Part shown: positions 1-64,000 of the stretch, in pieces
Layout of the letters: each line of letters begins with the position of its first letter
How positions within the stretch are numbered: position 1 is the stretch's first letter
Source of the DNA: Gammaproteobacteria bacterium
GTDB taxonomy: Bacteria > Pseudomonadota > Gammaproteobacteria > SZUA-229
DNA: 64,000 nucleotides
Direction of reading: 5' to 3'
Assembly: GCA_026195895.1 (NCBI GenBank)
Contig: JAPHRO010000026.1
Span: 1 to 64,000 of the forward strand
Translations under genes and position numbers: made by a program
The notes under the pieces: generated by a model
Database searches by the model: none
What the model was told of the DNA's origin: nothing
Seen by the model: the letters and a program-made list of their open reading frames with translations, nothing else

Positions 1-2
1 AC

Positions 3-746
3 CTGCCCGGCGTGAAAAATATTGGCAAGATATCTCAGGTCAGAGGCATAGCCGAAGGCCAGCCGGCAATATCGCCACCCACCTTTAAAGATCTTTCTTC
101 GGCATCGGATTTTAAACGCTTTGCTGATCGGGCCAGAGAAATCACCGGCGGCATCCCCATCGGTTTTAAGCTGAGTGCTAACCATATCGAGCAGGATATT
201 CAGTTTGCACTGGATGCCAGCGCCGATTACATCATCCTCGATGGTCGTGGTGGTGGCACAGGTGCTGCACCCGAAATGTTCAGAAATCATATTAGTGTAC
301 CAACTATCCCCGCACTCGCCCGTGCACGTCGTTATCTTGATGGTCAGGGCGCAGGTGGTCGTGTCACGCTGATTATTACCGGTGGCTTGCGGGTGCCGAC
401 TGATTTCGTAAAAGCACTGGCGCTGGGAGCAGATGGTATTGCGATTTCCAACAGCGCGATGCAGGCGATCGGTTGTGTTGCCGCCAGGATATGCCACACG
501 AATAATTGCCCTGCCGGGATTGCTACACAGAAAAAAGATTTACGCCAGAAACTGAACATAGAAAAATCAGCCGCTCAGTTACAGAACTTTTTTAATGCCT
601 CTGTCGAGTTAATGCAGGTCATGGCCCGTGCCTGCGGTCATGATGATTTAAATAAATTCAATAAACATGATCTGGCGACCTGGCATCGAGAAATGGCTTT
701 ATTATCTGGAATTAAATATTCGGGTTTTGAACCAGACAGACAGTAA
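3..746 (+). CDS. FMN-binding glutamate synthase family protein, C-terminal part (cut by window edge)
   Basis: The frame is open to the first base of the window, so the gene begins upstream; only about 247 C-terminal residues are present. They match the (beta/alpha)8 FMN-binding half of GltB-like proteins (glutamate synthase domain 2). GFKLSANH, ILDGRGGGTGAAP and ALALGADGIAISNSAM are the flavin/substrate-barrel motifs, and C-x5-C-x4-C in CVAARICHTNNCPAGIATQ is the 3Fe-4S cluster binding segment. The stand-alone family of about 500 residues lacks the glutaminase domain, so the substrate of this copy is not known. The gene ends 137 bases before the TetR gene and is probably not part of that operon. 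Confidence 0.85.
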   Translation: MPGVKNIGKISQVRGIAEGQPAISPPTFKDLSSASDFKRFADRAREITGGIPIGFKLSANHIEQDIQFALDASADYIILDGRGGGTGAAPEMFRNHISVPTIPALARARRYLDGQGAGGRVTLIITGGLRVPTDFVKALALGADGIAISNSAMQAIGCVAARICHTNNCPAGIATQKKDLRQKLNIEKSAAQLQNFFNASVELMQVMARACGHDDLNKFNKHDLATWHREMALLSGIKYSGFEPDRQ

Positions 747-826
747 TCCAGATGCGTGCCTCAGGCCACATTCCCAACCCTACTATCACCTGAACCATCT
801 TTTTGATACTGCTTGTTGACTTTACC

Positions 827-874
827 CCCTTTATGGATAAGATAGTAATTAATTACTATCTTATCCATAAAGGG
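827..874. promoter_or_regulatory. 48-bp perfect palindrome, likely TetR operator
   Basis: Two exact 24-base arms meet at 850/851 with no spacer. The core is TAGTAATTAATTACTA and the outer arms read CCCTTTATGGATAAGA. A -35-like TTGACT at 816-821 and a -10-like TAAGAT at 838-843 (16-base spacing) place the palindrome over the core promoter of the TetR/efflux operon. TetR dimers bind palindromes of 15 to 30 bases, so autorepression is the simplest reading. The arms are longer than one dimer needs. Confidence 0.75.
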
Positions 875-883
875 CAGCAGAGA

Positions 884-1483
884 TTGAAAAACAAACATTT
901 ACCCGCTGATGAGCGCCGCGCCGTTACCATCGAAGCTGTCGTCGATCTCGCGGCCAAACAAAATCCGAACGATATTACCACGGCGGCAATTGCCAAACAT
1001 ATGAGCCTGACCCAGGGCGCATTGTTTCGTCATTTCCCAAATAAAGAAGCCATCTGGCAGGCAGTGATGTCATGGGTTGCCGAACGTTTGCTGACACGGG
1101 TCGATAAAGCCGCTAAATCCGCTGCCACACCACTGGCAGCGCTGGAAGCGGTATTCATGACCCATATTGAATTTGTTTTTGCTCACCCTGGCGTGCCGCG
1201 CATGCTGTTTGGTGAATTACAGCGCGCTGAGAACACTGCCGCTAAACGTATGGCGCGTACACTGCTCCAGAAATACGCCACACGTCTGTCGGTTTTGATA
1301 GAACAGGGCAAAGTTGATGGCGAGATTGATCCTGCTGTGGATACATCTGCTGCGGCGACCCTGTTTATTGGCACCATCCAGGGCCTGGTGATGCAATCTC
1401 TACTGGTCGGAGAAACGACAAATATCGTTAACAAGGTAGCCGATGTATTTGCAATTTATCGCCGCGGCATTGAGCGTCATTGA
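884..1483 (+). CDS. TetR/AcrR family transcriptional regulator
   Basis: A 199-residue repressor, the usual length for TetR. The helix-turn-helix is ITTAAIAKHMSLTQGALFRHF at roughly residues 29-49, followed by the FPNKEAIW stretch common in the family and an all-helical ligand-binding C-terminus. I place the start at TTG 884, just after the palindrome. Upstream in-frame starts (803, and ATG 833 inside the palindrome) would translate the operator and add residues the family lacks. The stop overlaps the ATG of the membrane-fusion gene by one base. It probably represses its own operon through the upstream palindrome; the inducer is unknown. Confidence 0.88.
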   Translation: MKNKHLPADERRAVTIEAVVDLAAKQNPNDITTAAIAKHMSLTQGALFRHFPNKEAIWQAVMSWVAERLLTRVDKAAKSAATPLAALEAVFMTHIEFVFAHPGVPRMLFGELQRAENTAAKRMARTLLQKYATRLSVLIEQGKVDGEIDPAVDTSAAATLFIGTIQGLVMQSLLVGETTNIVNKVADVFAIYRRGIERH

Positions 1484-2673
1484 TGATTAAATTACCCCTG
1501 AACAAACCCGGCATTACCCTGCTGGCTATATTGCTGCCATTGCTACTGACTTTTGGCTACGTGGTCGCCAGATCTGGACCATTAGCACCGGTGCCGGTTA
1601 CCGTCATTCAGGCAGAAAAACAGGCTATTTCACCGGCGCTATTTGGCCTCGGCATCGTTGAGGCTCAGTACAGATACCGTATTGGCCCAACCATGACCGG
1701 CCATGTGCTGCATCTCGATAGTCATGTTGGTGACATGGTCACTGCCGGTCAGGTGCTGGGAAGCATCGACCCGGTGGACCTGAATAATAAAATAGCCTCC
1801 AGCAAGGCCGCTATCAAACGCACCAAAGCATCGGTGATGGCAGCAGAAGCCCAGGTTAATGACGCAGTTGCCCGTGAACGTTATGCACAAAGCCAGTCCC
1901 TGCGTTATCAGCAACTGGTTAAAACGGGCACCGTCAGCAACGAAGCCAACGACATAAAAATTCAGGAATACCAGGTGGCTAAAGCCAGCCTGGCCGCGGC
2001 CAGGGCAAACCTGAACGCCGCCCGCGAAGAGCTGGAAATACAGCATGCAACTTATGCGGGCCTGGTACAACAGCTTGACAATCTACGCCTGCTATCACCA
2101 GTGGATGGCCTGGTAGTTGGTCGTTATGTCGAGCCGGGCAGTACGGTAGTTGCGGGGCAGGCGGTACTGGAAGTCATTGATCCAGCCAGCATCTGGATCA
2201 ATGTGCGCTTCGATCAGTTACGTTCCAGGGGGCTGGCCAGCGGATTAACCGCCAGCATTGAGCTGCGATCCATTGCCGAACCGCTCACCGGCCGTGTGGC
2301 CAGAGTAGAACCGCTGGCCGATGCGGTTACCGAAGAGATTCTGGCAAAAATCGTATTCGACCAATTGCCGGAATCACTGCCGCCGATAGGTGAGCTGGCC
2401 GAGGTCACGGTTAATTTACCGCAGCTTGCGGCCATGCCTGTCGTACCCAATGCCAGCATCAAGCGTATCAATGGACAGACCGGTGTCTGGGTGCTGGAAG
2501 ACGCATCACTGCGCTATGCGCCAGTGGAAATCGGCATCGCCAATCTGGACGGCCAGGTACAGGTATTGAGCGGACTCAATCACAATGATCAGGTTGTTGT
2601 GTACAGTAAACAGGCACTGAGCTCAGATAGTCGTGTCAGCGTTGTTGATCAGTTGCTGGATGATGCGCAATGA
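1483..2673 (+). CDS. HlyD/MacA-type membrane fusion protein of an ABC exporter
   Basis: A periplasmic adaptor of 396 residues that would link the inner-membrane ABC pump to an outer-membrane channel or release substrate in the periplasm. It has an N-terminal membrane anchor (about residues 11-30), a lipoyl-like half around 70-95, a long Ala/Glu/Gln-rich coiled-coil hairpin (about 100-195), the second lipoyl half (LLSPVDGLVVGRYVEPGS) and beta-barrel domains to the end. ATG 1483 overlaps the tetR stop (TGATG), which indicates translational coupling; the TTG one codon earlier is less likely. The gene overlaps the next one by four bases (ATGA). The substrate cannot be told from sequence. Confidence 0.9.
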   Translation: MIKLPLNKPGITLLAILLPLLLTFGYVVARSGPLAPVPVTVIQAEKQAISPALFGLGIVEAQYRYRIGPTMTGHVLHLDSHVGDMVTAGQVLGSIDPVDLNNKIASSKAAIKRTKASVMAAEAQVNDAVARERYAQSQSLRYQQLVKTGTVSNEANDIKIQEYQVAKASLAAARANLNAAREELEIQHATYAGLVQQLDNLRLLSPVDGLVVGRYVEPGSTVVAGQAVLEVIDPASIWINVRFDQLRSRGLASGLTASIELRSIAEPLTGRVARVEPLADAVTEEILAKIVFDQLPESLPPIGELAEVTVNLPQLAAMPVVPNASIKRINGQTGVWVLEDASLRYAPVEIGIANLDGQVQVLSGLNHNDQVVVYSKQALSSDSRVSVVDQLLDDAQ

Positions 2674-3863
2674 TCAGCCTGGCGGGCCGAGATGTGCTAC
2701 ATGCCTGGGGGAAATTTGTTTTTACCGGCGTCGGACTGGGTTTACTGATCGGGGTAACGCTGACCATGGCCGGGGTCTATCGAGGCATGGTGGACGATGC
2801 CAAAGTACTGCTGAATAACAGCGGCGCAGATTTGTGGGTAGTGCAAAAAGACACGCTGGGACCTTATGCCGAACCTTCCAGCCTGTACGACGATGTGTAT
2901 CGCAGCATCCTCGGCATGCCCGGCGTGGCCCGTGCGGCTAATGTCACTTATCTCACCATGCAGGTTCGCCAGCACAATCGTGATGTACGCGCCATGGTGG
3001 TCGGCATAGTACCTGATGGCCCCGGCGTACCCGGCTACCTGATGGCGGGTCGACAAATCTCCCGCAGCCATTATGAAGCTGTGGCCGATATTGCCACCGG
3101 CTTTAAGCTGGGACAGGTGATACGTATTCGGCGCAATAACTACACGGTGGTCGGCCTGACTCGACGCATGGTGTCGTCCGGTGGCGACCCAATGGTATTT
3201 ATTCCACTAAAAGACGCCCAGGAAGCCCAGTTCCTGAAAGATAATGACGCCATTATCAGTCAACGCAATCGCACCTCAGCCAATCCTGCATTCAATCAAC
3301 CGGGCGCTCCCGACCTGCTCAATGCCGTGATCGATTCGCAAAGCAGTAACCCCTATGTCAACGCGGTACTGGTGCAGATTAAACCCGGCTACAGTGCCGA
3401 ACAGGTCGCGGAGCCCGTGCGCCGCTGGAAGCGCCTGCAGGTTTACACTCGAGAACAGATGGAAGAAATCCTGGTGGCCAAACTGATTGCCACCTCATCA
3501 AAACAGATTGGTATGTTCCTGGTTATTCTGGCCATCGTTAGCGCCGCCATTGTGGCGTTCATTATTTACACCCTGACCATGGGTAAAATTCGAGAAATCG
3601 CCGTACTGAAATTAATTGGCACACGTAATCGCACCATTGCCAGCATGATCATGCAACAGGCGGTTGGTCTGGGACTGATTGGATTTATCGTGGGCAAAAT
3701 TTCCGCCACCATCTGGGCACCGATGTTCCCCAAATACGTCCTGCTGGAGCCAGGTGACGCACTGCGTGGATTTATTGCCGTGGTCATCATCTGCATTCTG
3801 GCCAGCGTGCTGGCTATTCGTGCGGCCCTCAAAGTTGATCCGGCGGAAGCCATAGGTGGATGA
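2670..3863 (+). CDS. ABC transporter permease, FtsX/MacB/DevC type
   Basis: A 397-residue permease with the MacB-like topology: one N-terminal membrane helix (about 15-36), a large periplasmic domain (about 37-268), then three helices (about 272-298, 320-345, 362-386). It ends in ALKVDPAEAIGG, the typical FtsX-family tail. The REIAVLKLIGT segment is the conserved coupling region next to the second helix. Its start overlaps the adaptor stop (ATGA). With the flanking adaptor and ATPase it forms a DevABC/MacAB-like exporter; unlike MacB, the ATPase is a separate protein. Confidence 0.9.
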   Translation: MISLAGRDVLHAWGKFVFTGVGLGLLIGVTLTMAGVYRGMVDDAKVLLNNSGADLWVVQKDTLGPYAEPSSLYDDVYRSILGMPGVARAANVTYLTMQVRQHNRDVRAMVVGIVPDGPGVPGYLMAGRQISRSHYEAVADIATGFKLGQVIRIRRNNYTVVGLTRRMVSSGGDPMVFIPLKDAQEAQFLKDNDAIISQRNRTSANPAFNQPGAPDLLNAVIDSQSSNPYVNAVLVQIKPGYSAEQVAEPVRRWKRLQVYTREQMEEILVAKLIATSSKQIGMFLVILAIVSAAIVAFIIYTLTMGKIREIAVLKLIGTRNRTIASMIMQQAVGLGLIGFIVGKISATIWAPMFPKYVLLEPGDALRGFIAVVIICILASVLAIRAALKVDPAEAIGG

Positions 3864-3864
3864 T

Positions 3865-4587
3865 ATGAGCACCAGCCCGGCAGGCCGAGGTATCATCATT
3901 GAAGGTATGCGCAAGCGTTATGGCGAAGGCGATACCGCCGTTGATGCGCTAAAAGATGTCAACATGGTAGTTCAGCCCGGGGAAGTGGTTGGCCTGATTG
4001 GTCCTTCCGGTTCCGGTAAAACAACCCTGCTTAAATGTCTCGGCGCAGTCATCGAGCCCAGTGCTGGCCGCATGACGCTGGGTAATAATACGATTTTTGA
4101 TAATGGCTGGATGATAAAAGATCTGCGCGCTTTACGTCGTGACAATATCGGCTTTGTGTTCCAGGCGCCTTATCTGATTCCGTTTCTCGATGTTACCGAC
4201 AATGTCGCCTTACTGCCGATGCTGGCCGGTCTGTCGAATAATGAATCACGACAACGGGCAGTGGAATTGCTGGGCGCACTGGATGTTGCCCATCGCGCCA
4301 AAGCCATGCCATCGGAACTGTCCGGTGGCGAACAGCAACGCGTTGCCATCGCGCGCGCGCTGGTCAATAAACCACCGGTTATTCTGGCCGATGAACCGAC
4401 GGCGCCACTGGATAGTGAACGCGCCATGTCTGTCGTCCGCATTCTCAATCAGATGGCCCAACAGTATCAGACCGCCATCATTGTGGTGACTCATGATGAA
4501 AAAATTATCCCGACCTTCAAACGCATATATCATATCCGTGATGGCAGCACACATGAAGAAGCCGGTGAAGGCCGCGCATTTGACTAA
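3865..4587 (+). CDS. ABC transporter ATP-binding protein (LolD/MacB-like)
   Basis: A 240-residue nucleotide-binding subunit. Walker A is GPSGSGKTTL (near residue 47), the signature is LSGGEQQRVAIARAL, and Walker B is VILADEPTAPLD followed by VVTHDE with the switch His. I choose ATG 3865 because AGGTGG lies five bases upstream; an in-frame GTG at 3856 lies before it and overlaps the permease stop. It powers the exporter encoded by the two preceding genes and closes the tetR-hlyD-permease-ATPase unit. Confidence 0.9.
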   Translation: MSTSPAGRGIIIEGMRKRYGEGDTAVDALKDVNMVVQPGEVVGLIGPSGSGKTTLLKCLGAVIEPSAGRMTLGNNTIFDNGWMIKDLRALRRDNIGFVFQAPYLIPFLDVTDNVALLPMLAGLSNNESRQRAVELLGALDVAHRAKAMPSELSGGEQQRVAIARALVNKPPVILADEPTAPLDSERAMSVVRILNQMAQQYQTAIIVVTHDEKIIPTFKRIYHIRDGSTHEEAGEGRAFD

Positions 4588-4656
4588 ACAGCAGCATCAT
4601 TCTACTGGCAACAAACTGGGCCGTGAAATAATCGGTACAACTGGAATGCAACTAAT

Positions 4657-5118
4657 ATGACTACTTGCTATCTCAATAAATTAACGCTGGCTATCGGACT
4701 AAGTAGCAGCATTTTTTTCACACCGCTTTTTGCCAGCGAAGCAACGGACACAACAGAACCCCTTGCGCTGCGTAAAATCATGCAAAACCTGAACGAAAAT
4801 ATGCAGGCTATTACCCATAGTATTTCCCACGAAGACTGGGCACAGGTTGAAAAAATCGCGCCCCAGGTTGCCGATCATCCACAGCCACCCCTGCTCGAAA
4901 AAATTCGCATTCTAAGTTATGTTGGCAGTAACATCACTGAATTCAAAAATCATGATGGGAAAACCCATGCCGCAGCAAATGCACTGGCACAAGCCGCAAG
5001 CACTGCAGATGGCGAGGCAGTCATTAGCGCTTTCGCAAGATTACAGACGACATGTCTCAACTGCCATCAGAAATTTCGTCATGCATTTGTAGAACATTTT
5101 TATCCACAGGAAAATTAA
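4657..5118 (+). CDS. Periplasmic class II (c'-like) c-type cytochrome
   Basis: A 153-residue protein with an N-terminal signal sequence ending near FASEA (about residue 28) and a single haem-attachment motif CLNCH at 133-137, close to the C-terminus. Haem near the C-terminus of a small, mostly helical exported protein is the pattern of class II cytochromes (c', c556). It lies 69 bases after the efflux ATPase on the same strand and three bases before the next exported protein, so these two at least are probably co-transcribed. Electron-transfer and gas-binding roles both occur in the class; nothing here decides between them. Confidence 0.78.
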   Translation: MTTCYLNKLTLAIGLSSSIFFTPLFASEATDTTEPLALRKIMQNLNENMQAITHSISHEDWAQVEKIAPQVADHPQPPLLEKIRILSYVGSNITEFKNHDGKTHAAANALAQAASTADGEAVISAFARLQTTCLNCHQKFRHAFVEHFYPQEN

Positions 5119-5121
5119 ACT

Positions 5122-5619
5122 ATGAAGACACATCATAAATTCACAACTGTTCTGGCCATCACCTGCCTGGGCCTGCTTTTCAATATATCGGTAAAAGCTG
5201 AAACCGGCACCACAGTTGCTCATCAACATCATCACGATGAACATGCTGTATCAAGCTTGCAACTAAACCAGGGTAAAAAATGGTCCACGGACGCCCCATT
5301 ACGCGAGGGTATGCAAAGCATTAATAAAGCCGCCATGGAAGCAACGACCGCCTTTCACCATGATGCACTGACAAAATCGGACGCAGAAAAACTGGCGCAA
5401 CATATTAATAATACAGTCAACTACCTGGTAGCCAATTGCAAACTTGAACCGCAGGCGGATGCCGTACTGCATGTATTAATTGGTGATTTATTAAGCGCTG
5501 CAGATACACTGTCTAACCAGCCTTTATCGAGTCAGGGCTTGCCGCGCATCATTAACACACTGCAGCTATATCCGAAGTATTTCGAACATAAAGACTGGAA
5601 TAGCATTGCACACGACTAA
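5122..5619 (+). CDS. Exported His-rich helical protein (DnrO-like)
   Basis: A 165-residue protein with a clear signal peptide (cleavage near VKAETG). It then has a short His cluster (HQHHHDEH, residues 36-43), a QGKKWSTDAPLREGM segment and a helical remainder with one Cys. The KWxTDAPLR motif recalls small proteins annotated as DnrO in other Proteobacteria, from memory only; their function is not established. The His cluster could bind metal. The gene follows the cytochrome by three bases, so the two products are likely made together and meet in the periplasm. Confidence 0.6.
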   Translation: MKTHHKFTTVLAITCLGLLFNISVKAETGTTVAHQHHHDEHAVSSLQLNQGKKWSTDAPLREGMQSINKAAMEATTAFHHDALTKSDAEKLAQHINNTVNYLVANCKLEPQADAVLHVLIGDLLSAADTLSNQPLSSQGLPRIINTLQLYPKYFEHKDWNSIAHD

Positions 5620-5647
5620 TCCTGTTTAGATACTATTGCAGATAACA

Positions 5648-5686
5648 GGCTGTTTCTGCGAATGAAAGCAACGCGCAGAAACAGCC
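5648..5686. terminator. Hairpin between convergent genes
   Basis: A perfect 13-base stem (GGCTGTTTCTGCG at 5648-5660 with its complement at 5674-5686) and a 13-base loop lie in the 86-base gap between convergent genes. No clear U-run follows on either strand, so it may be a weak bidirectional terminator or an mRNA-end stabiliser. Confidence 0.6.
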
Positions 5687-5705
5687 CACCATTAAAGCAG
5701 ATTAA

Positions 5706-6983
5706 TTAAAACAGCTTACTCAAGCCAACCGTCATTACTGTTCTATCATAATCATACGAAGCCTCTGTCGAATCATTATCAGTATATTCAAGCCGGGTCC
5801 TGAGCTTCATCGTTTTATCGAAACGGTAATCAACATAGGCTGCCGCTTTCCAGCGATCATCATTTCTATCCTGGGTAGCCGTTGCCGGATAATCACTCAT
5901 CCGATATGACAGATCGCCTGTCACATGCCAGGTTTTATTTAACATCTTCGTATACTTGCCACGCACTGTATGCCGTGTCGGCGAATAACTGTATTCGTTT
6001 CCCGTTAACGAGGAAACAAAATCTTTCCTGTCATTTAGCTCCAGCTCATAATATAGCTGGCTAATTTCAGCCTTATCATACTGTCGATACTCTAACCTGA
6101 TTTTTTGTCGCCAGCCTTCCAGATAATCATAATTGACAAAATCACTACTAATATCCTCATAGCGATAACGCAAATATAATCTGCCTGTTTTAGATAAATT
6201 TCGTTTGGCTCCAGCCTCCATTTTTGCTATGGATTGATAATCGTCCGGTCCATAAGTGTATTTATCAAAATTTACTTTCAGGTGTGTTTGCCATGCATCC
6301 AGTTTCTGAGTTTTTTTAATGCCCGCGCCATACTGATCCTGATCATATTTATCAGTATCAAAATAATTAATACGGTAAAAAACCACATCACCTGTCCAGC
6401 CGTTATTTCTAGAACCGGCCAACAAATAATCAGCCGACATCACAACATCACTAAACATATCTGATTCGCCAATAACAATATCAGCAGGTGCAACGTTTAT
6501 GTTGTCGTCATAACCTAATTTCGCACTCACATAGACTGAGCCATTTTTTTTCACTGGTGTTTTTTTAGCTAACTGCTCATTAGCCAGATACACCAGTTTT
6601 TTATCCTGATTATCACTGACGACCAATTTGAAATATTGTACAGCCAGTTTTCTATTTTGTTGTTTTAAAGCAATAAGACCGAGATTATAATTCGCCAGGG
6701 ATTTCATCTGCGGCACCTTGCCTACTTCAATAAAATATCGACGAGCATTTTTATAATCTTCAAGCTTGTAATAACTGCTGCCAAGATTGTAATACAGCGC
6801 TACCGAATTCATGCCCTGTTTGCGTGCACTTTCAAATCTTTCTGCCGCGCTATCATATTCACCCGCCTTAAAATATTTAGCGCCCTGTTCGAAATCATCT
6901 TTTGCTGACGCCTGCACGTTAGTTGCACAGCCCAGCAATACAATTAGTAAGTATGTTTTCAGATAGCTTATCCACTTACCCAT
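5706..6983 (-). CDS. TPR-containing outer-membrane beta-barrel protein
   Basis: About 425 residues. After a signal sequence come three to four TPR-like helical repeats (about 30-140: AKYFKAGEYDSAAERFE, LYYNLGSSYYKLEDYKNAR, ANYNLGLIALKQQN). The C-terminal part (about 160-425) is rich in alternating aromatic/polar strands and ends in Phe (VGLSKLF), the BamA recognition signature. The TPR-plus-barrel plan recalls Slam (surface lipoprotein assembly modifier) and BcsC/PgaA secretins, though I see no diagnostic motif for any of them. LLGC in the leader could be a lipobox, with ASA-K as alternative signal-peptidase I site. ATG 6998 is an alternative start. Last gene of the ECF unit. Confidence 0.75.
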   Translation of the reverse strand: MGKWISYLKTYLLIVLLGCATNVQASAKDDFEQGAKYFKAGEYDSAAERFESARKQGMNSVALYYNLGSSYYKLEDYKNARRYFIEVGKVPQMKSLANYNLGLIALKQQNRKLAVQYFKLVVSDNQDKKLVYLANEQLAKKTPVKKNGSVYVSAKLGYDDNINVAPADIVIGESDMFSDVVMSADYLLAGSRNNGWTGDVVFYRINYFDTDKYDQDQYGAGIKKTQKLDAWQTHLKVNFDKYTYGPDDYQSIAKMEAGAKRNLSKTGRLYLRYRYEDISSDFVNYDYLEGWRQKIRLEYRQYDKAEISQLYYELELNDRKDFVSSLTGNEYSYSPTRHTVRGKYTKMLNKTWHVTGDLSYRMSDYPATATQDRNDDRWKAAAYVDYRFDKTMKLRTRLEYTDNDSTEASYDYDRTVMTVGLSKLF

Positions 6984-7016
6984 TAACTCTAACCCCATTC
7001 ACTTTTTCCAATACGC

Positions 7017-7065
7017 ACAAACCTCTCCCGGATTTTTCAGGGAGAGGTTTGTATTTTTTATTTTT
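7017..7065 (+). terminator. Strong stem-loop with U-tract on the plus strand
   Basis: ACAAACCTCTCCC (7017-7029) pairs perfectly with 7040-7052 around a 10-base loop, followed on the plus strand by ATTTTTTATTTTT. This is a textbook intrinsic terminator, but it faces plus-strand transcription while both flanking genes are on the minus strand. On the minus strand it would be a stable hairpin in the leader of the barrel gene, without a U-tract. Confidence 0.65.
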
Positions 7066-7073
7066 AGCCAGAT

Positions 7074-7538
7074 CTAGTTGTTCGGCCCCTGACCATGGCC
7101 ATTTTCTGGCCCTTCCGGACCTTCTGGTTCTATATCTTCAGGATTTCCATGCCCTTCTCCATGCTCGTGCGCCTGTTCCATTTCATGTTCACGTTCATGT
7201 TCCGCTTCATGCTCGTTTTCCACTTCCCGTTCGCGGTCTCTATCTCTATCTCTTTCATGATCACCATCACCGGCATCGGCATCATCACCTGTATGCTCTT
7301 GCAGTCGTTCACGATTGCGATTGCGATTTTGATTCGCCGTTGTTAAACCATCTTCTGCGTTGTCACTCGCATTCTCACTGGCCGCATCCGGCAACTCGAT
7401 ATTTCGTATAACATTCTCATAGGAATGCTCATGCATTTCCATTACGCGTATAGTTACATCATCATCCGGTGCTGCCATTGCACCTAACGGCAACGACAGA
7501 CCCAGCCCTAACATTATTGCTTTGCTCAACTGTTTCAT
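7074..7538 (-). CDS. Secreted low-complexity Glu/His/Arg-rich protein
   Basis: A 154-residue protein with a normal signal peptide (MKQLSKAIMLGLGLSLPLGAMAA). Its mature part is mostly charged: an N-terminal 50 residues with some beta propensity, an RNRNRER stretch, then alternating Arg/Asp/Glu and a Glu/His block (EHEAEHEREHEMEQAHEHGE), ending in Pro/Gly/Asn-rich EPEGPEGPENGHGQ. ATG 7538 has GGAG nine bases upstream. I recognise no family. The His/Glu block could bind metal or polyelectrolyte. It sits between the anti-sigma gene and the TPR-barrel gene, so it is a likely output, and perhaps cargo, of this ECF circuit. Confidence 0.8.
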   Translation of the reverse strand: MKQLSKAIMLGLGLSLPLGAMAAPDDDVTIRVMEMHEHSYENVIRNIELPDAASENASDNAEDGLTTANQNRNRNRERLQEHTGDDADAGDGDHERDRDRDREREVENEHEAEHEREHEMEQAHEHGEGHGNPEDIEPEGPEGPENGHGQGPNN

Positions 7539-7561
7539 TATTTCAAACTCCAAATTATCTG

Positions 7562-8230
7562 TTACGCAGAAGTCACCGGCTGAATCTGATAATTCATCAC
7601 ACCGTTTTCTGTCGTTTTAAGTACAAGTCGATAGGTTTTCAATTTATCGCCATAGCTAAGCTGGGCAACTAATTCACCCTTGCCTGAATCTATAGCCATA
7701 ATTGGCAGAGCAAGAACATTCTGACCTTTTTTCAAACTGGTTTGCCAGGTCAGGTTATTACGCCCAGGATATCCGGTTAATTCAACATTAGCCGGCAAGC
7801 CTATGCTTAAAGTCACCTGTGCAATATCATCGGGCGCTTCAAGCAATAACCTGACGGTACGCGCATCATTCATTGCCACCGTAATCACATCTGGTGTATT
7901 CAGCGATTGCTGCGGCACAAAAAAGATGGTGCTGGCAAACCACAAAGCGACTCCGGCAGCCATGGCTGTTGCAAAACCTGCAACGAAATGGCTGGCAGAG
8001 CGCTCTGGATACTGTCTACGTACTTCCCTGAACACACGCGCCTCGAAATCCGCTGTGGCTTCTGGCACTGACAAATCTTTTAAACTTGCCAACATAAAAT
8101 TCATACCCTTGACTTTGTCAGCGCAAGCCTGGCATTCAAGCAGGTGCTGCTCTACTGCCTGCCTGTCCTGCAATAACAAATTGCCATCAAGGTAATCATC
8201 TATATGTGTGTTGATTTCTGTACAATTCAT
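7562..8230 (-). CDS. Membrane anti-sigma factor with zinc-finger (ZAS) domain
   Basis: About 222 residues. The N-terminal cytoplasmic domain carries H-x3-C-x2-C (HLLECQAC, near residue 35), the zinc-binding anti-sigma motif. A membrane helix follows (about 85-108, FVAGFATAMAAGVALWFAS) and then a beta-rich periplasmic domain of about 110 residues. It would hold the adjacent ECF sigma factor inactive until an envelope signal reaches the periplasmic part. Starts at 8251, 8236 and 8230 are possible; 8251 overlaps the sigma gene stop by eight bases, and 8230 has the better-spaced GAG. It is 23 bases upstream of the secreted charged-protein gene. Confidence 0.85.
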   Translation of the reverse strand: MNCTEINTHIDDYLDGNLLLQDRQAVEQHLLECQACADKVKGMNFMLASLKDLSVPEATADFEARVFREVRRQYPERSASHFVAGFATAMAAGVALWFASTIFFVPQQSLNTPDVITVAMNDARTVRLLLEAPDDIAQVTLSIGLPANVELTGYPGRNNLTWQTSLKKGQNVLALPIMAIDSGKGELVAQLSYGDKLKTYRLVLKTTENGVMNYQIQPVTSA

Positions 8231-8243
8231 ATTCATCACTCTG

Positions 8244-8804
8244 TTACCCATTTACACGATGGACATCAGATAAAGGTTCCATCTTGCCTAATATTTCACG
8301 CAATTTACTGCGCGCACGGCTTAACCGAGATTTAATGGTGCCGACAGATACGTCCAGCAGTTGATTGATTTCCGGCAGACTATAACCCTCGACATCATGC
8401 AATAGCACCAGCAAGCGCTGGTCTTCATTAAGCTGATCAAGTGCTCGCTGCAAACTTTGCTGACTTAGCTCGGACTCAAGCAGATCATCTGGCTCCAGCC
8501 CATCACTGACATGAGATTCATAAAAGGGTTGTTCATCATCAATAAACTGAATTGGCGAACGCTGTTGGCTACGCAACCTGTCAATAAAATGCCGATAGAG
8601 TACACGGGCCAGCCATGGACCGAGTTTTTCAATTGCCTGCATTTCCTCCAGGCGCGGATATAACTTGAGCAGGACATCCTGCACAAGATCTTCGGCGTCA
8701 TCGCGCTGCCCGGCAAAGCGATATGCCAGCTTATAAAGCCGTTGTAAATGCGGCTGCACGAGCTGCTCAAACTGCGCATGAGATGATCGCTTACGTGGCC
8801 ACAT
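8244..8804 (-). CDS. ECF-type RNA polymerase sigma-70 factor
   Basis: About 186 residues with the two ECF regions. Sigma2 holds LYKLAYRFAGQRDDAEDLVQDVLLKLY and LARVLYRHFIDRLR; sigma4 holds LDQLNEDQRLLVLLHDVEGYSLPEINQLLDVSVGTIKSRLSRARSKLRE, with a clear helix-turn-helix. I prefer ATG 8804 because the frame's first ATG (8825) abuts the -10 element of the predicted promoter. ATG 8819 would give a leaderless message. No good Shine-Dalgarno precedes any of them. First gene of the sigma/anti-sigma/secreted protein/TPR-barrel unit. Confidence 0.88.
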   Translation of the reverse strand: MWPRKRSSHAQFEQLVQPHLQRLYKLAYRFAGQRDDAEDLVQDVLLKLYPRLEEMQAIEKLGPWLARVLYRHFIDRLRSQQRSPIQFIDDEQPFYESHVSDGLEPDDLLESELSQQSLQRALDQLNEDQRLLVLLHDVEGYSLPEINQLLDVSVGTIKSRLSRARSKLREILGKMEPLSDVHRVNG

Positions 8805-8825
8805 ATTTATAATTGCCATGTACAT

Positions 8826-8854
8826 AACACGTTTTAAAATTTAAAACGGTTCCC
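8826..8854 (-). promoter_or_regulatory. Predicted ECF-sigma promoter with internal palindrome
   Basis: Reading the minus strand, GGGAACC (8854-8848) is followed after 16 bases by CGTGTT (8831-8826). GGAAC-N16/17-CGT is the general ECF/RpoE-type promoter layout, and such operons are usually autoregulated. The spacer is almost entirely a 19-base palindrome (8830-8848, CGTTTTAAA-A-TTTAAAACG), which also makes it very AT-rich. The transcript should start near 8820. Confidence 0.65.
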
Positions 8855-8961
8855 TGTTGCGATGATTATCTTAAGTTTATCTGAAACCTGTGTTTAACAA
8901 TACGCTGCTTTATGCCAGCAGAATATTTTTTTGCCGGCTTATTTCCGCCAGCCGCAGACAC

Positions 8962-8984
8962 AAAAAAACCACCTTGCGGTGGTT
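8962..8984 (-). terminator. Intrinsic terminator of gpmI
   Basis: On the minus strand AACCACC-GCAA-GGTGG is followed by seven T's: stem 8967-8984, T-run 8968-8962. It lies 26 bases beyond the gpmI stop. Confidence 0.8.
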
Positions 8985-9009
8985 GTTTTGTAACGATCTT
9001 TGAATCTGC

Positions 9010-10560
9010 CTAGGACATCTTGTTGTAAGCCTCTAACAGGATGCTTTCACCTTTCATATCAGGCGGTTGTTGCAGCCCCATCAATTGCAGAATAGTCGGC
9101 GCCACACTGCTCAAGCCCATGCCTGTTGCCAGACGCCAATATTCCTGATCAATAATCAAACAGGGCACCGGGTAGACAGTGTGCTGGGTATGCGGCTCAC
9201 CGGTCACCGGATCAACCATTTCATCACAGTTGCCGTGATCGGCAGTCAGAAATACTGAAAAACCTTCTTCAACTGCAACATCCAGCAGTCGACCGACTTC
9301 CGCATCCATGGCTTCTACCGCAGCGATTACCGCTTCGCGAACGGCTGTGTGTCCAACCATATCTCCATTGGCAAAATTGACCACCAGAAAACCATAGTCA
9401 TGGGATTTGAGTGCATCGATGGTGGCATCCGCTACTTCTCTGGCACTCATTTCCGGTTTTTTATCATAGGTTGATACTTTGGGAGACGGTATCATCACCC
9501 GATCTTCACCGGCCCATTTTTCTTCCCGACCACCATTAAAGAAGAACGTCACATGGGCATACTTCTCTGTTTCAGAACAATGAAACTGCTTGTAGCCGGC
9601 ACGACTCACCACCGAGGCCAGTGTCGAATGGGGGCGCTCAGGCGCAAAAGCGATAGGCAATAAAAACTGCGGATCGTATTCGGTCAAGCAGGTGACTGTA
9701 ATCGGATCATAAGTACCGGTCTCAAAGCCTTCAAAATCGGGCTGACTCAGGGCAGCGGACAACTGGCGCGGCCGGTCATTTCTGAAGTTGAAGAAAATAA
9801 CATTGTCGCCTTTTTGCAGCTTTTCCGCTTCTGGCAAAATACAGGGCCGGATAAACTCATCCGTTTGATCAGCTGCATAGGCCGACTCGATTGCATAGCG
9901 TGCGGCTTCATGAAATTCGCCTTCATGATGCACCATGGCACGCCAGGCCACTTCCGTTCTATCCCAGCGATTATCTCGATCCATCGCGTAATAGCGCCCA
10001 CATACCGTAGCGATAGCACCGCCAGCATCTTCCAGCACATCCTCAAGCTTCTTAAGGTATCCCATAGCGGCCATGGGCGCAGTATCTCGGCCGTCGGTAA
10101 TCATATGCACCAGCGGCTTGACCTTTTTCCTGGCACACATTTCGATAAGCGCAACCAGGTGATTGATGTGGCTATGCACACCACCATCAGACACCAGACC
10201 CACCAGATGCATGGGCCTTTCTTTTGCCGCAGCATCATCCAGCGCCGCCACCAGCGCCGCGTTATCAAAGAACTCACCATTCTCTATCGCATCATCAATA
10301 CGCACCAGATCCTGTCGCATAATCGAACCACAGCCCAGGGTCAGATGCCCAACCTCTGAATTTCCCATCTGGCCAACCGGCAGCCCAACGGCTTTACCTG
10401 ATGCATCGAGCGTTATATGGGTATTTTTAGAAAAATACTCATCGAGTCGCGGCGTATTGGCTTCCGCAACAGCATTGTTGATTCGACTGGGATTAACACC
10501 AAACCCGTCAAGTATGATTAATAAGGTGGGACTTCGGGGAACGCTACGTGGTTCAGCCAT
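9010..10560 (-). CDS. gpmI: 2,3-bisphosphoglycerate-independent phosphoglycerate mutase
   Basis: A 516-residue cytoplasmic enzyme that interconverts 3- and 2-phosphoglycerate in glycolysis and gluconeogenesis using two Mn ions and a phosphoserine intermediate. Metal-binding and catalytic motifs are present in order: LLIILDGFG (Asp), GNSEVGHLTLG (catalytic Ser), VSDGGVHSHINHL, TDGRDTAP, DRDNRWDRTE, FANGDMVGHT and LTADHGNCDEM, with HTQHTVYPVP near the end. The length is standard. It is transcribed alone: a terminator lies downstream and 207 bases separate it from the gene upstream. Confidence 0.97.
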   Translation of the reverse strand: MAEPRSVPRSPTLLIILDGFGVNPSRINNAVAEANTPRLDEYFSKNTHITLDASGKAVGLPVGQMGNSEVGHLTLGCGSIMRQDLVRIDDAIENGEFFDNAALVAALDDAAAKERPMHLVGLVSDGGVHSHINHLVALIEMCARKKVKPLVHMITDGRDTAPMAAMGYLKKLEDVLEDAGGAIATVCGRYYAMDRDNRWDRTEVAWRAMVHHEGEFHEAARYAIESAYAADQTDEFIRPCILPEAEKLQKGDNVIFFNFRNDRPRQLSAALSQPDFEGFETGTYDPITVTCLTEYDPQFLLPIAFAPERPHSTLASVVSRAGYKQFHCSETEKYAHVTFFFNGGREEKWAGEDRVMIPSPKVSTYDKKPEMSAREVADATIDALKSHDYGFLVVNFANGDMVGHTAVREAVIAAVEAMDAEVGRLLDVAVEEGFSVFLTADHGNCDEMVDPVTGEPHTQHTVYPVPCLIIDQEYWRLATGMGLSSVAPTILQLMGLQQPPDMKGESILLEAYNKMS

Positions 10561-10767
10561 GGCTTTTCTTAAGTTCTCTTCTATTCACTGTGAATTTGGG
10601 GGCATAATTTTACACTAATTCTCACTTATCTGCTGGAGAATATAAGCGATTTCCGCATTAACTACGCCACAATTATGACCGTTCCTGATTACGCCTGAAT
10701 AAATAAAATCGGGATCAAATCTGATTTACATCAGGTCTGATAAAATCCAGGCCCTGACAGCCTTTGC

Positions 10768-12549
10768 TCATTTAACAATTTTCTGTAACTGCTGGAGATA
10801 GCCGATTTGAGATGAATACTGCAACAGGCTCACCGGCTTGATCTGTTGTATATTTTCTTCGAGATGCGTAAGCCGCTGCTTAAGCGGCGCAGTTTCTCTT
10901 TCGAGGCCAGCTTGACGAATTAACTTTAGCACAACTACTGCAGATGATGGCAATTCCGCATCCGCCACATTGGCCAGATCGGATGGCATCGGCAGTAAGG
11001 AAGTATCCGATAACTTCCATCCCTGATCAGTACTGAACAACTCGAGCGCCTGCACAGCTAAAGACTTCGCAGCCATCCCATATTTCTGCTTACCCATCAC
11101 ACCCTGCCAGTCCAGCATACCCTGAGCCACATAGGCATAATCTTCCAGATAACGATGATCGCTTGTCGCCACCGTTCTTTTTAAACCCTGACCGACCTGT
11201 TGTTGCAGAAATTCAAACAGGGCATGGCCTGCCTTTACGAAATCCTGCCGACCAGTGAGTAGAACCATTTCTGCCAGCGCAGACAATACATAGCCATTCC
11301 AGCTGGGTAACAACTTATCATCCTGCAAAGGTGGATTATCCTGCCGCTTGCTGAGCAGTTGTTTGTTTATATCTCGCCAGTCTTCCCCCAGCGCGAGCCC
11401 GACAGGAAAAATGCCAGACACATGCTCAAGCTCAACTAATCGCCAATGCTGCTTAAGTTGCTGCCATTGTGCGGGCGTTAATTGCTGTTGTAACTGCTTC
11501 TGATCCCAGACGTAATTACCGCCTTCAATACCCTGTGCATCCTGGGCGCTTAAAGCACTTATAAAACCAGCATTTTCTGCGCGCATATCCCGCAGCAGAA
11601 ATTCAGTCGTTTCGATAGCAATATCAAGATACAAATCGTCTCCAAATAATTCATAAGCTTTTAGATAAACCAGAATCAGTCCCGCATTGGTATATAACAT
11701 TTTTTCAAAATGCGGCACCTGCCAGCCCGGATCTGTTGCATAGCGATAAAAGCCGCCGCCAATTACATCATGCAATCCATGACTTGCCATTTGATTTAAA
11801 GTTAACAGCAAGAATTCTTCTAACCAGGGTTTGGGGTGCTGTTGATAAAGCTGCATTAAAGTCATTAGCATGGCGGGCCGCGGAAACTTTGACTGTTTAC
11901 CTATTCCGCCTTCCAGTTGGTCCGCATTTTTCCTGACAATTTCAAGGTAAGCTGACAATTGCTGATCAATATTTAGCATCTGGCTCTGTTGCTGATTTAA
12001 TTGTTGGCTGTGGTTAAATGCCTGTAGCGCCATACCCTTCAGATAATCACTATCTTCATGCCATGCAGTTGATAATTTACCCATAAAACCAACGAATTCA
12101 TCGGCTGGCAAATAAACAAGACCAACCAGTGGATGCCCGGCAGGTGTAACAAAAACATTTAATGGCCAGCCGGCATGGCCTCGCGTTTTTTGCACAAAAT
12201 CAATTAAATAATTATCCAGCGCAGGATTCAATTCACGATCAATTTTTACTGGAATAAAGCGCCTGTTAATAATGTTCGCAATATCTTTATTGGTAAAACT
12301 TTCATTGCGCATCACATGACACCAGTGACAGGAATAATAGCCCACGGAGATAAAGATCAGTTTGTTTTCTTTTTTTGCCCGATCCAGAACGGATTGATTC
12401 CATATCTGCCAGTCCACGGCATCATGGGCGTGCATGCGAATATAAGGTGACGGGTGATTTTCAAGATTGTTTGCTGCTTGTGCAGCAGGCATATAAAGCA
12501 AAGAACTTATTAAAATAAAAAACCACTTTGAAAACTGGAGACTGCTCAT
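10768..12549 (-). CDS. Exported DUF255 (YyaL/Spata20-like) thioredoxin-domain protein
   Basis: A 593-residue protein with an N-terminal signal peptide (ends near AQAAN). The thioredoxin-like domain follows, marked by ENHPSPYIRMHAHDAVDW, the redox-type CHWC (SVGYYSCHWCHVM, near residue 75) and GWPLNVFVTPAGHPL. The rest is an alpha/alpha barrel resembling glycosidase or epimerase folds. Cytoplasmic relatives run to about 670 residues; this copy is shorter and appears to be exported. The biochemical role of the family is not settled. It lies 24 bases downstream of tatC on the same strand. Confidence 0.85.
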   Translation of the reverse strand: MSSLQFSKWFFILISSLLYMPAAQAANNLENHPSPYIRMHAHDAVDWQIWNQSVLDRAKKENKLIFISVGYYSCHWCHVMRNESFTNKDIANIINRRFIPVKIDRELNPALDNYLIDFVQKTRGHAGWPLNVFVTPAGHPLVGLVYLPADEFVGFMGKLSTAWHEDSDYLKGMALQAFNHSQQLNQQQSQMLNIDQQLSAYLEIVRKNADQLEGGIGKQSKFPRPAMLMTLMQLYQQHPKPWLEEFLLLTLNQMASHGLHDVIGGGFYRYATDPGWQVPHFEKMLYTNAGLILVYLKAYELFGDDLYLDIAIETTEFLLRDMRAENAGFISALSAQDAQGIEGGNYVWDQKQLQQQLTPAQWQQLKQHWRLVELEHVSGIFPVGLALGEDWRDINKQLLSKRQDNPPLQDDKLLPSWNGYVLSALAEMVLLTGRQDFVKAGHALFEFLQQQVGQGLKRTVATSDHRYLEDYAYVAQGMLDWQGVMGKQKYGMAAKSLAVQALELFSTDQGWKLSDTSLLPMPSDLANVADAELPSSAVVVLKLIRQAGLERETAPLKQRLTHLEENIQQIKPVSLLQYSSQIGYLQQLQKIVK

Positions 12550-12573
12550 AGCATGTAACTCCTGTAGCGTTTA

Positions 12574-13425
12574 CTACAATATTGGGCCGTTCTTTTCTTC
12601 CGACTCTATTCTATCCAGTTCGGCATCCATTTCATCTTCACTTAGGTTTTCATAATCGTCGTTAGCTTCATCTGCTTCATCATCGCTGCTATCTTTTCTT
12701 TTTTTCAACAGGCGTGAAAATAACAGCCCTACTTCGAATAGAATCCACATAGGTATAGCCAGCATGGTCTGCGAAATGATATCCGGCGGCGTTAACAACA
12801 TACCAAAAATAAATGCGCCCACGATGATATAGGGTCTTTTTTCAGCGAGACTGTCAGGGGTGGTTACGCCGCCTAACACCAGAAGAATTGTGGCAATAGG
12901 TACTTCAAATGCAATGCCAAATGCAAAAAACAGCTTTAAGATAAAGTCGAGATAGTAGGTAATATCAGGCGAATGATTCACACCTTCCAGCGCATAGGCC
13001 ATCATGAAAGCAAACACATTGGGCAGCACGACAAAATAGGCAAATACAATGCCGACATAAAACAACAGCGCACTGGAAACGATCAATGGCAAAGCCAGTT
13101 TTTTTTCGTGTTTATACAGGCCGGGCGCAACAAACGCCCAGGCTTCAAACATGAGATAAGGAATGGCGGCAAAAATTGACATAATAAACGCCAGTTTTAA
13201 CGGCGTTAAAAAAGGAGAGATAACACCGGTAGCAATCATGCTACTGCCATCCGGCAACTGGTTCACTACGGGCAATGCGAGAATTTCATAGATTTCATTA
13301 GCGAAGGGAAAGGCACACAGAAAAACCAGCAATACCGCCAGCACACTTCTTAACAGACGGTCACGTAATTCCAGCAGGTGCCCAAGAAAACCCTGTTCCT
13401 GATTTTGCCCCAGTGACTCAGCCAT
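12574..13425 (-). CDS. tatC: Sec-independent protein translocase TatC
   Basis: A 283-residue polytopic protein with six predicted membrane helices and the TatC signature regions (HLLELRDRLLRSV at the N-terminus, FEAWAFVAPGLYKHEKK in the first periplasmic/cytoplasmic loop, AFGIAFEVP). With TatB it forms the receptor for twin-arginine signal peptides of folded proteins. The C-terminus has an unusually long acidic tail (about 35 residues, rich in Asp/Glu). Its start overlaps the tatB stop by eight bases, as in many tat operons. Confidence 0.96.
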   Translation of the reverse strand: MAESLGQNQEQGFLGHLLELRDRLLRSVLAVLLVFLCAFPFANEIYEILALPVVNQLPDGSSMIATGVISPFLTPLKLAFIMSIFAAIPYLMFEAWAFVAPGLYKHEKKLALPLIVSSALLFYVGIVFAYFVVLPNVFAFMMAYALEGVNHSPDITYYLDFILKLFFAFGIAFEVPIATILLVLGGVTTPDSLAEKRPYIIVGAFIFGMLLTPPDIISQTMLAIPMWILFEVGLLFSRLLKKRKDSSDDEADEANDDYENLSEDEMDAELDRIESEEKNGPIL

Positions 13426-13846
13426 TCAAATTTTCCGGCGTGTCGGTCTGCTGTTTTTCTCTGGAAGATGTTTTAGCTTTAGCTTCTTCTTCGAAATCAT
13501 CTTCTTCTATGATTTCATAACGCTTTTCCGCTTTCGTCTCAGTAGCTGTACCCGGGTCATTCTGATCATCAAACATATTATGGTAATCAGTATTTACGTG
13601 GTCTTCCGTATTATGTAATTTATTTTGTAATTCACGAATCTGCACTTCCTGATTGTGAATAAGACGCTTTAACTCGCCGCCATCAAATTCGTTTTCGACC
13701 TGACTTTTTACACCTTCCACATAACGTCTGGCCTTGCCAAACCAGTAGCCTACCTGGCGCGCAGCTTTGGGCAAACGTTCCGGCCCGAGCACAAGCAAAG
13801 CCAGCACCAAAATCACCACCATTTCCAGAAAGCCAACGTCAAACAT
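13418..13846 (-). CDS. tatB: Sec-independent protein translocase TatB
   Basis: A 142-residue single-span protein: MFDVGFLEMVVILVLALLVLGPERLP is the TatB membrane helix and hinge, with the characteristic Glu at position 8 and Gly-Pro-Glu-Arg. An amphipathic helix follows, then a charged, low-complexity cytoplasmic tail. It pairs with TatC to bind Tat substrates. It lies 31 bases after tatA and overlaps tatC. Confidence 0.95.
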   Translation of the reverse strand: MFDVGFLEMVVILVLALLVLGPERLPKAARQVGYWFGKARRYVEGVKSQVENEFDGGELKRLIHNQEVQIRELQNKLHNTEDHVNTDYHNMFDDQNDPGTATETKAEKRYEIIEEDDFEEEAKAKTSSREKQQTDTPENLNG

Positions 13847-13877
13847 AATGTTTACTTAAACGTTTAAATTCTAAACG

Positions 13878-14099
13878 TTAAACCTTATCTTTTTCTTTAG
13901 TTACTTCAGCATCAATAACATTGCCATTTTCTTTGCTTTCCAGACTTTTATCTGCGTCTTTCTCGCCTTCTTTCATGGATTTTTTAAAGCTATTAATAGC
14001 CGAACCCAGATCACCGCCGATATTGCGCAATTTTTTTGTGCCAAACAATAAAACCACAATACCCAGAACAATCGCCAACTGCCAAATACTAATACCCAT
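13878..14099 (-). CDS. tatA: Sec-independent protein translocase TatA
   Basis: A 73-residue protein with one N-terminal helix ([21 protein letters not shown]), the FGTKKL hinge and an amphipathic helix ([15 protein letters not shown]), followed by a charged tail. It oligomerises to form the Tat pore. First gene of tatABC, 73 bases downstream of hisE; the his and tat genes may be one transcript. Confidence 0.95.
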
Positions 14100-14172
14100 T
14101 TAATTCTCCTCGCATATTCATGCGCCTATAAAATACAGACACAATAAATTCAGTTCTTTGCTTTATAACAAA

Positions 14173-14490
14173 TCAATCTTTTCTTGATGCCTTCTCTTCA
14201 ATACCCGAAAGACCAAATCGTCGAGCCAGCTCCTGCAACACATCTTCAGGTCTTAAACCCTGTTGCGCCAGAAGCACCATGCAGTGAAACCAGAGATCCG
14301 CGGTTTCATAAATAATTTTTTCCTGAACACCATCTTTGGCGGCCATTACCGTTTCGGTGGCTTCCTCACCAATTTTTTTTAAAATGGCATCCAGCCCCTT
14401 GTCATATAAACTGGCCACGTAAGATGAATCTGGCTCCGCCTGTTTACGCTGTTCCAGCACATCGGCAAGGCGCGCGAGTATATCACTCAT
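14173..14490 (-). CDS. hisE: Phosphoribosyl-ATP pyrophosphatase
   Basis: A 105-residue enzyme for the second histidine step, removing pyrophosphate from phosphoribosyl-ATP. It has the all-alpha MazG-like fold with metal-binding acidic residues in [17 protein letters not shown] and [14 protein letters not shown]. Here it is separate from hisI, whereas enterobacteria have a HisIE fusion. The start overlaps the hisI stop by four bases. Confidence 0.95.
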
Positions 14491-14924
14491 CTGGTCACTC
14501 CCGGCTCCTGCCTCTCGTTGCCATTAGCGCTTCTCTGCAGCTCATAAATTTCCTCTGGATCTTTAACGACTGCGTCTGTTGCCACCCACTCGCCATTCTG
14601 AAATTCTTTGAAAAAACAGCTTTGTCTACCTGTGTGACAGGCAATACCGCCAGTTTGCTCAATCGCCAGCAATAAAACGTCATTATCACAATCCAGGCGC
14701 AGGGATTTTATTTTCTGAGTGTGCCCCGATTCTTCACCCTTGTGCCACAGTTTCTGCCGCGACCGGGAATAATACACCGCTTCGCCTTTCTCCACCGTCA
14801 ATGCCAGCGACTCACGATTCATCCAGGCAAACATTAACACCCGGCCAGTTTCAGCATCCTGAGCAATAGCGGGCAACAGACCATCATCGGTCCACTTGAT
14901 TTCATCTAACCAGGCTTTATTCAT
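14487..14924 (-). CDS. hisI: Phosphoribosyl-AMP cyclohydrolase
   Basis: A 145-residue enzyme for the third histidine step, opening the purine ring of phosphoribosyl-AMP. Diagnostic motifs are [31 protein letters not shown] and the metal-binding D-C-D ([11 protein letters not shown]) with [10 protein letters not shown]. It lies 25 bases after hisF and overlaps hisE. Confidence 0.95.
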
Positions 14925-14949
14925 CAGGATAGTTTACCACTGAATGGGG

Positions 14950-15723
14950 CTATAAACGGACTTCGATGCCTTTCGAAGCCATAAACTCCTTGGCTTCATG
15001 CACTGAATATTCTGCAAAATGAAAGATACTGGCCGCCAGCACGGCATCTGCCTTGCCCTCGAGAACACCTTCGGCCAGATGCTCCAGATTACCAACACCC
15101 CCCGAGGCAATCACCGGGATGGAGACTGCTGCACAAATAGCCCGGGTCAGTTCCAGATCGAAACCTGTTTTGGTGCCATCCCGATCCATACTGGTCAGCA
15201 AAATTTCACCCGCACCATAATCGGCCATTTTCCTGGCCCATTCAATGGCATCCAGCCCGGTGGGCTTACGGCCGCCGTGGGTAAAGATTTCCCAGCGACT
15301 GGGCTCACCTTCGCCACTGACCTTTTTAGCGTCTATCGCTACCACAATGCATTGTGAACCAACCCGCTCACTGGCCTCTTTAACCAGCTCCGGATTAAAT
15401 ACTGCGGCCGTGTTGATGGCAACTTTATCGGCTCCGGCAATTAACATACGGCGCACGTCATCAACCTTGCGAATGCCACCACCGACGGTCAGAGGAATAA
15501 ACACTTCCTCGGCCACTTTTTCGACCACATGAACAATAGTGTCACGATCATCAGAACTGGCGGTGATATCCAGAAAGGTTATTTCGTCGGCTCCTTCCTG
15601 ATCGTAGCGGCGCGCCACTTCTACCGGATCACCGGCATCGCGGATATCGACAAATTGCACACCTTTGACCACGCGGCCATTGCGTACATCAAGACAGGGA
15701 ATAATACGTTTTGCGAGTGGCAC
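14950..15723 (-). CDS. hisF: Imidazole glycerol phosphate synthase, cyclase subunit
   Basis: A 257-residue (beta/alpha)8 enzyme. Its [11 protein letters not shown] start region, [23 protein letters not shown] and [11 protein letters not shown] are the HisF phosphate and catalytic loops. It joins HisH-derived ammonia with PRFAR to yield IGP and AICAR. I set the start at GTG 15723, four bases after the hisA stop and preceded by AGGG. The frame is open a further 52 codons into hisA, but that extension has no homology expected for HisF. Confidence 0.95.
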
Positions 15724-15727
15724 CTGG

Positions 15728-16462
15728 TTAACCCTGATTATCCACCCAGGCCTGGGCTTCTTTAAGATCCAGCGTGCCTTCATAAATCGCACGCCCTGTA
15801 ATGGCACCCATGATGCCTTCATCCTCGACTGCTGCCAGCGCCTTGATATCGTCCATATTGGTAATGCCACCCGAGGCAATCACCGGGATATGAATCGCCT
15901 GCGCCAGTTTTACCGTGGCGTCGACATTAACACCCTGCATCATGCCATCGCGAGAGATATCGGTATACACAATCGCTTCAACGCCATCTTCTTCGAATCG
16001 TTGCGCCATATCGATTACATCGTGCCTGGTCGCTTTGGACCAGCCTTCGGTGGCCACCTTGCCATCTTTGGCATCCAGCCCGACAATAATATGACCGGGA
16101 AAACCGGCACAGATATCACTGATAAAATGGGGATCCACCACGGCCCGGGTACCGATGATCACGAAACTCACACCGGCATCCAGATAGGTTTCAATGGTTT
16201 CTTCATCACGGATACCGCCGCCCACCTGAATTGGCACATCGGGATAGGCTTCTGCTATCCGATGCACAACCTCGGCATTCACCGGTTTACCGGCAAAGGC
16301 GCCATTTAAATCCACCAGATGCAAGCGGCGACAGCCCGCATCCACCCAACGACCGGCCATCGCCACAGGATCATCGGAAAATACCGTATCATCTTCCATT
16401 ACACCCTGGCGCAGTCGAACACATTTTCCATCTTTCAAATCAATGGCGGGAATCAGTAACAT
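15728..16462 (-). CDS. hisA: ProFAR isomerase
   Basis: A 244-residue (beta/alpha)8 isomerase ([17 protein letters not shown] start, [37 protein letters not shown]). It carries out the Amadori rearrangement of ProFAR to PRFAR, the substrate of HisF-HisH. It stands between hisH (18 bases) and hisF (4 bases). Confidence 0.96.
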
Positions 16463-16480
16463 TTTGAATACCTTTAATTT

Positions 16481-17125
16481 CTATTGTTTGCCGTCCCATT
16501 CGGCGAAATTCTTTAATAATTGCAATCCGTCCTGGGCACTTTTTTCGGGATGAAACTGCACTGCAAATACATTGTCACGACCAATGCCAGAGACGAATTC
16601 AAAACCATAGTCAGTGGTCGCGAGAATAATACCCTTATCTGCCGGGTCCATGTAATAACTGTGCACGAAATAAAATCGACTGTTCTCGTCAATGCCCTGC
16701 CATAAGGCATGACTGCTCCGATGATGCACACGATTCCAGCCCATATGGGGAATCTTTAGCTTTTCACCCTGCTCATCTTGCAGATTGTCACCAAAGTAGC
16801 GTACTTCACCTGGATAAAGCCCCATGCAATCGACACCATTATTCTCCTGGGAATGCGACAACAGTACCTGCATCCCCATGCAAATACCCAGAAATGGCTT
16901 TTCATGGGCCGCATTCAGCACCACATCCGTTAGCTGGCGATCAGCCAGCTCGAGCATACAGTCACGGGCGGCACCCTGACCAGGAAATACCACCCGGTCG
17001 GCATTATGGATCTCTTCGGCACTCGAGGTGACAATCACCTGCTGATTCTGAGCCACATGCTCCAATGCCTTGGCGACGGATCGAAGATTGCCCATACCAT
17101 AGTCAACAACGGCAATGGTGGACAC
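16481..17125 (-). CDS. hisH: Imidazole glycerol phosphate synthase, glutaminase subunit
   Basis: A 214-residue class I glutamine amidotransferase. The nucleophile Cys is in FLGICMGMQVL, and the His-Glu pair is in VQFHPEKSA near the C-terminus. It delivers ammonia to HisF. The gene directly abuts hisB. Confidence 0.96.
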   Translation of the reverse strand: MSTIAVVDYGMGNLRSVAKALEHVAQNQQVIVTSSAEEIHNADRVVFPGQGAARDCMLELADRQLTDVVLNAAHEKPFLGICMGMQVLLSHSQENNGVDCMGLYPGEVRYFGDNLQDEQGEKLKIPHMGWNRVHHRSSHALWQGIDENSRFYFVHSYYMDPADKGIILATTDYGFEFVSGIGRDNVFAVQFHPEKSAQDGLQLLKNFAEWDGKQ

Positions 17126-17719
17126 CTATAGCGCTCCTTTAGTCGATGGCAATACGCCCTGCATGCGTTCATCCGCTTCCAGCGCCATGCGAATGGCGCG
17201 ACCAAAGGCCTTGAAAATGGTTTCTGCAATATGGTGCGCATTGCGACCACGAATACAATCAATATGCAGCGTCACCTGCGCGTGATTAATGAAACCCTGG
17301 AAAAATTCAAAAAACAGATCTACATCGAAACCACCAATCGCAGCGCGGGGAAACTCGACATTGAATTCAATACCGGGCCGACCGGAGAAGTCGACAACCA
17401 CCCGCGACAGAGCCTCGTCCAGCGGCACATAAGCATGCCCATACCGACGAATGCCTTTCTTATCACCGACTGCCTGCGCAAATGCCTGACCCAGTGTGAT
17501 ACCAATATCTTCCACCGTGTGGTGTGCATCAATGTGTAGATCCCCTTTGGCCTGGATATCCAGATCAATTAATCCGTGACGCGCCACCTGATCGAGCATG
17601 TGATCCAGAAAAGGTATGCCGGTATCGAATTTTGCTCGACCAGTACCATCCAGATTCACCGAAACCTGAATCTGGGTTTCCAGCGTATCGCGTTCAACTG
17701 TCGCGGTGCGTTCAACCAT
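17126..17719 (-). CDS. hisB: Imidazoleglycerol-phosphate dehydratase
   Basis: A 197-residue monofunctional HisB dehydratase, without the phosphatase domain of enterobacteria. Metal-binding His motifs [21 protein letters not shown] and [10 protein letters not shown] are complete. I take ATG 17719 ([12 protein letters not shown]) as start; ATG 17734 would add five residues. It is the first gene of hisBHAFIE, preceded by nearly 500 bases without a convincing gene, so a promoter should lie there. Confidence 0.95.
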
Positions 17720-18211
17720 GTAGGGAATCTCCAAAAAAACGGCTATTAAAGCAGCATAGGATACACTGGAATGGACGGGGTTTTAAACTAAAAGATCAAC
17801 CACAGTGCTAATTTCAGCTTCATAAGAAGCTGAAATTAAAAATAAAAATTTAGCTGACAGGATAATAGCTATTGATCGTGATGTAATTACCTAAAGATGC
17901 TCGGCAGACTATGGAATTCGCCATCCTCTCCAGCAAAGCATTTATCCCTGATAAATGCATATTCTGTCTCAAGCCTGAAAAATAGCAATTCAGCCAGGTA
18001 GACGCATTAAACATCATCCAGATTAAAGACAACCCAAAAATATACGCCTTAATTCTGAACATGCTATTGCATACCACGACACGCTCTACCCTGCCGAATC
18101 TCTTTATAAAGTTTTAATGAATTAAGTGTCAGGGCAGGTGATGGAATAAACTAACATAAACTATTTTTGCAATTACTTACCTGGCTTTCCAATAATTCGG
18201 CTCGCGGGCAT
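17720..18211. other. 492-base intergenic region with hairpins, no convincing gene
   Basis: Between dtd and hisB. It holds a 12-base perfect hairpin (17810-17837) and a 9-base one with a 3-base loop (GCATTTATC-CCT-GATAAATGC, 17938-17958). The only ORF above 60 codons (minus, 17850-18077) has unlikely composition and no start signal. A plus-strand frame from ATG 17911 reads protein-like but has an in-frame TAG after 24 codons. The hisB promoter must be in the left part. Confidence 0.6.
17810..17837. repeat. Perfect inverted repeat, 12-base arms
   Basis: AATTTCAGCTTC (17810-17821), four-base loop ATAA, then the exact complement (17826-17837). No U-run follows on either strand, so it is not a standard terminator. 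It lies about 90 bases upstream of the hisB start, and its arms resemble those of the hairpin before dprA. Confidence 0.6.
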
Positions 18212-18658
18212 TTATTTGTTAACAACCTGCAACCAGAATGTTACTGGGCCGTCATTAACCAGACCAACCTGCATATCCGCACCAAAAGCTCCGGAAGCTA
18301 CTTTTGCCATCTTTTCCTGACTCTGAGCAACCATGTAGTCAAACCATTTTTTTCCTTCTGCTGGCATCGCCGCCGATGAAAAACTGGGCCGCATGCCTTT
18401 ATTGGTATCTGCTGCCAGGGTGAACTGGGGCACCAACAGCAATTCTCCATCAATATCCTGCAAACTAAGATTCATCTTGCCCCGCTCATCTTCAAACACC
18501 CGGTAACCCAGCACACGATCGAGGAGCCGATCGGCTTCAGTTGAGGAATCGTTTTTCTCCACTCCCAGCAGGACCAGAAGCCCCTGGTCAATCCGGGCTA
18601 TTTCCTGGTTATTCACCACAACATTTGCGCTTTTGACTCTTTGTAATAAGGCAATCAT
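18212..18658 (-). CDS. dtd: D-aminoacyl-tRNA deacylase
   Basis: A 148-residue cytoplasmic enzyme that hydrolyses D-amino acids (and Gly) from tRNAs, protecting translation. It carries both family signatures: [20 protein letters not shown] (the SQFTL-type loop) and the NDGPVTFWL cross-subunit Gly-Pro motif near the end. Its start overlaps the pip stop by four bases, so the two are co-translated. Confidence 0.95.
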
Positions 18659-19605
18659 TTAAGCTGCTCTGCTATTTGATCAGTAATTTCAATTAACCTG
18701 TTCGCTATCTCGGTTTCCATTACCGCATGACCCGACTGCGGCATGATATTTAATTCTGCCTGCGGCCAGACTTTGTGTAACGCCCACGCCTGATCAACGG
18801 GACAAATCATGTCATAACGCCCCTGCACGATATAACCGGGAATATTTTTTAGCCGGTGGGCATTATTCAACAACTGATCAACCTGCAAAAAACTGTCATT
18901 AATAAAATAGTGACACTCGATACGAGCAATGGCACGCGCAGCATGAGGATTACCAAAATGCTCCATAATCTGCTCGTCAGGCGTCAGACTCGCGGTTAAT
19001 CCCTCCCAGATAGACCAGGCTCTGGCGGCAGAATCCCTGATATTGTCATCATCTGAGGTCAGCCTTTTGTAATAGGCGGTCACCATGTCATCTCTTTCGT
19101 TTTCAGCAATGGGCTGAATATAATCCTGCCAGTAATCTGGAAAAATCTGACTGGTGCCGTACTGATAAAACCATTGAATATCCTGTTTTCTTGCCAGGAA
19201 AATACCTCTTAATACCAGCGCATGCACAACATCTGGGTGGGTTTCTGCATAGGCCAGCGCCAGTGTCGAGCCCCATGAACCACCAAATAACACCCATTTA
19301 TTAATCTCGAGCTGCCGCCGAATCAGCTCCATATCCGCCACCAGATCCCAGGTCGTGTTGTTCTCAAGCTCTGCATGTGGTGTGGAGCGACCGCAGCCGC
19401 GCTGATCAAACAGAATAATCCGGTAAACGTCAGGATTAAAAAATCGCCGATGAATCTCACCACAGCCGGCGCCAGGACCACCATGTAAAAAAACGATGGG
19501 TATACCATCGGGCGTACCCGATTCTTCAACATACAGCTCATGCAGCTCATCAACCTGAAGACGATGGGTAATATAGGGTTCTAATGGCGGATAAAAATTT
19601 TGCAT
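18655..19605 (-). CDS. pip: Proline iminopeptidase (alpha/beta hydrolase)
   Basis: A 316-residue serine peptidase of family S33 that releases N-terminal proline. The oxyanion motif is HGGPGAGC, the nucleophile Ser is in [10 protein letters not shown], the acid is in the GRYDMICP region and His is in SGHAVMETE. Length and the LPPLEPY-like N-terminus ([15 protein letters not shown]) are typical. It forms a two-gene unit with dtd; the promoter lies in the gap that also contains, on the other strand, the control region of the small RNA. Confidence 0.93.
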
Positions 19606-19640
19606 TGCTGAGCTGACACTCCCGATACATTGACTACAGC

Positions 19641-19660
19641 TTGTAGGATTATCCCTACAA
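19641..19660 (+). promoter_or_regulatory. GacA-box-like palindrome upstream of the Csr-type RNA
   Basis: TTGTAGG (19641-19647), six bases, CCTACAA (19654-19660). The GacA/UvrY upstream activating sequence of rsmY/rsmZ/csrB genes has the form TGTAAG-N6-CTTACA; this matches in length, spacing and all but one symmetric pair. Its centre is about 88 bases upstream of the predicted RNA start. Confidence 0.7.
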
Positions 19661-19738
19661 GAGACTACTCATAATTCTGACATGAATTCACTACATCAAC
19701 TGATAGCCGTCATCACTGGACTTGACCATAATATATAC

Positions 19739-19937
19739 ATGGACACAAGGACTTGGCTGGACAGGACACAGGGATAGTACAGGAAGTAGCTGGAAAGGAT
19801 TCACAGGGAAACGGATTAAGGACTGCAGGACTCGAACAGGAAGTATACAGGAAATCAGGATATAGCTACATTGCCAAACCCAATCACCATAGGGCCAGGA
19901 CGCTCAAAGCCCCGATAAGGATTATCGGGGCTTTTTA
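19739..19937 (+). ncRNA. CsrB/RsmZ-family small RNA (CsrA/RsmA sponge)
   Basis: About 199 bases between pip and ttcA contain 17 GGA triplets (first at 19741, last in the terminator loop at 19919), eleven of them AGGA. They are spaced 5-15 bases apart from 19741 to 19860. Multiple GGA sites are the binding sites of CsrA/RsmA, and RNAs of this build titrate the protein. A -10-like CATAAT (19727-19732), a GacA-box-like palindrome and an intrinsic terminator frame the unit. No reading frame inside looks coded. The 5' end is inferred from the -10 position. I cannot assign it to csrB, csrC, rsmX, rsmY or rsmZ by name. Confidence 0.85.
19906..19937 (+). terminator. Intrinsic terminator of the Csr-type RNA
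   Basis: AAAGCCCCGATAA (19906-19918), loop GGA, TTATCGGGGCTTT, then T's to 19936. A 13-base GC-rich stem with a GGA in the loop is common in this RNA family. Confidence 0.93.
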
Positions 19938-20054
19938 TTGCCTGGGGAAAATTTTTACCCTGGCGCTGAGTCTCATCCAGTAGACGCCAGGCAGGCAAAA
20001 TTACCCGCTATTTTATTCTTGCAATCAATGACACAGTCTGTATCTTTGCTGGCC

Positions 20055-20792
20055 ATGACTGAATTTGTAAAACCGCCAAAAACGCTGTTGCGCCAGGCTG
20101 GCCGTGCGCTGGTTGATTTCAACATGATTAAAGAAGGTGACCGAGTCCTGCTGGGGCTGTCAGGCGGCAAGGACTCACTGGCCCTGTTGCACATCCTGAA
20201 TCACTTTCAGCGACACGCACCAATTAAATTCGAATTTGCCGCAATGACCGTTGATCCAATGGCCGGTGACTTTGACCCTTCACCGATGATTCCCTACCTG
20301 AAATCACTGGCTGTCGAATATTATTATTGCCGTGAACCCATTATGGACATGGCAAAAGAACACATGGGCAAACCATCCTATTGCGCCTTTTGCTCGAGAA
20401 TTAAACGCGGCATAATGTACAGCACAGCCCGCAAACATAATTTTAACGTCATTGCCCTGGCCCAACATCTGGATGATCTGGCAGAGAGTTTTTTGATGTC
20501 GGCCTTTCACGGTGGACAATTAAAAACCATGAAAGCCCATTATATAAATGATGATGGCGACCTGAGAATTATTCGCCCGCTGGTCTATTGCCGCGAACGC
20601 CAGACCCGAGATTTGTCTGAAACGGCGAAATTACCCATTATTCCAGATTCCTGCCCGGCCTGTTTTTCTATGCCGACACAACGTCAGCACATGAAAGAAC
20701 TACTGGCCGGAGAAGAAAGACTGAACAAGACGCTGTTTAAATCGCTGTTGACAACTTTAAAGCCGCTAATGAGAAAAGGCTGCCCGGACTAG
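20055..20792 (+). CDS. ttcA: TtcA-family tRNA 2-thiolation ATP pyrophosphatase
   Basis: A 245-residue PP-loop protein expected to thiolate cytidine-32 of tRNAs with an Fe-S cofactor. The PP-loop is LSGGKDSLALLH (near residue 37). The cluster Cys pair is in CAFCSRIKRG, with another pair in CPACF before SMPTQRQHMKELL. The frame is open upstream to 19938, but that overlaps the sRNA terminator. ATG 20055 (MTEFVKPPKTLLRQAG) gives the family-like N-terminus, and ATG 20028 is possible; neither has a good Shine-Dalgarno. It is slightly short compared with E. coli TtcA. Confidence 0.85.
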   Translation: MTEFVKPPKTLLRQAGRALVDFNMIKEGDRVLLGLSGGKDSLALLHILNHFQRHAPIKFEFAAMTVDPMAGDFDPSPMIPYLKSLAVEYYYCREPIMDMAKEHMGKPSYCAFCSRIKRGIMYSTARKHNFNVIALAQHLDDLAESFLMSAFHGGQLKTMKAHYINDDGDLRIIRPLVYCRERQTRDLSETAKLPIIPDSCPACFSMPTQRQHMKELLAGEERLNKTLFKSLLTTLKPLMRKGCPD

Positions 20793-20807
20793 TACCTTTA
20801 TTACTAC

Positions 20808-20833
20808 AAGGGCCCAGGTTAGTGAGCCCTTTT
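20808..20833 (+). terminator. Weak terminator after ttcA
   Basis: AAGGGC (20808-20813) pairs with GCCCTT (20826-20831) across a 12-base loop and is followed by two more T's. It lies 15 bases past the ttcA stop. Confidence 0.5.
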
Positions 20834-20897
20834 GCTGGATACAGAATTCAATAACTATTTCTGCCGTATACCTTCAATAGATAAAAAACATTTCAAG

Positions 20898-21142
20898 CTA
20901 TTGAGACGCCGGACCCAGATTATAATCCATATCAAAATCCTTCAATGTCAGTATGGTGCTAGCTGCAAAGCCACGACGATAACCAGGATGTTTACCGCAG
21001 GCCAGCTCGACATCAATGTATAAATGTATAAAGGTGCTGCAGCAATATCGGTCTCAATGCCTGCGATTCCATTGATTGTGATGCCAGCAATTACGCGCAG
21101 CACTACACCTTCATTTGCAGCCAGGCCATAGAACAGGGACAT
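20898..21142 (-). pseudogene. Possible small gene broken by an 8-bp tandem duplication
   Basis: On the minus strand a frame from ATG 21142 (MSLFYGLAANEGVVLRV...) reads protein-like to [10 protein letters not shown]. There the octamer TTATACAT is tandemly repeated (plus-strand ATGTATAA at 21016-21023 and 21024-21031). The frame then shifts to one reading [19 protein letters not shown] and ending DYNLGPASQ at a stop at 20898. Removing one copy gives a single 78-residue frame. No family is recognised, and no Shine-Dalgarno is seen at 21142. The rest of the gap from 20793 to 21249 holds only the weak ttcA terminator. Confidence 0.4.
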
Positions 21143-21249
21143 TGGCCCACGCGGGCACGTGTATTAACTGGTTTTCTGGCAATTCGATCTGGTGATCAGC
21201 CTTATTGGGATAAATTTTTTTTACTAATTTAAAAAAGCAATAAAACCAG

Positions 21250-21780
21250 TTATTTTTTACCCACAAACAACGCCTGATCTTCGTCTTCTCGATAAAACAA
21301 ATTTTCCATATCAGAATACACGCGCAATAACTCACCTTGCGTTAATCTAAAATCAGAATTTGACGGCCCGCGACCATTTTTCTGTTCCCCCAGAAATGTC
21401 TGGTAGAAAAGCAGACCACCGGGCTTTAATGCCTGATACAAATTAAGCAGCGTTTGCCGGTGTAGAAAAAAACTAACCACAATGACATCAAACTTTTCAT
21501 CAGTCGGCGGATTGTTTTCCAGATCTCGAACTTCAGCTGTTAATCGAATATTTTTTTCCCGGGAATATTGATTTAATTTTTCTACCGCATTGCGCGACAT
21601 ATCCCAGGCGATGACCTCATAGCCCCTGGCAGCCAACCAGCGACCATTGGCTGCTAATCCGCAGGCATAATCCAGCGCCAGCCCCTGCCACTCTAACAAA
21701 TGTTCATTTTCAGTTAATACAGATGCTACCGTTTGATCGCCCACAGCAATATCTGCATAGTGTTTTTCCCAATCAGGCAT
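21250..21780 (-). CDS. Class I SAM-dependent methyltransferase (TehB-like)
   Basis: About 176 residues with the Rossmann-type methyltransferase order. Motif I is LDYACGLAANGRWLAARG, the acidic loop is VIAWDMSRNAVE, motif IV is FDVIVVSFFLHRQTL, then LKPGGLLFYQTFLGEQ. The closest general resemblance is to TehB/thiopurine-type small-molecule methyltransferases; the substrate is unknown. I choose ATG 21780 (MPDWEKHYADI), eight bases after the trkH stop, with GGAG upstream. The longer frame to 21840 would overlap trkH. It is the last gene of a trkA-trkH unit. Confidence 0.8.
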   Translation of the reverse strand: MPDWEKHYADIAVGDQTVASVLTENEHLLEWQGLALDYACGLAANGRWLAARGYEVIAWDMSRNAVEKLNQYSREKNIRLTAEVRDLENNPPTDEKFDVIVVSFFLHRQTLLNLYQALKPGGLLFYQTFLGEQKNGRGPSNSDFRLTQGELLRVYSDMENLFYREDEDQALFVGKK

Positions 21781-21787
21781 GGCTTGG

Positions 21788-23236
21788 TTATTTTCTCCAG
21801 AAAGCCGGTGTAAACAACACAAGTAAGGTAAAGATTTCAAGCCGCCCCATTAGCATGGCCATGCACAATACCCATTTGGCAAAATCACTGATACTGGCAT
21901 AGTTCGCACCCACATCACCCAGACCTGGGCCGAGATTATTTATTGTTGCAGCCACTGCAGAAAAGGAGGTCACCTGATCCAGCCCACTGGCCATGAGCAA
22001 CAGCATCATCACCACAAACACGCCGACATAGGCCGCAAAGAAGCCCCACACTGCATCAATAACAGAATCAGATACAGGCGTCTTACCTACCTTTACCACG
22101 ACCTGTGCATTGGGGTGAATAAGCCGCATCATTTCTCGCATTCCCTGTTTTATCAGCAGTAAAACGCGAATAACTTTCATACCACCGCCGGTTGATCCGG
22201 CACAGCCACCAATAAAACTGGTGAATAACAGTAACACCGGTAAAAAGCCTGGCCATAAATAAAATTCAGATGTTGCAAACCCCGTTGTGGTACCAATGGA
22301 AACTGCATGAAAAATGCCATGGCGTAATGCATTATCCATTTTATCTGCGCCGGTAAAATACAAATAGGCAACACAAATTGCTGACACAAGGAGCAATACT
22401 TTTACATAAGTCATAAATTCAGTGTCATTGGTATAGGTGCGAATATTCCAACGCCGAAAGGCTACAAAATGCAGACCAAAATTAACCCCGCCAAGCAACA
22501 TAAACACAACGGCGACCATTTCAATATAGACATTATCAAAATAACCAATACTGGCATCATGGGTGGAAAACCCACCTATGGCGACAGTGGAAAAACTGTG
22601 GGAAATAGCATCGAACAAATTCATCCCGGCAAACCAGTAAGCAATAGCGCAAGCCGACGTCAGACTTAAATAAATATACCAGAGCGCTTTGGCAGTTTCG
22701 GTGATTCGCGGGGTTAATTTGTTATCTTTCACCGGGCCCGGCGTTTCTGCACGGTATAGCTGCATACCCCCAATGCCCAACATGGGTAACACGGCAACCG
22801 CCAGAACAATAATACCCATACCGCCTAACCATTGCAGTTCCTGACGATAAAATAAAATAGAGTGCGGCATTCCATCCAGGTTTGTCAGCACAGTGGCGCC
22901 GGTTGTTGTCAATCCAGAAACGGATTCAAAAAATGCATCCGCAACACTTATGTCTAATTGCTCATATAATAAAAAAGGTAAGGCGCCAGAAGCACCTAGA
23001 ACAAACCAGAACAGCACCACGACCAGAAAGCCGTCGCGCAATCGCAAATCGGTTTTAACATTTCTAACAGGAAGCCATAAAAATACGCCCAGGCCTAACA
23101 GCGTTACGTAACTATAAAAGAAAGCGTCACCGGCGTCTTCCTGATACAGCAGATCAATCAGCAACGGCGGCAGGGAAGTGATGCTGAATAGCATCAACAG
23201 GATTCCAATTATGCGTTGTATAACTCTAAAGTGCAC
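21788..23236 (-). CDS. trkH: Trk potassium uptake channel subunit TrkH
   Basis: A 482-residue membrane protein of the TrkH/KtrB superfamily, with four pore-loop repeats recognised by GLTTTGATVLTNLD, FSTVAIGGFSTHD, TTTGFATSEFYLWP and ATINNLGPGLGDVG. Gly-containing filters line the K+ path. GTG 23236 is the start (HFRVIQRIIGILL), five bases after the trkA stop; such spacing implies a trkAH operon. The ring protein TrkA gates it with NAD(H)/ATP. Confidence 0.95.
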   Translation of the reverse strand: MHFRVIQRIIGILLMLFSITSLPPLLIDLLYQEDAGDAFFYSYVTLLGLGVFLWLPVRNVKTDLRLRDGFLVVVLFWFVLGASGALPFLLYEQLDISVADAFFESVSGLTTTGATVLTNLDGMPHSILFYRQELQWLGGMGIIVLAVAVLPMLGIGGMQLYRAETPGPVKDNKLTPRITETAKALWYIYLSLTSACAIAYWFAGMNLFDAISHSFSTVAIGGFSTHDASIGYFDNVYIEMVAVVFMLLGGVNFGLHFVAFRRWNIRTYTNDTEFMTYVKVLLLVSAICVAYLYFTGADKMDNALRHGIFHAVSIGTTTGFATSEFYLWPGFLPVLLLFTSFIGGCAGSTGGGMKVIRVLLLIKQGMREMMRLIHPNAQVVVKVGKTPVSDSVIDAVWGFFAAYVGVFVVMMLLLMASGLDQVTSFSAVAATINNLGPGLGDVGANYASISDFAKWVLCMAMLMGRLEIFTLLVLFTPAFWRK

Positions 23237-23241
23237 AATGA

Positions 23242-24618
23242 TTAAATAAAGGTGATACCGACCTGGAACAAGCGTTCCACTTCGCTAATTTTTGATTTAT
23301 CAACCAGAAACAGCACCACATGATCTTCGGCTTCAATCACCGTATCATGATGCGCAATGATGACATCTTTACCGCGGACAATGGCTCCTATTGTAGTGCC
23401 TTCAGGCAAGCCGATTTCTTCCAGTCTTTTGCCTACGACCTTGGAATTATTTTCATCACCATGGGCGATGGCTTCTATGGCCTCGGCTGCACCTCGTCGC
23501 AAAGAATGCACAGCCACAACGTCACCTTTACGCACATGGGTCAACAAGGCACCAATGGTCACCTGCTCGGGTGATATGGCAACATCGATTGACTGGTGAC
23601 TTTCCATTAAGTCCACATAAGCCGGGCGATTAATTAATGACATAACTTTTCGGGCACCCAGTCGTTTAGCTAACATGGCCGAAAGAATATTCGCTTCATC
23701 ATCATTGGTGACTGAGCAGAAAATATCCATGCTGTCGATATTTTCTTCCAGCAATAATTCTTCATTGGAAGAATCGCCCAGCAACACGACACTGGCAGAC
23801 AGCACCTGCGACAAATGTCTTGCCCGCTCGGGGTGGCGCTCAATGATTTTAACCTGATGAGTTGACTCAAGACGTTCAGCCAGTCGTTTACCAATATTGC
23901 CACCACCGGCAATAATGATGCGTTTATTTTTTTTGTCGACGCGCCGCAACTCTTTCATCACGTCACGAATATGCTCACGGGCCGCAATAAAAAACATTTC
24001 ATCGTCCGGCTCTATAACCGTGTGCCCCATGGGAATAATTGCCCGACCCCGACGATAAATTGCCGCTACCCGAGTATCAATGTTTGGCATATGCGTGCGC
24101 AGTTCCTGCAATTCATGCCCCACCATGGGGCCACCGTAATAGGCCCGCAAACCAACCAGGACTACTTTGCCATCGGCAAAATCCAGCACCTGTAAGGCGC
24201 CTGGATATTCAACAATATTGCTGATGTAGTTAGTAACAATTTCTTCGGGACTAATGAGAACATCAATGGGCAGAGCGTTGCCGATGAATAATTCGTTGTG
24301 CGCCAGATATTGCGCCGAACGGATACGAGCTATTTTGGTGGGGGTATGGTGCAGGGTCCAGGCAACCTGACAGGCAACCATGTTGGTTTCATCACTATTG
24401 GTCACGGCGATGAGCATATCGGCATCTTCCACCCCCGCCTGTTCCAGCACATTCGGGTGGGCTGCATTACCGACGACAGTCTGTATATCCAGACGATCGC
24501 GCAACTCATTCAACAACTCTACTTTTGCATCAACCAGGGTTATGTCGTTCGCTTCCGACGCCAAATTTGCTGCCACGGAAGAACCCACCTGGCCTGCGCC
24601 CAGAATCAGGATTTTCAT
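23242..24618 (-). CDS. trkA: Trk system regulatory subunit TrkA
   Basis: A 458-residue cytoplasmic peripheral protein with two RCK units in tandem. It starts with MKILILGAGQVGSSVAANL (first NAD-binding fold), has a second IIIAGGGNIGKRLAERLE near residue 233, and an RCK_C domain after each. It binds the TrkH dimer and controls K+ flux. It lies 55 bases downstream of rsmB, as in many Gammaproteobacteria (def-fmt-rsmB-trkA). Confidence 0.97.
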   Translation of the reverse strand: MKILILGAGQVGSSVAANLASEANDITLVDAKVELLNELRDRLDIQTVVGNAAHPNVLEQAGVEDADMLIAVTNSDETNMVACQVAWTLHHTPTKIARIRSAQYLAHNELFIGNALPIDVLISPEEIVTNYISNIVEYPGALQVLDFADGKVVLVGLRAYYGGPMVGHELQELRTHMPNIDTRVAAIYRRGRAIIPMGHTVIEPDDEMFFIAAREHIRDVMKELRRVDKKNKRIIIAGGGNIGKRLAERLESTHQVKIIERHPERARHLSQVLSASVVLLGDSSNEELLLEENIDSMDIFCSVTNDDEANILSAMLAKRLGARKVMSLINRPAYVDLMESHQSIDVAISPEQVTIGALLTHVRKGDVVAVHSLRRGAAEAIEAIAHGDENNSKVVGKRLEEIGLPEGTTIGAIVRGKDVIIAHHDTVIEAEDHVVLFLVDKSKISEVERLFQVGITFI

Positions 24619-24673
24619 TATAGAAACTTTTTAATATCCAATGGCGCGAAGTTTACGCCTTATTCCAGCCTGT

Positions 24674-26020
24674 TCAACCGGTTTTAGTGAGCAATGAATA
24701 ATAAAAGCCATCCATCAGATCCTGCCCCGGGAATATCTGCCGGCCATGGATTCTTTTTTGCCCAAAATCGGCATGGATATCGAGTTCTACTGCATCCGGC
24801 GCCTGCTGCAAAAACCAGCTAATCTGATTTTCGTTTTCAGCCTTAAATACTGAACAGGTGACATAAAGAAGTTTGCCGCCCGGTTTTAATAGCGGCCAGA
24901 TATTTTTCAGTATCTGTTGCTGAACCTCGACCAGTTGCGCAATATCATCGGCTCGCCGCAGTGATTTAATATCTGGATGCCGACGAATCACGCCACTGGC
25001 CGAACAGGGCACATCCAGCAGAATGCCATCAAACAATTCACCATCCCACCAGTCATCAGGTGACTGCGCATCGCCGGCCACCAGTTCGGCGGAAAATTCC
25101 AGTCGCTCCAGATTTTCCTGCACCCGCATCAAACGCTGATCGGATATATCCATTGCCGTCACCTGCAAGGTTGGCTGCAATTCCAGCATGTGCCCGGTTT
25201 TGCCGCCGGGTGCGGCGCAACAATCCAGAATTTTTTGTCCGGCCTGCAAATCCAGCAAATATGCCGCCTGCTGTGCCCCGGCATCCTGCACCGAAAACCA
25301 GCCGTCCTGATATCCTGGCAAGTTCGTTACGTCACACGCCTGCTCCAGCATCAGCGCATCTTCCGCCATATCCAGTTTACTGGCCGATAGCTCCAGCTTC
25401 TGCAAATAATCGTCAGGGGAAATTTTCTGGCGGTTAATACGCAGCACCAGAGGTGCCTGACTGTTATTGGCATCCAGTATCTGCTGCCATTGCTCGGGCC
25501 AGTCCTGTTGCAACTGATGGATAATCCACTGTGGATGCGAGTACCGGGCTTCGCTGTCATGTTCAATTGCGGCTAATAACGCGTCTTTCTGCCGGATAAA
25601 ATTCCGCAGTACGCCGTTAACCATTCCCGCCGCCCATTTTTTACGTGATTTTCTAATCATGCTGACGGTCGCATCCACCGAGGCATAATCGGGCACCCGA
25701 GTATCCATCAACTGGTACAGCCCTAACAACAGCGCCAGTTGTACATCATGGTCCTTTGCTTTCAGGGATTTTTTCATTAACTGCGCAAGCAGTGCCTGCA
25801 GCCGAACATGCCAGCGTAATACACCATAGATGAGCATCTGCGCAAACGCTTTATCTTGCGGGGATAATGACTGAGTCAGACGGGGTATAGCGGATGATAA
25901 GGACTCACCTTCATCCAGCACAGCCAGCAGCACCTGTACTGAAATATTGCGTGCGTCGGCTTTCTTGTTATGCGGTTTAATCGGCGGCTCCCAGCACAAG
26001 CCCGGTAATGTCATGGGCAT
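24674..26020 (-). CDS. rsmB: 16S rRNA m5C967 methyltransferase
   Basis: About 435-448 residues. An N-terminal NusB-like helical domain ([24 protein letters not shown]) precedes the SAM domain with [15 protein letters not shown], the catalytic Cys in [15 protein letters not shown] and the second Cys in [12 protein letters not shown]. It methylates C967 of 16S rRNA. The start is uncertain. ATG 26020 or 26014 overlaps fmt by about 40 bases and adds residues foreign to the family. No ATG, GTG or TTG occurs between the fmt stop and the conserved region, but ATT at 25981 follows GGGAG at good spacing. Confidence 0.93.
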
Positions 26021-26933
26021 TCACGAACGCCGGAACATCCATGGGCTTTTTGCCGGGTAGCTGTATCTGCTGCATACGCAATACACCTTCGCCGGTGGCG
26101 ACATCTATGCCCTCTTTATCGCATTTTAGAACCGTGCCCGGAACAGCATCACTTGATCGATCCACCCTCTGCGCCTGCCAGATACGCAACATTTGCGTTT
26201 TGCCGTTCTGGACCATTTCTGTTTGTGCCACCGGCCAGGCATTGAAAGCCCGTACTTTGGCCGCCAGTTGTCTGGCCGGCTGCTGCCAGTCAAGCAGGGC
26301 TTCGGACTTGTGCAGTTTTTCCGCATAACAGGCCAGACTATCATCCTGTTTTTCAGGCTTGAGTGATTGTCCGGCCAACAACGGCAGAGTTTCCATTAAA
26401 GCCTCCGCACCCATTATCGATAATTTGTCATGCAAACTGGAGCCGGTATCTTCCGCCTGAACTGGACAGGTTTTTTTCAGCAGCATATCGCCGGTATCCA
26501 GCCCTGCATCCATTTGCATAATGGTAATGCCTGATTCAGCATCACCCGCCAGAATAGCTCGTTGAATTGGAGCCGCACCCCGCCATCGAGGTAACAGAGA
26601 CGCATGTATATTGATACATCCCAGCCTGGGCGCATCCAGAATCACTTTGGGCAAAATCAGGCCATAAGCCACCACCACCATGAGATCCGCCTGCAAATCA
26701 ATCAGCGCCTGCTGATCTTCGGCCGACTTGAAGTTCAGTGGTTGATAGACTGGAATATCATGTTCCAGCGCCAGTTGCTTAACCGGGCTGGCGGTAAGTT
26801 TACGACCGCGTCCAGCAGGGCGATCCGGCTGGGTGTAAACCGCCACCACCTGATGCTCGGATTCGATTAAGGCGGTCAAGGGAGGAACTGAAAAATCCGG
26901 CGTACCGGCAAATATAATTTTTAATTTAGACAT
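25977..26933 (-). CDS. fmt: Methionyl-tRNA formyltransferase
   Basis: A 318-residue enzyme that formylates initiator Met-tRNA. The catalytic region includes [14 protein letters not shown] at the start, the folate-binding [18 protein letters not shown] loop (with the [10 protein letters not shown] motif) and [17 protein letters not shown]. The C-terminal tRNA-binding domain contains [13 protein letters not shown]. It lies six bases after def and overlaps the 5' end of the rsmB frame. Confidence 0.97.
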
Positions 26934-26939
26934 CAGGCT

Positions 26940-27446
26940 TTACATGACCGCCGCTTTTTTCTGCTTTTCCAGTTTCTTCTTGATGCGGTTACGTTTCAGG
27001 GCAGATAAATAATCTACAAACAGTTTGCCATTCAGATGATCCAGCTCATGCTGGATGCACACGGCCAGCAAATCTCCCGTTTCCATTTCAAAGGCATTAC
27101 CGTCTCGATCCAGCGCTCTGAGTTTAATATGATCTGCACGCTGCACGGTTTCATAAATACCCGGCACCGACAGGCAACCTTCTTCCCGTTCTTCAATTCC
27201 GTCTCTGGCAATAATCTCCGGATTAATCAGTGCCAGCGGCTGGTCTTTTTCCGGTGAAATATCAATCACCACCACGCGCTTATGCACATTAACCTGGGTC
27301 GCAGCCAGGCCTATACCCGGTGCTTCGTACATGGTTTCAAACATATCGTCTATCAATTGACGAATCTCATCGTCAACCTGTGCCACCGGTTTAGCTTTAG
27401 TACGTAACCTTTCATCCGGGAATCGGAGTATGTCCAATCTGGCCAT
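26940..27446 (-). CDS. def: Peptide deformylase
   Basis: A 168-residue metalloenzyme that removes N-formyl groups from nascent proteins. All three motifs are present: [17 protein letters not shown] (metal Cys) and QHELDHLNG (metal His pair and catalytic Glu). ATG 27446 ([11 protein letters not shown]) has AAGG upstream and matches the family; the frame extends two codons to a TTG. First gene of def-fmt-rsmB-trkA-trkH, divergent from the LysM gene 120 bases away. Confidence 0.97.
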
Positions 27447-27565
27447 TAACAAACCTTCTTGTGTATGTGTAGAAAAAACCAGAAGATAAGTCTATAACTT
27501 ACTTCATTAATTCAAGTTTATCAGCTAAACTCTTGAAAACCACGGATAAACATGGGGATTCTACC

Positions 27566-28825
27566 TTGGATATCAGAGCATTCAGGACCCAACTCGGACT
27601 ACCTGTCCTCTTGATTAGCGCAGCAATTTTAACATCTGCCTGTTCAACTTCGCCGACAACATCTGATTCTGCCGCAGAAACGCAGCCGGAACCTGCCTTC
27701 GAGCAACAAAGCGGCACCATCGAAGCCGTCGAGACGGCAGCACAGCAAGCGCGCTCAAGTGAAGTCGTGGCTGCACAATCCATACAGATCAGAGCTGATT
27801 ACCCCCGAGAGTATACCGTGAAAAAAGGCGATACGCTCTGGGACATTTCCAGCAAATTCCTGAAAGACCCCTGGTACTGGCCAGAAATCTGGCACCGTAA
27901 TCCACAGGTAGAAAACCCTCATCTAATTTATCCGGGCGATATTCTTACCTTAATATATGTGAACGGTGTACCGCAGATTCAAGTGACTCGCGCGGCAGAA
28001 GGTGAAGAGGTTATTCGCCGCGACACCCAGCAGGAATCCCCATCCGGCCTGAAAGTCGTCAAATTGACACCGAACATTCATCGACAATCACTGGATGCAG
28101 CGATACCCAGTATCCCGGGCGATGCTATTCGCCAGTTTTTAACCAAGCCTCGCGTCATTACCACTGAAGAATGGGAACAGGCGCCTTATATTGTAGGCAG
28201 TGACGATGCCCATTTAATTCTGGGCGCAAATAATAAGATCTATATTCGCGGTGAACTGGATAAAGAACGTATTCGCTACAGCGTCTATAGAAAAGGCGAT
28301 AAACTGGTCGACCCTGATACCGGTGAACTGCTTGGCTTTGAAATCATCCACGCCGGGCAGGCCCGCATCGAAGCCTATGGCCAGCCCTCTTCCGGTACAC
28401 TGATTTCCACCAAAAGAGAAATACTCATCGGTGATCGTCTGCTGCCTGAAGATAAGAGCGCGATTGACCAGCTCTACTTCCCCAGGGTGCCTGAGGACAA
28501 TATTGAGGGCAAGGTCATTTCACTGTTTGAAGCCATTTCGTCAGTGGCCAAATACCAGATTGTGGTTATCAATCGTGGCAGTAGTGAAGGCCTGGAAGTG
28601 GGGCATCTGTTAGCCACTTATCAAAAAGGCTATTACGCCAAAGACAAATTCCTGCTCAAGAATTCTGATAAACGTCGCGATGTTGATAAATTAATGGTGC
28701 AACTGCCCGGTGAACGCAGTGGCATCATGATGATTTTCAAGGTTTTTGATCGCGTCAGCTATGGCCTGATACTGGAATCAACCCGCACCATTCATCGACA
28801 AGATGTCGTCAAAAATCCCCGTTAA
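27566..28825 (+). CDS. LysM-domain putative lipoprotein
   Basis: About 419 residues. The N-terminus is a lipoprotein-like signal (LLISAAILTSAC, lipobox before Cys near residue 25), then a Ser/Thr/Glu-rich linker. The LysM domain (YTVKKGDTLWDISSKFLKDPWYWPEIWHRNPQ) comes next and would bind peptidoglycan. The C-terminal 280 residues match a conserved family always found between def and dprA in Gammaproteobacteria, of unknown function. TTG 27566 has GGGGA seven bases upstream; the TTG at 27533 has no ribosome site. Confidence 0.88.
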   Translation: MDIRAFRTQLGLPVLLISAAILTSACSTSPTTSDSAAETQPEPAFEQQSGTIEAVETAAQQARSSEVVAAQSIQIRADYPREYTVKKGDTLWDISSKFLKDPWYWPEIWHRNPQVENPHLIYPGDILTLIYVNGVPQIQVTRAAEGEEVIRRDTQQESPSGLKVVKLTPNIHRQSLDAAIPSIPGDAIRQFLTKPRVITTEEWEQAPYIVGSDDAHLILGANNKIYIRGELDKERIRYSVYRKGDKLVDPDTGELLGFEIIHAGQARIEAYGQPSSGTLISTKREILIGDRLLPEDKSAIDQLYFPRVPEDNIEGKVISLFEAISSVAKYQIVVINRGSSEGLEVGHLLATYQKGYYAKDKFLLKNSDKRRDVDKLMVQLPGERSGIMMIFKVFDRVSYGLILESTRTIHRQDVVKNPR

Positions 28826-28828
28826 ATT

Positions 28829-28848
28829 TCAGCTGCTATAGCAGCTGA
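28829..28848. repeat. 20-bp perfect palindrome before dprA
   Basis: TCAGCTGCTA directly joined to its complement TAGCAGCTGA, ending ten bases before the dprA ATG. In RNA it would form a hairpin containing the only GAG-like ribosome-binding stretch of dprA. There is no U-run. Confidence 0.6.
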
Positions 28849-28858
28849 GAAATGCACC

Positions 28859-29962
28859 ATGGACGAACTGCATTCACGGCTAGCGCTGGTAAGAGCGCAA
28901 CTGCAACCACAAATCTTTCATAAGCTGCTGGACCAGTTTGGTTCAGCCGTTGCCATTTTGTCCGCCAGTCGCAACCAACTGGAATCATCCGGCCTGAGCA
29001 CAAATGCCATCGAACGCATACTCTCTCCGGATCTCAAGGGCATCGAACGTGATCTTGCCTGGCAGGAAAAACCCAGTCACCACATCATCTGCCATGACGA
29101 TGCAGTCTATCCCGATCAACTAAAGTCGATCGACCAGCCACCTTATATATTGTATGCCATTGGCGATACCGATTATTTGCAGCAGCCGCAACTGGCCATG
29201 GTCGGTAGCCGCACCCCCACTGCCGCCGGACGGCGCACCGCCATAGATTTCGCCCAGCATTTGTCACAGGCCGGGTTGACCATCACCTCTGGCCTGGCCC
29301 GCGGCATTGATGGCGCCTGCCACCAGGGCGCGCTGCAGGGCATGGCCGGAACCATTGCCGTGGTCGCCAACGGGTTACACACTATTTACCCTAAATCCCA
29401 CACCCGACTGGCTGAACAAATCGCCCAACAGGGATGCATTGTTACTGAATCACCCGTGGGCACAGCGCCTCACAAAGGCCTGTTTCCACGACGCAATCGA
29501 ATTATCAGCGGCCTCAGCACCGGCACCCTGGTAGTGGAAGCCGCAAAAAACAGCGGTTCATTGATTACCGCGCGCCTGGCGATGGAACAGGGCCGCGAGG
29601 TTTTTGCCATTCCCGGCTCCATTCACAACCCCCTTTCAAAGGGCAGCCACGCCCTGATAAAACAGGGCGCCAAGCTGGTTGAAACCGCCGAGGATATTCT
29701 CGAAGAACTGATACCACTGGTAAATCTTCCTGCTTCAAGCCATACTAGCGCCCAGATTGAAGAGACTGCGGAATCACATGAACTCGATTCCAGTTATCAA
29801 TCCCTGCTCAAATGTATGGAATACGAACCCGCCAGTATCGATGATCTGGTTGAACGCAGCCAGCTAACTGCCGCTGAAATCGCGTCCATGCTACTTATAC
29901 TTGAACTGCAGGGACTGGTTGTCTCTGAAAATGGGCGATACGCCCGCGTTAAAGCCTGCTGA
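28859..29962 (+). CDS. dprA: DNA-processing protein DprA/Smf
   Basis: A 367-residue protein that loads RecA on incoming single-stranded DNA during transformation. The Rossmann-like core is marked by MVGSRTPTAAGRRTAIDFA, SGLARGIDGACHQGAL and FPRRNRIISGLSTGTLVVEA. A winged-helix DML1-type domain at the C-terminus (about 300-365) is followed by the stop. It starts 33 bases after the LysM gene; a palindrome occupies that gap. Confidence 0.95.
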   Translation: MDELHSRLALVRAQLQPQIFHKLLDQFGSAVAILSASRNQLESSGLSTNAIERILSPDLKGIERDLAWQEKPSHHIICHDDAVYPDQLKSIDQPPYILYAIGDTDYLQQPQLAMVGSRTPTAAGRRTAIDFAQHLSQAGLTITSGLARGIDGACHQGALQGMAGTIAVVANGLHTIYPKSHTRLAEQIAQQGCIVTESPVGTAPHKGLFPRRNRIISGLSTGTLVVEAAKNSGSLITARLAMEQGREVFAIPGSIHNPLSKGSHALIKQGAKLVETAEDILEELIPLVNLPASSHTSAQIEETAESHELDSSYQSLLKCMEYEPASIDDLVERSQLTAAEIASMLLILELQGLVVSENGRYARVKAC

Positions 29963-30009
29963 TCCGATACGATCGACAGACACTGATTTTAGTTTTTTAG
30001 AGTAGTGGC

Positions 30010-30480
30010 ATGAAGCAAACTGTTGTTGATGTATTAATGTATTTGTTCGAGAACATCATTGGCGAAGACACGGCCATTGATCCTGAACGCGATCTGGTTG
30101 TCGACCAACTGGAAGAACTGGGCTTTCCGCAACATGAAATTCTTCGAGCCTTTGACTGGCTGGAAGACCTGGCCGATGTACAGGCAGAAGCCAAGGAAAC
30201 AGGCAAAGAAAATTCGTTACGGATATACAGTGAACTGGAAAAAATGCTGCTCGATGCAGAGTGCATCGGCTTCCTGATTTATCTTGAACAGTCCGGCGTG
30301 CTCACCGCAACGACTCGCGAACTCATCCTTGATCGAGTTATCGCACTGGATGTCGAGCTGGATATCGAACAGTTAAAATGGATTGTAATGATTGTGCTGT
30401 ACAGTCATCCCGGCGAAGAAAATGCCTATGCGTGGATGGAAAGCATGGTATTTGATCAATTCGTGGACTATATGCATTAA
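30010..30480 (+). CDS. smg: Smg/DUF494 family protein
   Basis: A 156-residue acidic helical protein of the Smg family, found almost always between dprA and topA in Gammaproteobacteria. Conserved pieces are VLMYLFENII at the start, LEELGFPQHEI, ALDWL-like AFDWLEDL and the C-terminal FDQFVDYMH. The molecular function is unknown. Confidence 0.93.
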   Translation: MKQTVVDVLMYLFENIIGEDTAIDPERDLVVDQLEELGFPQHEILRAFDWLEDLADVQAEAKETGKENSLRIYSELEKMLLDAECIGFLIYLEQSGVLTATTRELILDRVIALDVELDIEQLKWIVMIVLYSHPGEENAYAWMESMVFDQFVDYMH

Positions 30481-30511
30481 CAGAATTAACAAACAAGAAT
30501 AAAAACCCTCC

Positions 30512-32962
30512 ATGAGCAACAGCCTTCTAATAGTAGAGTCACCCGCAAAAGCGAAAACCATAAAAAAATATCTCGGCAAGGGATTTGAAGTTCTTGCCTC
30601 CTATGGGCATGTGCGCGATTTGATTCCAAAAACAGGCGCCATCGATCCTGACAATGATTTCGCGATGAAATATCAGGTGATCGAAAAAAATGAAAAACAT
30701 GTCGAGGCCATAAAAAGAGCGCTCAAAAAAGCCGACTCTCTCTATCTCGCGACCGACCTTGACCGCGAGGGGGAAGCCATTTCCTGGCACCTTTACGAAT
30801 TATTAAAAGAAATCGGTGCACTGGAAAATAAACAGGTGCATCGAATCGCCTTCAACGAAATCACCAAACGCGCCATTCAGGAAGCCGTCAACAATCCTCG
30901 CGATCTGTCTATAGAAATGGTTAATGCACAGCAGGCGCGGCGCGCACTGGATTATCTGGTGGGCTTCAACCTTTCACCGCTGCTGTGGAAAAAAGTCCAG
31001 CGGGGTTTATCGGCGGGCCGCGTACAAAGCCCCGCCCTGCGCATGATCGTAACTCGCGAAGAAGAAATTGAAGCTTTCGAGCCCAAAGAATACTGGACCA
31101 TCGAAGCCGATACGGAAAAAAACAACAAATCCATTACTTCCAAACTGCGCATCTACAATAACGAAAAGGTTGAACAGTTTACAATTAACAATGGCGAACT
31201 GGCAGCCAGCGCAAAACAGACCCTGGAAGCTGCCGCTGGCGGCAAACTGCTGGTTTCAAAAATTGAAAAGAAACAGCGAAAACGCAATCCTGCCGCCCCC
31301 TTCACCACCTCGACACTGCAACAGGAAGCATCACGTAAATTACGTTTTTCAGCGCAACGCACCATGCGCACGGCCCAGCAACTGTATGAAGGCATCGACA
31401 TTGGCGGTGAAACGGTCGGCTTAATCACCTATATGCGTACCGACTCGTTAATGCTTGCCAATGAAGCCGTTGATGAGATCCGCGAACTCATCGCTGAACG
31501 TTATGGTAAAGACAATGTACCTGATGCCGTGCGCGTCTTTAAAAATAAATCGAAAAATGCCCAGGAAGCACATGAGGCCATTCGCCCCACGTCTGCCAGG
31601 CACACACCGGAAGAAATTAAATCCCATTTAACACCGGATCAGTTCAAGCTTTATGAACTCATCTGGAAACGCACCATCGCCTGTCAAATGATTCACGCGA
31701 CACTGGATACCGTTGCTGTTGATCTTGCGTGTGGCAAAGGCCATCAATTTAGAGCCAATGGTTCGACCATAAAACATCCTGGCTTTATGGCTGTTTACAT
31801 GGAAGGCAAAGACGATTCGGAAAACAGTGATGATGATGAAAAACTGTTGCCACCTCTGGAAGAAGGCGAACAATTAAAATTACTGGATATTCGTAGTGAT
31901 CAGCACTTTACTGAACCGCCACCAAGATATAGCGAAGCCAGCCTGGTCAAAGCACTGGAAGAATATGGCATTGGCCGGCCATCCACCTATGCCAGTATTA
32001 TTTCAACTTTGCAAAACCGGGAATATGTTGAAATAGAAAATCGCCGGTTTACACCGACCGATATGGGTCGCATCGTCAATACTTTTCTGACCCAGTATTT
32101 CACCGATTATGTGGATTATGATTTCACTGCAAAACTGGAAGATGAACTCGACGCCATCTCCCGCGGTGAAGAAGACTGGCTTCCATTAATGAAATCTTTC
32201 TGGGACCCTTTCATCAAAAAAGTAGAAGACATTGATGAAAATGTCAGCCGTGCTGATGTAGCACAGTCACGTGAAATCGGTACCGATCCAAAAACCGGTA
32301 AACCAATTACAGTTCGCATGGGCCCTTATGGCCCCTTCGCCCAGATAGGCGATAAAGACGACGAAGAAAAGCCCCAGTTTGCCAGCCTGAAGCCCGGCCA
32401 GAAAATGGCCGACATTACCATGGATAATGTTTTCGACCTGTTTGTGTTACCCAGAGTTCTTGGCGTCACCGATGAAGGTGAGGAAGTATCCAGCAATGTT
32501 GGGCGCTTTGGCCCTTATGTTAAATTCGGTAAATTCTTTGTATCGATTCGAAAAGAATTCCAGGACCAGGGTATAGATCCATACAACATTACTTTTGAAC
32601 AGGCGATGGTACTGGTTAAAGAGAAAAAAGAATTTGAAGCCAATAAATACATCAAGTCCTTTGAGGGCTCTGATATCGAAATCCTTAACGGACGCTACGG
32701 CCCTTACATCACTGACGGCCACAAAAATGCAAAAATCCCCAAGGACAGAGAACCCAAATCACTAAGCCTTGAAGAATGTGAAAAACTAATAGCAGAAGCA
32801 CCGGAACGCAAAGGCAAAAAGAAAAAGACCGCCAGAAAAAAAGTAGCTGCCAAAAAGAAAGCGACTGCCAGAAAAAAAACCGCCAAAAAGAAAACCACAA
32901 AGAAAAAGACAGCTAAAAAGAAATCTGCAGCAAAGAAAAAAGCTGCCGCTAAAAAAGCGTGA
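30512..32962 (+). CDS. topA: DNA topoisomerase I with Lys-rich tail
   Basis: An 816-residue type IA topoisomerase that relaxes negative supercoils. The Toprim domain begins LLIVESPAKAKTIKKYLG with the acidic triad in ATDLDREGEA. The active Tyr is Y307 in TYMRTDS. After the core come short topoisomerase repeats (MGPYGPFAQIG, GRFGPYVKFG, GRYGPYITDG). The last 47 residues are almost only Lys, Ala, Arg and Thr. The Cys4 zinc ribbons of E. coli TopA are absent: no CxxC pair occurs in the protein. It overlaps tsaC by four bases. Confidence 0.96.
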   Translation: MSNSLLIVESPAKAKTIKKYLGKGFEVLASYGHVRDLIPKTGAIDPDNDFAMKYQVIEKNEKHVEAIKRALKKADSLYLATDLDREGEAISWHLYELLKEIGALENKQVHRIAFNEITKRAIQEAVNNPRDLSIEMVNAQQARRALDYLVGFNLSPLLWKKVQRGLSAGRVQSPALRMIVTREEEIEAFEPKEYWTIEADTEKNNKSITSKLRIYNNEKVEQFTINNGELAASAKQTLEAAAGGKLLVSKIEKKQRKRNPAAPFTTSTLQQEASRKLRFSAQRTMRTAQQLYEGIDIGGETVGLITYMRTDSLMLANEAVDEIRELIAERYGKDNVPDAVRVFKNKSKNAQEAHEAIRPTSARHTPEEIKSHLTPDQFKLYELIWKRTIACQMIHATLDTVAVDLACGKGHQFRANGSTIKHPGFMAVYMEGKDDSENSDDDEKLLPPLEEGEQLKLLDIRSDQHFTEPPPRYSEASLVKALEEYGIGRPSTYASIISTLQNREYVEIENRRFTPTDMGRIVNTFLTQYFTDYVDYDFTAKLEDELDAISRGEEDWLPLMKSFWDPFIKKVEDIDENVSRADVAQSREIGTDPKTGKPITVRMGPYGPFAQIGDKDDEEKPQFASLKPGQKMADITMDNVFDLFVLPRVLGVTDEGEEVSSNVGRFGPYVKFGKFFVSIRKEFQDQGIDPYNITFEQAMVLVKEKKEFEANKYIKSFEGSDIEILNGRYGPYITDGHKNAKIPKDREPKSLSLEECEKLIAEAPERKGKKKKTARKKVAAKKKATARKKTAKKKTTKKKTAKKKSAAKKKAAAKKA

Positions 32963-33516
32963 GCTCACAATTTAATATTAAAAACGCAGCCTCAATATGC
33001 CGACAGGGAGGTGTGATCGCATATCCAACAGAATCCGTCTATGGACTGGGCTGCGACCCCCTGAATCAACTCGCCGTTTTTCGCCTGCTGTATCTTAAAC
33101 AGCGCCCTGTTGAAAAAGGCCTTATTCTTTTAGCCAGCGATATCCAGCAGCTATTGCCATTTATCACCCCGAATGCGTCGCAGTTAAAAAAATTAACGAC
33201 AATCCCAGACAAGCCAACGACCTGGCTGGTACCAGCTTCAAGCCTGGCTCCAGACTGGATTACGGGTCGACATAAAAAACTGGCAGTAAGAATCACTCAA
33301 CATAAAACAGCCAGAGCTTTATGCGATGCGCTGGGATTTCCACTGGTATCCACTAGCGCCAATAGAGATAGTCGTCCTCCCGCCAAAACAGCACTTAAAG
33401 TTAAACAATATTTTGGTAATGAAATTGATTTTATTCTTGCTGGAGCCACCGGCAAGCTGGACAAGCCTACCGAAATTAAAGACCTGGATACCAACCAGAT
33501 TATTCGTCCCGGATAA
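32959..33516 (+). CDS. tsaC: Threonylcarbamoyl-AMP synthase
   Basis: A 185-residue YrdC-domain protein that makes threonylcarbamoyl-adenylate for the t6A modification of tRNAs reading ANN codons. GGVIAYPTESVYGLGCDP is the signature, with KQRPVEKGLILLASD and STSANRDSRPP later. The GTG start overlaps the topA TGA (GTGA). It ends the dprA-smg-topA-tsaC run and converges on the REC-GGDEF-EAL gene. Confidence 0.94.
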   Translation: MSSQFNIKNAASICRQGGVIAYPTESVYGLGCDPLNQLAVFRLLYLKQRPVEKGLILLASDIQQLLPFITPNASQLKKLTTIPDKPTTWLVPASSLAPDWITGRHKKLAVRITQHKTARALCDALGFPLVSTSANRDSRPPAKTALKVKQYFGNEIDFILAGATGKLDKPTEIKDLDTNQIIRPG

Positions 33517-33553
33517 TTTTTAAATTATATTCAAAAAATATATTGCACGAATA

Positions 33554-36097
33554 CTAAGCCGCGCCATGGCCAAGCACTTCAAGCGGCATAGAAATATAAT
33601 GCCCCTGCACCCGATCAACACCGCATATTTTTAACAGCCGTAAAATTTCCGGGCTCTCCACATATTCTGCCACCGTGTAGCGACCCAGTGAATGCGCCAC
33701 ATCATTCATGGCGGTCACTATAGCTCTGTCTATAGCACCACGGGACATGCCTTTCACAAACTGACCGTCAATCTTGACAAAATCCGCGGGCAGACATTTT
33801 AGCTGAGAGAAAGAACAGAATCCCGAACCAAAATCATCCAGTGAAAAACGACAGCCCAGCTCTTTCATTTCATTTATAAATTCACTGGCCGATTCAAAAT
33901 TCGCGATTGCACAGGTTTCCGTTACTTCAAAAATCAACGCCTGGGGATCCGTGCCATATTTATTCAGCAAGGCCTTAATTTTTATCAGACTGTCATCGGC
34001 ATTTAACGTATGGCCAGATAAATTAATAGAAAACGTTACATTGGGATATTCTTCCTGAATACTGGCTAGCGTCGAAAGCGCTTCATTTAATACCCACATA
34101 TCAACATCAAGCATGAGATTAAAACGCTCGGCTGTAGGAATAAATGCATCCGGATAAAACAGCTCACCATCTTCATTCTTCATGCGCAATAACAATTCAT
34201 AATGCAAAGGATTGTCAGCATTGCTGATGTGTTTTTTCCAGATTGCGCCATCTTCCGGCGGCAGATTATTTAAATCGATATATCCAATATCCAGTATCGG
34301 CTGATAGTGCAGTATAAACATATTATTCAGCATGGCATCCCGCAGACGTTGCGACCAACCCAGCTCGGAACCCATAACATTTTTTTCGTCATTGCTTTGT
34401 TCATACAAGTGCGTCTGATTGCGGCCGCTGCGTTTGGCAATATGACAGGCGATATCTGCATTCGCTAATAAATCACCCGACGTCATATCCTCTATATCCA
34501 TTAGAGCCACACCAAAACTGCCATGTACATTGTAGTTCTGCCCGCCATAAACAAAATTACATTTATCCAGTGCATCTCTAAAATTTTCAGCAAGCTGCAT
34601 AGCCGATTCCGCATCCACATCACGTAAAATAATAGCGAATTCATCGCCACCCAGACGCGCCAGTAAATCCTGCTCTCTCAGTTTGTCTGTTAGCAATCGC
34701 GCGATTTCAATGAGTAATTTATCTCCAGCTTCATGACCTGCCGTATCATTAATATATTTGAATCGGTCAAGATCGAGATATACCAACGCGTTCATCGCAT
34801 CGCCCTGCTGCACACGCGTCACTTCTGTTTCTAACTGATCTTCAAAATAACGGCGATTATATAACTGGGTCAGGTGATCGTGAGTTGCCTGCCAGTGAAG
34901 TTTTTCTTCCAGCATTTTTCGTTCTGATATATCGCGAAAAGCGATCACCGAACCTTCCTGCTGGCCGCGAATAGTAAGTGGATAAACCGTGCATTCAACA
35001 GGCACCGCCCTGCCATCGTGATGTTTAAATGAGGTTTCCCAGCATCTCAACTCGATGCCTTTACCATAAGCGCGATACAGGCGGTCATGCCTGGCATCAT
35101 CGTCACGACTGTAATGAAATGCCTCTTTAGCCTGTTCGCCAATAACCAGGGAAATGTCTTCCAGACCAATTATGTCCAGGGCGGCCGGGTTAACAAAAGT
35201 AACCCGGCCATCATTGTCTACGCCATAAACACCTTCGCCAACCGACTCAAGTATCCCTGCCAGCCGCCGACGTTCTTCTTCAATATGATTCTGTACTTCA
35301 ATAAATCGGCTCATGGAAGCAATTCGAGCGAGAAACAATTCTTCCGCTTCATTTTTGAACATACATTCAACCGCACCGGCCTGCAGACAATCTTTAATAA
35401 CCTCGTCAAGATAAGTGCCCGTAATTACAGCCGTTCGAATATTTGCTGTGCGTTTATCATCACGTAACTTCTGGCACAATACATAGCCATTTTCATCTGG
35501 CATGAAATAATCGATTATTGCCAGATCAAACGGTTGTTGTTGCGCCAGCTCAAATGCATTCTGCACAGAATCCGCTGTTTCAGTGATATAACCGTTCCGG
35601 TTCAACAGCCGTTGGTAATAGTGACGGATACTGACCGAGTCATCGACAAACAGAATCCTGATCGGATTTTCGGTCTTGCTGGGAGGATGGATGTTTTCCT
35701 GACTGATCTCTGGACCCAGCAGTTTTTGCAGCGTGGCTACCGATTCCTGATAATTCTCCCAGGGCACCAGTGCTGACAAACGACGCTTACTCATCCAGTT
35801 AAGCACTTCAAGATCGGCATCGTGGGACAATAACAATACCGGAATTTCTCGGTAATCGTCTTCCTCTAACAGGCATATTAGCTGGTTGGCGCTATCATGG
35901 TCATCATAATTGGGCCAACCCACGACAACCCCCTGAAAACTATTAACAGCATCTTTCAGGCAGTCCAGCGCAGCATTAAAAGTTTCCAGAGATAGCAGAT
36001 CATATCCCTGCTTCTGTAAGGATTTGACCTGAATATATCGTAAGGTGGCTGATTCCTCGACCAGAAGAATACGCTGTTTTGTTTTTTCCACAGACAT
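33554..36097 (-). CDS. REC-REC-PAS-GGDEF-EAL c-di-GMP signalling protein
   Basis: An 847-residue cytoplasmic protein. A degenerate receiver (about 8-130) has the phosphoacceptor Asp region replaced by VVVGWPN. An intact receiver (about 147-265) has VDD at 151-153 and Asp196 in IIDYFMP. PAS covers about 277-395. GGDEF has an intact GGDEF at 483-487 and an RxxD inhibitory site (474-477). EAL has ELL at 634-636, Asn in SINLS, Glu in FEVTE, DDFG at 754-757, KID and the final Gln. Both cyclase and phosphodiesterase activities are therefore possible. It is a single-gene unit with no histidine kinase next to it. Confidence 0.93.
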   Translation of the reverse strand: MSVEKTKQRILLVEESATLRYIQVKSLQKQGYDLLSLETFNAALDCLKDAVNSFQGVVVGWPNYDDHDSANQLICLLEEDDYREIPVLLLSHDADLEVLNWMSKRRLSALVPWENYQESVATLQKLLGPEISQENIHPPSKTENPIRILFVDDSVSIRHYYQRLLNRNGYITETADSVQNAFELAQQQPFDLAIIDYFMPDENGYVLCQKLRDDKRTANIRTAVITGTYLDEVIKDCLQAGAVECMFKNEAEELFLARIASMSRFIEVQNHIEEERRRLAGILESVGEGVYGVDNDGRVTFVNPAALDIIGLEDISLVIGEQAKEAFHYSRDDDARHDRLYRAYGKGIELRCWETSFKHHDGRAVPVECTVYPLTIRGQQEGSVIAFRDISERKMLEEKLHWQATHDHLTQLYNRRYFEDQLETEVTRVQQGDAMNALVYLDLDRFKYINDTAGHEAGDKLLIEIARLLTDKLREQDLLARLGGDEFAIILRDVDAESAMQLAENFRDALDKCNFVYGGQNYNVHGSFGVALMDIEDMTSGDLLANADIACHIAKRSGRNQTHLYEQSNDEKNVMGSELGWSQRLRDAMLNNMFILHYQPILDIGYIDLNNLPPEDGAIWKKHISNADNPLHYELLLRMKNEDGELFYPDAFIPTAERFNLMLDVDMWVLNEALSTLASIQEEYPNVTFSINLSGHTLNADDSLIKIKALLNKYGTDPQALIFEVTETCAIANFESASEFINEMKELGCRFSLDDFGSGFCSFSQLKCLPADFVKIDGQFVKGMSRGAIDRAIVTAMNDVAHSLGRYTVAEYVESPEILRLLKICGVDRVQGHYISMPLEVLGHGAA

Positions 36098-36266
36098 TAC
36101 AAATAAGGCCTTCTTAACTTGTGTCTTTTGTCTTTTCTATTTTTATGCTTTTGGCAATGCTGCCTATGGTGGGTCATTTAAAGGGGTTTTCATCCTTAGA
36201 TAAAATATAGTCTCTAATGGGCCAAATCACCAGTTCTGACGATTTGTTAATGGGAGTTTTTATAGG

Positions 36267-37205
36267 CTATACAACGACTGGCCTGAGTTTTTCAGTCCGC
36301 CGACGTAACCATGAACTTGCCGTCGCCGCGGTTAAAATGCACCACACCGCAAACAGCGCACCTGGCAATGCCGCTTCTGCAGGAAAATGCTGCAATGCCA
36401 GAGCCACACCCATACCCGCATTTTGCATTCCCAGCTCAATCATCAGCGTTATGCGATGTAGTTGATCAAAACCATAAAAACGGGCCAGATACCAGCCCAG
36501 TAGATAACCCAATAGATTCACCAGAACCACGCCTAACATCACGGGTAGAATCATATCGGCAATACGCGGCTGATTGGCAGCCACGGCATAACTGCAAATA
36601 ATAATGATAGCCAATGCTGCCACACCCGGCGCATATCCCCGCACCTGCACCAGATGCTTACCCAGGTGCGGCTGGATAAACAAACCGATAGCCAGGGGGA
36701 TAAGCACCGTCAGTAAAATAGTTTTCATCAACGGCAGGAATTCAACCGGCAAGATAGCGCCACCTAACCACTTCACCAGAACGGGGGTCAGCAGGGGCGA
36801 CAAAAACGTCGCCACGGTGGTCAGGGTAACCGAAAAAGCGACCGCACCACCGGCCAGATAGACAATCACATTACTGGCCATGGCACCTGGCGCGCAACCC
36901 ACAATAATAAAACCCAGGGCAATAGCCGGCGAAAACCCTGGATACTGCGCCATAATAAAGGCCAGAGCAGGCATCACACTGAACTGCGATAACACCCCAA
37001 GCCCAATACGCTTAGGGTGCTGTAATTCAGATTTCAATTCGCCAATATCAAGTACTAGCCCCAGTGCCAGCATGGTGGCCGCAAAAAACCAGAGAAAGTA
37101 ATCTTTAAATATCAGAAACAGGGGAGGAAAAAAATAAGCCAGGACAGCACCTGACAGGGTCAGCAACGCCAGTTGCCGGGATATAAATCTGAATAATTTT
37201 TGCAT
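36267..37205 (-). CDS. Bile acid:sodium symporter (BASS) family transporter
   Basis: A 312-residue inner-membrane protein with nine to ten hydrophobic helices. The BASS-fold signatures GCAPGAMASNVIVYLAGG (the crossover near the Na+ site) and ELGMQNAGMGVALA are well preserved. Bacterial members carry pantoate, pyruvate-type acids or bile acids with Na+; substrate cannot be inferred here. It lies downstream of the HvfA-like precursor on the same strand, with an inverted repeat between them. Confidence 0.88.
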   Translation of the reverse strand: MQKLFRFISRQLALLTLSGAVLAYFFPPLFLIFKDYFLWFFAATMLALGLVLDIGELKSELQHPKRIGLGVLSQFSVMPALAFIMAQYPGFSPAIALGFIIVGCAPGAMASNVIVYLAGGAVAFSVTLTTVATFLSPLLTPVLVKWLGGAILPVEFLPLMKTILLTVLIPLAIGLFIQPHLGKHLVQVRGYAPGVAALAIIIICSYAVAANQPRIADMILPVMLGVVLVNLLGYLLGWYLARFYGFDQLHRITLMIELGMQNAGMGVALALQHFPAEAALPGALFAVWCILTAATASSWLRRRTEKLRPVVV

Positions 37206-37218
37206 AAACCATAAACAC

Positions 37219-37250
37219 CAGGGGCTGTTAGGTTAACCTACCAGCCCCTG
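37219..37250. terminator. 32-bp inverted repeat between hvfA-like gene and BASS gene
   Basis: Sixteen-base arms starting CAGGGGCTG (37219-37234 and 37235-37250) differ at one pair. It is positioned 33 bases beyond the precursor stop and 14 bases before the BASS start. It may end most precursor transcripts, although the following U-rich stretch (TGTTTATGG) is weak. Confidence 0.55.
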
Positions 37251-37282
37251 ATTCTGCATGCAAATAAACGTGTTAGCCGAGT

Positions 37283-37603
37283 TTATTTGCTGCCACCACA
37301 CTTACCTTCGCCGCATTTACCTTCACTGGTGGATTTGCTACCACCGCATTTACCTTCACTGGAAGATTTACTGCCACCGCACTTGCCTTCTTTATTTGAC
37401 TTACCTTCGCCGCATTTACCTTCACTGGAAGACTTATTGCCACCGCACTTGCCTTCGCCACATTTACCTTCCTTCATGGACACCTGATAGCCCGATTGTA
37501 AATCAGACATGCCAAATGGATTTGCGCCTGCAGTCGCTACACCCGTTGACAGAGATGCTGCGAAAGCGGTACCGATAGCCAGAGCTGCTAGTTTTGTGTT
37601 CAT
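37283..37603 (-). CDS. hvfA: HvfA-type RiPP metallophore precursor with EGKCG repeats
   Basis: A 106-residue precursor. It has a signal peptide (ALAIGTAFAASLSTGVATAG), a conserved NPFGMSDLQSGYQVSM stretch, then a low-complexity core with seven EGKCG motifs and one degenerate EGKSN. In HvfA (oxazolin) peptides the EGKCG cysteines are turned into oxazolone/thioamide groups by the DUF692 enzyme HvfB with partner HvfC, giving a copper-binding product. Neither partner is encoded in this window: the neighbours are a BASS transporter and a DUF302 protein. A good ribosome site (AAAGGAAAT) precedes the ATG. Family assignment is from motif recognition. Confidence 0.82.
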   Translation of the reverse strand: MNTKLAALAIGTAFAASLSTGVATAGANPFGMSDLQSGYQVSMKEGKCGEGKCGGNKSSSEGKCGEGKSNKEGKCGGSKSSSEGKCGGSKSTSEGKCGEGKCGGSK

Positions 37604-37724
37604 ACGAATATTTCCTTTTAAGAGGGGGATAAAAATTTCATCAGCAATCAGTGATTACCTGCCCGGTTGGAGACATGAGATTCAAAAAAGTTCTTCCGCA
37701 ATGCAAATCAGTGAACCGCACCAT

Positions 37725-38192
37725 CTACATCGCATCCCTGATAACTGCAATAATTTCGTCCTCAATACGCTGTAATAGCTTCTGCGCCGGACTGTTTCCC
37801 GCTATCACCGTCGGCCGCGCAAATAGCGCGGTGGTTTTGCCATTTTTTTCAATCAGCGTCATACGCAGGGGACATAGCGCCAACATGTCGGGATCGGCAT
37901 TGGACACCGCATTGGCATACCAGCCATTACAAAACACCATGCTACGGATACCACTCAATTGATTCCGGTTATAGTTATCACCCCATTTTTCAGCGAAGCG
38001 GGAAATATTTTTGCCAATATTAGCTTCAAACACCACCCAGTAACCTGCCTTTTCCAACGCCTCATAGACTTTGCTGTAAACCTGATCCATCGGCTTATCA
38101 ACGGTATGCTGAAACACATTTGAACTGGCTGCGGCCAGGGGCGCACTAAACAAAAACACAGCAATTAACAGCAATTTTTTGATCATCAACAT
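37725..38192 (-). CDS. Exported DUF302 protein
   Basis: About 155 residues with a signal peptide (MIKKLLLIAVFLFSAPLAAAS) and a DUF302-like domain (MDQVYSKVYEALEKAGYWVVFEANIGKNI near its start, CPLRMTLIEKNGKTTALFARPT near the end). Two Cys are in the mature part. ATG 38192 has AGGA upstream; the frame is open to 38225. DUF302 proteins are of unknown function and often lie near redox or metal genes. It is divergent from hemB and about 120 bases upstream of the HvfA-like gene on the same strand. Confidence 0.8.
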   Translation of the reverse strand: MLMIKKLLLIAVFLFSAPLAAASSNVFQHTVDKPMDQVYSKVYEALEKAGYWVVFEANIGKNISRFAEKWGDNYNRNQLSGIRSMVFCNGWYANAVSNADPDMLALCPLRMTLIEKNGKTTALFARPTVIAGNSPAQKLLQRIEDEIIAVIRDAM

Positions 38193-38216
38193 GATTTCTT
38201 TCCTAAGCGTAGATAG

Positions 38217-39263
<1,047 letters not shown>

Positions 39264-40082
39264 ATGGATCGCTATGCGGTTATCGGCAATCCCATTGCTC
39301 ATAGCAAGTCACCACTGATCCATACGGAATTCGCCCGACAAACCGGACAGGAATTAAGCTACACGGCTGAACTGGTTGCGCCTGGAAAAGTTGCCGAATT
39401 CATCACTCAGTTCCAGGCTAATAATGGCAAAGGTTTAAACGTCACCGTGCCTTTTAAACAGGATGCCTATGAGCTGGCCACCAGCCTGACGCAACGCGCC
39501 CAACGCGCCGGCGCGGTCAACACGCTGGTACTCAATGGCCCGGATGATTTTTCCGGCGACACCACTGATGGCACCGGCCTGGTCAATGACCTGGTAAACA
39601 ATCACTGTATTGATTTAAATAATAAAAATATTTTAATGCTGGGTGCGGGTGGTGCGGTGCGCGGTGTAGTGGAAGCTATTTTAAATCATACGCCGGCGCA
39701 ACTAATCATCGCCAATCGGACTGTTACCAAAGCAGAAATACTGGCCGATATTTTTGCAGATATGGGCAAAATTTCCGGCTGCGGTTTTGATGATTTAAGC
39801 GGCGAGAAATTTGATCTCATCATCAATGGCACTTCATCCAGTTTAAGCGGTGATTTACCACCGCTGCCCGATCAAATACTCAATAACAAGGCAACGGTCT
39901 ACGACATGATGTATGCCGCACAGGCAACGCCATTTATGAACTGGGGGAAAAGCCAGGGTGCGATCACATGTTTAGATGGTCTGGGCATGCTGGTAGAGCA
40001 GGCGGCTGAATCGTTTAATATCTGGCGCGGCATAAAACCGACGACAGCGAATGTTATACAGATGATTCGGCAAAATCTGTAA
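39264..40082 (+). CDS. aroE: Shikimate dehydrogenase
   Basis: A 272-residue NADP-dependent enzyme reducing 3-dehydroshikimate. The shikimate site is GNPIAHSKSPLIH with NVTVPFKQDAYE (catalytic Lys). The cofactor fold is MLGAGGAVRGVVEAIL, followed by ANRTVTKAE (NADP-type Arg). It immediately follows hemB, so the two are co-transcribed. Confidence 0.96.
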   Translation: MDRYAVIGNPIAHSKSPLIHTEFARQTGQELSYTAELVAPGKVAEFITQFQANNGKGLNVTVPFKQDAYELATSLTQRAQRAGAVNTLVLNGPDDFSGDTTDGTGLVNDLVNNHCIDLNNKNILMLGAGGAVRGVVEAILNHTPAQLIIANRTVTKAEILADIFADMGKISGCGFDDLSGEKFDLIINGTSSSLSGDLPPLPDQILNNKATVYDMMYAAQATPFMNWGKSQGAITCLDGLGMLVEQAAESFNIWRGIKPTTANVIQMIRQNL

Positions 40083-40150
40083 TTTTTAATTAACAAAATG
40101 CATTAATGTTTTTACTTCGCTCACTTTTATCAGCTGACAAACTACAACTA

Positions 40151-40522
40151 TTAAAAAACTTTTTCCAGCCCCTGCTTCCAGTCGGATACAAACGTGTGGA
40201 TGGAATCTATAAAATCAAAATCATGCTGCTGACGACTAATGGTTAAATGAATTACCGTATCGTCGGGCACTGGCTCATGGCCGGTGGTAATTGTCCAGGC
40301 CAGACTATTGGGGCAACTGGTCAAACTGAAACGTACGCCACCATTAATCACTTCCCGAGCCACTGCAAACTCGCCCCAGATGCAATAGATGAGGCCGCGA
40401 TAATTTTTGTTCTCAATAACCGTATCGATTGACGCGCAATATCGGGGCAAATTCTCAATGATCAGTTTTTCCTGCAAACTGGCAACGCTATGACGACTAT
40501 CAACACTGGCAAAAAATTCCAT
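40151..40522 (-). CDS. Hypothetical protein in TetR operon
   Basis: A 123-residue soluble-looking protein of mixed alpha/beta composition with three Cys (RYCASID, LIYCIWGEF, LTSCPNS). It has no signal peptide and no membrane helix. I do not recognise the family. It lies nine bases downstream of a TetR regulator, so it is presumably under that repressor's control. The size and the strand-rich centre with IHLTISRQ would suit a small ligand-binding or monooxygenase-like fold, but this is a guess. Confidence 0.7.
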   Translation of the reverse strand: MEFFASVDSRHSVASLQEKLIIENLPRYCASIDTVIENKNYRGLIYCIWGEFAVAREVINGGVRFSLTSCPNSLAWTITTGHEPVPDDTVIHLTISRQQHDFDFIDSIHTFVSDWKQGLEKVF

Positions 40523-40531
40523 GGTGACTCC

Positions 40532-41116
40532 TCAGGCTGACACCGCACGCCACGCGCACGTCCAGACATCATCCAGTTGTTCCGGCAACGGCCGGTCAAG
40601 TATCCCATCCAGTCGCAGACTCACCATGCGCAACGGACCACCAAACAAACAGGCCGCTAACAGGGTGGCATCTCCGCCCTGAATCTCGCCTGCTGTGATT
40701 CCATCGCGCACCATATCCTTCATCAATTCAAATGGCCGGGATGAACAGATGGGCTGTTCATTGGGCAAAAACTCCAGATGCCTGCCCTGCAACACAAAGC
40801 GAACGGCATCGGGATCATATTCCGTCATGATAAATATTTGCCTCACCACTTCCCGGCAACGGTCATGGGCTGACGCATACTGTTGATCAATGCCTTCAAT
40901 CAGGTCCTGCATCTTGGCCAACAACTCCTCATACAGCGCCCTGACAATGGCATCCTTCCCCGGGAAGTGGTGATAAATAGAACCAATACTGATATTGGCA
41001 GTGCGCTTAATATCCTGCACCGAGGTATTGAATATGCCTTTCTCTGAAAACAGTTTCAGCGCCGTATTGATGATTAAAGCGCGGGTATCCAGAGGTGTTT
41101 TTTTTTCGACCGCCAT
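40532..41116 (-). CDS. TetR/AcrR family transcriptional regulator
   Basis: A 194-residue repressor. The helix-turn-helix is FNTSVQDIKRTANISIGSIYHHF (about 29-51), followed by PGKDAIVRALYEELL; the C-terminus is helical. A near-perfect palindrome 13 bases upstream of the ATG is the likely autoregulatory operator. It is co-transcribed with the downstream unknown gene. Confidence 0.9.
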   Translation of the reverse strand: MAVEKKTPLDTRALIINTALKLFSEKGIFNTSVQDIKRTANISIGSIYHHFPGKDAIVRALYEELLAKMQDLIEGIDQQYASAHDRCREVVRQIFIMTEYDPDAVRFVLQGRHLEFLPNEQPICSSRPFELMKDMVRDGITAGEIQGGDATLLAACLFGGPLRMVSLRLDGILDRPLPEQLDDVWTCAWRAVSA

Positions 41117-41128
41117 ATTTCTGCCAAC

Positions 41129-41148
41129 TAGACCGAACGTTCGTTCTA
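41129..41148. promoter_or_regulatory. TetR operator candidate
   Basis: TAGACCGAAC followed by GTTCGTTCTA: 10-base arms with one mismatched pair, centred on GAACGTTC. It lies directly upstream of the tetR start at 41116. Confidence 0.7.
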
Positions 41149-41194
41149 ATTGTATGCAATATAACCATCAAGTCAAGGAACTGGCGACACCGAT

Positions 41195-41221
41195 AAAAAA
41201 GCCCGGTAACAACCGGGCTTT
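41195..41221 (-). terminator. Intrinsic terminator of DUF2914 gene
   Basis: On the minus strand AAAGCCCGGT-TGTT-ACCGGGCTTT is followed by a run of T's (41200-41195). The stem is 41198-41221, 46 bases after the DUF2914 stop. Confidence 0.9.
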
Positions 41222-41266
41222 AAACAGGATAAATCGAGTGAAATCCGGATATATGAAGCCGATGAC

Positions 41267-41716
41267 TTACTGGCTTTCAATCTCTGGAGCAGTGGGTGCC
41301 ATTGGTGCGCCATCCTCCGGCACAACGGGTTCTGCCGGTACGTAGGCAAAACTTTCCTGTGCCAGCACATTGCCTCCTTCATCCACTACCGATACCGTCC
41401 ATTCACCCAGCCAGCTACTGTGTAAATTCTTGCTTGACCAGACACGCCAGCGATTGCCCGCCACCGCAAATGACACTTCCGCTCGCACCTCGCCCCCCTG
41501 CTCCCAGCGATGCACCACAGTATGGCCCTCCATACCTCGAATTTCAGTAAAAAAATAAATTCTGGAATGATCAGTCGTCAGTTGCCCCAGTTCGTCCACT
41601 GGCTCCTTGCTTTCGATACCGGTGGTAAATATCGCACGTGCCACGCCATCTTCAGCACTCGCAGAGAAAGCGCAAACTAACAGTGTGACGGCAAAAATTA
41701 TTCGAGAAATCTTCAT
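41267..41716 (-). CDS. Exported DUF2914 protein
   Basis: A 149-residue protein with a signal peptide (cleavage after FSASA). It has the DUF2914 core: VARAIFTTGIESKEPVD, IYFFTEIRGMEGHTVVHRWE, NRWRVWSSKNL and GEWTVSVVDEGGNVL. The tail is Pro/Ala/Glu-rich. This beta-sandwich domain is common in marine Gammaproteobacteria and its function is unknown. It is a single-gene unit with a clear terminator. Confidence 0.88.
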   Translation of the reverse strand: MKISRIIFAVTLLVCAFSASAEDGVARAIFTTGIESKEPVDELGQLTTDHSRIYFFTEIRGMEGHTVVHRWEQGGEVRAEVSFAVAGNRWRVWSSKNLHSSWLGEWTVSVVDEGGNVLAQESFAYVPAEPVVPEDGAPMAPTAPEIESQ

Positions 41717-41811
41717 TGATTGAGCCCTTCCACATAACAGGTTTTAAATACATCAGTTACGATCAATGAGCCTAGCACAAGATTAAAGCAGCGCTGGTGA
41801 ATTATGATGTA

Positions 41812-42345
41812 TTACATATAGTCGTTTTTAAGTTTGACATAATGCTCCGCCGAATAGGTCAGAAACGCTTTTTCGGTGTCCGTCAATGCCCGCACCTGAC
41901 GTGCCGGCGTACCGAGGTACAGATAACCGCCTTCAAGCACTTTGCCCGGCGACACTACCGCACCGGCCCCCACCATAGCCCCCGCCTTGACCCGCGCACC
42001 ATCGAGAACCGTTGACCCCATACCGATCAGGCATTTATCTTCAATGGTACAGGCATGCAAAATGGCACCATGACCCACGGTCACATCTGAACCGATATTC
42101 AGGGGGCTGCCTTCCGGACTCAAAGGGCCACCGGCATGGGTCACATGCAGCACACTACCGTCCTGGATATTGCTGCGCTCACCGATGCGAATCCTGTTCA
42201 CATCGCCACGAATTGCCACCATGGGCCAGACCGATGAATCTTCACCGATGACGACATCACCGATCACGGCTGCGGCCGGATCGATATAAGCCGATGCGGC
42301 TATTTCTGGCACGATACCTTTATATGTTCGAATATTGTCAGCCAT
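41812..42345 (-). CDS. Gamma-carbonic anhydrase family hexapeptide protein (YrdA-like)
   Basis: A 177-residue left-handed beta-helix protein with repeating hexapeptides. The zinc His are expected in the VLHVTHAGGPL, VGHGAILHACTI region (H-x22-H-x4-H type spacing). Members range from true carbonic anhydrases to inactive or acyl-CoA-linked proteins. It lies ten bases downstream of gor on the same strand. Confidence 0.9.
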   Translation of the reverse strand: MADNIRTYKGIVPEIAASAYIDPAAAVIGDVVIGEDSSVWPMVAIRGDVNRIRIGERSNIQDGSVLHVTHAGGPLSPEGSPLNIGSDVTVGHGAILHACTIEDKCLIGMGSTVLDGARVKAGAMVGAGAVVSPGKVLEGGYLYLGTPARQVRALTDTEKAFLTYSAEHYVKLKNDYM

Positions 42346-42355
42346 ATAAAAATCC

Positions 42356-43711
42356 TTAGCGCATGGTCACCAGTTCTTCCGAGCTGGTGGGATGAATGGC
42401 AACGGTGTCGTCGAAGTCTTTCTTGGTGGCACCCATGCGCATGGCCACCGCAAATCCCTGCAACATTTCATCGCAACCGGGGCCAATAATATGACAGCCC
42501 ACCACTTTTTCCTGCGCCCCCACACAAATCAGCTTCATCGCCGTCGGCACCTGATGCTCGGTCATTGAGTTATACATGGCGGTGAACCGGGTCTGATAAA
42601 TTTTTACCGCATCGCCGTGTTGCTCGCGGGCTTCTTTTTCAGTCAGGCCGACAGTACCTATCGGCGGATGACTGAACACCACGGTGGAAATCAGTTTGTA
42701 ATCCAGATGACGATCCTTCTGGTGATTATATAAACGGTCCGCCAGACGTCGCCCGGCTGCAATAGCGACCGGCGTTAACGGCGCACGGCCGGTGACATCA
42801 CCCAGGGCAAAAATATTATCCACATTGGTTTTCTGAAACAGGTCGGTTGGAATGTAGCCCTGCGCATCGGTTTCAACACCGGCAGCTTCCAGCTTCAATC
42901 CTTCAATATTTGGATCGCGCCCGATGGCCCAGATCACCTGGTCAAAACCTTCGTTACGTCGCCCCCTGGAATCAATCAGGGTCAGGCTAGCGTTATCTTC
43001 CTTAATCACTTCCTCAATCTGGGTGCTTGGCATAATATCAATGCCCGAATCCAGCATTTCTTCCAGCAAGGTTTCCCGCAACATGGCGTCGAAGCTGCGC
43101 AGGATATGCTCCTTGCGCAAATACATACACACATCGGTGCCCAGCGCATTCAGCACACCGGCGAGTTCGACGGCGATGTAGCCGGAACCAATGATCGCCA
43201 CCTGTTTTGGCAGTTCCTGCAATTCAAAAAAACCATCCGAGGTAATACCATGTTCCGCACCGGGAATATCAGGCACACAGGGCCTGGTGCCTGGCGAAAC
43301 CGCGATATGATTGGCAGTGTATTTTTTACCATTCACCTCAATGGTATGTGCGTCAACAAATGACGCATGCCCCTGAATTTCAGCAATATTCGAATCTGCC
43401 AGATAATTGTGATACCAGTTGTTAATCCCGGCGATGTAGCTCTCCCGTTTGGTGACCAGATGCTGCCAGTCAAACCCTTTATTCTCTACATCAAAACCAT
43501 AATCCCTGGCATCATTCAACGCATGCGCCAGATTGGCGCCAAACCACATGACTTTTTTCGGTACGCAACCTACATTGACACAGGTGCCGCCCATTTTTCC
43601 GCTCTCAACCACGGCGCATTTCGCCCCATAAGCCGCGGCACGTTCTGCTACTGATAGCCCACCACTACCCGCACCGATTGCGATTAAATCGAAGTCATAT
43701 TTTTTAGCCAT
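42356..43711 (-). CDS. gor: Glutathione-disulfide reductase
   Basis: A 451-residue flavoprotein reducing GSSG with NADPH. It has the FAD site [17 protein letters not shown], the redox-active disulfide [18 protein letters not shown] fold [19 protein letters not shown] and the C-terminal [12 protein letters not shown] with the catalytic His. I start at ATG 43711 (MAKKYDFDL); the upstream extension to 43789 is hydrophobic and overlaps the ubiA start. Divergent from ubiA. Confidence 0.95.
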
Positions 43712-43788
43712 GAAAAAAACCTTACAGAGAAATCTTGTGGTCGGGTAATATAGCAGCACTACGACTAACAGAACACCTGACTTAAACA

Positions 43789-44700
43789 ATGTTGTTATTC
43801 GACACCTTAAAAAACCTTAACAACAAGCCTAAATACCAGCACATCATCGAGCGCCTGGAACAGTACAGCATGCTGATGCGCATGGACAAGCCCATCGGCA
43901 CCTTGCTGCTGCTCTGGCCGACACTCTGGGCTTTATGGATCGCCGCAAAAGGCTGGCCCGATCCACTGATTTTATTTGTCTTTGTCAGCGGCGTTTTTCT
44001 GATGCGCTCGGCGGGCTGTGCCATCAATGACTTTGCCGACCGCCATATCGATCCCCATGTTGAACGCACCAAAGACCGCCCCCTGGCGGCCGGCCGGGTG
44101 ACCACAAAAGAAACCCTGATTCTATTTGGCAGCCTGTCGATCACGGCATTTTTGCTGGTGTTGCTGATGAATAAACTCACCATCTATATGTCCTTTGTCG
44201 GCATTGCACTGGCCGCCAGCTATCCGTTTATGAAACGCTATCACTACATGCCACAAATACACCTGGGTGCTGCCTTTGGCTGGGCAGCGCCGATGGCGTT
44301 CACCGCACAGGCCAATGAAATTACGCCAGTGACCTGGTTACTGTTTATGGCAACGGTAATATGGGCAACCGCTTACGACACCATGTATGCCATGGCTGAC
44401 CGGGAAGATGATTTGAAAATTGGCGTTAAATCCACCGCTATTTTATTTGGCGATGCCGATAAATTAATTGTCGGACTACTACAGGGATTACTGCTACTGG
44501 GTATGATTTTCATCGGCCGCCAGTCTGAGCTGGGCCTGTTTTATTACCTGGGCCTCTGTGTGGCAGCAGGACTAATGGCATACCAGCAGTACCTGATAAA
44601 AGATCGCCAGCCGCTGCTTTGTTTCAAGGCTTTTCTCAATAACAACTGGCTTGGCCTGGCCGTGTTTGTGGGCATATTCATGGACTACTGGGTAAGCTAA
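43789..44700 (+). CDS. ubiA: 4-hydroxybenzoate octaprenyltransferase
   Basis: A 303-residue inner-membrane prenyltransferase attaching the polyprenyl chain to 4-hydroxybenzoate in ubiquinone synthesis. The two Asp-rich Mg sites are present: [21 protein letters not shown] and [20 protein letters not shown]. It has eight to nine helices. No ubiC is next to it in this window, unlike E. coli and Pseudomonas. Confidence 0.95.
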
Positions 44701-44721
44701 ATCACATATCCAGATTCGAGC

Positions 44722-45942
44722 CTATGCGCCCAGCATTTCAACTTCACCGACCACAATCTGGTTGCGGCCTTTGGCCTTGCCTCGATAGAGCGCCTTGTCG
44801 GCAGCCTTGAACAATCCCAGAGACGTCACCTCATCACCCGGGTTTGCGGCTGCGATACCAATACTGACGGTCACATAATCACTCACCGGAGAGGTGCCGT
44901 GCACCAGGGCCGCCTGCTGTAAATTTTCCTGCATGGTCTGAGCGACAGTTAGTGCGCCTGCTGCATCGATACCCGGCAACAGTGCAACAAATTCTTCGCC
45001 GCCAATTCTGGCAATAATATCACTCGGTCGATGCAATGATTTTTTCAGAATATGCGCTACCTGCTGTAAACATTCATCACCTTCGGCATGTCCGTAGCTA
45101 TCATTAAAAATTTTAAAATAATCGATATCAACTACCAGCAGCGTTATCGATTCTTTCTTACGTTCTGCTCGCTTCCATTCCTTTTCCAGTTGCATTTCAA
45201 AATAACGGCGATTATTTAATCCGGTTAATGGATCTTCCAGCGTCAGCGTTTCCAGTTTTTCATTGGCATCCTGCAATTCCTGGTTGGTGACCGACAGGGA
45301 ATCGGCAATCTGTTCCATTTTGTAGCGCATGTGCAAACTACTGCTCATGCCCGATTCGACACGTTGCGTCGCCAGCACAATAACCAGCATATAGATGGCA
45401 AAAATTATCAGCAACAACAGCCCTTTGCCTTCCAGCGTCATCGAAACCAGCAAAATATAGGGCACCACCGCCGGCACCTGAAACGCTAACAATATGGGTT
45501 GATATATGCCCAGCAGTGGAATCGCGGCCGCGGTAACCCCGATCAGAATCAGCAGCAAAAACACCTGTGATAACGGATCCAGCTGCGAGCCGATTAACAG
45601 AGCACCCACGCCCCAGCTGACGCCAGCAGCGAGCGAATACCAGAAAAACCGCTTGCACCAGCGACCATATTCTTCCAGTCGCACATCCGATTTAAGAAAT
45701 CGATGGGTGTTTCGCGTCCGCAACAGCGTGATTGCGATAAACAGTAGCAACCAGACAATACCGGTCAGCCTGTTATCAGATTCGTAGGCAAGGTAAGCGA
45801 CAACAAATGCGACAATAATTGACAACAGCCAGCTTTGCCGCTGATTGTTGTACAGCATTTTTATTTTTTCCCGATAAACCCACTGTTCTATTTCATCGGA
45901 ACCCTGATCTAAATGTAATTCTTTGTCCACAGATGCATTCAA
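44722..45942 (-). CDS. Membrane-bound GGDEF diguanylate cyclase
   Basis: A 406-residue protein. Six hydrophobic helices (about 37-75, 100-118, 124-170, 173-192) form an N-terminal sensor region. A short coiled coil (about 205-232) leads into a GGDEF domain with GGEEF at 314-318 and the RxxD product-inhibition site at 305-308, so it should make c-di-GMP with feedback. The signal is unknown. It converges with ubiA. Confidence 0.92.
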   Translation of the reverse strand: MNASVDKELHLDQGSDEIEQWVYREKIKMLYNNQRQSWLLSIIVAFVVAYLAYESDNRLTGIVWLLLFIAITLLRTRNTHRFLKSDVRLEEYGRWCKRFFWYSLAAGVSWGVGALLIGSQLDPLSQVFLLLILIGVTAAAIPLLGIYQPILLAFQVPAVVPYILLVSMTLEGKGLLLLIIFAIYMLVIVLATQRVESGMSSSLHMRYKMEQIADSLSVTNQELQDANEKLETLTLEDPLTGLNNRRYFEMQLEKEWKRAERKKESITLLVVDIDYFKIFNDSYGHAEGDECLQQVAHILKKSLHRPSDIIARIGGEEFVALLPGIDAAGALTVAQTMQENLQQAALVHGTSPVSDYVTVSIGIAAANPGDEVTSLGLFKAADKALYRGKAKGRNQIVVGEVEMLGA

Positions 45943-46018
45943 CTTTATTTTTAATTTTTATTTCGTATCGCCGTCAACAGAATAAATTGAGATACCTGAT
46001 CAAGCTTTTTATTTCCAA

Positions 46019-46711
46019 CTACTTATCTGCTCTGGCCAGACTCCAGACATCTACGCGCTCAATTCCATGGCGCCTGATTTCTCTGGCCAGCTCGTTCACC
46101 GTTGAACCGGTGGTTACCACATCATCAAATAGCACAATATATTTATATTGGCCGGTATTTTTAAATTGAAAGGCATTTTTGATATTTTTTCGGCGATCAC
46201 TGGAATTCAGGCCGGTTTGCTTCGCGGTAGATTTCTGCCGTGAACAACTGTGCGAATCAACAGGAATATCCAGCTGTTTAGCAATTGGACGAAGCAGTTC
46301 CAGCGCCTGATTAAAACCCCGCTGCTTCATTCTTTTACTGTGCAGCGGTACTGGAATAAAACAATCCGGGCGCTCCGATATATCAGGCAAAACCGACAGC
46401 ATCTGCGCCGATAACAGTCGGGCGTAAGCTAACCTGGTATTGAACTTGAGCTGGTGAATCATCCATTCGAGGGGCTGTGCATATAAGAAGGCACTCCAGG
46501 CGGCATCATACTGGGGTGGTTTTTGCAGACAGGTACCACAGATACGCTGTTCGTTGTAAACCGGTATTGGCAGGGCGCAACGCACACAGGCCGATATATT
46601 GACTATCAGATCACCGGCGCAATCCACACACAAATCCTGACCGGCTTTCCCGGACGCACCGCACAAAACACAGGTAGCGGGATAGAGTTGACGTAATATT
46701 CCTTTTAACAC
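46019..46711 (-). CDS. comF: ComF family phosphoribosyltransferase-like protein
   Basis: A 230-residue protein. Two Cys-x2-Cys zinc ribbons at the N-terminus (CVLCGASG..., LCVDC, CVRCALPIP..., CGTC) are followed by a PRTase domain with the PRPP loop VLFDDVVTTGSTVNEL. ComF helps DNA uptake in naturally competent bacteria; with dprA in this window, competence is plausible. GTG 46711 is the start. Divergent from bioB, the classic position of this gene. Confidence 0.93.
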   Translation of the reverse strand: MLKGILRQLYPATCVLCGASGKAGQDLCVDCAGDLIVNISACVRCALPIPVYNEQRICGTCLQKPPQYDAAWSAFLYAQPLEWMIHQLKFNTRLAYARLLSAQMLSVLPDISERPDCFIPVPLHSKRMKQRGFNQALELLRPIAKQLDIPVDSHSCSRQKSTAKQTGLNSSDRRKNIKNAFQFKNTGQYKYIVLFDDVVTTGSTVNELAREIRRHGIERVDVWSLARADK

Positions 46712-46785
46712 CGGCTTTCCTTATCCGTTTTCAGCTTTAAATGGTATCATTATCCACCCATTTTAAAAGCACACAAGATTTCCCT

Positions 46786-47781
46786 ATGACGCAACAGGCT
46801 ACACGACACGACTGGAAACTGGAAGAAATAAGCGACTTATTCAGGCGGCCCTTCAATGACCTGATTTTCCAGGCCCACAGCATTCACCGCGAATACCATG
46901 ATCCGAATGAAGTCCAGATCAGCTCACTACTGAGCATTAAAACCGGTGCCTGCGCCGAAGACTGCGGCTATTGTTCGCAAAGCTCCCATCACAAAACGGA
47001 CATTGAGCGCGAACGTCTATTGCCACTGGAAGAAGTAATCGAGAAAGCACAGATTGCCAGGAATAACGGTTCCAGCCGTTTCTGTATGGGTGCCGCCTGG
47101 CGTAATCCCACCGACAAAAGCCTGGAAAAAGTGATTGAAATGATTTCAGCCGTCAAAGACCTGGGCATGGAAACCTGCGTTACCCTGGGCATGCTGACCC
47201 AGCAGCAAAGTGAACGCCTGAAGGAAGCCGGACTGGACTATTACAACCACAACCTGGATACCTCGCCTGAATTCTACGGCAACGTCATTACCACTCGCAC
47301 CTTCAAGGATCGGCTGGATACCCTGAGCCATATTCGCGATAGCGGCATCAACATCTGTAGCGGCGGCATTCTGGGTATGGGTGAAACGTCCACCGACCGG
47401 GCGTCGATGCTGCAACAACTGGCCAATATGAATCCGCACCCGGAAAGCGTGCCGATTAATATGCTGGTACAGATTGAAGGCACGCCGCTGCACGGCGCTG
47501 AAAAAATCGACCCGATTGAATTTGCAAAATCCATTGCCGTGGCGCGTATCCTGATGCCGAAATCTCAGGTCCGACTGTCCGCCGGTCGCCACGAAATGAG
47601 CGATGAAATGCAGGCTTTATGTTTCTTTGCCGGCGCCAATTCCATTTTTTATGGTGAAAAACTGCTGACCACGGATAATTGCGAAACCAATGATGATCTG
47701 GCCTTATTTGATCGCCTTGGCATTCATGCAGCAGAAGTCGATGAGCAATCGGAATTCAAGGCATCTGCCTGCTCCTCCTGA
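46786..47781 (+). CDS. bioB: Biotin synthase
   Basis: A 331-residue radical-SAM enzyme inserting sulfur into dethiobiotin. The 4Fe-4S cluster motif C-x3-C-x2-C is in [14 protein letters not shown]. Further marks are [34 protein letters not shown] and RLSAGRHEM for the second cluster side. I place the start at ATG 46786 ([14 protein letters not shown]); the frame reaches 46741. bioF follows three bases later. Confidence 0.96.
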
Positions 47782-47784
47782 GTC

Positions 47785-48933
47785 GTGAAAAATCTTCACG
47801 CCGAACTCGCACAACGCAAACAGCATAAGCTGTATCGCAGCCGACGCGTCTCAGAGTCGGCACAGGGCCCTGAAATCATGGTTGATGGCCGCAAACTGGT
47901 CAACTTCTGTAGCAATGATTACCTGGGCCTGGCCAATCATCCCGCCATCCGAAAAGCCTTTATCAGCGGTGTCGAAAAGTACGGCACCGGCAGTGGCGCC
48001 GCCCACCTGGTCAACGGCCATAGCGCCGCCCACCATGCACTGGAAGCAGAACTGGCCGAATTCACCGGTTACCCAAAAGCCCTGTTATTCAGCACCGGTT
48101 ACATGGCCAATCTCGGCATAGCTCAGGCCCTGTGTTCTCGCGGCGACGCAATATTCGAGGATCGCCTGAACCATGCTTCCCTGCTGGATGCCGGCCTGCT
48201 CAGTGGCGCCCGTTTACAGCGCTATCAACATCTCAATGCAGTGGAGCTGGAAAAAAAACTCAGCGCCCGGGACAAGGGCGAAAAGCTGGTCATGTCTGAC
48301 GGTGTATTCAGCATGGACGGCGATGCAGCGCCGATCAATCAACTGGCGACCGTTTGCCAGCAACAGGATGCCTGGCTGATGATTGATGATGCCCATGGAT
48401 TTGGCGCACTGGGCGAAAATGGCCGGGGCAGTCTGGAACAACAAAATGTCAGCACCGACCGCGTACCCATTTATATGGCCACCCTGGGTAAAGCCCTCGG
48501 TTGTGCCGGCGCATTTGTGGCAGGTGATGAAGACCTGATCGAATACCTGATTCAAACCGCCAGAAGCTATATATACACCACCGCCTCACCGCCCGCCGTG
48601 GCTGAAGCCACCCGTGCCAGCCTGAAAGTTGTCGCCGAAGAAAGCTGGCGACGGAAAAAACTGCAGCAACACATCGACCAGTTCCAGCAGGGCGCACAGC
48701 AACTGGGGCTCAACTTACTGCCATCCGCCACAGCCATTCAACCCATCGTGCTGGGTGATGCCGAGACAGCGCTGACAGCCAGCCAGAAACTGCTGCAACA
48801 GGGGCTATTGATTACCGCCATCCGCCCACCCACCGTGCCGGAAGGCACGGCAAGATTACGCATAACCCTGCGAGCCGACCACCAGACCGAACAAATCGAT
48901 CAGTTACTTGAAGCGCTATCGACCGTGAATTGA
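47785..48933 (+). CDS. bioF: 8-amino-7-oxononanoate synthase
   Basis: A 382-residue PLP enzyme joining pimeloyl thioester and alanine. It has NDYLGLANHP near the N-terminus, GSGAAHLVNGH, DDAHGFGALGENGRG and the PLP Lys in ATLGKALGCAGAF. The start is GTG 47785. The other biotin genes (bioH, bioC, bioD) do not follow; hemN does instead. Its stop codon overlaps the FNR-like box. Confidence 0.96.
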   Translation: MKNLHAELAQRKQHKLYRSRRVSESAQGPEIMVDGRKLVNFCSNDYLGLANHPAIRKAFISGVEKYGTGSGAAHLVNGHSAAHHALEAELAEFTGYPKALLFSTGYMANLGIAQALCSRGDAIFEDRLNHASLLDAGLLSGARLQRYQHLNAVELEKKLSARDKGEKLVMSDGVFSMDGDAAPINQLATVCQQQDAWLMIDDAHGFGALGENGRGSLEQQNVSTDRVPIYMATLGKALGCAGAFVAGDEDLIEYLIQTARSYIYTTASPPAVAEATRASLKVVAEESWRRKKLQQHIDQFQQGAQQLGLNLLPSATAIQPIVLGDAETALTASQKLLQQGLLITAIRPPTVPEGTARLRITLRADHQTEQIDQLLEALSTVN

Positions 48934-48971
48934 TTTTTATCATCCAGACCTGCCTGCTCAAATGATATAAA
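48930..48971 (+). promoter_or_regulatory. FNR/Anr box and class II promoter of hemN
   Basis: TTGAT-TTTT-ATCAT (48930-48943) matches TTGAT-N4-ATCAA in nine of ten positions. A -10-like TATAAA (48966-48971) sits so that, with a start at 48978, the box would be centred at -41.5, the class II activator position. The hemN ATG is 64 bases past the box. Confidence 0.75.
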
Positions 48972-49006
48972 ATAATCTCTATTCTCCCTGAACGAAAAAT
49001 AGAATT

Positions 49007-50389
49007 ATGTCCCAGATCACTTTCGACCTCGACCTCATCAAGCGCTACGACAAAGCAGGCCCTCGTTACACCTCTTACCCAACGGCCGTGCAGTTCACTG
49101 AGGAATACAGCCTGGCGGACTACGAACGCAATGCCGCACTATCAAACCAGAGCGGTCGCGATCTTTCGTTGTATTTTCATCTGCCCTTCTGTGACACGAT
49201 CTGTTATTACTGCGCCTGCAATAAGATTATCACCAAAGACCGCAGCAAGGCCGACCCCTATCTGCAACGCCTGCACAAAGAAATTGCAATGCAGAGCCAG
49301 CTATTTGATTCGAATCGCAAAGTAAACCAGCTACACTGGGGTGGCGGCACCCCCACCTTTATCAGCCACGATCAGATGCGCGAACTGATGGCGGTAACCC
49401 GTCGCCACTTTAATTTACATGACGATGACAGCGGCGAATATTCCATTGAAATTGATCCCCGTGAAGTCACTCGTGAAAGCATCGCGCTGTTACGTGACAT
49501 TGGCTTTAACCGCATGAGTCTTGGAGTACAGGATTTTAATCCAGCGGTACAGCAAGCCGTCAATCGCATCCAGTCCGACGAACAGACACTGGGCGCACTC
49601 TCCGCAGCCCGTGACGAAGGCTTTAAATCCATCAGTGTTGATTTGATCTATGGCCTGCCCCTGCAAACCGTCGACAGTTTTTCTGCAACCCTGCAGCGCA
49701 TTATTGACATCAGCCCGGATCGGATTTCCGTTTTTAACTACGCCCACCTGCCTGAATTATTCAAACCGCAACGGCGCATTAATCCCGAAGACATGCCCGA
49801 AGCCGCAGTCAAACTTGATATTCTAAAAATGAGCATTGAAAAGCTCACCGCTTCCGGCTACGTGTATATCGGTATGGATCATTTTGCCAAACCCGATGAC
49901 GAACTTGCCATTGCCCAGAAAAATGGTCAGCTATACAGAAACTTCCAGGGCTATGCCACGCATGCCGACTGTGATCTGATTGGTCTCGGCATTACCTCCA
50001 TCGGCACGGTAGGCCGAAGCTTTGCACAGAATGTAAAAACCCTGGATGAATATTCTGAACGTATCGATGCCGGCAAACTGGCGGTATTCAGGGGCGTTGA
50101 AATCGACGATGACGACATCGTTAGACGCAATGCGATCATGCAGTTAATTTGCCATTTTAATTTGAATATTCCGCAGTTCGAAACAAAAAATAATATAGAA
50201 TTTAAAACATATTTTGCCGATGAACTTAAGCGCCTGAAACCCATGATCGAAGATGGTCTGGTTACACTAAGTAATGACCAGATTAACGTGACTTCCAAAG
50301 GGCGCTTACTGATTCGGAATATTTGTATGACGTTTGATCGTTACCTGAAAAAACCACAGGCAACAGAACGTTTTTCAAAAGCCATCTAG
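49007..50389 (+). CDS. hemN: Oxygen-independent coproporphyrinogen III dehydrogenase
   Basis: A 460-residue radical-SAM enzyme that decarboxylates coproporphyrinogen III without oxygen. The cluster motif C-x3-C-x2-C is in FCDTICYYCACNKI, preceded by RYTSYPTAVQF (HemN N-terminal signature). Later come LHWGGGTPTF, EIDPRE and GVQDFNP. The length fits true HemN rather than the shorter HemW. The predicted FNR/Anr box upstream suits its anaerobic role. Confidence 0.96.
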   Translation: MSQITFDLDLIKRYDKAGPRYTSYPTAVQFTEEYSLADYERNAALSNQSGRDLSLYFHLPFCDTICYYCACNKIITKDRSKADPYLQRLHKEIAMQSQLFDSNRKVNQLHWGGGTPTFISHDQMRELMAVTRRHFNLHDDDSGEYSIEIDPREVTRESIALLRDIGFNRMSLGVQDFNPAVQQAVNRIQSDEQTLGALSAARDEGFKSISVDLIYGLPLQTVDSFSATLQRIIDISPDRISVFNYAHLPELFKPQRRINPEDMPEAAVKLDILKMSIEKLTASGYVYIGMDHFAKPDDELAIAQKNGQLYRNFQGYATHADCDLIGLGITSIGTVGRSFAQNVKTLDEYSERIDAGKLAVFRGVEIDDDDIVRRNAIMQLICHFNLNIPQFETKNNIEFKTYFADELKRLKPMIEDGLVTLSNDQINVTSKGRLLIRNICMTFDRYLKKPQATERFSKAI

Positions 50390-50396
50390 GTGAACC

Positions 50397-50858
50397 ATGC
50401 CATCAAAAACGCTAAAAGATTTTCTAGACAATAACGACATAAAATATATATCCATCCAGCACTCATTAGCTTTTACTGCGGTAGACATCGCTAAAAGCGC
50501 ACATATACCCAGTAAAGAAATGGCGAAAACCGTGATTATTAAAATCGATGATCAACTGGCAATGGCTGTTGTCCCCGCCAATTATAAAGTTAATCTTGAT
50601 CGACTAAAGGAAGCACTGAACTCAGATTCCATTGAACTGGCCACTGAACCGGAATTCACCAAACGATTCCCGGACTGCGAAGTCGGCGCCATGCCACCTT
50701 TTGGCAATTTGTATGATATGGATGTATATGTAGCGGAAAGTCTGTCTGAAGATGAAAATATTACGTTTAATGCCGGTTCACATTCAGAAGTAATGCAGAT
50801 GAATTACAAAGATTATGAAAGTCTGGTGCAGCCTAAATTTATTTTACTGGCTAACTAA
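50397..50858 (+). CDS. YbaK/EbsC-type aminoacyl-tRNA deacylase domain protein
   Basis: A 153-residue stand-alone editing-domain protein of the YbaK/ProX superfamily. It has HSLAFTAVDIAKSAHIPSKE, the conserved Lys in KTVIIKIDDQLAMAVVPA and GAMPPFGNLY. Such proteins hydrolyse mischarged tRNAs such as Ala- or Cys-tRNA(Pro), though some act only as general HSP-like factors. It lies seven bases after hemN. Confidence 0.85.
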   Translation: MPSKTLKDFLDNNDIKYISIQHSLAFTAVDIAKSAHIPSKEMAKTVIIKIDDQLAMAVVPANYKVNLDRLKEALNSDSIELATEPEFTKRFPDCEVGAMPPFGNLYDMDVYVAESLSEDENITFNAGSHSEVMQMNYKDYESLVQPKFILLAN

Positions 50859-50879
50859 TTATTCAAAAGGTTATCGACC

Positions 50880-51104
50880 ATGACAAATTTGAAAGCTGAT
50901 AGCAGAAAAAATGAAAACAAAAAATCCGAACCCCGTATTGAGCGCACTTTCAATATCAACAAGCTGTGGTACTTCGAGGTGCGAGGCGGCGGCCAACAGG
51001 GCCCCTTCGATTCTGAGGAACAAATGAAATCAGCTCTGGAAGAATTTATAAAACTACAGCAGGAATGTTGCACCTCCGCAGAAAATATTAAAAAAAATTC
51101 CTGA
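50880..51104 (+). CDS. Small WYF-GPF protein (DUF6316-like), copy 1
   Basis: A 74-residue protein with a charged N-terminus and a compact domain: RTFNINKLWYFEVRGGGQQGPFDS, then a short amphipathic helix (EEQMKSALEEFIKLQ). The W-Y-F ... R-G-G-Q-x-G-P-F pattern resembles small proteins called DUF6316 and, more loosely, the GYF fold that binds proline-rich peptides. The function is unknown. It begins 21 bases after the ybaK-like gene. Confidence 0.75.
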   Translation: MTNLKADSRKNENKKSEPRIERTFNINKLWYFEVRGGGQQGPFDSEEQMKSALEEFIKLQQECCTSAENIKKNS

Positions 51105-51115
51105 AAAACTCAGGC

Positions 51116-51135
51116 GCTAACCCGTACGGGTTAGC
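51116..51135. repeat. 20-bp perfect palindrome
   Basis: GCTAACCCGT directly followed by its complement ACGGGTTAGC, between the two WYF-GPF genes and 11 bases after the first stop. As a hairpin it is an 8-base stem with GTAC loop but no U-run; possible processing or weak terminator site, or an operator for copy 2. Confidence 0.5.
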
Positions 51136-51277
51136 TAACAATATGATTTGTTACCGTTTGTCTTCTATTTGGAAATTTTCTATCAATGCCAAAGCATATA
51201 TACTAAATTTAATAATAAAGAAGGCGTAAAAATAATTTTTTATGGCATCTAAAATGAACATAGAGGGGGACAGAATA

Positions 51278-51472
51278 ATGAAACACAGAGCCGGCGAACA
51301 CGACAACATACCCTTCCGATCAGAGCGCTATTTCTGCTCTAATGGCGTCTGGTATTTTCAGACCCGGGGCGGCAGACAAGTCGGTCCTTTTATCGATAAA
51401 AGAGAAATGGAAGCCGAGCTATTGCTGTTTATTCGGGAAAAAGCGATGGCACATAATGCACTGACAGGATAA
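51278..51472 (+). CDS. Small WYF-GPF protein (DUF6316-like), copy 2
   Basis: A 64-residue paralogue of the gene at 50880: RSERYFCSNGVWYFQTRGGRQVGPFIDKREMEAELLLFI matches the same domain. ATG 51278 has GGGGGA eight bases upstream; the frame is open to 51242, where no ribosome site is seen. About 170 bases lie between the two copies, so this one likely has its own promoter. Confidence 0.75.
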   Translation: MKHRAGEHDNIPFRSERYFCSNGVWYFQTRGGRQVGPFIDKREMEAELLLFIREKAMAHNALTG

Positions 51473-51518
51473 GGATTAACCGTATAGACAAATTATCTAT
51501 ACCGATATGCCATTCAGG

Positions 51519-51848
51519 CTAATCTCTGAACTCGGAAACACGAATCCGGCCGTTCACCATTTTCGACTCCCGCTGCATAATTTTATCCATCTTGTCCCAG
51601 AAGGCCTGCTTCAGATCAAAGTCCTGCGCAATGGCTGTACCCATCACCAGAATAAATAAATCTGCACATTCTTCGGCAAGTTTCTCCACCGATTTTCCTT
51701 TGGTAACACAGGACGAAATTTCGCCCAGCTCCTCCGCCATTAAGGCCACGCGATAAGTTAACTCCTCGCCGCCGGTATTTTTAAAATCATGTTTATCGTG
51801 AAATGCCTGCACCTGAGCCAGCATGTCGTCATAGGAATCTTTATTCAT
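51519..51848 (-). CDS. MazG-like nucleotide pyrophosphohydrolase
   Basis: A 109-residue all-alpha NTP pyrophosphatase domain. The Mg-binding EExxE...E-x3-D pattern is present as MAEELGEISSCV and LAEECADLFILV. Members hydrolyse (d)NTPs to monophosphates in house-cleaning or viral defence; the single short domain gives no further clue. It is a single gene, convergent with the second WYF-GPF gene. Confidence 0.88.
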   Translation of the reverse strand: MNKDSYDDMLAQVQAFHDKHDFKNTGGEELTYRVALMAEELGEISSCVTKGKSVEKLAEECADLFILVMGTAIAQDFDLKQAFWDKMDKIMQRESKMVNGRIRVSEFRD

Positions 51849-51928
51849 GGATTTTTGCCTGAAATTTCAAATAAAGTAAAAATCATTATCTCATAATCAA
51901 ACAGCGCATAAACTTCCGTTATAAAAAT

Positions 51929-52729
51929 CTATGACGGTATTTTTAATAATTTTTCAAAGCGCAGGCGGTGACGCTCATCAAACAGCCGATGGGAAATCAA
52001 CCAGAGTACCGATATCACCCCAAACCCGGTGCCCGCCGAAATTAAAAACATAATCAGTATCTGATACTTAACCGCCTCAACCGGTGGCGCACCCGCCAGA
52101 ATCTGACCGGTCATCATACCCGGCAAACTCACCAGTCCCGCAGCCGCCATGGAATTGATAATTGGAATCATGCCGGCACGCATCGCCTCCTTACGAATAT
52201 CACTAATCGCCTGCATACTGGATTCCCCCAGCATCAAGCGCTGTTCAATTATGGCTCGCTGTTGCCAGCTCGTTTGCAGCAAGCGATCCATACCCAGTGC
52301 AATACCCGTCATGGTATTCCCCAGCAACATACCCAGCAGTGGCACGGCATATTGTGGGTGATACCAGGGATCGGCCTGAATAATGGTAGCCAGTGCCAGC
52401 AGCGTCACCAGAAACGAGGATACAAATAGCGAACCGGTACTGATACCAAATCCCCACCAGCCTTTAAGCTTTCTGTGCTGGCGAGAAAGAATTTCCCAGC
52501 CGGCGACTGAAATCATTACCGTTGATATGCCGATTACCCAGAGAATATTAACGTTAGAAAACAGACTTTTTAATACCAGGCCAATCAATAGTAACTGCAC
52601 CGTTGTGCGCACAGCCGCCACCAGTAACTTGCCGGCAATATTAAGCTGCATACGCCAGCTCAAAAACGCTAGCAATAAAACTAAAACCGCCGCTATGGAT
52701 AAATCAAAAGACGTGAGTGAGATTAGCAT
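51929..52729 (-). CDS. fetB: FetB/UPF0014-type ABC transporter permease
   Basis: A 266-residue inner-membrane protein with about seven helices, containing the UPF0014 signatures RTTVQLLLIGLVL, GNTMTGIALGMDR and SLPGMMTGQILAGAPP. E. coli FetAB exports iron and protects against peroxide stress; the same role is inferred. Its start overlaps the fetA stop by seven bases. Confidence 0.9.
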   Translation of the reverse strand: MLISLTSFDLSIAAVLVLLLAFLSWRMQLNIAGKLLVAAVRTTVQLLLIGLVLKSLFSNVNILWVIGISTVMISVAGWEILSRQHRKLKGWWGFGISTGSLFVSSFLVTLLALATIIQADPWYHPQYAVPLLGMLLGNTMTGIALGMDRLLQTSWQQRAIIEQRLMLGESSMQAISDIRKEAMRAGMIPIINSMAAAGLVSLPGMMTGQILAGAPPVEAVKYQILIMFLISAGTGFGVISVLWLISHRLFDERHRLRFEKLLKIPS

Positions 52730-53316
52730 GGCTGTAGTCTGCCTTCGGCCAGCAGAAAATGTCGCTGCGCAATACGTTTGAGCTGATCGCTATCATGACT
52801 AACCCAGATGGCACAGGCATTATTCTGCTGCAAATAGTCATCTACGACCTGTTCAAATATCAGGGTATTGGTGTAATCCAGATTCGCCGTTGGTTCATCC
52901 AGTAACAAAACCACGGGCCGATTATTTAACAGCCGCAGCAGGGCCAGACGCTGTTTTTCTCCACTGGACATACGACTTATACTCCATCCCATGACATCAG
53001 ACGAAAAGCCCAGAGCAGTTAACCGGGCATTTTGATCATCGCGAAAATGCTCGCCCACGGTATCGAACCACCACTGACTATCTGCCGGCAACACAGCGAC
53101 TATTTTGCGCCAGTCAGGTGCCGACATATCAGCAGCCGCTACATCGTTCACCACCACCTGGCCGGCATGTTCATCAAGATCCGCTATCGCGCGTAGTAAA
53201 AGACTCTTACCACTACCCGATTCACCGGACACACCAATGCATTCGGCGGCATCAATCTGCAAATCAATCGGCCCGCAATGTTGATACCCAAGTTGGTTAA
53301 TTTGTAAAAGACTCAA
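52723..53316 (-). CDS. fetA: FetA-type ABC transporter ATP-binding protein
   Basis: A roughly 197-residue ATPase. Walker A is SGESGSGKSLLLRA, the signature is MSSGEKQRLALLRLL, Walker B is VVLLLDEPTANLD, and WVSHDSDQ is the switch His. I choose TTG 53316 (LSLLQINQLGY), which lines up with FetA and has AGG upstream; the frame runs to ATG 53400 but the added 28 residues include a hydrophobic stretch unlike FetA and would reach into the divergent promoter. Operon with fetB. Confidence 0.87.
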   Translation of the reverse strand: MSLLQINQLGYQHCGPIDLQIDAAECIGVSGESGSGKSLLLRAIADLDEHAGQVVVNDVAAADMSAPDWRKIVAVLPADSQWWFDTVGEHFRDDQNARLTALGFSSDVMGWSISRMSSGEKQRLALLRLLNNRPVVLLLDEPTANLDYTNTLIFEQVVDDYLQQNNACAIWVSHDSDQLKRIAQRHFLLAEGRLQPC

Positions 53317-53403
53317 ACAGACACCTGCACAGGATTGAGGGAAACGCTGGACGTGGAAAATACTTGCTATAATCAATGCTACCAAAGCAGGACATGACAC
53401 TCC

Positions 53404-53757
53404 ATGAAATATTTTGTTTTAATTTTTGCATGCCTATTTTCTTCAGTGACACTGGCCAGTTCAACGCGCGTTGAAGTCTACCCGGTTTCCCAGAGCTACT
53501 GGGATGTTGTACCGGGCGAAACACTGGGCATGATTGTAAAACAATTACTACCCAACAATCCGGGTATGCGCAAACGACTCATGAATGAAATTCTGGAATT
53601 GAATCCCGATGCTTTCAGCAGCAGCAATCCGGATAACCTGAAAGCCAATGTACGACTGTGGCTGCCGAATCATACGCGCGCCATGAAAAACCCCATTGAT
53701 AAACAGAAATACCAGATTCAGGAATTTAGCTGGGGTTATGTCCAGCGACTGAAATAA
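53404..53757 (+). CDS. Exported FimV/LysM-like domain protein
   Basis: A 117-residue protein with a signal peptide (MKYFVLIFACLFSSVTLAS). One small domain follows: DVVPGETLGMIVKQLLPNNPGMRKRLMNEILELNPDAF then NLKANVRLWLP. The pattern is that of the N-terminal FimV (LysM-like) domain, which binds peptidoglycan. It is stand-alone, without membrane helix or long FimV tail. Convergent with radC three bases away. Confidence 0.8.
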   Translation: MKYFVLIFACLFSSVTLASSTRVEVYPVSQSYWDVVPGETLGMIVKQLLPNNPGMRKRLMNEILELNPDAFSSSNPDNLKANVRLWLPNHTRAMKNPIDKQKYQIQEFSWGYVQRLK

Positions 53758-53760
53758 TCG

Positions 53761-54441
53761 TCAAAGCAGGCCGCGTTCTGCAAACGAAATGACTTCATCA
53801 CCCACCACAAAATGATCCAGCACCCGCACATCAATTAATGCCAGCGCATCCTTTAAGCGACGGGTAATACGCTCATCAGACTGACTCGGTTCCGCCACCC
53901 CCGAGGGATGGTTATGCGCGAAAATAATTGCCGCCGCATTGTAGTGCAGCGCCTTCTTTACAACTTCCCGTGGATACACGCTGGCACCATCGATGGTGCC
54001 AGTAAACAGTTCTTCAAAACAAATCACTCGATGGCGCTGATCAAGGAACAACGCAGCAAACACTTCATGGTGATAATCCCGTAAGCAATCACTCAGATAC
54101 TGGCGCGTCTCTTCCGGGCTGGACAAGGCATCACCACGCTGCAATGACTCAAACAGATAACGTCGTGCCATTTCCAGCACCGCCTGGAGTTGCGCATACT
54201 TCGCCGGCCCCAGACCCATGTGGCTGCAAAATTCAATTTGCTCCGCCTTAATCAGTGTGCGCAGGCCGCCAAAGCTGTCCAGTAAATCCCGCGCCAGGTC
54301 CACGGCGGTTTTACCGGGAATACCCGTGCGCAAAAAAATTGCCAGTAGTTCCGCATCGGATAATATTTCACTGCCCTGTTCGAGCAGTTTTTCTCTCGGC
54401 CGTTCCGCTTCCGGCCAGTCCGTTATTGCCATGCCATCCAT
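53761..54441 (-). CDS. radC: RadC-family JAB-domain protein
   Basis: A 226-residue protein with N-terminal helix-hairpin-helix-like segments ([36 protein letters not shown]). The C-terminal JAB/MPN metalloprotease-like domain has the metal motif [14 protein letters not shown] and upstream Glu. Its old link to DNA repair is not supported by later work. Divergent from coaBC, the usual gammaproteobacterial neighbour. Confidence 0.95.
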
Positions 54442-54558
54442 CCCTGATTGATCAATGCTAAAAAAAACGAGTGTATTCCTGTATCCCCCATTAGCCTATC
54501 AGACACGGCAGCATACTAATGTAAGAAAAAGCCGGCTACATTCTGATAAAATCCCGCA

Positions 54559-55779
54559 ATGAGCTGTTTAATCCACAAAAATATTGTTCTCGGCGTAACC
54601 GGTGGCATCGCCGCCTATAAAAGCGCCGAGCTGGTGCGCCGCCTTAAAGAAGCGGGTGCAGACGTGCGGGTCGTCATGACCGCCGCTGCCACTGAGTTTG
54701 TCACTCCGCTCACTTTTCAGGCATTGTCGGGCCATCCGGTGCATACCGATTTACTCGATCCGACCGCCGAAGCGGCGATGGGGCATATCGAGCTGGCACG
54801 CTGGGCAGACATTATTCTAATCGCTCCGGCCACTGCCAATACGCTGGCCAGGCTCAGCCACGGCATTGCCGATAACCTGTTATCGACACTGTGTCTGGCC
54901 AGCACAGCTCCCATTGCCGTGGCACCGGCAATGAATCATGTCATGTGGTCTGCGCCTGCCAATCAGGAAAACATCCAGACACTCCGCCGGCGTGGCACTC
55001 ACATTCTGGGGCCGGCAGCCGGTGCCCAGGCCTGTGGTGAATCGGGTGAAGGCCGCATGCTGGAACCAGTGGATTTAACGGAGCAGCTCAGCAACTTATT
55101 TGATCAGGGCAGCCTGCAAGGCCTGAAGATCATGCTTACCGCCGGCCCAACCTATGAAGCCATCGACCCGGTACGCTTCATTGGCAATCGCAGCTCAGGC
55201 CGCATGGGTTTTGCACTGGCTCAGGCGGCGCTGGATGCGGGCGCTGAAGTCACCCTGATAGCCGGTCCGGTAAAACTGAAGCTCCCTGAAAAAGCATTCT
55301 GTGTCGAGGTAGAATCCGCACAGCAAATGCACAAAGCCGTTTTTGAACATATTGCTGGCCAGGATATTTTTATCGCTACGGCGGCTGTTGCAGATTATCG
55401 CCCCGCCGAAACCCATGACCAGAAAATTAAAAAATCGGATGAAAATTTAAGCATTCACCTGTTACGCAACGCGGATATTCTCAGTGAAGTAGCGGCACTG
55501 GAAAACGCACCCTTCACTGTGGGCTTTGCCGCCGAAACCCAGGAACTGGAACACTATGCCCGGCAGAAACTGGTCGCCAAGAAACTGGATATGATTGCCG
55601 CCAACAAAGTTGCTAACGCACAGATCAACGGCGAAGACATTGGCTTTAACTCTGCATACAATGCGCTAGAGGTTTTCTGGAACGACGGAGCAAAACAACT
55701 TCCCAAAGCCCATAAAACTGAACTGGCCAGACAACTGATTACCCTGATCTCTGAACGATATAACGACAAAGAAAACTGA
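54559..55779 (+). CDS. coaBC: Bifunctional phosphopantothenoylcysteine decarboxylase/synthetase
   Basis: A 406-residue two-domain enzyme of coenzyme A synthesis. The N-terminal flavoprotein CoaC has [17 protein letters not shown], and its catalytic His and PAMNHVMW motif are present. The C-terminal CoaB has [22 protein letters not shown] and [10 protein letters not shown] near the end. ATG 54559 has no ribosome site; a -10-like TAAAAT at 54544 places the RNA start within a few bases of the ATG. Overlaps dut by one base. Confidence 0.95.
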
Positions 55780-56234
55780 TGAAAAAAATTCAATTAAAAA
55801 TACTCGACCCCAGAATTGGCAAAGACATTCCACTGCCAGAACATGCCACCGAAGGTTCTGCGGGCATGGACTTACGCGCCTGCATTGATAATCCAATAAG
55901 CTTGCAACCCGGCGGCACAGAATTAATACCCACCGGTATTGCCATTCACATTTCCGACCCGAAACTGGCGGCAACTATTCTGCCTCGTTCTGGTCTGGGG
56001 CATAAACATGGCATCGTGCTGGGCAACCTGGTGGGATTAATCGACTCGGACTACCAGGGTCAGCTATTCGTTTCGGTATGGAATCGCGGCGACAAAAACT
56101 TCACTATTGAAGTGGGTGATCGCATTGCACAGTTAGTATTTCTACCCGTGGTCCAGGTGGATTTCGACCTGGTTGATGAGTTCGACGACTCTGCACGCGG
56201 CGCAGGCGGCTTTGGTCATTCTGGCCACAAATAA
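55779..56234 (+). CDS. dut: dUTP diphosphatase
   Basis: A 151-residue homotrimeric dUTPase. It has motif 1 [12 protein letters not shown], motif 2 [11 protein letters not shown], motif 3 [11 protein letters not shown], motif 4 [10 protein letters not shown] and motif 5 [10 protein letters not shown] (P-loop-like). It keeps uracil out of DNA and yields dUMP. The start overlaps the coaBC stop (TGATG). Confidence 0.97.
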
Positions 56235-56263
56235 TGGACCTGGTTCATTCAGCAGGAAAAAAC

Positions 56264-58545
<2,282 letters not shown>

Positions 58546-58548
58546 TCC

Positions 58549-58578
58549 ATGACATCTCCGACTAAAGCATGGCTTTAA
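58549..58578 (+). CDS. Candidate 9-codon leader ORF
   Basis: ATG 58549 opens a nine-codon frame (MTSPTKAWL) with its TAA at 58576-58578, overlapping the start of the next gene at 58569 by ten bases. AAAGGA at the argB end gives it the better ribosome site, so the next gene may be translated by coupling. Confidence 0.3.
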   Translation: MTSPTKAWL

Positions 58579-59330
58579 CAAAGAAAAAATCGATTGTTCT
58601 ATTTGTGATTTTGATTGCAGGGCTTTTTCTGCTCTATAAAATCATAATGCCAGGCTATCCTGATGAAATGACCATCGGCGTGCCGGCAACAGGCAATAAA
58701 CAACTGATCACTACCGCAGAAAAATTATATACAGATATTTTTGATAGCATTGGCATAAAGCTTAAAATCACTCAATGCTCTCTGGTCAATTGCGGCACTT
58801 TAGCCAATAAAGGCATACTGGACGGCGAAATCGGCAGAGACGCCAGTTACAATCAAAAATTCCCAAATCTGATACTTGTTAACGCATCCCTTGCCTCAAT
58901 AAACATTACCGCCTACACAGCGAATGAAAACATTAAACTTGGCAACAGCTCTGAACTGGGAAACTCGGCCTATCGCCTGGCTTACATTTCAGGTAACCAT
59001 AAAACAAAAACACTATTAAGCTCACTGGTTCCAGAGCAGCAGCTAGTTAAAGTTACTGACTGGAAGCAGGGATTAAATACTTTATTACAAAACCAGGCTG
59101 ATATTTATATTGGCCTTGAGCCGAGTATTTCTGAAGCACTGGCCAGTAGCCAGTTTAATCAGTCCAAAATACGCAAACTTTTTACTTTATACCGAATCCC
59201 TCTATATACCTTCATTCACAAAAAACATGCTATTATAAAAAAGGATCTTGAAGCAGCGATTCGTAAAGCCAGAAAAAGTGAAACAACACGCGCCCTGCTC
59301 GGTGAACACAACCTCAATGCAGATAATTAA
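58569..59330 (+). CDS. Membrane-anchored periplasmic binding-like protein
   Basis: A 253-residue protein with one N-terminal helix (about 8-25), probably an uncleaved anchor, and a periplasmic solute-binding-like domain. IGVPATGNKQLITTAEKLYTD is the first strand/helix, and LLQNQADIYIGLEPSISEALA is typical of the second lobe of family 3-type binding domains. No transporter genes adjoin it, and the ligand is unknown. It lies 23 bases after argB; a short leader ORF overlaps its start. Confidence 0.7.
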   Translation: MALTKKKSIVLFVILIAGLFLLYKIIMPGYPDEMTIGVPATGNKQLITTAEKLYTDIFDSIGIKLKITQCSLVNCGTLANKGILDGEIGRDASYNQKFPNLILVNASLASINITAYTANENIKLGNSSELGNSAYRLAYISGNHKTKTLLSSLVPEQQLVKVTDWKQGLNTLLQNQADIYIGLEPSISEALASSQFNQSKIRKLFTLYRIPLYTFIHKKHAIIKKDLEAAIRKARKSETTRALLGEHNLNADN

Positions 59331-59344
59331 ATTTTTTATTGGCC

Positions 59345-59713
59345 ATGAATAAAGAAAGCAACGAAAAACTCGATAAAATCATTGCCGAAGCCCGGCGCAA
59401 TAGTGAGCTACGTGAAAAGAGCTACCGCGAACAGGCGCTCAAGATGTATCCCTGGATTTGCGGCCGCTGTGGGCGCGAATTTAATCGTCAAAACTTAACA
59501 GAACTTACTGTCCATCACAAAAATCACGATCATGATTACAATCCTCCGGATGGCAGCAACTGGGAGCTATTGTGCATTTACTGCCATGACAATGAACATT
59601 CTCGCTACAAGGACCATATTATCGGTGGTGAATCAACCTCCACAGAATCCAGATCAGCAGCAACCCACAATCCTTTTGCTGATTTAAAAGCCATGTTAGA
59701 CAAAAATAAATAG
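59345..59713 (+). CDS. yajD: YajD-type HNH nuclease
   Basis: A 122-residue protein matching E. coli YajD: REQALKMYPWICGRCGREF, TVHHKNHDHDYNPPDGSNWELLCIYCHDNEHSRYKDHI and the NPFADLKAMLDK tail. Two Cys-x2-Cys pairs and the HH...H residues form the zinc-stabilised HNH active site. The N-terminus is about 20 residues longer. ATG 59345 is preferred to the TTG two codons earlier. Its substrate DNA is unknown. Confidence 0.92.
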   Translation: MNKESNEKLDKIIAEARRNSELREKSYREQALKMYPWICGRCGREFNRQNLTELTVHHKNHDHDYNPPDGSNWELLCIYCHDNEHSRYKDHIIGGESTSTESRSAATHNPFADLKAMLDKNK

Positions 59714-59821
59714 CACACCAGAAATCGGTATCATTTTTACCTCAACTTAATCTCAATCAATTAATCGATATTAAAAACACTCTAGTCTAAAAAGATATAA
59801 ACTTTTTATAAGATACCTGTT

Positions 59822-60130
59822 ATGTCAGATACGGCCCCATCAAAAGCCTGGATATATATGTCATTTACACCCTCTGTTATTGCTTTTACAGGCATAACGC
59901 TGGCGATATGCGCCAGAACATTTCAATGGGGAGCCGATAATGATATTCCAGCCGCTAATTTAATAGCCCTGTTCTTTGCGGAAATCACCATGGTTGCGTC
60001 TGGGCTTGGTATTGCAGCTTATATCAAATCCAGATACAAAACGGCAAAGGTCAAATTACTCGGGCTGTGGAACTTATTTATGTTGATTATTTCAGGTATG
60101 CTGGGTTACAACATATTTAGTACGCTGTAA
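59822..60130 (+). CDS. Small membrane protein of unknown function
   Basis: A 102-residue protein with three hydrophobic helices (about 17-34, 44-68 and 78-98) joined by short polar loops (KSRYKTAKVK is positive inside). I recognise no family. It stands alone between yajD and the convergent trmH; the AT-rich 108 bases upstream probably hold its promoter. Confidence 0.65.
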   Translation: MSDTAPSKAWIYMSFTPSVIAFTGITLAICARTFQWGADNDIPAANLIALFFAEITMVASGLGIAAYIKSRYKTAKVKLLGLWNLFMLIISGMLGYNIFSTL

Positions 60131-60158
60131 AAACTATCTTTACGCTGCTGCTGTAGAT

Positions 60159-60872
60159 TTACAAATTTTTTTTACGCATCCAGTCGGCAAAGCTTTCATC
60201 GGTATAAGTAACGCTATCCGCAATCGGCTCCATAAACTCTGCCTGCTCATTTATGCGCGGATAGGGTATATTTTTACGCTGGCAATATTTAGCCACTTTG
60301 GGATGCCCCCATTCAAACAATAAGCGCATATACGTTTCATCATCCAGTTGGCGCTGCTTATACATACCGGCATTTTCTCTTTGCCGATGCGCCTCATACA
60401 ACACCAGGGCCGCCGCTACCGATACATTTAACGACTGCACCAGACCATACATGGGAATAGTGATATGTTCGTCGGCAAGTTCTATCGCCTGCTGACTAAT
60501 GCCTTCCAGTTCAGTACCTACCAGAATCGCCGTAGGCCGGGTGTAATCAATTTCTCGAAAATCTCTGGAATCTTCTGCAAGACAGGTGGCGACTATCTGA
60601 TAACCTTTTTGTTTCAGGAAATTAATTCCCGAAGGCGTATCAGCATGGACCTGAACGCTAATCCATTTGCGTACGCCGCCGGCCGACATCTGTGATAATT
60701 TTATAGATTTCCGTGGTGTGATCGCATGCACTTCGAGCGCCCCCACGGAATCCGCTGTGCGCGCAACGGCCGCCAGATTATGGGGCTTGATAACGTTTTC
60801 CATCAGCACGGTTAGATCAGGCTGACGGTGATTTAGACTGGCAATGATAGTTTCGAGACGATCTGGGGTCAT
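60159..60872 (-). CDS. trmH: tRNA (guanosine-18-2'-O)-methyltransferase
   Basis: A 237-residue SPOUT enzyme. Motif 1 is LMENVIKPHNLAAVARTADSVG, motif 2 is AILVGTELEGISQQAIE and motif 3 is PMYGLVQSLNVSVAAALVLYE, the knotted SAM site. A C-terminal extension (about 180-237) is as in TrmH of Gammaproteobacteria. It methylates G18 in the D-loop of tRNAs. Confidence 0.95.
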   Translation of the reverse strand: MTPDRLETIIASLNHRQPDLTVLMENVIKPHNLAAVARTADSVGALEVHAITPRKSIKLSQMSAGGVRKWISVQVHADTPSGINFLKQKGYQIVATCLAEDSRDFREIDYTRPTAILVGTELEGISQQAIELADEHITIPMYGLVQSLNVSVAAALVLYEAHRQRENAGMYKQRQLDDETYMRLLFEWGHPKVAKYCQRKNIPYPRINEQAEFMEPIADSVTYTDESFADWMRKKNL

Positions 60873-60926
60873 GGTCGATCAACAGCAGAACAGGATCGCT
60901 AATTATAACGATTTAACAAGGATGCG

Positions 60927-61613
60927 CTAATCAAGACGCTGCTGTTGTTCAAGCCGACGTAATTCAGCTTCTTCTTTTCTTTTTTTCTGTAACTCACGGA
61001 AGCGTTTTATATCTTGTTCGAAGCCTCTTAATATCTGCTCCCGCTCTTCTGTCTTGGTTTCCACAAACTGATAATGATTTTCCAGTTGGCGACTGACAGC
61101 GGTGACTTCTTTATGTAAATTTTCCGGTACCTGCCGCCCTGATTTTTCAATAGACTCGATACGCTGCTTTACATCCTTCAGTTTTTGCTCATCATTTTTA
61201 ATCAGGGTTTCGCTCAGATTAATTTGTGAATCCACCGCATCAATACGCGCATCGCGTGCCAGCATGATATCTTTTTCAGTGGTAAAGGTATCAAGCAGTA
61301 CCCGGTCACGGAGGGCCTTTTTCTTTTCTTCAATTAATTTCTGCCGCTTGATTTCCATCTCACGGGCTTTTTCTTTTTTTTCTGCTAATAGTTCTTCTTT
61401 GGTTTTCGCTGCTTTCGTTTCACGCACAATGACGCCCTGCTCATTTAATACCGCGCGCTCTTTTTTCAGGTATTCAGCAGGCACGCGATCACCATAATGC
61501 ACCTGCCCCTTATCATCCACCCATTTATTGAGTGCCGCATGAACCGGTAGCACAGAAAATAAAATGAACGTAATGCCGACGAAACGAGCTAGCAACAACG
61601 AATTAATCTCCAA
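60927..61613 (-). CDS. Exported DUF4124 protein with long coiled coil
   Basis: A 228-residue protein with a signal peptide (cleavage after PVHA). It has a short DUF4124 domain (LNKWVDDKGQVHYGDRVPAE) and then about 160 residues of Lys/Glu/Arg-rich helix, predicted coiled coil. DUF4124 is common in exported gammaproteobacterial proteins and of unknown function. It is a single gene, divergent from the TauE-type transporter. Confidence 0.85.
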   Translation of the reverse strand: MEINSLLLARFVGITFILFSVLPVHAALNKWVDDKGQVHYGDRVPAEYLKKERAVLNEQGVIVRETKAAKTKEELLAEKKEKAREMEIKRQKLIEEKKKALRDRVLLDTFTTEKDIMLARDARIDAVDSQINLSETLIKNDEQKLKDVKQRIESIEKSGRQVPENLHKEVTAVSRQLENHYQFVETKTEEREQILRGFEQDIKRFRELQKKRKEEAELRRLEQQQRLD

Positions 61614-61727
61614 TAACTGAATTCTACGTCCTGAGTATATACAGCAAATACTATTTTTGCTGAATAAAACCCTTACCCTATCAACAACCTATGGCAAAAT
61701 AATACACTTTCATCGAATGGAAACACC

Positions 61728-62483
61728 TTGCCTGTTCTCGATCATATCCTGCTCTTTGTTATTTCCCTGCTGGCAAATCTGTTTTCCGCACTGGCCGGCG
61801 GAGGCGCCGGGCTCATACAGCTACCTGCCCTGATTTTTCTGGGCCTGCCGTTTGGCATCGCACTGGCTACCCATAAAGTGGCCAGTATCGCACTGGGCGT
61901 AGGTGCCACCCTGCGCCATCTCAAAAGCTCACGGCTGGAGCGAAATTTTGCTCTGTTCATCCTTGCCTGCGGCATGCCCGGCGTTATTCTCGGCGCCAAC
62001 ATTATCTTACAAATTCCCGATCGTTCGGCGCAAATAGCGCTCGGCCTGTTAACCATGGGATTGGGGATCTATTCCTGGCTGTCCCCCAGACTGGGGCAGC
62101 AATTTGAACCCAGAAATCGCACCACGTCAGGATTCATTCTCGGCGGCCTGGTAATTTTTATTATCGGCGCCCTCAATGGCTCACTGACATCAGGCACCGG
62201 TCTGTTTGTCACCCTGTGGCTGATACGCTGGTTCGGTCTTGATTATAAGGCGGCCGTCGCCTATACCCTGATCCTGGTGGGTATGTTCTGGAATGCGACC
62301 GGAGCGATTACCCTGGGTATCCTGGGTGAAATTTACTGGCTGTGGCTGCCCGCCCTGTTGCTGGGGTCCTTTATTGGCGGCTATCTGGGCGCCCATCTGG
62401 CCATAGTCAAAGGCAATCGATTGATTAAAAGAACCTACGAAGTCATTACCCTGGCGATAGGTCTCAAACTCATTATTGGCTAA
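61728..62483 (+). CDS. TSUP (TauE/SafE) family permease
   Basis: A 251-residue inner-membrane protein with seven to eight helices. The two TSUP repeats each carry a conserved Gly-rich start: [21 protein letters not shown] and [19 protein letters not shown]. Members carry sulfite, sulfonates or other small organic anions. TTG 61728 follows GGAAACACC, and no ATG in frame suits better. The 3' end overlaps pyrE by 11 bases in convergent orientation. Confidence 0.88.
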
Positions 62484-63120
62484 TACCGTACTCAGCCCGA
62501 TAAAACTTCATCGCATCCAGCATTTCTTCCTGGTTGCCTTGTTCCTGCAGATACTGGATTAAATCCTGCAGACCAATCACACTGGCTACATCCAGGCCAT
62601 AGTCATCCTGGATTTGCTGGACGGCCGAACGATCATCCGTTCCCTTTTCCTGACGATCCAGCGCGATCAACACCCCGATTGCCGTAGCATCAGCCGCATC
62701 AATTATGTCGATAGCTTCACGGATGGCGGTACCCGCAGTAATAACATCATCCAGTACCAGCACTCTGCCTTCCAGCGGCGAGCCGACAATACTACCGCCT
62801 TCACCATGATCTTTGGCCTCCTTGCGATTGAAGGCATAGGGCACATCCAGACCATGATCCTGATACAGCGCCATCGCCGTTACCGCCACCAGGGGTATGC
62901 CCTTATAGGCCGGACCAAACAGCACGTCGTATTTGATACCACTATCGATGATCGCCTGCGCATAGCATCGCCCCAGCTCCGCCAGAGCCTTACCCGTATT
63001 GAATAATCCAGCATTGAAGAAATATGGACTCTTGCGCCCGGACTTTAATTCAAATTCACCGAATTTCAGCACATCATATTCAAGCGCCAGTTCGATGAAG
63101 CGGTTCTGGTTATATTGCAT
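62473..63120 (-). CDS. pyrE: Orotate phosphoribosyltransferase
   Basis: A 215-residue PRTase that makes OMP. It has [43 protein letters not shown] (catalytic loop) and the PRPP motif [14 protein letters not shown]. It lies in the argB-pyrE-crc neighbourhood known from Pseudomonas, but here five to six genes intervene after argB. Confidence 0.96.
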
Positions 63121-63181
63121 GGTCCTGCCTGTTTAGTTGTAGAATACGTCGAATTCATAATTATAAGCGCTATTGTTGTTC

Positions 63182-63967
63182 ATGCGAATCATATCTATAA
63201 ACACCAACGGCATCCGGGCTGCTGCACGCAAAGGTTTTTTTGACTGGCTAAAAAAACAGCGGGCCGATGTCATCTGCATTCAGGAAACCAAGGCACAGGA
63301 ACACCAGCTCACTGATGCCGTGTTCTGCCCCCAGGGCTATCACTGCTATTACCACGATGCGCGCAAAAAAGGCTACAGCGGAGTGGCCATCTACAGCAAG
63401 CACGAACCTGAAAAAGTCATTAACGGTATTGGTATGCACGATATCGATGAAGAAGGTCGCTACATCGAGATTCAGTTCGATAAACTCAGCGTGATATCCC
63501 TGTACATGCATTCCGGCTCTTCATCGGAAGAACGCCAGGCACTGAAATTTGATTTCATGGCACGCTTCAAAGTGCATTTGCAAAAACTGCGACGCAAACG
63601 ACGAGAGTACGTCATCTGCGGCGACTGGAATATCGCCCATAAAAAAATCGATATCAAAAACTGGCGCAGCAATCAGAAAAACTCCGGCTTCCTGCCTGAA
63701 GAACGCCAGTGGATGACGGATTTATTTGATGAACTCGGTTATGTCGACGCCTTCCGCGTGGTTGATCAGCGCGAACACCAGTACACCTGGTGGAGCAACC
63801 GAGGCCAGGCCTGGGCAAACAATACCGGCTGGCGCATCGATTATCAGATCATCACACCAAAATTAAAAGACACGGTGAAGAAAGCCAGCATCTACAAAGA
63901 CGAGCGATTTTCTGACCATGCGCCGTTAATCATTGATTATGATTACGAGATACAAACCCAGACATAA
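63182..63967 (+). CDS. xth: Exodeoxyribonuclease III-family nuclease at the crc position
   Basis: A 261-residue EEP-fold protein. Active-site residues are complete: Asn in SINTNGIRAA, Glu in CIQETKA, Asp/Asn in CGDWNIAH and His in FSDHAPLIIDYD. The Pseudomonas Crc protein is the closest relative in gene order and in the KLRRKRREY and KNWRSNQ segments, but Crc has lost these residues. The present copy should be a true AP endonuclease/3'-exonuclease. ATG 63182 is preferred to the TTG at 63173. Divergent from pyrE. Confidence 0.92.
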   Translation: MRIISINTNGIRAAARKGFFDWLKKQRADVICIQETKAQEHQLTDAVFCPQGYHCYYHDARKKGYSGVAIYSKHEPEKVINGIGMHDIDEEGRYIEIQFDKLSVISLYMHSGSSSEERQALKFDFMARFKVHLQKLRRKRREYVICGDWNIAHKKIDIKNWRSNQKNSGFLPEERQWMTDLFDELGYVDAFRVVDQREHQYTWWSNRGQAWANNTGWRIDYQIITPKLKDTVKKASIYKDERFSDHAPLIIDYDYEIQTQT

Positions 63968-64000
63968 ATGAATTTACCCACCGAAAACAATCACCCCCAT
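63968..64000 (+). CDS. Possible start of next gene (cut by window end)
   Basis: ATG 63968 opens a frame of 11 codons (MNLPTENNHPH) to the window edge, right after the xth stop. Too short to assign, and no ribosome site beyond the coding end of xth is visible. Confidence 0.3.
   Translation, partial: MNLPTENNHPH

Follow-up and report, generated by a model that had tools for sequence, protein, structure and literature searches.

In the 64,000-nucleotide stretch of gammaproteobacterial DNA analysed here (the window), positions 19739-19937 of the forward strand most probably encode a non-coding RNA that sequesters CsrA and is controlled by GacA/UvrY; from the sequence, we give this reading a probability of about 0.88. 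The predicted transcript is approximately 199 nt long (its 5' end was placed from the -10 element) and is assigned to the CsrB/RsmZ kind by its predicted function, while by sequence it lies outside every Rfam Csr/Rsm family. In the proposed mechanism, a BarA/GacS-type kinase would activate GacA/UvrY by phosphorylation, the phosphorylated regulator would bind a palindrome upstream of the RNA and start transcription from a CATAAT promoter, and the transcript would stop at a terminator with a GGA loop. Its GGA sites would bind several CsrA dimers, and CsrA-bound mRNAs would in this way be released. The GGA excess, the conservation of the promoter layout and of the RNA structure, and the genes for CsrA, GacA and a BarA-like protein were read directly from the DNA; from these we infer that the RNA is transcribed, that GacA binds its box, that CsrA binds the RNA and that mRNAs are affected.

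GGA content and predicted structure of the RNA

All features of the locus lie on the forward strand. A sequence-only reading of this DNA had claimed 17 GGA triplets in about 199 bases, and counting gave the same number, distributed across 19741-19921. The densest 200-base segments elsewhere in the window contain 8 (forward strand) and 10 (reverse strand) such triplets. Dinucleotide shuffling of region 19729-19940 (2000 shuffles) yielded 8.5 GGA (sd 1.8) and 0.8 CAGGA (sd 0.9) compared with the observed 17 and 7, respectively, and none of the shuffles came up to either observed count. No tandem repeat that could be the source of the GGA run was found in a repeat search.

Two long-range helices are predicted within the RNA: P1, formed by TTGGC (19753-19757) and GCCAA (19873-19877), and P2, formed by GTAGC (19786-19790) and GCTAC (19865-19869). 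In the alignment of relatives, compensatory changes preserve both helices, covariation extends to the terminator stem, and several GGA columns are retained. The paired cells amount to 94.5%, with two-sided changes in 8 of the 20 pairs, and neither value was reached in any of 500 shuffles, a control that ignores relatedness. When the structures were slid by 1-3 columns, only 33-50% of cells were paired, a comparison biased toward the structure, as this was derived from the same alignment.

The 3' end is formed by an intrinsic terminator (19906-19936), which consists, as had been claimed, of a stem with GGA in its loop (13 bp, 19906-19934) followed by a T run; a simple terminator scan missed it. 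The terminator is preceded by a hairpin with the last CsrA site, GGGC-CAGGAC-GCTC (19892-19905); this hairpin was drawn by eye from the sequence and the alignments, and the minimum free energy fold of the window pairs its GGGC otherwise. Just upstream of this hairpin lies the element AATCACC (19882-19888), which is predicted to be unpaired and hardly varies among members of the family that have otherwise diverged. Six of its bases are shared with a site close to the 16S rRNA 3' end, possibly by chance. In Escherichia coli CsrB, the decay site is an unstructured stretch that separates the last CsrA site from the terminator (PMC5027483), and by analogy one might guess that AATCACC is a comparable site, placed one hairpin further upstream. 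It is conceivable, if rather doubtful, that AATCACC is a dedicated site new to Csr RNAs, e.g. for regulated RNase E entry or as a base-pairing seed; if so, the family would couple CsrA titration to a second activity.

A search with a model of the 3' end revealed a second locus with the same 3' module in this genome (E-value of 6.7e-6), at G000:C28:52709-52826 on the forward strand (L097:1446-1563). This candidate RNA of approximately 118 nt contains the hairpins GGTAC-AGGAC-GTACC and AGTTT-AGGG-AAACT, the TTCAATCACC module (AATCACC is shared by both RNAs) and a terminator with a GGA loop. Of its four GGA triplets, at least two lie wholly inside predicted hairpin loops, and a CATACT element is located 61 bases past a degenerate TATCAG-N6-CTTACA box. 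This locus is likely to encode a second, shorter Csr RNA, for which a DNA search found no convincing homologue in relatives.

Upstream box, promoter and regulators

The palindrome TTGTAGG-ATTATC-CCTACAA (19641-19660) matches the TTGTAGG-N6-CCTACAA pattern without mismatches, in agreement with the earlier claim, while 0.12 occurrences at up to two mismatches are expected in the window. Across the whole genome the box is, at up to one mismatch, as frequent as a reversed control and, therefore, the box alone is unremarkable; the evidential weight lies in the fact that it accompanies the GGA cluster in relatives, where a similar box was found upstream of the cluster in 34 of the 36 family members examined. 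The published GacA/UvrY site is TGTAAG-N6-CTTACA (PMC4682653, PMC8523701). Another perfect palindrome, TGTAGG-N6-CCTACA, was observed before a small ORF at G000:C11:13114-13131 (L075:1501-1518), with no GGA cluster downstream of it; this may possibly be a further GacA target.

The CATAAT -10 element was located at 19727-19732, as claimed, and the 18-bp box starts 85 bases before it. A simple scan of the window returned no sigma-70 promoter here because the -35 consensus is absent. A -10 element resembling CATAAT or CATACT could be identified in 27 loci of the family, and in each of these one lies at a distance from the box start of either 62 bases (in 12 loci) or 84-86 bases (in 15 loci), two spacings that differ by about two helical turns. 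The box centre would then lie at about -65 in the short class and about -88 in the long class, which includes the window, on the assumption that transcription starts approximately 12 bases after the beginning of the -10 element. Many members of both classes share the conserved core-promoter element CTGATAG (19700-19706 in the window) about 20 bases before the -10 element. In the 84-86 class, a degenerate half-box (CTGACA at 19677-19682 in the window; CTTACA or CCTACA in relatives) occupies the position of the full box of the 62 class, and an additional half-site near the UvrY palindrome is also known from E. coli csrB (PMC4682653, PMC8523701). The two-turn difference would fit an activator obliged to face the polymerase.

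The claim that the organism possesses a Gac/Rsm cascade was supported at the level of gene content. The genome encodes a single CsrA (117.5 bits against a cut-off of 73), a UvrY/SirA/GacA equivalog scoring above the NCBI cut-off (an assignment that rests on the NCBIfam model), whose gene is separated from uvrC by one gene, and a BarA/GacS-like kinase of 930 residues. The latter aligns with 911 of the 920 positions of BarA, i.e. over the full length, with 740 bits (396 for the next best protein), a score below the NCBI BarA cut-off of 890. A csrA match is absent in several order-level relatives, including some carriers of the RNA (e.g. G002, rated 100% complete), which likely reflects gaps in draft assemblies.

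Conservation, neighbourhood and alternative explanations

In a DNA search of 58 genomes, the element was identified in nine genomes of the same family besides that of the window. The 3'-end model, comprising only the last 58 bases and thus no promoter, was searched against the order and 369 genomes of the class. In loci outside the training set, a TGTARG-N6-YYTACR box was found approximately 205-240 bases upstream of the match within the window's family, and at a somewhat shorter distance in other families, with a GGA cluster between box and match. The GGA excess over shuffles has a mean z of 2.7 across the 36 members and is weak in a few distant ones (L036, L038, L040, L134 and L135). Loci that combine the GGA cluster with the 3' module were identified in 11 of the family's 14 sampled genera and also in five other gammaproteobacterial families; most of them adjoin dtd/pip, and ttcA is often a neighbour as well. 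One named carrier is Thioalkalivibrio sulfidiphilus (L033). The conservation anticipated for a GGA-rich RNA was thus found.

The class-level search also produced matches that were rejected: 13 of the 22 genomes with a model match lack the box and the dtd/pip/ttcA context, and nearly all of these matches are bare terminators. One of these 13 non-member genomes (G323, from another family) has at L138 (approximately 1330-1570, reverse strand) a GGA hairpin, an AGGGA motif and a terminator with an AAGGA loop, without box or shared context, and this may be another Csr-type RNA. The relative G065 carries two RNAs (L163 and L164) that both have GGA clusters and a 3' module of the same type, which suggests a duplication.

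Three other explanations of the locus were considered. The predicted 76-codon ORF with a TTG start does exist at 19753-19983, and its open frame could be taken for a small protein gene with GGA-rich codons. In 10 of 13 relatives, however, no frame is open across the transcript, the indels in the alignment are not multiples of three, the helices covary and the ORF reads through the terminator; this explanation is virtually inconceivable, and 19739-19937 is not a protein gene. The position of the RNA between pip/dtd and ttcA raises another possibility, namely that it is a 5' leader or attenuator in which the GGA sites let CsrA control read-through into ttcA. Both in the window and in several relatives this gene closely follows the RNA on the same strand, whereas the RNA is also kept in L106, L107, L109, L111, L122, L124, L127 and L128, where no TtcA-like gene was seen downstream on the same strand within approximately 1.5 kb, and in L117-L121 and L123, where the nearest TtcA match shares only 35-38% identity and lies on the opposite strand. 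Since ttcA is often not found downstream in relatives, while dtd and/or pip usually stay upstream, and the terminator combines a 13-bp stem with a T run, a ttcA leader is highly unlikely.

It is also improbable that the RNA binds CsrA and is controlled through a similar box by a LuxR-type regulator other than GacA/UvrY. Several further LuxR-type response regulators are encoded in the genome, and each half of the box has one departure from the textbook site. Against this, a GacA equivalog is encoded, the box agrees with 10 of the 12 specified positions of TGTAAG-N6-CTTACA, and the TGTAAG form occurs at the same place in relatives. A CsrA-sequestering RNA under GacA/UvrY control accordingly remains the preferred reading.

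Relation to known Csr/Rsm RNAs

The Infernal search proposed in the sequence-only reading went against formal membership of a described family: no Rfam Csr/Rsm model reached its gathering score. CsrB (RF00018) gave 15.4 bits in the window compared with a threshold of 71, CsrC, RsmY, PrrB/RsmZ and RsmX gave no match there, and none of the models reached threshold in 14 related loci. Matches obtained at relaxed E-values were rejected as being at chance level (mostly the terminator hairpin, plus the weak CsrB match). The negative result limits formal sequence-family membership, not the functional reading, and the RNA is therefore treated as representing a sequence family that is not yet catalogued but belongs to a known kind. 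No reports on Csr RNAs in this group were found in the literature, and a machine-learning survey of such RNAs does not mention Thioalkalivibrio (PMC5568370). The RNA may have been predicted earlier, as the prediction of CsrA-regulating RNAs was the subject of a 2006 paper that preceded the survey.

If correct, the reading means that a complete BarA/UvrY-Csr cascade exists in a gammaproteobacterial group that has been little studied and is mostly uncultured, and whose relatives extend to Thioalkalivibrio. It also provides a concrete sequence family and a seed model that are absent from Rfam, and it offers two features open to testing, namely the two spacing classes of the activator site and the AATCACC element.

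The Pseudomonas RNAs RsmX, RsmY and RsmZ are activated via a GacA box located not far upstream of the promoter, and they expose GGA in hairpin loops and single strands. The window RNA would resemble them in both respects and differs in its larger number of GGA triplets (17), its genomic neighbours, its 3' end and its lack of an Rfam match. With E. coli CsrB and CsrC it shares the many GGA/CAGGA sites and the intrinsic terminator and, with csrB, the upstream UvrY palindrome accompanied by an extra half-site (PMC4682653). Unlike CsrB and CsrC, it adjoins dtd/pip/ttcA, carries AATCACC and has no Rfam match; at approximately 200 nt it is also shorter than CsrB, whose Rfam model comprises 356 positions. 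The box is placed differently as well, with its centre at about -88 or -65 in the family, compared with about -183 in E. coli csrB (PMC4682653).
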